Assembly (NCBI GenBank): GCA_016866755.1
Contig: VGLK01000007.1
Location: 1 to 34,187 of the forward strand
DNA: 34,187 nt
Source: Candidatus Saccharimonadota bacterium
GTDB lineage: Bacteria; Patescibacteriota; Saccharimonadia; Saccharimonadales; Saccharimonadaceae
Direction of reading: 5' to 3'
In this document: one piece after another, positions 1 through 34,187 of the stretch
Layout of the letters: each line of letters opens with the position of its first letter
Position numbering within the stretch: position 1 is the first letter of the stretch
Notes under the pieces: generated by a model
Told to the model about the DNA's origin: nothing
Seen by the model: only the letters and a program-made list of their open reading frames with translations
Databases searched by the model: none
Translations under genes and position numbers: made by a program

Positions 1-1289
1 ATAAAGTCGTGGGGGCCAAACACGGTTTGGCTGACAATTTTTTCGTTAATAGATTCTATGCTGCACATTGTGGCAAATTGGTCTATATATTGTGCTACCA
101 GCGTATTTTGTTCTGCTTTGGTAGGAATTTTTCCACTCGGTAGAGGTACTAATATAAAGAGGTTTTCATGATGACTAGGCGCGAGTGTATGGTCGGTTTT
201 TGAAGGGTTACACACATACATAGAAGCTGGGCTCGGGTACGTTTTATTACTATAAATTGCATTAAAATTTTGTTTCCAATCCTCTGCAAATAACAAGTTG
301 TGGTGTGTAAGTTGCGGAAGTTCGGTGTTTAGACCGAGATAAATAAGCAGCGCCGACGGACTTGACTGGAGTTTGTTCCAGTAGCGCGGCGACCATGAGC
401 GGTCGTGTGGTGCAAGCAGCGCAGTTTCGGTATGATGAATGTCACCATTCGAAATAACAATGTCTGTCCTAAGCGTAGTTTGGTGACTGGTAGTAACAGC
501 GGTGACCTGTGAATTTTTAGTAAGAATAGCGGTTGCTTCACAGTTGTAGGTAATGGTTGCTCCACTGGTAAGAGCGAGCTTTTCGAGTGAGCGGCTGATT
601 TCGTAAAGGCCTTTTTTAGGGTAAAAAACGCCGCTTGAAAAATCGAGGGCACTCATAAGACTGTAGAGAGCCGGAGCCGAAAAAGGCGAGGTGCCAAGAA
701 ATACCATTGGATACTCGATAATTTGCTGCAGTCGTTGATCTTGAACGTAGCGCCGCGTAAAGCGGTGAAGTGGCGTGAGCGCACGCTGTAACATTATGTG
801 TGCCCGCCAAATAACTGGCCACGAAATGAGTTTACTCCACTCCCTTAGAGAAGAAAAGTTGGTGTAGAGAAAATAACGTAGCGAGAGTTCGTAAATTTTT
901 TGCGCATCTTGAACGTAGCGCTTCAGAGAAAGGCCAGCGCCCGGCTCAATCGCCTCAAAAGTGGCGGCATCGGTAGTGAGGTTTCCAGTGACAGTGATTG
1001 GTGGCTGCTTTTCAAAAAAGACTCGGTAAGCTGGGGAAAGTTTTTGAAGCTCGAGTTCGGACTGTGCTGAACGGCCAAAATGTGTATAAAATCGCTCGAA
1101 CACTTCGGGCATAAGGTACCACGAAGGGCCCATATCAAAGGTAAAGCCGTCTTTTTTTAGTAGATCAGCTCGCCCGCCGGGTCCGGCATTTTTTTCTATA
1201 ACTTCTACTTGGTAGCGACCGGTTTTAGCGAGCAAGGCAGCGGTGGCGAGTCCGCCAATGCCAGCGCCAATAATAACAACTTTTTTCAT
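1..1289 (-). CDS. crtI: Phytoene desaturase CrtI, 3'-truncated by window edge
   Basis: FAD-dependent desaturase that converts phytoene to lycopene or neurosporene at the membrane. I translated it by hand from the ATG at 1289; the frame stays open to the left edge, giving about 429 residues of a family usually near 490-510, so the C-terminus lies outside the window. The N-terminus has the FAD-binding Rossmann motif VVIIGAGIGGLATAALLA (about residues 3-20), the second strand VEVIEKNAGPGGRA and the CrtI signature FDMGPSWYLMPEVFERFY. A later GVFYPKKGLYEIS segment matches the family's conserved GVWYPKGG region. The ATG overlaps the crtB stop in an ATGA arrangement, so translation is probably coupled. 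The number of desaturation steps cannot be read from the sequence. Confidence in the family is high. Confidence 0.93.
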   Translation of the reverse strand, partial: MKKVVIIGAGIGGLATAALLAKTGRYQVEVIEKNAGPGGRADLLKKDGFTFDMGPSWYLMPEVFERFYTHFGRSAQSELELQKLSPAYRVFFEKQPPITVTGNLTTDAATFEAIEPGAGLSLKRYVQDAQKIYELSLRYFLYTNFSSLREWSKLISWPVIWRAHIMLQRALTPLHRFTRRYVQDQRLQQIIEYPMVFLGTSPFSAPALYSLMSALDFSSGVFYPKKGLYEISRSLEKLALTSGATITYNCEATAILTKNSQVTAVTTSHQTTLRTDIVISNGDIHHTETALLAPHDRSWSPRYWNKLQSSPSALLIYLGLNTELPQLTHHNLLFAEDWKQNFNAIYSNKTYPSPASMYVCNPSKTDHTLAPSHHENLFILVPLPSGKIPTKAEQNTLVAQYIDQFATMCSIESINEKIVSQTVFGPHDF

Positions 1290-2128
1290 GCGGTGTGCCT
1301 TTTCTTTCTAAAATTAAAGAGCGAGCGACCAAGATAAGCTGTTTTTGTATGTACGGGAACACGGACTCTGACGCCAGATTTTATATCGGCCGCACTAGTG
1401 GCTGACAACCGCTCAAGCAGCGCCGAGTAGTAGCGGTAACTTAACTCTACGGCCGAACGGGACGAGGCTGGCAGTTGCGAAATGGCCTGTTGGGCGCAGA
1501 TAAAATCGGCTTGGCACTCAGTTATAATTTGCTGCTTTAATGTTTCGTCAAAAGTTTCAAACGAACCGTACGGAAAATACCAGCGACCGCGCTCGTGATA
1601 ATCACTAGCAATATCGCGCAAAAAATTAACCTTTTGATAGGCTGCACCTAGCGCCCTAGCGCCGGGGATTAGTTTTTGATAAAGAGAAAAATTTTGGCTA
1701 GTAAACACACCTAAGCACAGCAGGCCAACTACTTCGGCCGATCCATAAATATAAGTAGTATATTCCTCTGCTGTAAAGCGAGTTTTAGTAATATCGGCAC
1801 GCATGCTAGCAAAGAAAGGTGCGAGCAAAGAGGTGTCGAGTTTGTAGATTTTTGCGGTTGAGATAAACGCGTGCACAATGGGATTGGCGCTATAGCCGAT
1901 AGCTATTCCGCGTTGCACGTCGGCTTCAAGTTCGCTTAGTAATTCATTCATTGCCGGCCCCTTGTAGGTGTCAACAATTTCATCGGCAACCCGAACCAAT
2001 CCGTAAATATCATAAATTGCCTGCCGGTATTCTGGGGCGATTAGTTGGGTGCTAAGACTAAAAGAGGTAGAATATTGCTTGGTAAAGTAGCGGGCGGTAC
2101 TGTGCGAGAGACGGGTGTAGAGATCCAT
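1286..2128 (-). CDS. crtB: Phytoene synthase CrtB
   Basis: Condenses two GGPP to phytoene, the first committed carotenoid step. At 280 residues it is the normal length. Both Mg-diphosphate-binding Asp motifs are visible: DEIVD (49-53) and DIASD (172-176, within NFLRDIASDYHERGRWYFP). The N-terminus MDLYTRLSHSTARYFTKQYS matches the usual squalene/phytoene synthase start. I chose the ATG at 2128, one base after the crtE stop, rather than an upstream in-frame ATG at 2158 that would overlap crtE by 29 nt and add ten atypical residues. It is the middle gene of crtE-crtB-crtI, and its TGA overlaps the crtI start. A squalene-synthase-like role is less likely given the neighbours. Confidence 0.95.
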   Translation of the reverse strand: MDLYTRLSHSTARYFTKQYSTSFSLSTQLIAPEYRQAIYDIYGLVRVADEIVDTYKGPAMNELLSELEADVQRGIAIGYSANPIVHAFISTAKIYKLDTSLLAPFFASMRADITKTRFTAEEYTTYIYGSAEVVGLLCLGVFTSQNFSLYQKLIPGARALGAAYQKVNFLRDIASDYHERGRWYFPYGSFETFDETLKQQIITECQADFICAQQAISQLPASSRSAVELSYRYYSALLERLSATSAADIKSGVRVRVPVHTKTAYLGRSLFNFRKKRHTA

Positions 2129-2129
2129 G

Positions 2130-3212
2130 TTATTTATCTCTATGGGTGCAGGCGTCAACGATGTCGTATAGACTGCGCTTAATTGATTCGGAAATTTGCA
2201 GATTGTTTAAGATAGCACGGGCATTTTCAGCAAGAGCTTCAATTCTTTTTTCGGTTGCCGTTTTAGCGCCCGATTCGGTTAGAATGCGACGAACCGTTTC
2301 TATATCTTCGGGGGTTGAATGGTGATTGCCGTACAGGCGATTAAACGCCTCGAGCTGTTTAGGGGAGGATAGAACACGACATTGCTCGGCGAGATAGGTG
2401 CGTTTACCTTCTAGTATATCGCCACTAGTAGACTTACCGGTTTTTTGGCTATTACCGAATGTACCCAGTAAATCGTCCGTCAACTGAAAAGCAATGCCAA
2501 GATTTTGGCCAAAATCGGCTAACTGTTTTTTAAGCTCTTCGCTCGCACCGGCGGCAGCGGCGCCCACAAGCAGTGGTCCTACGCAGCTGTAGCTGGCGGT
2601 TTTATGTTGGTTTACAAGGAGCGGCGGAATTGCTACATCGTGCAAAATAGGCGCTTCTGTATCGAGTAGTTCACCGCCCACAACTTCGTAAAAGGCATCT
2701 ATGGTGTGGGCGCGCACTTCTTGCAGGCGGTCGGGTGGTAACGGGCTTTTATCCATTAGCGTAAACACGCTCACCAATAGTAAATCGCCCGCTAAAAGTG
2801 CGCTGGTGGTAGCGTAATGCCGGAGTTCTTGAGGATCATTTAGGTAGGGGGCGTAAATGTCGAGGTATTGACCACTCACGTTTTTAATGCCGTAGCGAAC
2901 ATCGTCGCGATCAATAATATCGTCGTGCACTAACATTGATAGATGTAACAACTCGTGAGCCGTTGCAATTGGCGTTACGGCATCAAGATTATTACCGCCA
3001 GCAGCCTGATAACCCAAAAAAACTAAATAAGGTCGAAGCCGTTTACCGCCAACTAATGTTAAACGCTGGATAGATTCCCAGAGTAGCCCATAACGTGGAT
3101 GCAGAGCAGCAGCGTTTTGTAGCTGCGCCCTAATAAACGGATCTAGTACATCACTCACCCTTGTTTTGGTGTCCGAAAGATTAATAGCGGTTAGGTGAGC
3201 GGGCGTTGTCAT
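2130..3212 (-). CDS. crtE: Polyprenyl (probably geranylgeranyl) diphosphate synthase CrtE
   Basis: Trans-prenyltransferase that should supply GGPP to CrtB by chain elongation from IPP and allylic diphosphates. The 360 residues contain the GGKRLRP IPP-binding motif (55-61), the first Asp-rich motif HDDIID (DDIID at 97-101) followed by RDDVRYG, and the second Asp-rich motif FQLTDDLLGTFGN (DD at 246-247). The first motif is the short DDxxD form, without the two-residue insertion of classical proteobacterial CrtE, and the usual RRG after it is RYG. Chain length is therefore inferred from the neighbours, not the motifs. It is the first gene of the operon, with a TATACT box 11 nt before the ATG and no Shine-Dalgarno. 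Confidence 0.9.
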   Translation of the reverse strand: MTTPAHLTAINLSDTKTRVSDVLDPFIRAQLQNAAALHPRYGLLWESIQRLTLVGGKRLRPYLVFLGYQAAGGNNLDAVTPIATAHELLHLSMLVHDDIIDRDDVRYGIKNVSGQYLDIYAPYLNDPQELRHYATTSALLAGDLLLVSVFTLMDKSPLPPDRLQEVRAHTIDAFYEVVGGELLDTEAPILHDVAIPPLLVNQHKTASYSCVGPLLVGAAAAGASEELKKQLADFGQNLGIAFQLTDDLLGTFGNSQKTGKSTSGDILEGKRTYLAEQCRVLSSPKQLEAFNRLYGNHHSTPEDIETVRRILTESGAKTATEKRIEALAENARAILNNLQISESIKRSLYDIVDACTHRDK

Positions 3213-3223
3213 AGTTACTGATT

Positions 3224-3229
3224 AGTATA
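3224..3229 (-). promoter_or_regulatory. Extended -10 of the crtEBI operon
   Basis: On the minus strand TGT-TATACT lies 11 nt before the crtE ATG, and only 3 bp separate it from the last base of the msrA stop. The predicted RNA start is within about 5 nt of the ATG, so the transcript would be almost leaderless. No convincing -35 was seen. Confidence 0.55.
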
Positions 3230-3232
3230 ACA

Positions 3233-3754
3233 TTAGCGAAGCCAAGTACTAAACGATTGCCTAACGGATTGAAGTTTTGGGTTAATAACCACCGAGCAGT
3301 AGCCGCTAGCTGGCTGTTTTGCAAAGTAGTCTTGATGTTCAGGCTCGGCTGGGTAAAAGGCTGCAGCTGGCGTTACTTCGGTTACAATTGGCTTATCCCA
3401 TAATATTTGCGCTCGCTCTATGGCTGTCATTATTTCATTTTTTGCCGCCATGTTGTCGTAAAATATAATTGAACGGTATTGAGTGCCTACATCGGCACCT
3501 TGTCTGTCTTTAGTGGTAGGATTATGACTTGCAAAAAATATATCAAGCATAACCGAAAGGGGAATAGTTGTTTCGTCAAACTGAACCCGCACTACTTCGG
3601 CGTGGCCAGTAGTACCGGTAATGACGTCGTAATATGATGGGTTTTGCAGTTCACCTCCGCTAAAACCCGACTGAACTTCTATCACGCCTGTCGCTTGCTG
3701 ATAAATTGCATCAAGGCACCAAAAGCAGCCACCGCCTAAAACAATTGTTTTCAT
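3233..3754 (-). CDS. msrA: Peptide-methionine (S)-S-oxide reductase MsrA
   Basis: Repairs S-form methionine sulfoxide in proteins or as the free amino acid. The protein from the ATG at 3754 has 173 residues and begins with the family hallmark GGGCFWC, the catalytic Cys being C10. Further family blocks follow: SGFSGGELQNPSYYDV, TGHAEVVRVQFD, FFASHNPTT and GTQYRSIIFY. A C-terminal YCSVVINPKLQ segment supplies a possible resolving Cys. A longer frame upstream from 3823 adds residues not seen in the family and overlaps the promoter, so I reject it. A TATTAT box sits 6 nt before this ATG with no SD, so the mRNA is probably leaderless. It is a single-gene unit, divergent from the exonuclease gene. 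Confidence 0.95.
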   Translation of the reverse strand: MKTIVLGGGCFWCLDAIYQQATGVIEVQSGFSGGELQNPSYYDVITGTTGHAEVVRVQFDETTIPLSVMLDIFFASHNPTTKDRQGADVGTQYRSIIFYDNMAAKNEIMTAIERAQILWDKPIVTEVTPAAAFYPAEPEHQDYFAKQPASGYCSVVINPKLQSVRQSFSTWLR

Positions 3755-3760
3755 ATCAAT

Positions 3761-3766
3761 ATAATA
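3761..3766 (-). promoter_or_regulatory. -10 box of msrA, leaderless start
   Basis: TATTAT on the minus strand ends 6 nt before the msrA ATG; no SD is present. A transcript starting about 7 nt after the box would begin at or next to the A of ATG. Confidence 0.4.
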
Positions 3767-3824
3767 GGCAGCGCGAGGGAAGTTGTCGGTTAAAATACTC
3801 ACACGCACTAGGGTGTATAACAAC

Positions 3825-3830
3825 TATACT
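3825..3830 (+). promoter_or_regulatory. -10 box of the exonuclease/GIY-YIG gene
   Basis: TATACT ends 6 nt before the ATG at 3837, and no ribosome-binding site fits between, so a leaderless mRNA is predicted. Confidence 0.5.
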
Positions 3831-3836
3831 TAGAGT

Positions 3837-5264
3837 ATGAATATATTTCAGCAGCCACTAGTGTGCGTTGATATTGAGACTGATGGTATGAATTATCAGC
3901 GTGGTCATGTAATTGAGGTGGCTGTACTTCGAATTGAAGGAGGTGAAATTGTTGATGAGTTTTCATCACTAGTCAATCCGGGTGTTGATATTCCCCCGTT
4001 TATTACTGGCCTCACTGGTATTACTACGAGCGATGTGCAATCGGCTCCGGCTTTTGATGATCTTGCCGAGCGACTACTTGAAATTATGGACGGAGCGGTA
4101 TTTGTGGCGCATAACGTTCGGTTTGATTTTTCGTTCTTAAAACAAGAATTTCGCCGCGTGGGATTAAACTTTAAACCATCTATGCTTTGTACGGTCAAGT
4201 TGTCGCGTGCCCTGTATCCCGAGGTGGCGGGTCATTCATTGTCTAAAATTATTGCCCGACATAATTTGTCATACTCAGCTCGTCACCGCGCTTATGATGA
4301 TGCCCATGCCCTTTACCAATTGCTGCACGTTATGCACCGAGACCACGGTGAAGCGGCAGTATTTGCGGCGGCTCGTCGACAGTCGCAGCTGCCGAGCTTA
4401 CCTAGGCATTTAACTCGGGCGCAAATAGACGCCTTACCAAACAAGCCGGGCGTGTATATTTTTCGCGATGAACAAGGCGCGCCGTTGTACGTAGGTAAAA
4501 GTGTCAATATTCGCCGTAGAGTACTGAGCCATTTTGTGCGTGACAGCGAGGAATACCGAGAGTTTAAAATGGCGCAGCTGGTGTACGACGTGAGTTACCA
4601 CGTTACCGCCGGTGAACTTTCAGCTCTGCTACTCGAATCGCATTTAGTAAAAACTCTGCACCCGCTTTACAACCGTAAATTGCGCCGCCAGCGACAATTT
4701 GTGGTAGCTAAGTACGAGGCAAACGCGCACGGTTATTACAGGCTTATTTTTCGTCAACTTCACGATATTCCATCTAGCGAACTGGCTACAATTCTTGGCG
4801 TTTACACCAACCGCTCCAAGGCTAAGGCCAGTGTGCTATCGGCAGTGCGTACCTACGATTTATGTCCTCGCCTGTGCGGACTTGAAAAAGGTGAAATCGG
4901 TAGTTGTTTTTCTTATCAATTGGGGCGCTGCCGTGGAGCCTGCAGTCAAAAAGAGCCGAGCGAAACCTACAACGCACGGCTGCTGGGCGCCTTCGAGCGC
5001 ACGACGCTTGATGCGTGGCCGTATAAGGGTGCAGTAAGTGTGAGCGAATCGCAAGATCACGCAAGTGGTTTCATAGTAGATAATTGGCGTATTATCGGTG
5101 CTTTTTCTAGTAGCAATGATGGTGACGACATGCAGTTAACCGCGTACGACAACATTTTTGATATTGATGCCTATAAAATTGTGCGAGCCTTTTTTAGAGA
5201 CAAACACCACACCTTATCAATTAAACCGCACCAGTCTCACAGCAAAAACAAGCCAAATTTTTAG
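3837..5264 (+). CDS. DnaQ-like DEDDh exonuclease fused to a UvrC/Cho-type GIY-YIG nuclease
   Basis: Two-domain DNA-processing protein of 475 residues. Residues about 8-165 form a DnaQ/epsilon-type 3'-5' exonuclease: ExoI VDIETDG (D12, E14), ExoII HNVRFDF (D97) and ExoIII HRAYDDA (H150, D155), so all DEDDh metal and catalytic residues are present. Residues about 200-290 form a UvrC-like GIY-YIG domain with GVYIF (205-209), YVGKSVNIRRRVLSHF and the Glu-bearing LLESHLVKTLHPLYNRKLR. After it comes a Cys cluster (CPRLCGLEKGEIGSC then CRGAC) as in UvrC N-terminal halves. Similar fusions are known in actinobacteria. The likely role is excision or trimming during DNA repair; the substrate is unknown. 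The UvrB-binding and second nuclease halves of UvrC are absent. Confidence 0.9.
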   Translation: MNIFQQPLVCVDIETDGMNYQRGHVIEVAVLRIEGGEIVDEFSSLVNPGVDIPPFITGLTGITTSDVQSAPAFDDLAERLLEIMDGAVFVAHNVRFDFSFLKQEFRRVGLNFKPSMLCTVKLSRALYPEVAGHSLSKIIARHNLSYSARHRAYDDAHALYQLLHVMHRDHGEAAVFAAARRQSQLPSLPRHLTRAQIDALPNKPGVYIFRDEQGAPLYVGKSVNIRRRVLSHFVRDSEEYREFKMAQLVYDVSYHVTAGELSALLLESHLVKTLHPLYNRKLRRQRQFVVAKYEANAHGYYRLIFRQLHDIPSSELATILGVYTNRSKAKASVLSAVRTYDLCPRLCGLEKGEIGSCFSYQLGRCRGACSQKEPSETYNARLLGAFERTTLDAWPYKGAVSVSESQDHASGFIVDNWRIIGAFSSSNDGDDMQLTAYDNIFDIDAYKIVRAFFRDKHHTLSIKPHQSHSKNKPNF

Positions 5265-5355
5265 CTTGTGCTTATGCCGTGGTGGGTGTAGTATAACTAC
5301 GAAAGACTAAAATTTTTAGCTATTTCTCTTATTAAAACTACCACCTTAGAAAGGG

Positions 5356-5361
5356 TATAAT
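5356..5361 (+). promoter_or_regulatory. -10 box of the Na+/H+ antiporter gene
   Basis: A perfect TATAAT ends 5 nt before the ATG at 5367. There is no SD, so the mRNA is predicted to be leaderless. Confidence 0.55.
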
Positions 5362-5366
5362 CTGGT

Positions 5367-7481
5367 ATGGAAATCTCAATTACCTCTGTCCTATCATTAC
5401 TTTCGCTTTTAGCAATCGCCTCAGCGCTATTTTTTATTGCCAAACGTTTTAAAATTCCGTACACCGTCTTGCTGGTATTGGTGGGTATTTTATTAGTGCC
5501 AATTGTTAGCTCGCCGTGGCTAGAACCGTACTTTGGCTTTCTTGATGACATGCAGCTCACGCCCGAACTGTTATTCTTTATCTTTTTGCCGGTACTAATT
5601 TTTGAATCTGGCTACAATATGAATATCCGGCGCATGATTGATAATGCCTGGACAATTTCGCTGTTAGCAGTGGTGGGATTGCTAATTTCTACTACACTTA
5701 TTGCAGTAGCATTATATTTTGTAATGCCGTTAGTAGGCATTGAGTTGCCGTTTATTGTGGCGTTGCTATTCGGAGCAATTATCTCCTCAACCGATCCGGT
5801 GGCAGTATTGGCGCTGTTTAAAGAATTTGGCGCGCCTAAGCGACTCACGATGATTTTTGAAGGTGAAAGTCTATTTAACGACGGAACGGCCGTGGCGCTA
5901 TTTATGGTAATTTTGGCAATCATTACCGAAGGTTTTAATGGTAGTGCTACTGTGTTAGAAGGAATTGGCTCGTTTGTGATGATGGTGATTGCTGGCATTG
6001 TACTGGGGCTTGGTATGGCGCTGGTATTTTCACGGGCGCTCAAATGGACCAAGCGTAACGACACCGTAACAGCTACGCTGCTGATAATTTCGGCTCATTT
6101 AGTGTTTGTGGTGAGTGAAATGATAAATCACGACGGCCTGTTTGGGCTTGAGGTGCACGTATCGGCCATCATCGCTACTACTGTTTCGTCGCTGTTTTTA
6201 GGCAACTACGCCCGGCATATTCTTTCGCGTCAAACCGACGAGTACATGGAAAAAGCTATTGACCATATGGCGTTTATGGCCAACTCATTAGTCTTTCTGC
6301 TGGCTGGATTACTGTTTGCTTCATCGGGTGTCGACTTTGGACAATTGTGGCTGCCAATTTTAGTGACAGTGCTAGTAGTTATGGTGGTGCGCGCTATTTC
6401 AGTTTTTGCGGTAACGACGCCAATTAATCTATTAAGTAAAAACGAACGCATGCCACTAAGTTGGCAGCTGCTGCTTTCTTGGGGAAGTTTGCGTGGGGCG
6501 CTGGCGATTATTATTGTGCTGTTAATTCCAGAAGATGTGACGGTTGCCGGCTGGAGCCTTGAATATTCGGTTCGTGATTTTGTACTAGCACTCACAATTG
6601 GTTGTATTTTAGCTACGCTATTTATAAAAGCGCCGCTTATGGGGCCGCTTATGCGACGACTCTCAATTAATCAACCCGACCCTTTAGGATTAGCCGACGA
6701 ATCTGACCTTGGTATCTACTATTTGTTAACGCAAAAATCGCGCTTTGCAACTCAGCGAACACGCGGATTTGTAAAAGACAGTGAGTATCAAGGTTTAACA
6801 GATGCGGTATCTTCGCGCCTTACTCAGGCGCATGCCGAGCGCGACGCATTACTCTCTCAGCACGGCCGTCAGCTATTTGAGCAGTCGTTGCACCACAAAA
6901 CTATTCGCATAGAAGCCTATGTGCTTAAGCAGCTACTTATGAATGACGAGGTGAATGAGCGAGTGTATCGTCGAATTAACGGTAAGCTTAATTTGCAGCG
7001 AGAAAAAATTGAATATGCCAAGATTGAGTCGATTGACCCGTCGGTGTACTCTGATCGAAAAGATGTGTTTGATCGCCTAATGAACTTTTTGCAGAGCCGA
7101 CTAGAGCGTGGACAGTCTAGTAAATTTACGGTAGAAGAGAGGTTGCAGTATTATCGGGCGCAAATGATTATGGCTCGAAAGGCCATTAAAACCCTAACCG
7201 CCATGCAGCACGAATTTAGCGAGCCAGTCTTTATGCCAGAAATTTTTGATAAGGTGATGTCGCGCTACCAAGTGTACAAAGAGAAGAGTGCCAGTAAGGT
7301 AGATGAACTACTCGAACAGCACCAGGCGGAGCTTGCTCCGTACCTAGCGACGCTGGCAGCCAGATCGCTTAACTCGTCTGGTGTGCGAGCATTAAACTTT
7401 TTGCATTCACGCGGTATTTCAACCGAAGACATTGAAGAAACCGTTGAGCATACCTTTAGTGTGACTAACTCTCGTGGTTAA
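5367..7481 (+). CDS. CPA1-family Na+/H+ antiporter
   Basis: Exchanges Na+ (or K+) for protons across the membrane. The 704 residues comprise about 12 hydrophobic helices (roughly 5-435) followed by a long soluble C-terminal region of about 270 residues. CPA1 signatures are present: SSTDPVAVLALF (about 140-151) in the discontinuous helix and GESLFNDGTAVALF (about 166-179) with the ND ion-binding pair at 171-172. The charged tail could be a regulatory domain; I recognise no RCK or CBS domain in it. Its stop overlaps the GTG of the next gene by 8 nt, so the two are probably co-translated. The exact cation cannot be told from the sequence. Confidence 0.9.
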   Translation: MEISITSVLSLLSLLAIASALFFIAKRFKIPYTVLLVLVGILLVPIVSSPWLEPYFGFLDDMQLTPELLFFIFLPVLIFESGYNMNIRRMIDNAWTISLLAVVGLLISTTLIAVALYFVMPLVGIELPFIVALLFGAIISSTDPVAVLALFKEFGAPKRLTMIFEGESLFNDGTAVALFMVILAIITEGFNGSATVLEGIGSFVMMVIAGIVLGLGMALVFSRALKWTKRNDTVTATLLIISAHLVFVVSEMINHDGLFGLEVHVSAIIATTVSSLFLGNYARHILSRQTDEYMEKAIDHMAFMANSLVFLLAGLLFASSGVDFGQLWLPILVTVLVVMVVRAISVFAVTTPINLLSKNERMPLSWQLLLSWGSLRGALAIIIVLLIPEDVTVAGWSLEYSVRDFVLALTIGCILATLFIKAPLMGPLMRRLSINQPDPLGLADESDLGIYYLLTQKSRFATQRTRGFVKDSEYQGLTDAVSSRLTQAHAERDALLSQHGRQLFEQSLHHKTIRIEAYVLKQLLMNDEVNERVYRRINGKLNLQREKIEYAKIESIDPSVYSDRKDVFDRLMNFLQSRLERGQSSKFTVEERLQYYRAQMIMARKAIKTLTAMQHEFSEPVFMPEIFDKVMSRYQVYKEKSASKVDELLEQHQAELAPYLATLAARSLNSSGVRALNFLHSRGISTEDIEETVEHTFSVTNSRG

Positions 7482-8097
7482 ATCAGCGCCGCTCCAGCTA
7501 CTGTCCGATCAGGTAGATGAGCGAGAGGTAGCGATTGTGCTGCGCGAGCTGAGTTCTATAGAAAATATTCACGGCGACGTAGTAGAGTTTGGTTGCTATG
7601 TGGGCACTACCAGCGTGCATATTGCTCGCGAGTTAATGGGAGTAGCGCGCCAGTTTTATGTGTACGATTCGTTCGAAGGTTTACCGCCCAAGGCTGTACA
7701 AGACGAAAGTCCGGCTGGAACACAATTTGTTGCTGGAGCGCTGGCGGCTTCCAAAAAAGAATTTATCGCTAATCTTAAACGGGCCAATGTGCCGTTGCCA
7801 CGTATTAAAAAAGCTTGGTTCAACAGGCTTAGTCCGGAAGATATTCCCGAGAGGGTGGCATTTGCTTTCTTAGATGGCGACTACTACGATTCAATTCTCT
7901 ATCCGCTCCAACTGCTAACGCCCAAGCTGGTGGCGGGTGCAAAAATTGTAATTGATGATTACGCTAACGAGGCGCTACCGGGTGCCGCTAAGGCTGTTAA
8001 TGAATGGTTGGCGCGCTATCCAAACGCTAAAATAAGAGTCGAGCATTCCATGGCTATAATTTCGTGGGACAGCCAAAAAGCCAGCGTCCGCCAATAA
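7474..8097 (+). CDS. TylF/MycF-family SAM-dependent O-methyltransferase
   Basis: Class I methyltransferase of the macrocin-O-methyltransferase (TylF) type, 207 residues. A glycine-rich SAM-binding loop VVEFGCYVGTTSVHIAREL (about residues 26-44) is followed by YVYDSFEGLP, the metal-binding type FAFLDGDYYDSILYPLQLL and IVIDDYANEALPGAAKAVNE. Family members methylate sugar hydroxyls of secreted glycans or antibiotics; the substrate here is unknown and could be a surface polysaccharide. The start is the GTG at 7474, which overlaps the antiporter stop; no later ATG keeps the N-terminal helix intact. There is no functional link to the antiporter beyond coupling. Confidence 0.85.
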   Translation: MVKSAPLQLLSDQVDEREVAIVLRELSSIENIHGDVVEFGCYVGTTSVHIARELMGVARQFYVYDSFEGLPPKAVQDESPAGTQFVAGALAASKKEFIANLKRANVPLPRIKKAWFNRLSPEDIPERVAFAFLDGDYYDSILYPLQLLTPKLVAGAKIVIDDYANEALPGAAKAVNEWLARYPNAKIRVEHSMAIISWDSQKASVRQ

Positions 8098-8103
8098 ATA
8101 CGC

Positions 8104-8109
8104 TATAAT
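8104..8109 (+). promoter_or_regulatory. -10 box of the first corA-like gene
   Basis: A perfect TATAAT ends 9 nt before the ATG at 8119. With initiation about 7 nt downstream the leader is only 2-3 nt. Confidence 0.5.
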
Positions 8110-8118
8110 AGGGGTACT

Positions 8119-9039
8119 ATGCTTGTCTATCTCCGATCAAATAATTACCGACCGGCTATTAAGCCGCGTGCAACGCTATCGCCGGGTAGTTGGATTCGGT
8201 GTGAGCGGCCAAGCGAGAATGAAAAGCAAGAGTTGTTGGCGCTAGGGATTGACGAAGACGTTCTTTACGATGCGCTGGATCCGCACGAGGTACCACGCGT
8301 AGAGAGCGGTGAAGACGGTTGGACTTATTTTATTACACGCCTGCCAGATACCGATGATCAATTTAACGATTTTACTACGCCAATTCTTTTTGCTCTTAAC
8401 CGTGAATATCTGGTAACAATCAGTCGCGATTCACTCACGCGTTTATGGCAGCCGTTTATAGATCGCACTAAAACACCAACTACACAGCAATCTAAGCTGT
8501 TAATGGCGATGATTGAAGCGATTATTAATCAGTATCAGCACCGCGTGGCGGCTATTAACCGCCTCACCCGCGCCGCCACTAGTGACGTTAATAATCTACG
8601 CTCGAAAGATATCGCCACGCTTACCGAATACGAGCGCAAGTTAAACGACTTTCTTGATGCCCTTATTCCCACCAATACCGCCACCGAAAAACTGCTTAGT
8701 GGTAAATTTATCCGGCTCTACGATGATGACCGCGACCAGGTAGAAGACCTCTCAATTGACCTAGAGCAGCTGATTGCTCGCTGTAAAAGCCTGCTGCGCT
8801 CTATTACCAACGTACGCGATTCGTACCGGGCGGTCATGGACACCCGATTGAACGAAACAATTCAGCTTTTAACTGTTATTACCCTTGCGCTAGCAATTCC
8901 AACTATGTTAGCTGGGCTTTTTGGCATGAACGTAGCTATTCCGGGGAACGAGAATTCGCCGCTGGCCTTTTGGGGAGTTGTAGCGGTTAGCGTGGTGTTG
9001 TCGTTGTCGTTTGTAGTATATTTTATGCGGCGACGTTAA
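8119..9039 (+). CDS. CorA-like divalent cation (Mg2+/Co2+) transporter, copy 1
   Basis: Pentameric Mg2+ channel subunit, 306 residues, near the usual size. The large N-terminal cytosolic domain is rich in charged helices (for example the stretch around LIARCKSLLRSITNVRDSYR), followed by two C-terminal TM helices. The selectivity motif GMN is at 269-271 in LFGMNVAIP, and the protein ends FMRRR. The usual acidic E after GMN plus the periplasmic loop is relaxed (PGNENSPLAFW). It is followed 12 bp later by the PAP2 gene, probably as an operon. A second copy with the same architecture lies at 11856. Confidence 0.9.
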   Translation: MLVYLRSNNYRPAIKPRATLSPGSWIRCERPSENEKQELLALGIDEDVLYDALDPHEVPRVESGEDGWTYFITRLPDTDDQFNDFTTPILFALNREYLVTISRDSLTRLWQPFIDRTKTPTTQQSKLLMAMIEAIINQYQHRVAAINRLTRAATSDVNNLRSKDIATLTEYERKLNDFLDALIPTNTATEKLLSGKFIRLYDDDRDQVEDLSIDLEQLIARCKSLLRSITNVRDSYRAVMDTRLNETIQLLTVITLALAIPTMLAGLFGMNVAIPGNENSPLAFWGVVAVSVVLSLSFVVYFMRRR

Positions 9040-9051
9040 GAGAGGCGTGCG

Positions 9052-9744
9052 ATGAAAAAACCACTTCACACCCGCCAAAGTCTCTATTCAGCCACAGGTG
9101 CCTCTAGGGCTTTGCTGCACCGCATTGCTATAGCGACCGTAATTTTTGGTTTAGGTTTAGCGCTCTTTGTAGCCATTGCGCTGGCGGTTCATCTAGAGCG
9201 AGCCACTGAATTTGATATTGCGGTAACAACATTTATTCAGAGTTGGCGTTCGCCAGAACTTACGGTTATTTTTAAACTTATTAGCGACGTTTCAGGCCCA
9301 TTTGTATTACCTCTAATTGTAATTGGTCTTTTGGTGTGGGCGTACGTGCGACGACTGCCGGGTAAATTTTGGTTTATGCTAGTAGCGCTCGGTGGATCGG
9401 CCATCTCAAATCTTATACTTAAAGCAGTGTTCGACCGAGCGCGACCAGATATGATGACTTGGCTTATACAAGAGACTGGCCTGTCGTTTCCAAGTGGCCA
9501 CGCCATGGCCTCAATGTCGTTTGTACTTACGGTAATTATTATTTTGTGGAATACACGCTGGCGACGGTTAAGTATTATTTTAGGAGCAATTAGCGTACTG
9601 CTGGTAGGTATTTCGCGGCTGTATCTTGGTGTGCATTATCCAACCGATGTTATTGCAGGCTGGGGCGTGGCGGCCGCTTGGGTGTTTATTGTGCTAGTTG
9701 CTTGGCTCGATGTGCGTCTGCATCATCTTTCGGCTACAAAATAG
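9052..9744 (+). CDS. PAP2-family membrane lipid phosphatase
   Basis: Integral-membrane phosphatase of phosphatidate, PGP or undecaprenyl-diphosphate type, 230 residues with about six TM helices. All three PAP2 motifs are visible: KAVFDRARPD (K-x6-RP), the PSGHA core with catalytic His near residue 149, and SRLYLGVHYPTDVIAG with the second catalytic His. The active site should face outward. The ATG at 9052 follows the corA-like stop by 12 bp with a weak AGAGG upstream. Its end overlaps the convergent kinase-like gene by 11 bp. The substrate is open; undecaprenyl-PP recycling and PA dephosphorylation are both plausible. Confidence 0.9.
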   Translation: MKKPLHTRQSLYSATGASRALLHRIAIATVIFGLGLALFVAIALAVHLERATEFDIAVTTFIQSWRSPELTVIFKLISDVSGPFVLPLIVIGLLVWAYVRRLPGKFWFMLVALGGSAISNLILKAVFDRARPDMMTWLIQETGLSFPSGHAMASMSFVLTVIIILWNTRWRRLSIILGAISVLLVGISRLYLGVHYPTDVIAGWGVAAAWVFIVLVAWLDVRLHHLSATK

Positions 9745-10600
9745 TACGCAGTATGCGCTTTCGGCAAAAAACCTGCACTTGTGTGCCAGAGGGAATAGTC
9801 AATACTTCGCCATCAAGTTGCACCGCTGTGTCTCTTCTTACCCTAAATGTGGATTGAGCCAGTTTTGGTGCCGAATTGTTGCCGGCGATGGAAAGGTGGA
9901 GCAAATGCCTGATTAGATCAGCCCATGAACCGTCTTTTTGCTTATTAATCTCCATTAATCCGTCACGAACATCGGCCGACGTAGACAATTTTAAAAACTT
10001 CGACATTTTACCGATATTGCTAAACACTAGGCTGTCGTAGCGTTCTTTTCGTCCGTCTGCTCGTGTAAGGAGAATATCTCGCGTAGAAAAAAGGTGACGC
10101 AGCACTAACCATATTTCTTTGCCTGGCGTAAGTTTGGTTTCGGTAAGTTTTTTTCCTATGTCGGGTGTAAGGCCAAAGCCAATGTAGGAGTGTGCGTAAC
10201 GGCTGGTAGTAGCAGTTTCTAGCTGCAGGGCATCCATCTTTTTTACGCTACCTTGAACAATTTTTTCTATCAGTGTAGTTCCCGAATAGAGATAGCTGTA
10301 GTGGTCGTTAGCATTGCCAGAGGGAATAACTGCAGTAATTGCTTTATTCTCGCCACTCAGTACGCCATTAATAAGCTCGTTATAGGCGCCGTCGCCACTA
10401 GAGGATAGTAGGAGAGTTTCTGACTCATGGCTATGTTTTTTACCTATCTCTATGTTATGGCCAACATGGGTGGTTTGTATTACTTTAATAGGCACAGAGA
10501 GCTGTTGCGCCAATTGTCGTCGGAGTGAGAGGGCATTCTTTTTGCTTGGACCGGTACTTACCGGGTTATAGGTGATAATAATTTTACTAATAGTAGTCAT
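9734..10600 (-). CDS. Diacylglycerol/lipid kinase-like protein (DAGK catalytic domain)
   Basis: 288-residue protein of the DgkB/YegS/sphingosine-kinase fold. The N-terminus has the expected IIITYNPVSTGPSKKNA. The nucleotide-binding motif is SSSGDGAYNELINGVLSG where the family has GGDGTxNE, so the first Gly of GGDG is Ser and the Thr is Ala. VIPSGNANDHYS matches the GTANDFA block. The likely job is phosphorylating diacylglycerol or another lipid, the chemical reverse of the convergent PAP2 gene. The two substitutions could lower activity. A TATACT box ends 7 nt before the ATG with no SD, so it is probably leaderless. It overlaps the PAP2 3' end by 11 bp. Confidence 0.8.
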   Translation of the reverse strand: MTTISKIIITYNPVSTGPSKKNALSLRRQLAQQLSVPIKVIQTTHVGHNIEIGKKHSHESETLLLSSSGDGAYNELINGVLSGENKAITAVIPSGNANDHYSYLYSGTTLIEKIVQGSVKKMDALQLETATTSRYAHSYIGFGLTPDIGKKLTETKLTPGKEIWLVLRHLFSTRDILLTRADGRKERYDSLVFSNIGKMSKFLKLSTSADVRDGLMEINKQKDGSWADLIRHLLHLSIAGNNSAPKLAQSTFRVRRDTAVQLDGEVLTIPSGTQVQVFCRKRILRTIL

Positions 10601-10607
10601 TTTGTCT

Positions 10608-10613
10608 AGTATA
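10608..10613 (-). promoter_or_regulatory. -10 box of the lipid-kinase-like gene
   Basis: TATACT on the minus strand ends 7 nt before the ATG at 10600; a leaderless transcript is predicted. Confidence 0.5.
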
Positions 10614-10670
10614 CGCGAGAAAATGGCAGTTTAGTTAGAAATGTTACAACGAATTGCATTAGAGGCAAGG

Positions 10671-10705
10671 TATACTACAAACACAATTAAAGGTTAACAA
10701 AGGAG
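10671..10705 (+). promoter_or_regulatory. Promoter -10 and Shine-Dalgarno of the GlsB/YeaQ gene
   Basis: TATACT at 10671-10676 should give a leader of about 30 nt that carries a strong AAAGGAG at 10699-10705, 9 nt before the ATG at 10715. This contrasts with the leaderless neighbours. Confidence 0.55.
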
Positions 10706-10714
10706 AATAATAGT

Positions 10715-10981
10715 ATGTGGTCAATTATCGTATGGATTATCGTGGGTGCACTTGCTGGTTGGATTGCTTCAAAGATTATGAAGACTGACGAAAGCATGGG
10801 CGCAGTTGCCAACATTGTTGTTGGTATCATCGGTGCATTTCTTGGTGGATGGCTTGTAGGTCTATTCGGCATTGAGATTGCTGAAGGCGAATTTAACGTA
10901 CCAAGTATTCTCACCGCAATTCTTGGTGCAGTAGTACTTATTGCTATTCTTAAAGCAGTAACAGGCCGCCGACGCGTTTAA
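10715..10981 (+). CDS. GlsB/YeaQ/YmgE-family small stress membrane protein
   Basis: 88-residue, three-helix membrane protein of the transglycosylase-associated (Transgly_assoc) family. It has the N-terminal GALAGWIASKIMKTDESMG (residues about 9-27), a Gly-rich second helix IIGAFLGGWLVGLFG, and a third helix ending in the basic tail GRRRV. Members are often induced by stress or in stationary phase; the molecular function is unknown. It has its own promoter, strong SD and terminator, so it is a monocistronic and possibly highly expressed gene. The ATG is fixed by the SD. Confidence 0.9.
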   Translation: MWSIIVWIIVGALAGWIASKIMKTDESMGAVANIVVGIIGAFLGGWLVGLFGIEIAEGEFNVPSILTAILGAVVLIAILKAVTGRRRV

Positions 10982-11006
10982 GTCGTACACTAGATATACA
11001 ATTTAT

Positions 11007-11035
11007 AACCCAAGCTAGAGCTTGGGTTATTTTTT
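11007..11035 (+). terminator. Rho-independent terminator of the GlsB/YeaQ gene
   Basis: Perfect arms AACCCAAGCT and AGCTTGGGTT with a minimal loop, followed by ATTTTTT. Confidence 0.85.
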
Positions 11036-11055
11036 ATGCCAGAAAGATTAGTTAC

Positions 11056-11757
11056 CTACAGGGCAAGTGGTGAACGAGGTGCAAGCGCAAGATCACCCGA
11101 TTCTTGATCTAGTGTATGCTCTCGATCAATCTCGTGCAAAATATCGGGCTCAACTATAAAATGAGACGATTCATTCTCTAAAACACCATCTTTACGAAGT
11201 TTACGCAGTTCGATTGTGGCTGTTTCACGGGTAAGTCCGGTAAGGCCTGCGAGAGTAGAGTGGGTTATTTTAAAAGGAATTTGGTAGCGACCATCGCGAG
11301 TTTTTTTACCAAACTTGTAGGCTAAAAAGGCGAGAGTAGAGTGCACCTTGTCGCCGGCGCGGGTTTGGTTAAGGGCACTAATTTGCAGTTTTGCAGCGGT
11401 TTCATTACGAATAAAGTATTGTAAAATAGCTCGCATGGCCTGCACATTATTGCGTATTTCTTCGTAAAGAGTATCGCGCGGAATAACACTCACTTCGCTA
11501 TCTTCTAGGGCTTCATAGTAAAACATGGCCTCGCTCGATTCGGCCTTGTGTACCCAAGTATCAGAAAAAATATCGTACTGAGACTTAAAGTCGACAATTA
11601 ACTCGCGTCCAGTATCGTCAATCCGATACACCTTAATAAGCCCCTTTTGTACGTAGTAGACCTGTTGTTGAGGTTCGCCTTGATGAACGAGAATTTCTTC
11701 TTTTTCATACGATCGAACAGTTCCGTGTTCATCCATTATGGCGAGCAAACTCTTCAT
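11056..11757 (-). CDS. Crp/Fnr-family transcriptional regulator
   Basis: 233-residue regulator. Residues about 15-120 form a cyclic-nucleotide-binding beta-barrel (EEILVHQGEPQQQVYYVQKG, then GLIKVYRIDDTGRELIVDF), followed by a long dimer helix and a winged-helix domain (about 150-215) with recognition helix region LAGLTGLTRETATIELRKLR. The phosphate-binding cassette of cAMP-binding members (FGE...RSA) is replaced by DIFSDTWVHKAESSEAMFYY, and there are no N-terminal FNR-type cysteines, so the ligand, if any, is not the classical one. I chose the ATG at 11757 because an upstream extension would run through the promoter. It is divergent from the second corA-like gene, 98 bp apart, and could autoregulate or control that gene. 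Confidence 0.88.
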   Translation of the reverse strand: MKSLLAIMDEHGTVRSYEKEEILVHQGEPQQQVYYVQKGLIKVYRIDDTGRELIVDFKSQYDIFSDTWVHKAESSEAMFYYEALEDSEVSVIPRDTLYEEIRNNVQAMRAILQYFIRNETAAKLQISALNQTRAGDKVHSTLAFLAYKFGKKTRDGRYQIPFKITHSTLAGLTGLTRETATIELRKLRKDGVLENESSHFIVEPDILHEIDREHTLDQESGDLALAPRSPLAL

Positions 11758-11767
11758 ATATGTGAGC

Positions 11768-11773
11768 AGTATA
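11768..11773 (-). promoter_or_regulatory. Extended -10 of the Crp/Fnr gene
   Basis: TGC-TATACT on the minus strand ends 10 nt before the ATG at 11757, with no SD; the leader would be about 3-4 nt. Confidence 0.45.
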
Positions 11774-11839
11774 GCATAAAACAAGGGTATAAAGGTAATT
11801 ATGTACGCAGTAAGCATAGCCACATTGGCCGTGGTAGCG

Positions 11840-11845
11840 TATACT
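11840..11845 (+). promoter_or_regulatory. -10 box of the second corA-like gene
   Basis: TATACT ends 10 nt before the ATG at 11856, with no SD. It lies in the 98-bp gap shared with the divergent Crp/Fnr gene. Confidence 0.45.
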
Positions 11846-11855
11846 ATAAACAATT

Positions 11856-12782
11856 ATGAGCGAGTATTATATAAAACGCTCACCGGGTGACACATTAGAG
11901 GTGGGAAAAAGGGTAATTAGGCGAGATGTGTGGGTGCATTCACGTGGCACATCGCGCGAGCTTGATGAGCTGACACATGAGTTTTTGTTAAATAAAAATA
12001 TCCTTCTTGATGTACGCGATGAACACGAATTACCACGCATTGAACACGACCACGATGCGGTGTACGTATTTCTACGCACTCCCGAAAACGGCTCGGCTAC
12101 TACTGCCGTAAAAACGTATCCAGTGGTAGCGGTTTTGTTGCCACATGCCTTTATTACAGTTGCGCCTAAAAGTTCTTTCTCGCCACAAGCGGTTGCCGAT
12201 TTGCCGTTTAGTACCGATCATCCTGGACAAGTTTTTCTTATTACGCTGGCCGATGTTGTATCTCGATTTGAAGAGCGTATTCGTGCCGCAAACGAGCAAA
12301 TTGCTTCGCTGCGTCATAGTTTACAGACTCACGAGGTAAACAACACTGATTTTGTGCGATTTGTGACGATTGAAGATAACCTAAGTGAATATCACATTCA
12401 CCTTGAGCATACCTTGCGCGTAACGCAGCGGTTGCATGAATCGGCCTTTATGGTATTTTCGTCCGTCGATAAAGAAATGCTAGAAGACACCTTGCTGCAT
12501 ATTCAGCAGTTGTTGGTGAGTGTTTCTGCTAACCGCCAAACGTTGGCGAGTATTCAAAATGCCTATTCTACCATTGCCAATAATACGTTGAACTCGCGCA
12601 TGAAAACGCTTACTGGCATTACTATTTTAATGGCTATTCCTAACATAATTTTTGGTATGTATGGAATGAATGTTGCCTTACCGGTGCAAGAAAATCCTTT
12701 TGCTTTTGGCGCTGTGCTTGCCGCAACAACGTTGTTAATACTACTTGTGGTTGTTCTTGTAAAACGAGCAAAATTATTTTAA
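11856..12782 (+). CDS. CorA-like divalent cation transporter, copy 2
   Basis: 308-residue CorA-family channel subunit. An N-terminal cytosolic domain (residues about 1-240) is followed by two TM helices with GMN at 270-272 in FGMYGMNVALPVQENPFAFG, and a basic end KRAKLF. The YGMN form with an acidic/Asn-rich loop is closer to canonical CorA (YGMNFE-type) than copy 1 is. It shares size and topology with the protein at 8119 but not close sequence, so this is an old paralogue pair rather than a recent duplication. It is divergent from the Crp/Fnr regulator, which may control it. Confidence 0.9.
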   Translation: MSEYYIKRSPGDTLEVGKRVIRRDVWVHSRGTSRELDELTHEFLLNKNILLDVRDEHELPRIEHDHDAVYVFLRTPENGSATTAVKTYPVVAVLLPHAFITVAPKSSFSPQAVADLPFSTDHPGQVFLITLADVVSRFEERIRAANEQIASLRHSLQTHEVNNTDFVRFVTIEDNLSEYHIHLEHTLRVTQRLHESAFMVFSSVDKEMLEDTLLHIQQLLVSVSANRQTLASIQNAYSTIANNTLNSRMKTLTGITILMAIPNIIFGMYGMNVALPVQENPFAFGAVLAATTLLILLVVVLVKRAKLF

Positions 12783-12827
12783 GATAAGAATAATTACGCT
12801 TATGGCTAGTATTTACGTGCCATTCTA

Positions 12828-12856
12828 TTGACCATGCCGCTTCTAATTGGTATGAT
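12828..12856 (+). promoter_or_regulatory. Strong promoter TTGACC-17-TATGAT
   Basis: TTGACC at 12828-12833, a 17-bp spacer, and TATGAT at 12851-12856 preceded by TGG (extended -10). Predicted RNA start is near 12863. No large gene follows; the unit runs into the small ORF at 12951 and the terminator at 13144. A second TATAAT at 12926-12931 is possible. Confidence 0.55.
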
Positions 12857-12950
12857 TAAATATGTGTCTGAACGACAAGCTCTAAAAAGCAGTTTTTAAA
12901 GGTCGTACGTTCGTATCAGACTGTATATAATATAAGGAGTACCAAAACAC

Positions 12951-13043
12951 ATGCCAATAGCTATCCGTTTTGTGTCGAGCCGACGCAAAAAGATCGCGGT
13001 GGATGTGGTGCCTGCCGAATGGCAAACTTATATTGCACACTAG
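12951..13043 (+). CDS. Candidate 30-residue small protein, unknown
   Basis: ATG at 12951 preceded by AAGGAGT (12934-12940). It encodes a basic peptide starting MPIAIRFVSSRRKKIAVDVV and ending in a Trp-containing tail, with a TAG stop at 13041. Codon use resembles the neighbours. The same frame holds only one more stop (TAG at 13056) before running open to a TAA at 13137 through a segment with C-x3-C (CHNYC), so it could also be the front of a decayed slightly longer gene. No family recognised. Confidence 0.35.
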   Translation: MPIAIRFVSSRRKKIAVDVVPAEWQTYIAH

Positions 13044-13143
13044 ATCTGGAAACTCTAGGGCAATTGGTATCGAGTGCTTGTAGGTGTAGGTTGCCACAAT
13101 TATTGCGGCAATACACTACTCGATCTATGTCTATCATAAAATA

Positions 13144-13175
13144 AAAAATCACCCCATGGCACCGGGGTGATTTTT
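13144..13175. terminator. Bidirectional rho-independent terminator
   Basis: Arms AAAAATCACCCC (13144-13155) and GGGGTGATTTTT (13164-13175) with an 8-nt loop. A/T tracts on both sides let it end both the plus-strand small transcript and the minus-strand dsbA-like gene. Confidence 0.85.
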
Positions 13176-13194
13176 GTTTGAAAATCAGTTTTTA

Positions 13195-13899
13195 TTAGTT
13201 TTCTGTTGCCGATAACTCTACGCCTGCATCCTGAAGGGCGGCTTCAACTGCTTCGCGAAGTGCCTCTTCGGTGTTCCATTGCTCCTGGGAGAGCGCCTCG
13301 CCATTTAGGTAAAACGACGGAGTTGCCTCTACCTGTTGTTTGCGGCCTAGTGCAATGTCAAAATTAATTTTTTGATTTACTTGACTACTGGCAAGATCTT
13401 CGCTAAATTTTGTTTGATCCAACTCTAGTGTACGAGCCTGAGAAAGAAAATAGTCGCTCCGAGCGTTTGAGGAAAGCGTACTCCAAGCAGTCTGTTCGGC
13501 ATAAAGAAGATCGTGCATTTCCCAAAATTTACCCTGCTCGCCAGCGGCTTCAGCTGCTGCAGCGGCCACTCGGGCGTTCGGATGAATTTGTGTTAACGGA
13601 AAGTTTCTAAACACAAACGCCAAATCGTCGCCGTACTGTTCTTTAACCGACTTAACCGATGGTGCTGCCTCAGCGCATCCTGGGCACTGGTAGTCACCAT
13701 ATTCAATTAAGACAACTTTAGCGTCTCGGTTGCCGTATACGCGATCACCAATGTTTCCGGAATCTTCGCTGGCGCTTAAAATAGAGTTTGCATTAACGTC
13801 TTCTACCGATACGCGACCTTCTTGGCTCGACATATATACTAGCCCGCCCAATACGCCAATACAAATTACAGCAAAAGTAATCCAGGCTGTTTTACTCAT
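13195..13899 (-). CDS. Membrane-anchored DsbA-family thiol oxidoreductase
   Basis: Extracytoplasmic thioredoxin-fold protein (Thioredoxin_4/DsbA type), 234 residues, expected to introduce disulfides into secreted proteins. An N-terminal TM anchor (about residues 5-25, WITFAVICIGVLGGLVYM) is followed by a linker and the active site GDYQCPGCAEAAP with C72 and C75 (CPGC). The cis-Pro loop is VEATPSFYLNG near the C-terminus, and FVFRNFPLTQIHPNA matches the family core. The ATG at 13899 is set by AAGGAGT at 13907-13913, 7 nt upstream. Monocistronic, with a bidirectional terminator downstream. Possible clients in this window are the exported proteins at 20010 and 25498, each with a paired set of cysteines. 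Confidence 0.92.
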   Translation of the reverse strand: MSKTAWITFAVICIGVLGGLVYMSSQEGRVSVEDVNANSILSASEDSGNIGDRVYGNRDAKVVLIEYGDYQCPGCAEAAPSVKSVKEQYGDDLAFVFRNFPLTQIHPNARVAAAAAEAAGEQGKFWEMHDLLYAEQTAWSTLSSNARSDYFLSQARTLELDQTKFSEDLASSQVNQKINFDIALGRKQQVEATPSFYLNGEALSQEQWNTEEALREAVEAALQDAGVELSATEN

Positions 13900-13928
13900 C
13901 TTATATACTCCTTATCCTTATACATAGT

Positions 13929-13934
13929 AGTATA
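13929..13934 (-). promoter_or_regulatory. -10 box of the dsbA-like gene
   Basis: TATACT on the minus strand gives a leader of about 20-25 nt carrying the AAGGAGT SD at 13907-13913. Confidence 0.45.
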
Positions 13935-13947
13935 CGGGAGATTACGC

Positions 13948-13953
13948 TACAAT
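13948..13953 (+). promoter_or_regulatory. -10 box of the CBS-domain gene
   Basis: TACAAT ends 7 nt before the ATG at 13961; no SD is present, so a leaderless mRNA is predicted. Confidence 0.45.
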
Positions 13954-13960
13954 AAAAGTT

Positions 13961-14959
13961 ATGATATCGGTTATTCTTGGTGTACTGTACGTTGCTGTCG
14001 TTATTTTACTGCTTGGAATAATGGGTGTGCGGCCGCAATTTACACAGTATCGGCGCTCCGAATTGCAGCGGCGAATTGATCGCGGCGATGAAGGGGCAAA
14101 AGCACTGCTGCGCCGTGATGATTATTTACCAGATATTTTTTCGTTGCAACGAGTAATTACTGCACTGCTTTTAGTAAGTTTGGCAGCAATTGGTGTGGGG
14201 CTTTTTCATTGGTTTACTGGTTTTGTGCTGTCGCTTATTATAGCCCTAGAATCTGGTGCGGTGGCTAGGTTGCCACTGTTTCAGCGTCGTTCGCAGCGGC
14301 TATACGAAAAGTACGAGAGTAAAATTTTAAGCTTTATAGAACGTCACCCGCACTTTTTTCACGCTATTCGTACCGTTTCACCTGTGCCGGCCGACAACTT
14401 TGACATTGAATCTCGAGAAGAACTGGTGCAACTTATCGAGCAGTCGGGTCCAGTAATATCTCGCCAGGAACAGACTATGCTTACAAATACCCTTACTTTT
14501 AGCGAGCGTAAAGTAAAAGAAGTTATGACGCCGCGTAAAGTTGTCGATACGGTTGATTACGACGAAATACTTGGCCCACTTCGTCTTGATGAGTTACACA
14601 AAACCGGCCACACGCGGTTTCCGGTACTAAGAGATGGCAATGTTGATGCTATTGTTGGCGTGCTGCACACTACACGATTATCGCAAGTTGGTGCCCATTC
14701 TACCACTCGTACGGTTGCCGAAGAAATGGATAGCGAAGTCTATAGTGTAGATGAGAATGATTCTTTGCGCCAAGCACTAGGGCTGTTTATTCGTACCAAG
14801 CATCATATGGCAATTGTGACAAACGAGTTTCACGAAATGGTAGGAATTGTAACGCTAGAAGACATTTTAGAGGCACTTCTTGGCACTTCAATTATGGACG
14901 AAGATGATGTGTATAGGGATTTGCGGGCTGTCGCGCGGCGCAAAAACCCTGTTAATTAG
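13961..14959 (+). CDS. CNNM/CorC-like membrane protein with CBS pair
   Basis: 332-residue protein with an N-terminal TM helix (about 1-22), two further hydrophobic segments (about 65-105) resembling a reduced DUF21 region, and a tandem CBS module (about 180-315). The CBS module begins at the family signature VKEVMTPRKVVDTVDYDE and includes TRFPVLRDGNVDAIVGVLHTT and MAIVTNEFHEMVGIVTLEDILEALLG. The C-terminal CorC_HlyC domain of full-length members is missing; the protein ends soon after the second CBS. The family is linked to Mg2+ homeostasis or efflux, which fits two CorA-like genes nearby, but the function is inferred. Predicted leaderless start. Confidence 0.8.
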   Translation: MISVILGVLYVAVVILLLGIMGVRPQFTQYRRSELQRRIDRGDEGAKALLRRDDYLPDIFSLQRVITALLLVSLAAIGVGLFHWFTGFVLSLIIALESGAVARLPLFQRRSQRLYEKYESKILSFIERHPHFFHAIRTVSPVPADNFDIESREELVQLIEQSGPVISRQEQTMLTNTLTFSERKVKEVMTPRKVVDTVDYDEILGPLRLDELHKTGHTRFPVLRDGNVDAIVGVLHTTRLSQVGAHSTTRTVAEEMDSEVYSVDENDSLRQALGLFIRTKHHMAIVTNEFHEMVGIVTLEDILEALLGTSIMDEDDVYRDLRAVARRKNPVN

Positions 14960-14991
14960 TTGCGTGTATAGAGGTGAAGGTGAAAATCTGC

Positions 14992-14997
14992 TATACT
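14992..14997 (+). promoter_or_regulatory. Extended -10 of aspS
   Basis: TGC-TATACT ends 7 nt before the aspS ATG at 15005. No SD and no clear -35; a leaderless mRNA is predicted. Confidence 0.55.
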
Positions 14998-15004
14998 ATG
15001 CAAC

Positions 15005-16759
15005 ATGAATCGAACACTTTCACGCGACACCCCAACTCTTGTTAATGAATCCGTTACCCTTAAAGGCTGGGTGCATAATCGTCGCGACCATGGTGGACTT
15101 ATCTTTATTGATTTGCGTGATCACACTGGGCTGGTGCAGCTTGTGTTTAACCCTGCAACCACCCAAGATTTTGCGTTAGCTGGCGAATTACGTGATGAAT
15201 TTGTGATTGAGGTGAATGGTAAAGTAGTGGCTCGAGATGAGACTTTAAAAAATGATAAGTTACCAACTGGCACTATCGAAGTGGTGGTTCAATCGCTTCG
15301 AATTCTTAACCGCTCCGAAGCACTGCCTATTCAACCATTTTCAGATGAACAGCAGGCAAACGAAGAACTGCGGTTGCGCTATCGTTATCTCGATTTACGC
15401 CGCGAAAAAATGCAAACTATGCTAAAAAAACGCGCCGCCTACTATAAAACCATTCGCGACTACATGGAAGAGCGAGAATTTACAGAGATTACTACACCAA
15501 TTTTAGCTAACTCTAGCCCCGAAGGAGCGCGCGACTTTTTAGTGCCATCGCGGGTGCACGAGGGTAAATATTATGCGTTGCCGCAAGCACCACAGCAATT
15601 TAAGCAGCTATTAATGGTGGGCGGTGTGTCGCGCTACTACCAAATTGCGACTTGTTTTCGAGACGAGGATCCGCGCGCAGACCGTTTGTACGGTGACTTT
15701 TATCAGCTCGATCTTGAAATGGCGTTTGTAGAGGATGGAGAGACTGTTCGCCAAATTATGGAGCCGTTAATTACCGGGCTGGTAACAGACTTTGCAGGTA
15801 AGCGTCTCTCTCAACCAAGTGTTCCGCGTATTACGTACAGAGAGGCGATCGAGCAGTATGGTAGTGATAAGCCCGATCTTCGTTATGATATGAAGCTGGT
15901 CGACATGAGCGACATTTATGTCAATTCTGAGTTTGGTGTTTTTAAAAATGCAATCACAGGCGGCGGATTAGTAAAAGCTATTCGCGTGCAAAACGGTGTG
16001 AGTCTTTCGCGCTCGCAGATTGACGCTTTTACTGACATTGCCAAGCGCGAGGGCGCTGGCGGTCTTGCGTACTTAATGATTGAAGACGGCGAGGTAAAAT
16101 CACCAATCGCTAAATTTATGTCGGCAGATGAACTTACGGCAGTACGCGAACGTTTGCAGGCTAATGAAGGCGACGCAATATTTTTTGCAGCCGACACCTA
16201 CGAGACTGTTCACAGAGTACTTGGTAAATTGCGCTCCGAGTTTGCCGCACACTTTAACCTCGCCAATCCAGACGAGGTGGCGCTAGTGTGGGTGATAGAT
16301 TTTCCCTTTTATGAATGGAACGAGACCGAAAAAAGAGTTGATTTTGGCCATAATCCGTTTTCGATGCCACGTGGCGGAGTTGAGGCGATTCGTCTTGCAG
16401 AGGATAAGCTATCAATTGTCGCCGATCAATATGACATGGTAATGAATGGTTACGAGATTTGTTCGGGTGCGGTTCGTAATCACAACCCAGAAATTATGTA
16501 CGAATCGTTTGCAGCCTTAGGCTACGACAGTACTTACGTAGAAGAAAAATTCGGTGCCATGCTAAACGCCTTTAAATTTGGTGCGCCACCTCACGCTGGT
16601 TGTGCATACGGGCTTGATCGTATTTTTATGGTACTTACCGATGAGGATAACATTCGCGAAGTTGTCGCTTTTCCAAAAAACGGGTCGGGGGTTGATGTGA
16701 TGATGAATTCTCCAAGCCATGTAGATCCTGCACAGCTTAGTGAGCTAGGCGGGAAATAG
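15005..16759 (+). CDS. aspS: Aspartyl-tRNA synthetase, possibly non-discriminating
   Basis: Class II synthetase charging tRNA-Asp, 584 residues, normal for the bacterial type with the GAD insertion. The N-terminal OB fold includes GWVHNRRDHGGLIFIDLRDH (from residue 21). Class II motif 2 is YQIATCFRDEDPRADR, with QLDLEMAFV after it. Motif 3 is GCAYGLDRIFMVLT, followed by IREVVAFPKNGSGVDVMMNSPS. The His at position 29 in RDHGG is the residue associated with non-discriminating AspRS enzymes that also charge tRNA-Asn and need GatCAB; this is suggestive only. The downstream cls gene begins 5 bp after the stop. Confidence 0.97.
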   Translation: MNRTLSRDTPTLVNESVTLKGWVHNRRDHGGLIFIDLRDHTGLVQLVFNPATTQDFALAGELRDEFVIEVNGKVVARDETLKNDKLPTGTIEVVVQSLRILNRSEALPIQPFSDEQQANEELRLRYRYLDLRREKMQTMLKKRAAYYKTIRDYMEEREFTEITTPILANSSPEGARDFLVPSRVHEGKYYALPQAPQQFKQLLMVGGVSRYYQIATCFRDEDPRADRLYGDFYQLDLEMAFVEDGETVRQIMEPLITGLVTDFAGKRLSQPSVPRITYREAIEQYGSDKPDLRYDMKLVDMSDIYVNSEFGVFKNAITGGGLVKAIRVQNGVSLSRSQIDAFTDIAKREGAGGLAYLMIEDGEVKSPIAKFMSADELTAVRERLQANEGDAIFFAADTYETVHRVLGKLRSEFAAHFNLANPDEVALVWVIDFPFYEWNETEKRVDFGHNPFSMPRGGVEAIRLAEDKLSIVADQYDMVMNGYEICSGAVRNHNPEIMYESFAALGYDSTYVEEKFGAMLNAFKFGAPPHAGCAYGLDRIFMVLTDEDNIREVVAFPKNGSGVDVMMNSPSHVDPAQLSELGGK

Positions 16760-16764
16760 CGTTT

Positions 16765-18246
16765 ATGAGCGAGCTGGCTATGGTGGCGAGCGAATGGTCA
16801 ACGGTGCTCATAGGCTATGCAGCTCAGCTTACTTGGTTATTTTTATTGATTGAGTGGCTACTGCGCCTTCTTGCATTGTTCGTGGTGCCGCGCAACCGTC
16901 GCCCGACCGCCGGACTTACTTGGCTTACACTAATATTCTTGGTGCCAATTCCAGGTTGGATTTTATACTTGATATTAGGAAGTTTTAAATTGCCTCATAG
17001 GCGACGTATGGTGCAAAAAAATCTTGATAGCGTGTTAGAGCGTCTATCGGCAAATGTAGCTGTTAAAAATAAAGCTACCCCTGCCGATCACCAGTCGCTC
17101 ATTACACTTAGTCAGTCACTTTCACATATGCCACTTACTAGCGCCACCGCCTGTGACGTGCTTACAGATTATCATCAAATTATTAAAAAAATTGCCGACG
17201 ATATTTCTTCTGCGCAAACTATAGTGCATTTAGAGTACTACACGTTTGTAGTAGATAAAGAAACCGAACCGTTGTTTGCGGCGATTGAACAGGCTAGGGC
17301 ACGCGGCGTACAGGTTCGAGTACTCTATGATGCCTTTGGTACTCGTCGCTACTTGCGTCCAAGTGCCGCTATGCGTCGTCGATTATTAGCGGCTGGTGTG
17401 CAGGTGCAATCTTCGTTGCCACTTAAACTTATTGGTCATGGCTACACTCGGCCAGATCTTCGTAATCATCGCAAGTTAGTAACAATCGACGGTCGTGTTG
17501 GCTACACTGGCTCACAAAATATCATCGCTCGTCACTATCACCGGCGCGATTCGATTGTGTATGATGAACTGGTGGTTCGGCTTGAAGGTCCGATAGTTGC
17601 TCAGCTCGATGCAGTGTTTGCTGCCGATTGGTTTGCCGAAACTAGCAAAGATGTAACCGGCGACATTCCGACTCCATCAACAGTAGGTTCGCCGCAGTTA
17701 TCGCTACAGCTTTTGCCAAGTGGACCAGGTTTTGATGACGAGAATAATCTTAAAATATTCACCGCTGCCATGTACGATGCCGCTCGTACAATTACAATCG
17801 TTAATCCTTACTTTGTGCCAGAAGAGTCGCTTCTTACGGCAATTGAAAGCGCTGCCAAGCGAGGCGTTAAGGTAACTTTAGTAAACTCGTCTGTAATGGA
17901 TCAGTGGATGGTGGGTCACGCTCAGCGTTCATATTACGAACAGTTACTGCAGGCGGGCGTCGATATTTACTGGTATAATTCACCGGTACTACTTCATTCA
18001 AAATTTTTAGTCATCGACGACACATTGGCGCTCGTTGGTTCAAGCAATATGGATATTCGCTCATTCGAGCTTGACCATGAACTTACGCTGCTTATCTATA
18101 GTCAGCATTATGCACAGCAACTGCAAAAAGTAGCCGATAATTACATTTCTGCAAGTAAAAAAGTCAATAAAAAGACGTGGCTGTCGCGTCGTCGTTATAA
18201 GCAGTTACTTGATAACATTGCGCGGCTCACCTCATCGCTGCAATAG
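16765..18246 (+). CDS. cls: Cardiolipin synthase (phospholipase D family)
   Basis: Membrane enzyme joining two phosphatidylglycerols into cardiolipin, 493 residues. Two N-terminal TM helices (about 12-35 and 45-70, including PRNRRPTAGLTWL) precede two PLD domains. HKD motif 1 is NHRKLVTIDGRVGYTGSQNI and HKD motif 2 is LHSKFLVIDDTLALVGSSNM, both complete, so the enzyme should be active. The ATG at 16765 follows aspS by 5 bp, probably in one transcript. With the PAP2 and lipid-kinase-like genes it makes a third phospholipid enzyme in the window. Confidence 0.93.
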   Translation: MSELAMVASEWSTVLIGYAAQLTWLFLLIEWLLRLLALFVVPRNRRPTAGLTWLTLIFLVPIPGWILYLILGSFKLPHRRRMVQKNLDSVLERLSANVAVKNKATPADHQSLITLSQSLSHMPLTSATACDVLTDYHQIIKKIADDISSAQTIVHLEYYTFVVDKETEPLFAAIEQARARGVQVRVLYDAFGTRRYLRPSAAMRRRLLAAGVQVQSSLPLKLIGHGYTRPDLRNHRKLVTIDGRVGYTGSQNIIARHYHRRDSIVYDELVVRLEGPIVAQLDAVFAADWFAETSKDVTGDIPTPSTVGSPQLSLQLLPSGPGFDDENNLKIFTAAMYDAARTITIVNPYFVPEESLLTAIESAAKRGVKVTLVNSSVMDQWMVGHAQRSYYEQLLQAGVDIYWYNSPVLLHSKFLVIDDTLALVGSSNMDIRSFELDHELTLLIYSQHYAQQLQKVADNYISASKKVNKKTWLSRRRYKQLLDNIARLTSSLQ

Positions 18247-18263
18247 CAAACCAAAGTTGGTAT

Positions 18264-18292
18264 TTGACAAAACATATTGATTATGCTAATAT
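18264..18292 (+). promoter_or_regulatory. Consensus promoter TTGACA-17-TAATAT with extended -10
   Basis: TTGACA at 18264-18269, a 17-bp spacer and TAATAT at 18287-18292 preceded by TGC. This is the best -35/-10 match in the window. The RNA start near 18299 gives a leader of about 130 nt for the gene at 18433. Confidence 0.7.
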
Positions 18293-18301
18293 AAAACATA
18301 G

Positions 18302-18373
18302 TTTGAATCAAACACAAACACTAAACAAAACGTAAAGTCACAGTAAATGTAAGAATAATCACGTCTCTTACAT
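18302..18373 (+). promoter_or_regulatory. Operator-like palindrome and leader hairpin
   Basis: TTTGA-A-TCAAA (18302-18312) lies just after the predicted RNA start, where a repressor could sit. Further on, ATGTAAGA (18347-18354) and TCTTACAT (18366-18373) form a perfect 8-bp stem with an 11-nt loop in the long leader. Function unknown. Confidence 0.35.
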
Positions 18374-18432
18374 ATAAAACGCGTCATACTGTAAAAGTAC
18401 ATTAAAGAATTAGGTGAAAGGATATCAGCTGC

Positions 18433-18657
18433 ATGATGGATCTTAATGTGGTGTTGGTATTGCTTACAATAATTGTGGCGATATTATCGTTAGTTATTGT
18501 AGCGTTGCTGGCAATACTCATTGTGGTGCTTATGAAAGTGCGCAAAGCGGCTGCTAATGTTGATAAACTTGCCAATAATTTGGCATCGGCTACAACATGG
18601 CTAGTACCTGGCAAAATATTTTCTGAAGCGTCACGAGCTTTTAAAAACCGTCGATAA
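18433..18657 (+). CDS. Small single-TM membrane protein, unknown
   Basis: 74-residue protein with one long hydrophobic helix (about residues 4-36: VVLVLLTIIVAILSLVIVAL and on), then an amphipathic segment RKAAANVDKLANNLASATTW and a basic C-terminus KNRR. The pattern resembles DUF948-like or YtxH-partner proteins, but I cannot assign a family. An AAAGGA upstream supports either the ATG at 18433 or the one directly after it. It is the first gene of the unit under the strong promoter at 18264, 53 bp before the YtxH-like gene, and probably acts with that protein at the membrane under stress. Confidence 0.75.
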   Translation: MMDLNVVLVLLTIIVAILSLVIVALLAILIVVLMKVRKAAANVDKLANNLASATTWLVPGKIFSEASRAFKNRR

Positions 18658-18710
18658 TTGTTTATTACTAAACGTTACGAAAATATATTTAAACGAGAGG
18701 AATAAGTGTT

Positions 18711-19070
18711 ATGAGTAAAAAATCAGTTGGAATTTTAGCAACCATTGCTGCAGCGTTTGCTGCTGGTGTGCTTCTTGCCCCAAAAAGTGGTAAAGAGACA
18801 CGCGACGAATTAAAGCACAAAGCCGAAGACGCTAAAAGCAAGGCCAAGAATAAATCTGAGCAGGTAAAATCGGCGGCTAAAGAAGGGTACGATGCGCTGC
18901 GTAAAGGCGCTGAAGACGTAGCAAGTGAAGCACGCGACTTTACCTCTAAGGCTAAAGGTGCAGGACATGAACTAACTGAAGATGCGAAAGTTCGCGGCCG
19001 CCGCGTGGCAGATCGTGGTGAAGAGGCAGCTCATGAGGCTGATGCTAAAACACGACGTAACCTACGCTAA
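18711..19070 (+). CDS. YtxH-like stress-associated membrane protein
   Basis: 119 residues. One N-terminal TM helix with the YtxH signature (VGILATIAAAFAAGVLLAPK, then SGKETRDELK) is followed by a long, highly charged Lys/Glu/Ala-rich helix that resembles LEA or apolipoprotein-type repeats (for example KAEDAKSKAKNKSEQVKSAA). Members are linked to general stress responses in Firmicutes; the mechanism is unknown. GAGAGGA at 18695-18701 sets the ATG. It ends with a strong terminator at 19089. Confidence 0.85.
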   Translation: MSKKSVGILATIAAAFAAGVLLAPKSGKETRDELKHKAEDAKSKAKNKSEQVKSAAKEGYDALRKGAEDVASEARDFTSKAKGAGHELTEDAKVRGRRVADRGEEAAHEADAKTRRNLR

Positions 19071-19088
19071 GTAGGCGAAAATGTAATG

Positions 19089-19126
19089 TACAGGCAACGG
19101 GTAAATAACTTGTTGCCTGTATTTTT
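19089..19126 (+). terminator. Rho-independent terminator after the YtxH-like gene
   Basis: Arms TACAGGCAAC (19089-19098) and GTTGCCTGTA (19112-19121), then TTTTTA. The tail runs straight into the -10 of the next gene. Confidence 0.8.
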
Positions 19127-19131
19127 ATAGT
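19126..19131 (+). promoter_or_regulatory. -10 box of the mutY-like gene
   Basis: TATAGT ends 9 nt before the ATG at 19141, so the leader would be 2-3 nt. The box abuts the preceding terminator's T-tract. Confidence 0.4.
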
Positions 19132-19140
19132 GAGAGTTAT

Positions 19141-19971
19141 ATGAATTCAAACTCAAGTGCATTTGTGGCTTTTTTAAAAAACTGGTCAAGCCGTAATTTT
19201 AGAGATATGCCATGGCGCAGGGAGCCAACTGGTTACTACGTGCTAGTAAGCGAACTTATGTTACAGCAAACACAAGTTGAGCGGGTTGTGCCAAAATTTT
19301 TAACGTTTATTAATCAATTTAATACAATTGATTCTTTAGCGTCTGCACTGCAATCTGAGGTAGTAATTTATTGGCAGGGTTTAGGGTATAATCGTCGAGC
19401 GCTGTATTTACACCAAAGTGCTCAACAAATTTTAAGTCAACATGGCGGAATGGTGCCGTCTGCTGTAGAAGCACTTGAGAGTTTACCAGGAGTTGGCAAA
19501 AATACGGCTGGAGCAATTGCAGCCTATGTCTATAATATGCCGGTAATATTTATTGAGACTAATATTCGCACGGTACTTTTTTACCATTTTTTTAAAGAAA
19601 GCCGCGAAAGTATAAACGATAGAGCATTACAAAGTATATTAGCGCAATGCCTCGCTGCGGCAATAGCGGAAAATTTTTCGCCCCGAGAATTTTATTGGGC
19701 AATGATGGATTATGGCGCGTTTCTTAAGCGATCTGGCGTAAAAAATAACTACAAGAGTGTAAGTTATCGTAAGCAGTCGGCGCTAGAGGGTAGTGTGCGT
19801 CAGGCGCGCGGCCTTATTATTGCACATCTCACCACGCAGCCTCGCGGCTTAGCTTCCTATGCTGAACTTATTGGTGTAAGTAATGGTTATGGACATACCG
19901 ATAGTGCCTTGGCGCAGTTAGAGCGCGAGGGATTTATTGTGCGAGAAGCCGCCGGATATCGGTTGCGTTAG
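19141..19971 (+). CDS. MutY-like A/G-specific adenine glycosylase without Fe-S ligands
   Basis: HhH-GPD base-excision glycosylase expected to remove A opposite 8-oxoG, 276 residues. The catalytic Glu is E38 in LVSELMLQQTQVERV, and the helix-hairpin-helix is LESLPGVGKNTAGAIAAY (113-129 region). The catalytic Asp position (E. coli LDGNV) reads FIETNIRTVL, so Asp is replaced by E139. The four Cys that bind the 4Fe-4S cluster after MDxGA are absent: the segment reads MMDYGAFLKRSGVKNNYKSV, and the only Cys is elsewhere. The C-terminal NUDIX-like 8-oxoG reader is missing; instead about 60 residues look like a winged helix (YAELIGVSNGYGHTDSALAQ, then LEREGFIVREAAGYRLR). MutY-like is the best call; an altered specificity is possible. 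Confidence 0.8.
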   Translation: MNSNSSAFVAFLKNWSSRNFRDMPWRREPTGYYVLVSELMLQQTQVERVVPKFLTFINQFNTIDSLASALQSEVVIYWQGLGYNRRALYLHQSAQQILSQHGGMVPSAVEALESLPGVGKNTAGAIAAYVYNMPVIFIETNIRTVLFYHFFKESRESINDRALQSILAQCLAAAIAENFSPREFYWAMMDYGAFLKRSGVKNNYKSVSYRKQSALEGSVRQARGLIIAHLTTQPRGLASYAELIGVSNGYGHTDSALAQLEREGFIVREAAGYRLR

Positions 19972-20009
19972 GTTGACCAATCGCGAAAGTCTCTTCATAA
20001 TAAAATACT

Positions 20010-20606
20010 ATGAGTGCAACTGCTTTACTCCCGAGTGTTATACTTTATACCGCCGCCGCAAGCGTGGTAGTATTTGCGGTCAGTTTGTTTCCGTCTGTCG
20101 ATGCGCAGGTGCAGTCAGAGGTGCCGATAGAAGCGGGCGCACTGTCGGCTGAAAAGCAGGCTAAAATTACACAAGATTGCACGCGGCTTCAGGCGACCCT
20201 TACGCAGCTAAACGCTAACGACGCCTTAACACGTGTAAATGTTGGTCAGGATTACGAAGTGGTTGCTTCGCGGCTTATGGCCCCGTTTAATAGCAGAGTA
20301 GCACTTAACAGGCTTGATAGCGTCCAGCTTGCAACCATTACTAGCCGCTACGAAACAGCTCGGCAAGCGTTTAGTAGCCGCTATCAAATTTACGATCAGT
20401 CACTTCGTTCACTGCAGCAAATTGATTGCACGAGTGAGCCAGCTGAGTTTTACGCTGAACTACTTACGGCGCGCGAAAGTCGGCGAGCTGTTAATGAAAG
20501 CGTTGGCGCACTAAACGGCTTAATTGATGAATACCGTACGGCGGCAGCTGGCGTGTTTACGCAGGAAGATTCGACGCCAGCTAACGCTGAGGATAAAAGC
20601 GCGTGA
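20010..20606 (+). CDS. Exported helical protein, unknown
   Basis: 198 residues. The first 32 residues look like a signal peptide or anchor (LLPSVILYTAAASVVVFAVS, then LFPSVDA). The rest is a predicted helical, Gln/Ala/Arg-rich region (about 45-175) with two cysteines, C57 and C140, that could form a disulfide across a helical hairpin, followed by an acidic tail. No family recognised. The TGA overlaps the GTG of the next gene (GTGA), so the pair is translationally coupled and probably works together at the cell surface. A TAATAA about 6 nt upstream of the ATG suggests a near-leaderless start, but it is weak. Confidence 0.65.
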   Translation: MSATALLPSVILYTAAASVVVFAVSLFPSVDAQVQSEVPIEAGALSAEKQAKITQDCTRLQATLTQLNANDALTRVNVGQDYEVVASRLMAPFNSRVALNRLDSVQLATITSRYETARQAFSSRYQIYDQSLRSLQQIDCTSEPAEFYAELLTARESRRAVNESVGALNGLIDEYRTAAAGVFTQEDSTPANAEDKSA

Positions 20607-20947
20607 GTATCTCTACGCACAAAGTAACATTGTGGTTGATTGCACATAAATATATTGTGTTAATTATCGGGGTAATTAGTCTTTCACTTGCAATGGTGGC
20701 CGTCTCTTTACAGCTCTATCATGCGAGCGGCACTGCGCAACTCGACTTAAGTCATCCACAGTATCGATCTCTACGTGAATCAATTCAGCGCGATCAAAAA
20801 GGCACACTTTTTTCTTCTAACGGTGAGATGAGTCAAACGGTAGTTGATGAATTTTTATCGGCTTATGATTTAGAGACGCTTAAAATAAAAAATTATAATG
20901 CGTATGGTGGCGACCCTTTAAGTGATGCCCAGCTTGGTATTGAATAA
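20603..20947 (+). CDS. Single-TM protein coupled to the exported protein, unknown
   Basis: 114 residues, starting with GTG at 20603 inside the stop of the previous gene. A cytosolic N-terminus, one TM helix (about 17-38: YIVLIIGVISLSLAMVAVSL) and a short extracytoplasmic domain of about 75 residues follow; this domain includes LDLSHPQYRSLRESIQRDQK and ends DAQLGIE. No family recognised. Coupling to the 20010 gene suggests a two-component surface assembly. It is convergent with mscS, with 2 bp between stops. Confidence 0.6.
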   Translation: MSISTHKVTLWLIAHKYIVLIIGVISLSLAMVAVSLQLYHASGTAQLDLSHPQYRSLRESIQRDQKGTLFSSNGEMSQTVVDEFLSAYDLETLKIKNYNAYGGDPLSDAQLGIE

Positions 20948-20949
20948 TC

Positions 20950-21858
20950 TTATTTTTTGCGACTACCGAGTGTAGTAGGTAGAACAAGGGTTGAAAGTTT
21001 TATGTCGGCTGCCTCAAATTCGGTATGAAGGCGCCGACGCATTTCGGCTGTTACTGCCCATTGATCAGACGGCTGGGTTTTGCCAGAAATATAGAGTTCG
21101 ATTGCAACGCCACTAATGTCGCCAATAAAATCAAACTGCGGCGGATTAATAATTTTTTGCTTCCAGGCCTCTTCTTCAAATAGAGCATTACCTACCTTAT
21201 TAATAATATCGGTTGCTTTGGTGATGTCTGTTGCTGGATCAAGACTGATTGAAAAGCGCGAGACACTGTACCCCATAGTTTTATTAATTACATGCTGCAC
21301 CATGCCATTCGGTAAATAGTGAACGCTGCCTTCGGCGTCACGCAGCACGGTCGAGCGGATGCCAATTCGTTCTACCGTACCACCGGCACCCTCAATATCA
21401 ACAACATCGCCAACCCGATATTGATTTTCGGCAATAATAAACACGCCCGAGAGAAAATCTTTCACTAGCGACTGAGCGCCGAATCCTAAAGCTACGCCCA
21501 AAATACCGGCGCTTGCGAATAGTGGTGAAAGATCGATATTAAATACGCCTGAGAGAATTGCGCCGGCAATGTAGGCGATGATAAAAATACGCCAAATGTT
21601 ACGAAACAGACTAACTAGGGTGTCTTCGCGTTTTTGAAGATCTTTTCGGTGCCACGAGCGGTGCTTACCGGTACTGCGAACAGCTTGTCGTATGCCGTAG
21701 TCGAGCGCAAGTCGCCCAATATAATATAAAATTAACGCACTCAGTACTATGCCAATAACTCCAATAAGAGTGTCATTGAGAAGCCAGCCGAGGCGGGATT
21801 CATTGAGCCATGTATCGATCCCAAGCGAGTTGAGTAGTGCTTTGATATGTTCGTCCAC
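20950..21858 (-). CDS. mscS: Small-conductance mechanosensitive channel, MscS family
   Basis: Tension-gated channel releasing solutes on hypo-osmotic shock, 302 residues. It has TM helices around residues 28-50, 90-110 and a pore helix in SAGILGVALGFGAQSLVKDF, with the typical Gly/Ala spacing. The beta domain follows (GVFIIAENQYRVGDVVDIEG, then GTVERIGIRSTVLRDAEGSV and HYLPNGMV), and the C-terminal alpha/beta domain includes YISGKTQPSDQWAVTAEMRR. The start is a GTG at 21858, set 7 nt after a TATACT box; no ATG near the N-terminus fits better. Leaderless GTG-start mRNA predicted, from a promoter shared back to back with trmB. Confidence 0.93.
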   Translation of the reverse strand: MDEHIKALLNSLGIDTWLNESRLGWLLNDTLIGVIGIVLSALILYYIGRLALDYGIRQAVRSTGKHRSWHRKDLQKREDTLVSLFRNIWRIFIIAYIAGAILSGVFNIDLSPLFASAGILGVALGFGAQSLVKDFLSGVFIIAENQYRVGDVVDIEGAGGTVERIGIRSTVLRDAEGSVHYLPNGMVQHVINKTMGYSVSRFSISLDPATDITKATDIINKVGNALFEEEAWKQKIINPPQFDFIGDISGVAIELYISGKTQPSDQWAVTAEMRRRLHTEFEAADIKLSTLVLPTTLGSRKK

Positions 21859-21877
21859 TTCTGTTAGTATAACAGAA
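21859..21877. promoter_or_regulatory. Perfectly palindromic bidirectional promoter of mscS and trmB
   Basis: TTCTGTTA-GTA-TAACAGAA is a 19-bp perfect inverted repeat filling all but one base of the 20 bp between the divergent starts. It contains minus-strand TATACT (21871 to 21866, 7 nt from the GTG) and plus-strand TATAAC (21868-21873, 5 nt from the ATG), overlapping by 4 bp. Neither gene has room for a leader. Confidence 0.65.
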
Positions 21878-21878
21878 A

Positions 21879-22535
21879 ATGACTCAACCCTTTATCGATC
21901 CCAGGCAGTATATTATTACTCGCAAACGAAAAAAATATAAGTTTGCTAAGTTTGCAAATTCGCCGTTATGTTTTGAGCATGAAGAGTGGAGAGAGCGTCC
22001 GGTGGATGTGTTAGAGGTTGGTGCGGGAACCGGCCTGTTTAGTGTTGCATTGGCAACGAACGAGCCGAAACGATTTTTTGCTGCGATAGACGTAAAAGGC
22101 GATAGACTACAGACGGGCGCGTACGCTGCTCATACGGTAGCTCTTGAAAACATAGCATTTCTACGCACTCGGGGAGATTTATTGCCACAACTCTTCGCGC
22201 CATATTCAATTGGCGAGTTATGGCTAACATTTCCCGATCCGCACCCAAAACCACGCTCGTCAGGGCGTCGCCTTACGCACCCTACGTTTCTTCGCACCTA
22301 TGCTTCGTTGCTTCGCCCAAATGGAGTTGGCCTATGTTTTAAAACCGATGCTCACGATCTTTTTGTGTGGTCACTAGAGCAATTAGTGGTTGAGGGCTGG
22401 CGAATCTGCGAGTTGTCATTTGATTTACACGAATCTTCACTATCGCAGCAGTACAAAAATATGACTACCTACGAAGCTCGCTATACTGGCGAAGGGCTGC
22501 CAATCTATTTTGTACGTGCTCTTCCGCCCAGTTAG
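21879..22535 (+). CDS. trmB: tRNA (guanine-N7-)-methyltransferase TrmB
   Basis: Makes m7G46 in the variable loop of tRNAs using SAM. The 218 residues include the SAM loop VLEVGAGTGLFSVALA (about 45-60), the FFAAIDVKGDRL strand, and the TrmB hallmark LWLTFPDPHPKPRSSGRRLT with catalytic-type Asp in FPDP (family FPDPWPKxRHxKRR). The C-terminal ENLAFLR-type and TxYExRF-like TTYEARYTGEGLPIYFV are also present. The ATG follows 5 nt after a TATAAC box in the palindromic promoter, so the mRNA is leaderless. The mazG-like gene follows 22 bp later with its own -10. Confidence 0.93.
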   Translation: MTQPFIDPRQYIITRKRKKYKFAKFANSPLCFEHEEWRERPVDVLEVGAGTGLFSVALATNEPKRFFAAIDVKGDRLQTGAYAAHTVALENIAFLRTRGDLLPQLFAPYSIGELWLTFPDPHPKPRSSGRRLTHPTFLRTYASLLRPNGVGLCFKTDAHDLFVWSLEQLVVEGWRICELSFDLHESSLSQQYKNMTTYEARYTGEGLPIYFVRALPPS

Positions 22536-22544
22536 CCGACGCGG

Positions 22545-22550
22545 TATACT
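22545..22550 (+). promoter_or_regulatory. -10 box of the mazG-like gene
   Basis: TATACT ends 7 nt before the ATG at 22558, with no SD. It chooses this start over an upstream in-frame ATG inside trmB. Confidence 0.5.
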
Positions 22551-22557
22551 TAGGTAT

Positions 22558-22899
22558 ATGAATTTTACCGACTATCAATCACAAGCCCTTACAACTCTAA
22601 CCACTAGTCATGAATACGGCACAATAGACGCCGAATTGATGAGTCAGGTGTTGGGATTAGTGGGTGAAAGCGGCGAGGTGGCTGAAAAGTTTAAAAAACT
22701 TCTACGTGACCATAACGGGCAAATAACCGAAGAGACAAAGGCCGAGATCGCCAAAGAACTTGGTGATATTTTATGGTATATTAGCTCGGTTTCACATTGC
22801 CTTGGTATTTCGCTTGAAACAGTTGCAAGTAGCAATCTTAAAAAGGTGTTGAGCCGTAAATCGCGGGGCGTTACGCACGGCAGCGGCGACAACCGATAA
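22558..22899 (+). CDS. MazG-like nucleotide pyrophosphohydrolase
   Basis: 113-residue all-alpha NTP pyrophosphatase that probably cleans up damaged or surplus nucleotides. The metal-binding pattern is LGLVGESGEVAEKFKKLLRD (ExxE, about 38-57) and later AEIAKELGDILWYISSVSHC (ExxD), as in MazG/RS21-C6 proteins. Single-domain size, unlike the two-domain E. coli MazG. The ATG at 22558 is supported by the TATACT 7 nt upstream and by the family N-terminus (MNFTDYQSQALTT). Convergent with murC, 10 bp apart. Confidence 0.88.
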   Translation: MNFTDYQSQALTTLTTSHEYGTIDAELMSQVLGLVGESGEVAEKFKKLLRDHNGQITEETKAEIAKELGDILWYISSVSHCLGISLETVASSNLKKVLSRKSRGVTHGSGDNR

Positions 22900-22909
22900 A
22901 AGGTAGGCT

Positions 22910-24154
22910 TTAGAGTTGTTCTCGCAACCAGTTATCAATCGAGCCAGCACCCATAAATAAAATAAGTTTTCCGGCGTTACGCTCAACTTGTAGCGTTCGC
23001 CATAGTTCTTCGTCTAGCTCGCTTAAAATAATTGCATCTTTGTTGGTAATGTGTGTAATTAAATCTTGTGGTGGCAAAATAGGCAGCAACGGATCTTCGC
23101 GACTAAGATAGGTTGGTAGCCAGTAAACGGTGTCGGCTAGTTCAAACTGAGTGGTGTAGTCGTTTTTAATTTGATGTTGGCGAATATTCTGATGAGGCTG
23201 ATACACCAGAACGACTTGATCGTTTAGTTCGCGTGCCATTTGTAATGTGGCAGCGATTTCTACGGGGTGATGCCCGTAGTCGGTGTACATGCCGTCTGCT
23301 ACGCGCTCAAAGCGGCGAAACGTTCCCGGAAAACGGTTAAGGGCTTCATAAATTGCATCGTGATCTAGCGCGAATTCTTGGTGGATAAATTCAGCTACTA
23401 GCGCAGCATTTTGGCGGTTATGGGCGCCTGCAAGGGTGAGCGGCGCTTCTTCGTTGACGACAGTAGTATCGGGTGAGCTATTGCAGTCAATCGCTGCGGC
23501 AGCCTTGTGCCATAAAATGGTTCGCTCAGATTGCGTTATAAACTGCCCAAACGCATCTAAGTAACTATCCTCGGTTGGGTAGGTATCGGGGTGATCGTAG
23601 TCGATGGTTGTAATGAGCGAAGTATGTGGTGAAAAGTGAAGAAAGTTTTTGTCAAACTCGTCGCACTCGTAAATAAAGTAGCGGCTGTCATCACTAAACA
23701 GCCCGCTTGGCCCCCAAGAAAGTGTGGTGCCAATTGAGTAGGAAACGGGTATGCCAAGTTGGATCATGGTCCATACCAGCATGCCAGTGGTGGTAGTTTT
23801 GCCGTGTGTGCCGCTTGCCGCTATAAGCTTAAGACCGTTATCTTTTATAATTTTAGCAAGCAGCCAATCGCGCTTAGCTATTTTAATTCCGTGTGCCCGG
23901 GCAAAGGCCAGCTCTGGGTGTTCGAGTGGCAAGGCAGCTGTGTGCACAAACACATCAATTGGCGTGCGCTCATGAAGCTCACTTAAAAAAGTGCCATCTT
24001 GATTGAGTGAGATGGCAATACCACGACGAGCTAACTCTTTAGAGGTTAGACTATCTTTTTGATCGGAACCAGCAACCGAGTGTCCAGCGTCGAAAGCAAT
24101 TTCAGCCAGCGGCCCAATACCAACGCCACCAATGCCAGAAAAGTATATATTCAT
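22910..24154 (-). CDS. murC: UDP-N-acetylmuramate--L-alanine ligase MurC
   Basis: ATP-dependent ligase adding the first peptide residue to UDP-MurNAc in peptidoglycan synthesis, cytosolic. The 414 residues (slightly shorter than the usual about 450-490) begin with the UDP-binding loop YFSGIGGVGIGPLAEIA, then the P-loop AASGTHGKTTTTGML (115-122 core), the Mg/carbamate region YECDEFDKNFLHFSPHTSLI and IDYDHPDTYPT, and the C-terminal LAGAHNRQNAALV and DYGHHPVEIAATL. The DYGHHP block separates MurC/Mpl from MurD-F; Mpl is a weaker alternative because the ADExD region fits MurC. It has a leaderless start after TATACT. Confidence 0.93.
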   Translation of the reverse strand: MNIYFSGIGGVGIGPLAEIAFDAGHSVAGSDQKDSLTSKELARRGIAISLNQDGTFLSELHERTPIDVFVHTAALPLEHPELAFARAHGIKIAKRDWLLAKIIKDNGLKLIAASGTHGKTTTTGMLVWTMIQLGIPVSYSIGTTLSWGPSGLFSDDSRYFIYECDEFDKNFLHFSPHTSLITTIDYDHPDTYPTEDSYLDAFGQFITQSERTILWHKAAAAIDCNSSPDTTVVNEEAPLTLAGAHNRQNAALVAEFIHQEFALDHDAIYEALNRFPGTFRRFERVADGMYTDYGHHPVEIAATLQMARELNDQVVLVYQPHQNIRQHQIKNDYTTQFELADTVYWLPTYLSREDPLLPILPPQDLITHITNKDAIILSELDEELWRTLQVERNAGKLILFMGAGSIDNWLREQL

Positions 24155-24161
24155 ATATGTT

Positions 24162-24167
24162 AGTATA
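24162..24167 (-). promoter_or_regulatory. -10 box of murC
   Basis: TGG-TATACT on the minus strand ends 7 nt before the murC ATG; a leaderless transcript is predicted. Confidence 0.5.
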
Positions 24168-24231
24168 CCACTTGATTCATACGAGCAAGTCGTGTTGTAA
24201 TTAAAATCTAACTACATAAAAACAAACACAC

Positions 24232-25455
24232 ATGATTAGTATATTTCTTCATAAATTATTGCGACGTCGCCACTTTTGGCGTACTGTGAGCTTTTCAGAG
24301 GTAGCAGAGTTATATGCAAGCCGTTTGTTACGTATGCTGGCGCTTCATATGGTGGCATTGTTTATCGCTTTGTATCTGTATAAAAATGGCTATAGCATTA
24401 CGTTTATTGCTTTTTACTATGCGTGTTACTACGTATTTAAGGTGTTATTGTGCTGGCCGTCGGCACTGTTTGCCGCCCAATTCGGACCAAAGCATGGCAT
24501 TTTAATCTCAAACTTTTTATACATTCCGGCATTAGTTGCGTTTACTTTTGTAAGCGAATATGGCTTTACGGCGATTGTGGTGTTTGGCGTATTTCAGGCA
24601 CTATCGGCGACACTATACGAGTTGTGTTATCAGGTAGATTTTTCCAAAGTTAAACACGCTAATCACGCTGGGAAAGAGATTGGCATAATGAGTTTTGTAG
24701 AAAAATTTGCTACTGGCGTAAGTCCGTTAATTGGTGGAGCGGTTGCTACACTATTTGGCGCCGAGGTAACTATTTGGTTGGCGGCAATTTTGTTTGCAAT
24801 TTCGGCCGGTCCGCTTATGAAAACTGCTGAGCCGTTAAAAACCGGACAGTCAATTCGCCTAGGCGGTATTAGCTGGAGAGCGATTGTGCCTTCTATGCGT
24901 TCCGAGGTGGCTCGTGGTTTTGACGTGATAGCGACCGGTATGGTGTGGGTGTTGTTTGTTGCAGTAGTGATTTTTAGCGCCAGTAGCGATGATATCTATG
25001 TGCAGATTGGTGCGCTGTCTTCGGTTGGTTTTCTTATTACTTTTGTTGCGGCGTTTACTTTTGGCAAGCTGATTGATCGCCGCCAAGGTCGTGCATTACT
25101 TTTAAGTGGAGTGGCGATGAAAGCTATTACACACTTGTTTCGTCCGGTAACGGCCACGCCAATTGGTGTTGCGTCGCTTAATTTAGCATCGGAAACTGCG
25201 TCTACGGGGTATTATATGGCTTACTTACGTGGTTTGTTTGATAATGCCGATAGAAGTGAAAACCGCATTGGATACCTACTGGTTATGGAGATGGCAGTTA
25301 ATTTTGGTGCGGCCATTGGCTGTGCCTTGCTGGGACTTTTTGTGTGGAATTTGGGCGACGTAGAGGGCATGAGTGTATTCTTTGTGCTAGCAGCATTCGT
25401 AAGTGTGTTGCTTGGCACGGCTAAGTTTGCGCTCTATCGTAAAACTACTCACTAA
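24232..25455 (+). CDS. Major facilitator superfamily transporter, substrate unknown
   Basis: 407-residue polytopic protein with about 12 hydrophobic helices in two six-helix halves split by a cytosolic loop near residues 195-225 (MKTAEPLKTGQSIRLGGISW). A cytosolic N-terminal stretch LHKLLRRRHFWRTVSFSEVA comes before TM1. A GPKHG turn after TM2 and FGKLIDRRQGRALLLSG after TM8 fit the MFS A-motif positions in degenerate form. Drug or metabolite efflux is typical of such proteins, but nothing fixes the substrate. The ATG at 24232 is divergent from murC by 77 bp; no clear SD is present. Confidence 0.8.
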   Translation: MISIFLHKLLRRRHFWRTVSFSEVAELYASRLLRMLALHMVALFIALYLYKNGYSITFIAFYYACYYVFKVLLCWPSALFAAQFGPKHGILISNFLYIPALVAFTFVSEYGFTAIVVFGVFQALSATLYELCYQVDFSKVKHANHAGKEIGIMSFVEKFATGVSPLIGGAVATLFGAEVTIWLAAILFAISAGPLMKTAEPLKTGQSIRLGGISWRAIVPSMRSEVARGFDVIATGMVWVLFVAVVIFSASSDDIYVQIGALSSVGFLITFVAAFTFGKLIDRRQGRALLLSGVAMKAITHLFRPVTATPIGVASLNLASETASTGYYMAYLRGLFDNADRSENRIGYLLVMEMAVNFGAAIGCALLGLFVWNLGDVEGMSVFFVLAAFVSVLLGTAKFALYRKTTH

Positions 25456-25459
25456 ATGC

Positions 25460-25465
25460 TACAAT
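25460..25465 (+). promoter_or_regulatory. Possible -10 box of the 25498 gene
   Basis: TACAAT about 32 nt before the GTG at 25498 gives a short leader containing GGGTGGAAG, a weak SD. It overlaps the region just after the MFS gene. Confidence 0.3.
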
Positions 25466-25497
25466 AAAGCATAAGTAAGTTAGGGTGGAAGTAATAA

Positions 25498-26148
25498 GTG
25501 TCGCAAAAGCAAACGATCCGGTCGGGAATTCGCCAGATTAAGCGAGTACATACATGGCAACTAGTTGTAGTGCTTATTTTGTGTGGTTTTTTGGCGGCCA
25601 CTTTTTTGCGACTTAATAATATTGGTATGATTGAGCGTCGAGAGGCGGTATTAACTGCCGATGAATCTGGTGACAGCGAACAAATTCGATCTCGCCTCTA
25701 TGATCTCCAGCGCTATGTCTCAAGCCATATGAATACCGATCCAGGGCGCATTGCGCTAACCGGACAGTATGAGCGAGACAGTGAACGCATAAAACAAGTT
25801 GCCGAACAGGCGAACACTTCTAACCCTAACGGTAACGTGTATGCTAGGGCGGCCGAAGTTTGTGATCCAATTGCTCAAGCTAATGGCTGGCGTTGGCCTG
25901 ATACTCGCTACACCCAGTGTATTGATAACGAGCTACAAAAGTTTCCTGAAGCTGCCGAAGTGGCATATAGGGCAGAGTTGCCAGATACGAATATGTATTA
26001 TCACACCTACCAGTCGCCGCGTTGGTCGCCCGATTTTGCTGGTTTTTCTGTGCTCGCTTGCGTAGTAGTAGCCTTGGTGATTGTACTGCGGTTTATATCA
26101 CTGGCAGTCCTTACCTTATTACTTAGAATGCGCTATAAGAGTCTCTAA
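25498..26148 (+). CDS. Two-TM protein with extracytoplasmic domain, unknown
   Basis: 216 residues from a GTG at 25498. A TM helix near residues 22-40 (LVVVLILCGFLAATFLRLNN) is followed by an outside domain of about 130 residues and a second TM pair region near 180-212 ending MRYKSL. The outside part carries two Cys in VCDPIAQANGWRWPDTRYTQ-C, about 20 apart, which could be paired by the DsbA-like protein. The layout (helix, extracytoplasmic loop, helix) suggests a surface assembly or sensor component. No family recognised. Alternative starts within the first residues cannot be excluded. Confidence 0.6.
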   Translation: MSQKQTIRSGIRQIKRVHTWQLVVVLILCGFLAATFLRLNNIGMIERREAVLTADESGDSEQIRSRLYDLQRYVSSHMNTDPGRIALTGQYERDSERIKQVAEQANTSNPNGNVYARAAEVCDPIAQANGWRWPDTRYTQCIDNELQKFPEAAEVAYRAELPDTNMYYHTYQSPRWSPDFAGFSVLACVVVALVIVLRFISLAVLTLLLRMRYKSL

Positions 26149-26152
26149 GGTG

Positions 26153-26207
26153 TTGACAGCGCCTAGCTATAGAGGTAGTCTAATAACCGTAGACTACTTT
26201 AAGGAGG
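26153..26207 (+). promoter_or_regulatory. Promoter with overlapping inverted repeat and strong SD
   Basis: TTGACA at 26153-26158 and a weak -10 TAGTCT 17 bp later lie upstream of the gene at 26221. A perfect inverted repeat GTAGTCTA-7-TAGACTAC (26175-26197) covers the -10 and predicted RNA start, as an operator or RNA hairpin would. AAGGAGG at 26201-26207 is a full SD, though 13 nt from the ATG. Confidence 0.45.
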
Positions 26208-26220
26208 TATAAGACCCATT

Positions 26221-26430
26221 ATGGCTTACAAGCACACAAACTCGAAAGGTATTACATACTATCTTCACAAAACAGAAGTGACTCTTCGCGGCGGCAAGCC
26301 ACAGACAATCTACTTCTTTGCGAAGGTTGAGAAGAATGAAAAGGGTGAACCTACAGATCTTCCAGAAGACCGTGTAGTGAAAGAAAATCCACGCAACGGA
26401 TTTCTTACTATTTCTAAAAAAGAAAAATAA
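26221..26430 (+). CDS. Small conserved basic protein, function unknown
   Basis: 69 residues: a beta-rich HTNSKGITYYLHKTEVTLRG followed by GKPQTIYFFAKVEKNEKGEP and ENPRNGFLTISKKEK. I recall similar short proteins (the TYYLHxxEVxLRGG and QTIYFFAK blocks) across CPR and some other bacteria, but know of no experimentally assigned function, so this rests on memory. Highly charged and soluble, possibly nucleic-acid or ribosome associated. A full AAGGAGG, an own promoter with an operator-like repeat, and a dedicated terminator point to strong, regulated monocistronic expression. Confidence 0.8.
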   Translation: MAYKHTNSKGITYYLHKTEVTLRGGKPQTIYFFAKVEKNEKGEPTDLPEDRVVKENPRNGFLTISKKEK

Positions 26431-26432
26431 TC

Positions 26433-26462
26433 TTGCACCATAAGCACGTTTGATGCTAGTAT
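26433..26462 (+). promoter_or_regulatory. Possible promoter upstream of the structured terminator
   Basis: TTGCAC at 26433-26438, an 18-bp spacer and TAGTAT at 26457-26462 preceded by TGC. If used, it would make an RNA of about 75 nt ending at the terminator at 26545, or read on into the gene at 26596. Confidence 0.35.
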
Positions 26463-26489
26463 AGATCAAACAAACAGGTGCCAAAATTT

Positions 26490-26545
26490 GCCCACAGATC
26501 CCGTATATCATTCGCAGGTGGCATACGGGTATCCGGGCTTTTTTT
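26490..26545 (+). terminator. Complex rho-independent terminator with possible pseudoknot
   Basis: A three-part stem: GCCC (26490) with GGGC (26535), GAT (26497) with ATC (26531), and CCCGTAT (26500) with ATACGGG (26523), then seven T. TGCCA at 26479-26483 can pair with TGGCA at 26519-26523 in the hairpin loop, a pseudoknot-like arrangement. It ends the 26221 transcript and may act as an attenuator for the gene at 26596. Confidence 0.6.
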
Positions 26546-26595
26546 GTGCCTAGATTGTGCTTGTATATTTTTATAAACTATGGTATGGTATTTTT

Positions 26596-27072
26596 ATGAG
26601 TGAATATGCAGGAGCCGGCATAACGCCCGCCGATAAACATAAAAACTGGACAACCTTACCCGATAATGAAAACACACTATTTGCTGACTTAGACGAGCCT
26701 TTGCCCGTGGAGGTCGAGGAGTTAGATCGTTACACCGAACTCGGTCAAGCTATGGCTCATGAAGCGGTTGCACAGGCGGCAAACGAGCAGTTACTTGATA
26801 AGTTACAGTTAGAATCTCGAATTATTGAAATGGCAGGCGAGCTTCGCAGCCGTGGATATCAAGCAGATCGAATAACGTATTTACTTGGCAAGCAGTTTAG
26901 AAAAGAAATTTTACAGGTACGTAAACTGGGCGAGCCGGCTGAACGTTATTTTGCGTTACTATCTTCGCTTGCATATCACCCTTCCATGGGGTTAGCGCAC
27001 GAGTCAACCGATGATGATCCGCGTGATCCGTGGGAACGAGCGGCGGGCGACGATACTAAGGTTAGCGAATAA
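26596..27072 (+). CDS. Soluble acidic protein, unknown
   Basis: 158 residues from the ATG at 26596; a longer frame starting 39 nt earlier adds an aromatic segment unlike the rest and is rejected. The N-terminal third is acidic and probably disordered (LFADLDEPLPVEVEELDRYT). The centre (about 55-125) is helical with LESRIIEMAGELRSRGYQAD and RITYLLGKQFRKEILQVRKL. The C-terminus is Asp/Pro-rich (DDDPRDPWERAAGDDTKVSE). No family recognised; the central part could be a helical interaction module. A TATGGT 6 nt before the ATG hints at a leaderless start, but it is weak. It is followed by a terminator shared with a convergent tRNA. Confidence 0.6.
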   Translation: MSEYAGAGITPADKHKNWTTLPDNENTLFADLDEPLPVEVEELDRYTELGQAMAHEAVAQAANEQLLDKLQLESRIIEMAGELRSRGYQADRITYLLGKQFRKEILQVRKLGEPAERYFALLSSLAYHPSMGLAHESTDDDPRDPWERAAGDDTKVSE

Positions 27073-27076
27073 AATC

Positions 27077-27110
27077 AAAAAAAGCGTAGATAAATTTCTG
27101 CGCTTTTTTT
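27077..27110. terminator. Bidirectional terminator between the 26596 gene and a tRNA
   Basis: AAAAAAAGCG (27077-27086) pairs with CGCTTTTTTT (27101-27110), extended by AGA/TCT in the loop. The outer base is shared with the A of the tRNA's encoded CCA. Confidence 0.8.
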
Positions 27111-27185
27111 GGTGGGGCTGGTTGGAATCGAACCAACTACCAAGTGGTTATGAGCCGCCTGCTCTAACCGATGAGCTACAGCCCC
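27110..27185 (-). tRNA. tRNA with CAU anticodon, probably Ile2 (lysidine type), or elongator Met
   Basis: Cloverleaf on the minus strand: acceptor GGGGCTG/CAGCCCC, D stem GCTC/GAGC, anticodon loop CTCATAA, T arm GTTGG-TTCGATT-CCAAC, and encoded CCA. GAGCAGGCGGCTCATAACCA closely resembles tRNA-Ile2(CAU) of other bacteria, which TilS converts to read AUA; elongator Met is the alternative. The anticodon stem has a C29-A41 mismatch. A perfect TATAAT (minus, 27201 to 27196) lies 10 nt before the 5' end. Confidence 0.88.
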
Positions 27186-27222
27186 AATGAAGGCTATTAT
27201 AGCGTATTTTGCGGCGCTCCGC

Positions 27223-27228
27223 TATAAT
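27223..27228 (+). promoter_or_regulatory. -10 box of the ftsB-like gene
   Basis: A perfect TATAAT about 35 nt before the ATG at 27264 gives a leader of about 28 nt. A TAAGGG about 12 nt before the ATG could serve as a weak SD. Confidence 0.45.
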
Positions 27229-27263
27229 AATGCTAAGACCTTATGCTTTAAGGGCATGTAATA

Positions 27264-27731
27264 ATGAAACAGTTAACCTCTAAAAGTTTGCGACAGATGT
27301 ACTACCACCTTTCAAGGCGGTATTTAACGTTAAATACTGTGGTAATTGCAGTGGCGGTAATTATTGCATTATCGTGGGTATGGGGTTCAATTCAAGTAAT
27401 GCAGAGTAACTATCTACTACAGCAGCGAGTCGAGTCGCGTCAGCAGCAGGTGCGGCTTGCGGAGCTAGAGACGCAGCTACTTGAGTTCGAGTCTAACTAT
27501 TATCGCAGTGATGAGTATCAGGAGCTGGCGGTTCGCGAACGGCTTGGCTACGGCAATCCAGGTGAGAAAGTGTTAGTATTACCCGATGCCACACAGCAAG
27601 CGCTTGAGAGAGATCGAGCGCTACTTAACCAAACTGTGGAATTAAGTAACGGGGGTGAGCCAACTAACCTGCAACAGTGGACAACATTCCTTTTTGGTAC
27701 AAATTATCAATCCTTGCAAGATAACAATTAA
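27264..27731 (+). CDS. FtsB/DivIC-like septum formation protein
   Basis: Bitopic divisome protein of 155 residues. A short cytosolic N-terminus precedes a TM helix (about 25-45: VVIAVAVIIALSWVWGSIQV), a coiled coil (about 48-80: LLQQRVESRQQQVRLAELET), and the FtsB/DivIC motif with YYRSDEYQELAVRERLGYGN, then PGEKVLVLPD. The tail beyond residue about 115 is variable. It should link FtsL and FtsQ-type partners at the septum. It lies between two tRNA genes, with the initiator tRNA promoter starting 6 bp after its stop. Confidence 0.88.
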   Translation: MKQLTSKSLRQMYYHLSRRYLTLNTVVIAVAVIIALSWVWGSIQVMQSNYLLQQRVESRQQQVRLAELETQLLEFESNYYRSDEYQELAVRERLGYGNPGEKVLVLPDATQQALERDRALLNQTVELSNGGEPTNLQQWTTFLFGTNYQSLQDNN

Positions 27732-27736
27732 ATTGC

Positions 27737-27742
27737 TATAAT
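27737..27742 (+). promoter_or_regulatory. Extended -10 of the initiator tRNA
   Basis: TGC-TATAAT ends 10 nt before the first base of the tRNA, so the primary transcript has only a 3-4 nt 5' leader for RNase P to remove. Confidence 0.55.
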
Positions 27743-27752
27743 AAATATGTAT

Positions 27753-27830
27753 CGCGGGGTGGAGCAGCCCGGTTAGCTCGTGTGGCTCATAACCACAAGG
27801 TCGTAGGTTCAAATCCTACCCCCGCAACCA
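27753..27830 (+). tRNA. Initiator tRNA-fMet (CAU)
   Basis: Starts CGCGGGG and ends CCCCGCA-A-CCA, so it has the unpaired C1-A72 that marks formyl-methionine initiators, plus the A11-U24 pair in the D stem (GAGC/GCTC). The anticodon loop is CTCATAA, the T arm is GTAGG-TTCAAAT-CCTAC, and CCA is encoded. The anticodon stem is TGTGG/CCACA, so the classical three G-C pairs (29-31) are reduced to two. Confidence 0.95.
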
Positions 27831-27831
27831 A

Positions 27832-27870
27832 GAAAAAACGATTACCATTAACGGTAGTCGTTTTTTCTTT
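27832..27870 (+). terminator. Terminator of the initiator tRNA
   Basis: GAAAAAACGA (27832-27841) pairs with TCGTTTTTTC (27858-27867), continuing into TACC/GGTA, followed by TTT. Confidence 0.85.
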
Positions 27871-27943
27871 TTGACATAAAATACAATATTTGTAAAAATC
27901 TTCACAACTATTTCAGCTAGAGTTCAGGTAAAGTTATGAGTAA

Positions 27944-27986
27944 GAAAGCATTGCTTTCGATTAAACTATAATCCACCCGTAAGGAG
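27944..27986 (+). promoter_or_regulatory. Palindrome, -10 and strong SD of the TM-helix channel gene
   Basis: GAAAGCA-T-TGCTTTC (27944-27958) is a perfect palindrome at the place where a -35 would be. TATAAT follows at 27967-27972, and AAGGAGG lies about 6 nt before the ATG at 27992. The palindrome is a candidate activator or repressor site. A TTGACA at 27871 lacks a good partner -10. Confidence 0.45.
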
Positions 27987-27991
27987 GATGT

Positions 27992-28729
27992 ATGAACAAT
28001 AACGATATAACCAATTGGTTCGAAAACCTGATTCGAAGCTTTTTAGAGGCATTGCCGGAAATTCTTGGCGCACTGTTGTTGGTTGTAGTTGGTTACTTAG
28101 TTGCCCTACTTATCAAATCAGTAATTGCAAAGTTGCTCCGACAAGTTCGCTTTGACCGCGCTCTACACAGTTCGCCAGCAGGTAACTCAATTGCTCGCCT
28201 AGTTGACAGTCCGTCACGTTTTGTGGGTAAAATTGCTTTTTGGCTTGTATTTCTTGGCTTTGTGTCTATGGCGGTTGCCGTGCTTGATGTACCGGCTCTT
28301 AATAACTTTATGGCGGCAATCTATGGTTACCTGCCACATGTAATAGCGGCAATCATCATCTTTTTGGTAGCTAGTGCGCTATCGGTTGGTGCAGTGGCAT
28401 TTGTCCGCCGCGTTATGGGGCGTACAACGTTAGCTAAAATTGTATCATCGGTTGTACCGTCGCTTGTTATGAGCATTGCGGTATTTATGATTCTTGACGA
28501 GCTAATGATTGCTGAAAACATTGTTACCATTACCTATACCGCCCTCATTGGTGCTGTAGCTCTTGGTTTGGCGCTAGCCTTTGGACTTGGCGGCCGTGAT
28601 GTAGCAGCACGTCTACTTGAACAGGCTTACGAAGCTGGTGCTCAAAATGCAGAAGGTGCTAAGCAAGAGGCAAAGCGTGCGAGTCGCAACGCAAAGCGCG
28701 AAGCGCAGTCTATACAAAACAATCAGTAA
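27992..28729 (+). CDS. Membrane protein with conserved TM-helix repeats, mechanosensitive-channel-like
   Basis: 245 residues of the TM_helix/CmpX type related to the membrane part of MscS channels. About five TM segments are seen: near 22-45 (LGALLLVVVGYLVALLIKSV), 77-98, 108-132 (PHVIAAIIIFLVASALSVGA), 148-168 and 178-205 (ending ALGLALAFGLGGRDVAARLL). The last one carries the Gly-rich FGLGGRDVA turn typical of the family. No MscS beta domain follows; instead a charged helical tail of about 35 residues (EGAKQEAKRASRNAKREAQS) ends the protein. It could be a channel or a scaffold for one. A strong SD sets the start. Confidence 0.82.
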   Translation: MNNNDITNWFENLIRSFLEALPEILGALLLVVVGYLVALLIKSVIAKLLRQVRFDRALHSSPAGNSIARLVDSPSRFVGKIAFWLVFLGFVSMAVAVLDVPALNNFMAAIYGYLPHVIAAIIIFLVASALSVGAVAFVRRVMGRTTLAKIVSSVVPSLVMSIAVFMILDELMIAENIVTITYTALIGAVALGLALAFGLGGRDVAARLLEQAYEAGAQNAEGAKQEAKRASRNAKREAQSIQNNQ

Positions 28730-28746
28730 AAGTCCATTACTACACC

Positions 28747-28778
28747 AAAATCACCCGCTTAAATAGGCGGGTGATTTT
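28747..28778. terminator. Bidirectional terminator between convergent genes
   Basis: AAAATCACCCGC (28747-28758) pairs with GCGGGTGATTTT (28767-28778), with an 8-nt loop and A/T tracts on both sides. Confidence 0.85.
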
Positions 28779-28807
28779 TACTGTACGCAATTTTGTAGGT
28801 ATATTTG

Positions 28808-30184
28808 TTAACCTAATTTTGCAGCTGCCGCTCGAACCGCTTCGCTCCATGATAAGAAAGCGTGCGGTAGCTCGGAAAGTTCTTTAGCGGTTAGGCCATA
28901 TTTAATGGCTAAGCCAATTTCGTGAATCATTTCACCAGCATGCGGAGCAACGATTGTACCGCCAAGCAACTGACCTTTTTTGTTGGCTATTAATTTTACA
29001 AAGCCATCACTGCAATCACTTACGTTAGCGCGACCTACGATGCTTAAGGGTACCATTGACTTAACAATTGCAAGGTCGCGACGTAAACAGTCTTCTTCGT
29101 TTAAACCTACCGAGGCGACCTCTGGCGACAAGAACGTAACGCGGGGAGTGGCCGTGTAGTCTGGTTCTATTGGTGTGCGGCGCAGCATATTGTGCGCTGC
29201 AATGCGCCCTTCAAGCATTGCCGAGTGCGTGTAACTCTGACCACCCAGTACATCACCGGCTGCAAAAATGTGTCGCTGCGTAGTTTGCAGGGTGTTAGAG
29301 GCTTCAACACCTTTAGCGCTATAATCCACCCCTGCATTCTCTAAGCCAATATCTACAGTTGGTACGCGTTCACCAGCTAGCAGAATGTCATCAACTTTAA
29401 TTGATTTTTCTACACCACCGCGTAAATACGAGACTCGTTTCATAATGCCGTCTTTGGTAGTAGAAAGAATTCGGGTTCCTGTAAGAACGGTCACACCTTT
29501 TTGTTCAGAGAGTAATTTAGCAATTAATGTGCCCACCTCTTCATCTTCACTTGATAAAATTCGATCGTGAATATCAGCAATAAATACCTTGGTACCAAAA
29601 GTAGCGAATAACTGCGCCAATTCGACTGCTCGGGTAGAGCCGCCTATAATAAACAGCGATTTTGGCGGCTTATTAAGCGAAAGAATAGTTTTTGGCGTGT
29701 AGTATTTAAGTTTATCGAGGCCAATAATACCTGGAATGTCCCAGTGTGATCCGGTGGCGATTAAAAATTTTGCGGCCGAAAGATGTCTGCGGCTAACACT
29801 AATCTCGTGCGGACTCAAAAAATGAGCGATACCGTGATAGGCGCTAATGCCTTGCTTTTCGTAGTAATGTCGGTTACCGCCGGCACCAGTACGCTTAACA
29901 GCGAGGTCTTTCCACGCTAAGAGCGAGGGATAGTTATAGCCTAGCATGCTCGAGCGTATGCCAAAACGCATGCCTTTTTTAGCTTCATCGTATAGACTGG
30001 CAGCGTGTAGTAAAGCCTTTGTAGGTACGTCGCCCCAGTTCGGCGATTCTCCACCAAAAGTGTTGGCTTCAATGATAGCTACTCGTTTGCCGTCTTTTGC
30101 GGCCAAGGTAGCTGCAATGCTGCCGCCTGCGCCGCTACCAATTACTATAATGTCGTAGTCGAATTGTTGTTGTTTTTGTGCCAT
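28808..30184 (-). CDS. Flavoprotein of the pyridine nucleotide-disulfide oxidoreductase fold, redox cysteines lost
   Basis: 458 residues with the domain order of dihydrolipoamide dehydrogenase/mercuric reductase: FAD site IIVIGSGAGGSIAATLA (12-29), NAD(P) site SLFIIGGSTRAVELAQLFAT, the second FAD motif IFAAGDVLGG, and a C-terminal dimerisation domain. The active-site GGTCLNVGCIPSK reads GGESPNWGDVPTK, so both redox Cys are gone (S47, D52). The C-terminal catalytic-His region (HAHPTLSE) reads HAFLSWSE with Phe at the His position. It can hardly be a disulfide reductase; an NAD(P)H-FAD oxidase, quinone or other electron carrier is possible. The ATG at 30184 is chosen over an upstream frame that overlaps the ATP-cone gene. 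Last gene of a three-gene operon. Confidence 0.88.
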   Translation of the reverse strand: MAQKQQQFDYDIIVIGSGAGGSIAATLAAKDGKRVAIIEANTFGGESPNWGDVPTKALLHAASLYDEAKKGMRFGIRSSMLGYNYPSLLAWKDLAVKRTGAGGNRHYYEKQGISAYHGIAHFLSPHEISVSRRHLSAAKFLIATGSHWDIPGIIGLDKLKYYTPKTILSLNKPPKSLFIIGGSTRAVELAQLFATFGTKVFIADIHDRILSSEDEEVGTLIAKLLSEQKGVTVLTGTRILSTTKDGIMKRVSYLRGGVEKSIKVDDILLAGERVPTVDIGLENAGVDYSAKGVEASNTLQTTQRHIFAAGDVLGGQSYTHSAMLEGRIAAHNMLRRTPIEPDYTATPRVTFLSPEVASVGLNEEDCLRRDLAIVKSMVPLSIVGRANVSDCSDGFVKLIANKKGQLLGGTIVAPHAGEMIHEIGLAIKYGLTAKELSELPHAFLSWSEAVRAAAAKLG

Positions 30185-30212
30185 AATAATTAAACCTTTT
30201 GGGCGAACACCC

Positions 30213-30512
30213 TTAGACGATAAGCTTATGATGTTTGTATAAGTAGGCGGCATCTGGGTGGTGAGTCTGGAGGGTGCGGCTGGCTATGCGTCGAAGGTCG
30301 CTGCTGGTTACTTCGGGTTTGGTGCTGCACCATGCCATAGTGGCGGTACAAACGTCTCGGGCAATAGCTTCGGCCTGACCTTCGGGCGTGCGAACAGCTA
30401 GACATGCCGCTACGATACTACTATGTAGCTTATCGGCATTAAATTCCTCCGACGGTCGCGTGCCGCCTGCTTTTACAATATCAATTACAGTTCGCTGTCC
30501 AAAAAGTGACAT
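30213..30512 (-). CDS. Stand-alone ATP-cone domain protein
   Basis: 99 residues that are almost entirely one ATP-cone: VIDIVKAGGTRPSEEFNADK, then LHSSIVAACLAVRTPEGQAE, and a C-terminal TSSDLRRIASRTLQTHHPDA-AYLYKHHKLIV. ATP-cones bind ATP/dATP and regulate ribonucleotide reductases and the NrdR repressor; here no reductase domain or NrdR zinc ribbon is attached. GGGGGA, 9 nt upstream, supports the ATG at 30512. It sits between a membrane protein (2 bp) and the altered flavoprotein (28 bp), so it may act as a nucleotide sensor for that unit. It could be a remnant of a larger gene, but the frame is clean. Confidence 0.8.
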   Translation of the reverse strand: MSLFGQRTVIDIVKAGGTRPSEEFNADKLHSSIVAACLAVRTPEGQAEAIARDVCTATMAWCSTKPEVTSSDLRRIASRTLQTHHPDAAYLYKHHKLIV

Positions 30513-30514
30513 AC

Positions 30515-31249
30515 TTAGATTCCCCCTAGAAGAACGGCTTTAGCAAACAATATTTTTTCGGTATAAAGATAAAAGCCCAGTAATACCAACAGGCTACCGC
30601 CACTAAACTGCAAAAATCGCTTATTTTTTTCTCGCCACAGCTGAATTCGGCTAAGTGAGTGGCCGCTACCAACTAAAATCCAGACAATACCAAGTGATAG
30701 CGAAGCGCTAAGAGTATAGACAAGAATACCAACCAATTGCCAGCCAGTTGATGGCAGGAGGGGAATAAGTAGTGCTGCAGCTGCTAATGGTCCGGCAATA
30801 AATAGTATTTCGGCAATGACTGTTGAAAGTCCAAGGCTAAACGCTTCGGCTGGATCGCGTGTGGTTTTGGCTCGTTTGGTTAAAAACTGCGCCATAGAGC
30901 GTGGTAACCACAGCGATGTACCAGTACTTTTGCGGTAATAAAACACCCAGGTTGCAATCCCAAGTCCAATCAGTAGTCCGCATACAATTGCCCAAGCTAG
31001 CAGGGGAATGCCACTGTGCGAGAATATATGCAGAGTAGTGTAAACGGCGCTAGTAATAAGTAGCAAGGTCATAATAATAGTGCCCAAAAGGTAGCTACCC
31101 GAAAGTCGCAAGACGCGTTTAAAGTGGGTTTTTTTGCCAATGGCGTGCCCAGAAAGCAGCGTCAGCACGCTTACGCTCAACTGGTAGCTGGCGTGAATCA
31201 GTCCGCAGGCTACAATGAGCGCTAACGTGAGAAGTGTTTCTGGATTCAT
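30515..31249 (-). CDS. Six-TM membrane protein, CcdA/LysE-like topology, unknown
   Basis: 244 residues with about six hydrophobic helices: near 5-30, 48-72, 82-106, 140-168 (IAEILFIAGPLAAAALLIPL), 172-198 and 215-232, with a basic cytosolic loop about 107-135 (YYRKSTGTSLWLPRSMAQFL). The layout of two three-helix halves recalls CcdA/DsbD-beta or LysE-type exporters, but the paired redox Cys of CcdA are absent (only two scattered Cys). I cannot assign a family. The first gene of the operon with the ATP-cone and flavoprotein genes, so it may be their membrane partner, for example for export or electron transfer. Confidence 0.6.
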   Translation of the reverse strand: MNPETLLTLALIVACGLIHASYQLSVSVLTLLSGHAIGKKTHFKRVLRLSGSYLLGTIIMTLLLITSAVYTTLHIFSHSGIPLLAWAIVCGLLIGLGIATWVFYYRKSTGTSLWLPRSMAQFLTKRAKTTRDPAEAFSLGLSTVIAEILFIAGPLAAAALLIPLLPSTGWQLVGILVYTLSASLSLGIVWILVGSGHSLSRIQLWREKNKRFLQFSGGSLLVLLGFYLYTEKILFAKAVLLGGI

Positions 31250-31278
31250 GTTTTTTCTTTTTATTATCCTTATGTTAA

Positions 31279-31284
31279 TTTATA
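31279..31284 (-). promoter_or_regulatory. Extended -10 of the three-gene flavoprotein operon
   Basis: TGC-TATAAA on the minus strand, about 29 nt before the ATG at 31249. AAGGAT in between (31266-31271) is a distant SD. Confidence 0.4.
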
Positions 31285-31310
31285 GCATGTTTTAGGCGTA
31301 CCCGTAAAGG

Positions 31311-32327
31311 TTATTGATGAATAGACAAAAAGTGTTCTCTGTTGCGCTGAATATGTAAAATAAGATCGCGCTCCTGCGAAAGTTTAATGTATTTTTGAAT
31401 GTCGCTTAGCAGTTGATTGCGATCGGCTGTTTTAAGGTCAAATATTTCAAGAAGTAGATTGTAAACTTCGTCGTTAATAGCCTTAATTTCTTGCAAGCTT
31501 TCGGCTTTTCTGGTGGCAATAAGGCGAGCCGCCTCGTTTTCGCGAAAACTAACCGTTACGCGATCAAAAGTTTTTAGTTTTACGCTTGGGTTACGTTCTT
31601 CTTTCGTAGTAAGCGCGTCAAGTTGCTTTTGGTACTTATTGCGCAACTCTAAAATTGCCACAAAACTCCAGTCTTTTTGCACAATTTTACCCACAATATG
31701 ATTAGTGCTGTGCGAAAGCATTTGAAGAATCGTATCAATTTCTTCTAGCCGAGCGTCTTCGTCTTGAACCATTTTTTGGCGCTCTTTATGAATGGATAGG
31801 GCGGCGCGTTGTCGCTCTAGCCAGCCACCGTGCGGATCGAGCAAGGTAACGTCGTGAGCTTCAGCTGCTGCCATTACTTCAATAAAAGTACCGTAACGAG
31901 TGGCGAAATCATCAATTTCGGCTGGGTTGCGACCAAGAAGCTCCTCAGCGTAGGCACGCTGATACACCTCTTCGTGAATATCAATTGAATATAAATTCGT
32001 CAACACCTCATCAAGCAGTTGCGCTTTGCGGTGTTCAACCATGCGTTCAATTGCTAACTCCGCCTGAGTCTCATCGTAGCCAATTCGGCGCATAATTAAT
32101 GTACGAAAACGAGCGTCTTCTAACTCGCTTTGTAAATCGTTAAATACCGGCTCAATTTGTTCAATCCAGGCTTTTAACACGTCTGATGTGAGTACGTGTT
32201 CAGTTTCGAGCGCCGCGGCCAGTTCGCGGTCGTGCGGCCCAAATTTTGTCAACGCATCGGTTGCCTCGGCTCTAAATGCCTCGCGATCGATACGAATTGT
32301 CTCTTCGAAATTTTTAATCCCACCCAT
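31311..32327 (-). CDS. Long helical (coiled-coil) cytosolic protein, unknown
   Basis: 338 residues from the ATG at 32327, 10 nt after TGT-TACAAT. A frame reaching 32513 would pass through this promoter and the divergent one, so I reject it. Almost entirely charged helix with no TM or signal, for example AWIEQIEPVFNDLQSELEDA and ERQRAALSIHKERQKMVQDE, DEDARLEEIDTILQMLSHST. Low Cys content; heptad-like spacing in several stretches suggests coiled coils and a structural or scaffold role. No family recognised. It is divergent from the Zn alcohol dehydrogenase, 117 bp apart; no evidence of a joint function. Confidence 0.65.
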   Translation of the reverse strand: MGGIKNFEETIRIDREAFRAEATDALTKFGPHDRELAAALETEHVLTSDVLKAWIEQIEPVFNDLQSELEDARFRTLIMRRIGYDETQAELAIERMVEHRKAQLLDEVLTNLYSIDIHEEVYQRAYAEELLGRNPAEIDDFATRYGTFIEVMAAAEAHDVTLLDPHGGWLERQRAALSIHKERQKMVQDEDARLEEIDTILQMLSHSTNHIVGKIVQKDWSFVAILELRNKYQKQLDALTTKEERNPSVKLKTFDRVTVSFRENEAARLIATRKAESLQEIKAINDEVYNLLLEIFDLKTADRNQLLSDIQKYIKLSQERDLILHIQRNREHFLSIHQ

Positions 32328-32337
32328 AGATATCGTT

Positions 32338-32343
32338 ATTGTA
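32338..32343 (-). promoter_or_regulatory. Extended -10 of the helical unknown gene
   Basis: TGT-TACAAT on the minus strand ends 10 nt before the ATG at 32327; near-leaderless start, no SD. Confidence 0.4.
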
Positions 32344-32411
32344 ACATAATAATTACGCTTATTATTTAAATGTATGTAAGATTGATTACTAAACAAATAA
32401 GCCGCACGTTT

Positions 32412-32436
32412 TACAATATAAAGATAAATAAGGAGG
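32412..32436 (+). promoter_or_regulatory. -10 and strong SD of the Zn alcohol dehydrogenase
   Basis: TACAAT at 32412-32417 and AAGGAGG at 32430-32436, 8 nt before the ATG at 32445. The SD fixes this start rather than an upstream in-frame ATG at 32370. Confidence 0.55.
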
Positions 32437-32444
32437 TGTCTAAT

Positions 32445-33629
32445 ATGAAAGCAGTGACGTGGCAAGGAAAGAAGAAAATTGCAGTTCAAACTGTTAGCGA
32501 CCCGATTATTCAAGAACCAACAGATGCCATTATTAAAGTTACCTCAAGTGGGCTGTGCGGTTCGGATTTGCACTTATATGAAGTAATGACTCCATTTATG
32601 AATGAAGGCAACATTCTTGGTCATGAGCCAATGGGTATTGTGCAAGAAATTGGCTCTAGCGTGACTAACCTTAAGGTGGGTGATCGGGTGGTTGTGCCGT
32701 TTAATATTTCGTGCGGACATTGCTTTATGTGTAATGACGGCATGCAGTCGCAGTGCGAGACTACACAGGTGCGCGAGTTTAACCGCGGAGCGGCATTGTT
32801 TGGCTACACTAAATTATACGGCGAAGTAGCGGGCGCTCAGGCAGAATATTTACGGGTACCACACGCCGATTATGGTGCCGTAAAAGTACCGGCAGGTCCA
32901 AGTGATGATCGCTTTTTGTACCTTTCAGATGTACTGCCAACCGCATGGCAAGCGGTTGAATACGCTAAAATTCCTAAAGAAGGCACGGTTGTGGTGTTCG
33001 GCCTGGGGCCGATTGGAGAAATGGCAGCACGTATTGCTAAATATCGTGGGGCAAAAATGGTAATTGGTGTTGATGTGGTGCCGGATCGGCTAGAGCGAGC
33101 CAAACGGCGCGGTGTGTATACTGTTAATGCTGAGACTCAGTCTAATGAACTTATCGATATTATTGCATCGTTGACCGATGGACGTGGCGCCGATGCCGCA
33201 ATTGATGCCGTTGGTATGGAGGCGCACGGCAGCCCTGGAGCTAAATTACTACAGTCAGGTGCCGGTATGTTACCCGATGTGGTAGCTGAAAAAGTATTTC
33301 AAAAAGCTGGAATCGATCGGTTATCGGCGTTATTGATGGCCATGGAATCTGTGCGGCGCGGTGGAACACTGTCAATTGTTGGAGTGTATGCCGGTGTGGC
33401 CGATCCGCTACCGCTTGGCACGCTGTTTGATCGTCAGATAACTATTAAAATGGGGCAGGCTAATGTTCGCCGTTGGACAGATGATATTTTGCCGCTTCTT
33501 ACCGATAAAGATGAGCTGGGCGTAGATGATTTTGCAACTCATCATCTTTCGCTCGATGAGGCGCCAGAGGCATACGAAAAGTTTCAGCAAAAGGCTGATG
33601 GCGCATTTAAAATAGTATTTAATCCATAG
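32445..33629 (+). CDS. Zinc-dependent medium-chain alcohol dehydrogenase
   Basis: 394 residues of the class III/formaldehyde- or threonine-dehydrogenase-like MDR group; oxidises an alcohol with NAD(P). Catalytic zinc ligands: C38 in SGLCGSDLHLYE and H60-E61 in GHEPMGIV. Structural zinc: C90, C93, C96 and C104 in CGHCFMCNDGMQSQC. The Rossmann fold is VVVFGLGPIGEMAARIAKYR, with VIGVDVVPDRLERAKRRGV after it; the Asp of GVD favours NAD+. AIDAVGMEAHG and a long insertion around 265-290 recall glutathione-independent formaldehyde dehydrogenases. The substrate cannot be fixed. It has a strong SD and is followed 18 bp later by a small acidic gene, probably co-transcribed. Confidence 0.92.
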   Translation: MKAVTWQGKKKIAVQTVSDPIIQEPTDAIIKVTSSGLCGSDLHLYEVMTPFMNEGNILGHEPMGIVQEIGSSVTNLKVGDRVVVPFNISCGHCFMCNDGMQSQCETTQVREFNRGAALFGYTKLYGEVAGAQAEYLRVPHADYGAVKVPAGPSDDRFLYLSDVLPTAWQAVEYAKIPKEGTVVVFGLGPIGEMAARIAKYRGAKMVIGVDVVPDRLERAKRRGVYTVNAETQSNELIDIIASLTDGRGADAAIDAVGMEAHGSPGAKLLQSGAGMLPDVVAEKVFQKAGIDRLSALLMAMESVRRGGTLSIVGVYAGVADPLPLGTLFDRQITIKMGQANVRRWTDDILPLLTDKDELGVDDFATHHLSLDEAPEAYEKFQQKADGAFKIVFNP

Positions 33630-33647
33630 GATAATGGGAGATATAGT

Positions 33648-33899
33648 ATGACAGCAAATCAATCAGATGATTATACGCCGGTAAATAGCTATCAAGATGA
33701 CATTGATACTCGTGGCACAGATATGATTACTAATGAAGAGACAGACGATCCGAGTAAGGGTTTTGGTGTGCCTGCTGATAAGTTTAAGGAAGAACTTGAT
33801 CGTATGGAGGGAGACGCGCCAGCCGGTGAAAATCCAGAGTACGATACCGATGATATGCGCGAGCACATTGAAGACTTAGACGAAGACGACAAGCGGTAG
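33648..33899 (+). CDS. Small highly acidic protein, unknown
   Basis: 83 residues, strongly acidic, probably disordered at both ends, with one short helix-prone block ADKFKEELDRMEGDAPAGEN and a tail DDMREHIEDLDEDDKR. No Cys, no TM. GGGAGA about 8 nt upstream sets the ATG. Co-transcribed with the dehydrogenase and ended by a clean terminator. Acidic proteins like this are common in the stress regulons of small genomes, but no family is recognised. Confidence 0.7.
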   Translation: MTANQSDDYTPVNSYQDDIDTRGTDMITNEETDDPSKGFGVPADKFKEELDRMEGDAPAGENPEYDTDDMREHIEDLDEDDKR

Positions 33900-33912
33900 A
33901 GAATTCGTAATC

Positions 33913-33942
33913 AAAAACAACCCCTGTAATGGGGTTGTTTTT
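33913..33942. terminator. Bidirectional terminator
   Basis: AAAAACAACCCC (33913-33924) pairs with GGGGTTGTTTTT (33931-33942), with a 6-nt loop. Serves the acidic-protein gene and the convergent SPW gene. Confidence 0.85.
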
Positions 33943-33957
33943 TTATGCAATACACCA

Positions 33958-34146
33958 CTAGCGTACGTCTGAAGTAACTTCTTCCTCGCGATTGGTTCGG
34001 GTAACTAACGCGTAGCCAATTACCACAATACCTACAAGTACGTGCGGTAGCCATGCATTGGTTGGTTCGTCAGCAAATCCAAATAGCCACGGCGAAAGGG
34101 CTAATACTGCACCAACTACTACATCTTGAGCAATGTGTGTTTTCAT
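33958..34146 (-). CDS. SPW-repeat family small membrane protein
   Basis: 62 residues, two TM helices. The first carries the family signature ALSPWLFGFADE (about 16-27), the second is HVLVGIVVIGYALVTRTNRE, and the tail is acidic. Family function is unknown. GGGAG 8 nt upstream supports the ATG at 34146 (MKTHIAQDVVVGAV) over an in-frame ATG at 34185. Convergent with the acidic-protein gene. Confidence 0.8.
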   Translation of the reverse strand: MKTHIAQDVVVGAVLALSPWLFGFADEPTNAWLPHVLVGIVVIGYALVTRTNREEEVTSDVR

Positions 34147-34187
34147 CGGTATCACTCCCATACCGCTAAAGCTACCGCGAACCATAA

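Follow-up and report, generated by a model that had tools for sequence, protein, structure and literature searches.

A six-gene crt operon in a Saccharibacterium, probably for a cyclic C50 carotenoid built from external C5 units

The window analysed here is the whole of contig C7 (34,187 nucleotides). The genome to which it belongs comprises 7 contigs with 848,146 bases in total and is 99.8% complete, with 0.01% contamination. The left end of the window carries the carotenoid genes crtE, crtB and crtI, the last of which runs open into the contig end (Table 1). The first-pass annotation had described these three genes with intact aspartate and FAD motifs, and Pfam and NCBIfam searches together with a motif check bore this out. 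The tight coupling of the genes was also read correctly: crtB and crtI share an ATGA overlap (1286-1289), and crtE is separated from crtB by a single base (2129) with the crtB start placed at the ATG at 2128. This start is backed by the homologue alignment; a longer ORF beginning with TTG at 2158 has no homologue support. CrtB scores under all NCBIfam equivalog cut-offs. For CrtE, the closest solved structure is 3lk5, annotated as a geranylgeranyl pyrophosphate synthase; CrtE itself is 36-45% identical to the CrtE proteins of collinear Saccharibacteria operons. In a selection test, synonymous changes were saturated in nearly all pairs; the four dN/dS values that could be computed (0.08-0.16), a thin basis, are consistent with purifying selection.

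Table 1. Features of the crt locus. Coordinates refer to the window unless preceded by C5, the adjoining contig.
Feature	Coordinates	Strand	Evidence
TATACT, candidate -10 box of a near-leaderless crtE promoter	3224..3229	-	read directly from the sequence; inference only
msrA, peptide-methionine sulfoxide reductase	3233..3754	-	PF01625 9.4e-57
crtE, geranylgeranyl diphosphate synthase, 360 aa, operon gene 1	2130..3212	-	PF00348 9.6e-43; DDIID and DDLLG motifs
crtB, phytoene synthase	1286..2128	-	PF00494 1.2e-39; DEIVD and DIASD motifs
crtI, phytoene desaturase, codons 1-429 of 500, open at contig end	3..1289	-	TIGR02734 403.9 bits vs cut-off 238.1; GAGIGG FAD motif
crtYe, lycopene-cyclase-domain	about C5:74014-74322	-	TIGR03462 above cut-off
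crtYf, lycopene-cyclase-domain	C5:73691-74026	-	TIGR03462 above cut-off
crtEb-type UbiA prenyltransferase	C5:72841-73713	-	NF009608 above cut-off; NDVFDYESD and DIVPD motifs

The gene msrA, which has the same orientation as crtE, ends 20 bases ahead of it. A near-leaderless promoter had been proposed for crtE, and a TATACT box is indeed present 11 bases ahead of its ATG. As the -35 region is poor, the box is absent from the listing of a consensus promoter scan and msrA is only 20 bases away, transcription could just as well reach crtE from msrA as start at a promoter of its own, and the two genes are possibly co-transcribed. Among the loci examined, msrA adjoins no other Saccharibacteria crt operon. 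Divergent from msrA is a gene (window 3837-5264, plus strand) encoding a fusion of an RNase T-type (DnaQ-like) exonuclease domain and a GIY-YIG domain. Far to the right, two minus-strand genes without a Pfam match encode a membrane-like protein of 244 aa (window 30515-31249) and a protein of 400 aa (window 31311-32513).

To the left, the locus continues on contig C5, the end of which (L016:7847-8000) overlaps window positions 1..154 with 153/154 identical bases (BLASTN). The join was found by a mismatch-tolerant search of the contig ends; an exact-overlap search of contig ends found none. It is based on this single 154-bp overlap, in which one position differs, and on synteny rather than on reads. 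Contig C5 supplies the missing 3' part of crtI, with a stop at C5:74322, and the joined CrtI of 500 aa matches its homologues over almost the full length. It is followed by two adjacent cyclase ORFs of 108 and 111 aa (TIGR03462, 45.8 and 52.8 bits vs a cut-off of 39.4) with PLEE and PVED motifs, and by a crtEb-type UbiA gene; crtYe, crtYf and crtEb each overlap their neighbour. The gene beyond UbiA, which has a CBM60 module, is convergent, and the operon therefore ends at crtEb. With the order crtE-crtB-crtI-crtYe-crtYf-crtEb it exceeds the three genes of the window, and the earlier expectation that it would run past the left edge into a cyclase proved correct.

The UbiA protein scores 385.6 bits with NF009608 (cut-off 217) and falls below the cut-off of NF009516 (117 vs 205). 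The UbiA proteins of Demequina and Arthrobacter also match NF009608, and haloarchaeal bacterioruberin-type UbiA matches NF009516. A solved structure for UbiA was not found. In Corynebacterium glutamicum, the decaprenoxanthin operon crtE-cg0722-crtBIYeYfEb is co-transcribed and knockout-tested, and knockouts and reconstruction identified CrtI, CrtEb (the lycopene elongase) and CrtYe/CrtYf (the C45/C50 cyclase) (PMC3598387). The Saccharibacterium operon resembles it in its six enzyme families, their order, the separate CrtYe and CrtYf and the terminal UbiA lycopene elongase; it differs in having no gene for the cg0722 membrane protein and in that no MarR-type CrtR gene was recognised among its scanned neighbours. 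All the sequence features checked fit an actinobacterial-type cyclic C50 operon. The actinobacterial sequences used for comparison were those of Demequina and Arthrobacter. Demequina (Actinomycetota, Micrococcales) has crt operons with the same six genes, collinear with the Saccharibacterium operon and about 33-56% identical per protein, and forms its own clade.

We are fairly confident that the six genes are an operon for a cyclic C50 carotenoid in a Saccharibacterium, with C5 units coming from outside. CrtE would make GGPP from C5 units, CrtB would convert two GGPP to phytoene, and CrtI would desaturate phytoene to lycopene. CrtEb would then add one C5 unit per lycopene end, with the CrtYe/CrtYf pair expected to close the rings. 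The predicted product class is the decaprenoxanthin, sarcinaxanthin or C.p.450 type, between whose ring types sequence cannot tell. The window proteins lie on long branches (45-60% identical to the nearest), and a shifted product is possible. The pigment would likely serve as a membrane stabiliser and antioxidant.

With crtE, crtB, crtI and a cyclase all in place, the operon could alternatively lead to beta-carotene that is cleaved to retinal for a rhodopsin. Rhodopsins are known in some Saccharibacteria (PMC9296517), one is found in the relative G053, and another Saccharibacterium of the same order (L135; G337 C26:2000-13000) has at 3351-9319 crtI, crtB, a fused lycopene cyclase and crtE, without a UbiA gene such as crtEb and followed by a DNA photolyase. 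This last operon is of the C40, beta-carotene type, so that such a route probably exists elsewhere in the order. The first-pass annotation had suggested a rhodopsin or a Blh-type dioxygenase further to the left. The rhodopsin was not borne out: the 99.8% complete genome has no PF01036 match, and the same search detects the rhodopsin of G053. Blh is likewise unsupported, the genome having no PF15461 match in a search for which no positive control matched. Moreover, the last gene of the operon is a crtEb-type UbiA, which none of the complete collinear operons lacks and which argues for a C50 product rather than retinal. We thus rejected the retinal route for the source genome as highly improbable, given the missing rhodopsin and Blh matches (the latter without a control) and the crtEb gene. 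The published type-1 rhodopsins without blh come from the same phylum and are a light-related trait tied to actinobacterial hosts; unlike their carriers, the source genome has no rhodopsin match. That study discusses host-derived retinal, and the only crt genes it mentions are those of co-occurring Actinobacteria (PMC9296517).

The C50 operon is not confined to the source genome. The assignment to the CPR held, as the genome was placed within Saccharibacteria (Patescibacteria), where it shares a family with genomes whose crtB loci recur identically in named Candidatus Saccharibacteria records such as CP011211.1; a placement outside Patescibacteria was looked for and not found. A CrtB scan of genome contigs, with query-derived patterns that are biased toward close relatives, gave matches almost exclusively in Saccharibacteria and Demequina, the latter being the closest homologues beyond Saccharibacteria. 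At E<1e-20, 45 of 393 Saccharimonadia genomes had a CrtB-family match, 37 of these at <1e-90. CrtB of the window's own family occurs in about 9% of the 393, single-contig genomes included. The complete collinear six-gene operon was found at 25 Saccharibacteria loci, counting the window, and shorter collinear sets break off near a contig edge. All complete collinear operons keep crtE and the crtEb-type UbiA. Informative conserved neighbours of the collinear operon were not found among the loci examined.

A second arrangement, crtI-crtE-crtB with a divergent crtYe-crtYf-crtEb block, is found elsewhere in the class, in different families (L122, L124-L131, L138). Its CrtI is distinct, being about 35% identical to the window CrtI, and nusG and rplK adjoin it in eight loci. 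A third order, crtYe-crtYf-crtEb-crtI-crtE-crtB on one strand, is found in a single-contig genome (L123, G095) and branches outside the collinear set. A further locus (L134, G092 C2, 3719-6706) has genes for a polyprenyl synthetase and for a squalene/phytoene synthase next to a sigma-70 factor and close to polA; no crtI is visible there.

The position of the operon at a contig end, and the fact that its closest homologues outside Saccharibacteria are actinobacterial, would fit an assembly or binning artefact in which an actinobacterial crt operon is fused to a Saccharibacteria contig. However, the same operon is present in other Saccharibacteria, single-contig genomes among them, the window proteins cluster with Saccharibacteria homologues and outside Demequina, and the G+C content of the operon (46-48%) is similar to that of the remaining window. 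Because CrtB of this family is found in about 9% of the sampled Saccharimonadia, some of them single-contig genomes, a chimera is very unlikely; given these carriers and the grouping with Saccharibacteria homologues we rejected it and grant it next to no probability. A chimeric join between 3212 and 3837, which the first-pass annotation had raised as something that would count against the operon, was thus not supported by these comparisons.

In trees of CrtI, CrtB and UbiA, the window groups with other collinear Saccharibacteria operons, with Demequina and Arthrobacter beside or among these. In a four-gene tree rooted with haloarchaea, the actinobacterial operons sampled branch from within those of Saccharibacteria, but a test for a single clade of collinear Saccharibacteria operons did not reject one clade (p-AU 0.057). 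Actinobacterial sampling in these trees consisted of Demequina and one Arthrobacter plasmid. Transfer of the operon between Saccharibacteria and Actinobacteria is likely, in one direction or the other. Trees of CrtB and CrtI had been proposed as a way to find the donor; they place the window with Saccharibacteria and, with Actinomycetota thinly sampled, name no donor.

The first-pass annotation had proposed a lineage able to make phytoene and lycopene itself. The late pathway genes are present, but the C5 precursors appear to come from elsewhere. Genome-wide absences are based on family searches, which for precursor supply covered IspH, GHMP kinase and type 2 IDI. IspH is required by the MEP pathway, and GHMP kinases are required by all known variants of the mevalonate pathway. 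Neither family had a match in the source genome, with control genomes matching as expected, and a type 2 IDI was not found. Judged by the two marker families, neither the MEP nor the mevalonate pathway looks possible in this genome, and its C5 precursors would have to be taken from outside. This sets the Saccharibacterium, with its 0.85 Mb and no MEP or mevalonate markers, apart from C. glutamicum, which makes its own IPP. Across the 393 Saccharimonadia genomes, IspH was above the cut-off in one, and 14 had a GHMP kinase, with a single match apiece, fewer than a mevalonate pathway is generally known to need. The sole IspH-positive genome (G099 C36:6299-8363; L147, L150) has a type 2 IDI adjoining and may represent a real pathway or contamination. 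UppS is present in the source genome and, of 101 genomes in which it was sought, in 84; C5 units are thus needed from outside whether or not carotenoid genes are there.

These genomic patterns point to an external supply of IPP/DMAPP or of a short prenyl diphosphate, for which the supplier would probably be an actinobacterial host; the substrate of UppS would have to be supplied in this way as well. As all complete operons retain crtE, the entry substrate may be a C5 or short prenyl diphosphate. The same operon could also work without imported C5 units, either through an unrecognised or highly diverged precursor pathway or by using GGPP or later intermediates of the host. Marker families alone were searched, UppS in most Saccharibacteria means that some C5 source must exist, and G099 has IspH next to type 2 IDI. 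We consider this unlikely, since both pathway-essential families are absent from the genome while the control sets matched, and since no complete collinear operon has lost CrtE, which speaks for small prenyl diphosphates as the entry substrate.

The closest published precedent found comes from Lake Baikal, where Patescibacteria, one Saccharibacterium among them, have the bacterioruberin genes lyeJ-crtD-cruF (PMC9948471). These are C50 carotenoid genes from the same phylum, for an acyclic route with cruF, and mostly unclustered (PMC9948471). In contrast to this route, the source operon has CrtYe/CrtYf and a UbiA of the NF009608 type, not of the haloarchaeal NF009516 type. In a limited literature search, which is no proof of novelty, we found no report of a cyclic C50 operon in Saccharibacteria or of a pigment from any Saccharibacterium. 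The pathway itself is known; its setting in Saccharibacteria and its breadth there appear to be new.

Most biosynthesis is said to be missing from CPR bacteria. Yet roughly one in ten of the Saccharimonadia sampled have kept a complete late carotenoid pathway with the early isoprenoid steps missing. The prediction is that C5 or short prenyl diphosphates would pass from host to epibiont, with a visible pigment as the readout. For the source genome, the retinal reading largely falls away. More tentatively, and with the odds rather against it, C50 carotenoids made from host C5 diphosphates may be a widespread trait of host-dependent Saccharibacteria, with the operon exchanged with Actinobacteria, possibly both ways. 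If true, this would imply a route for the uptake of isoprenoid diphosphates that also feeds undecaprenyl synthesis.
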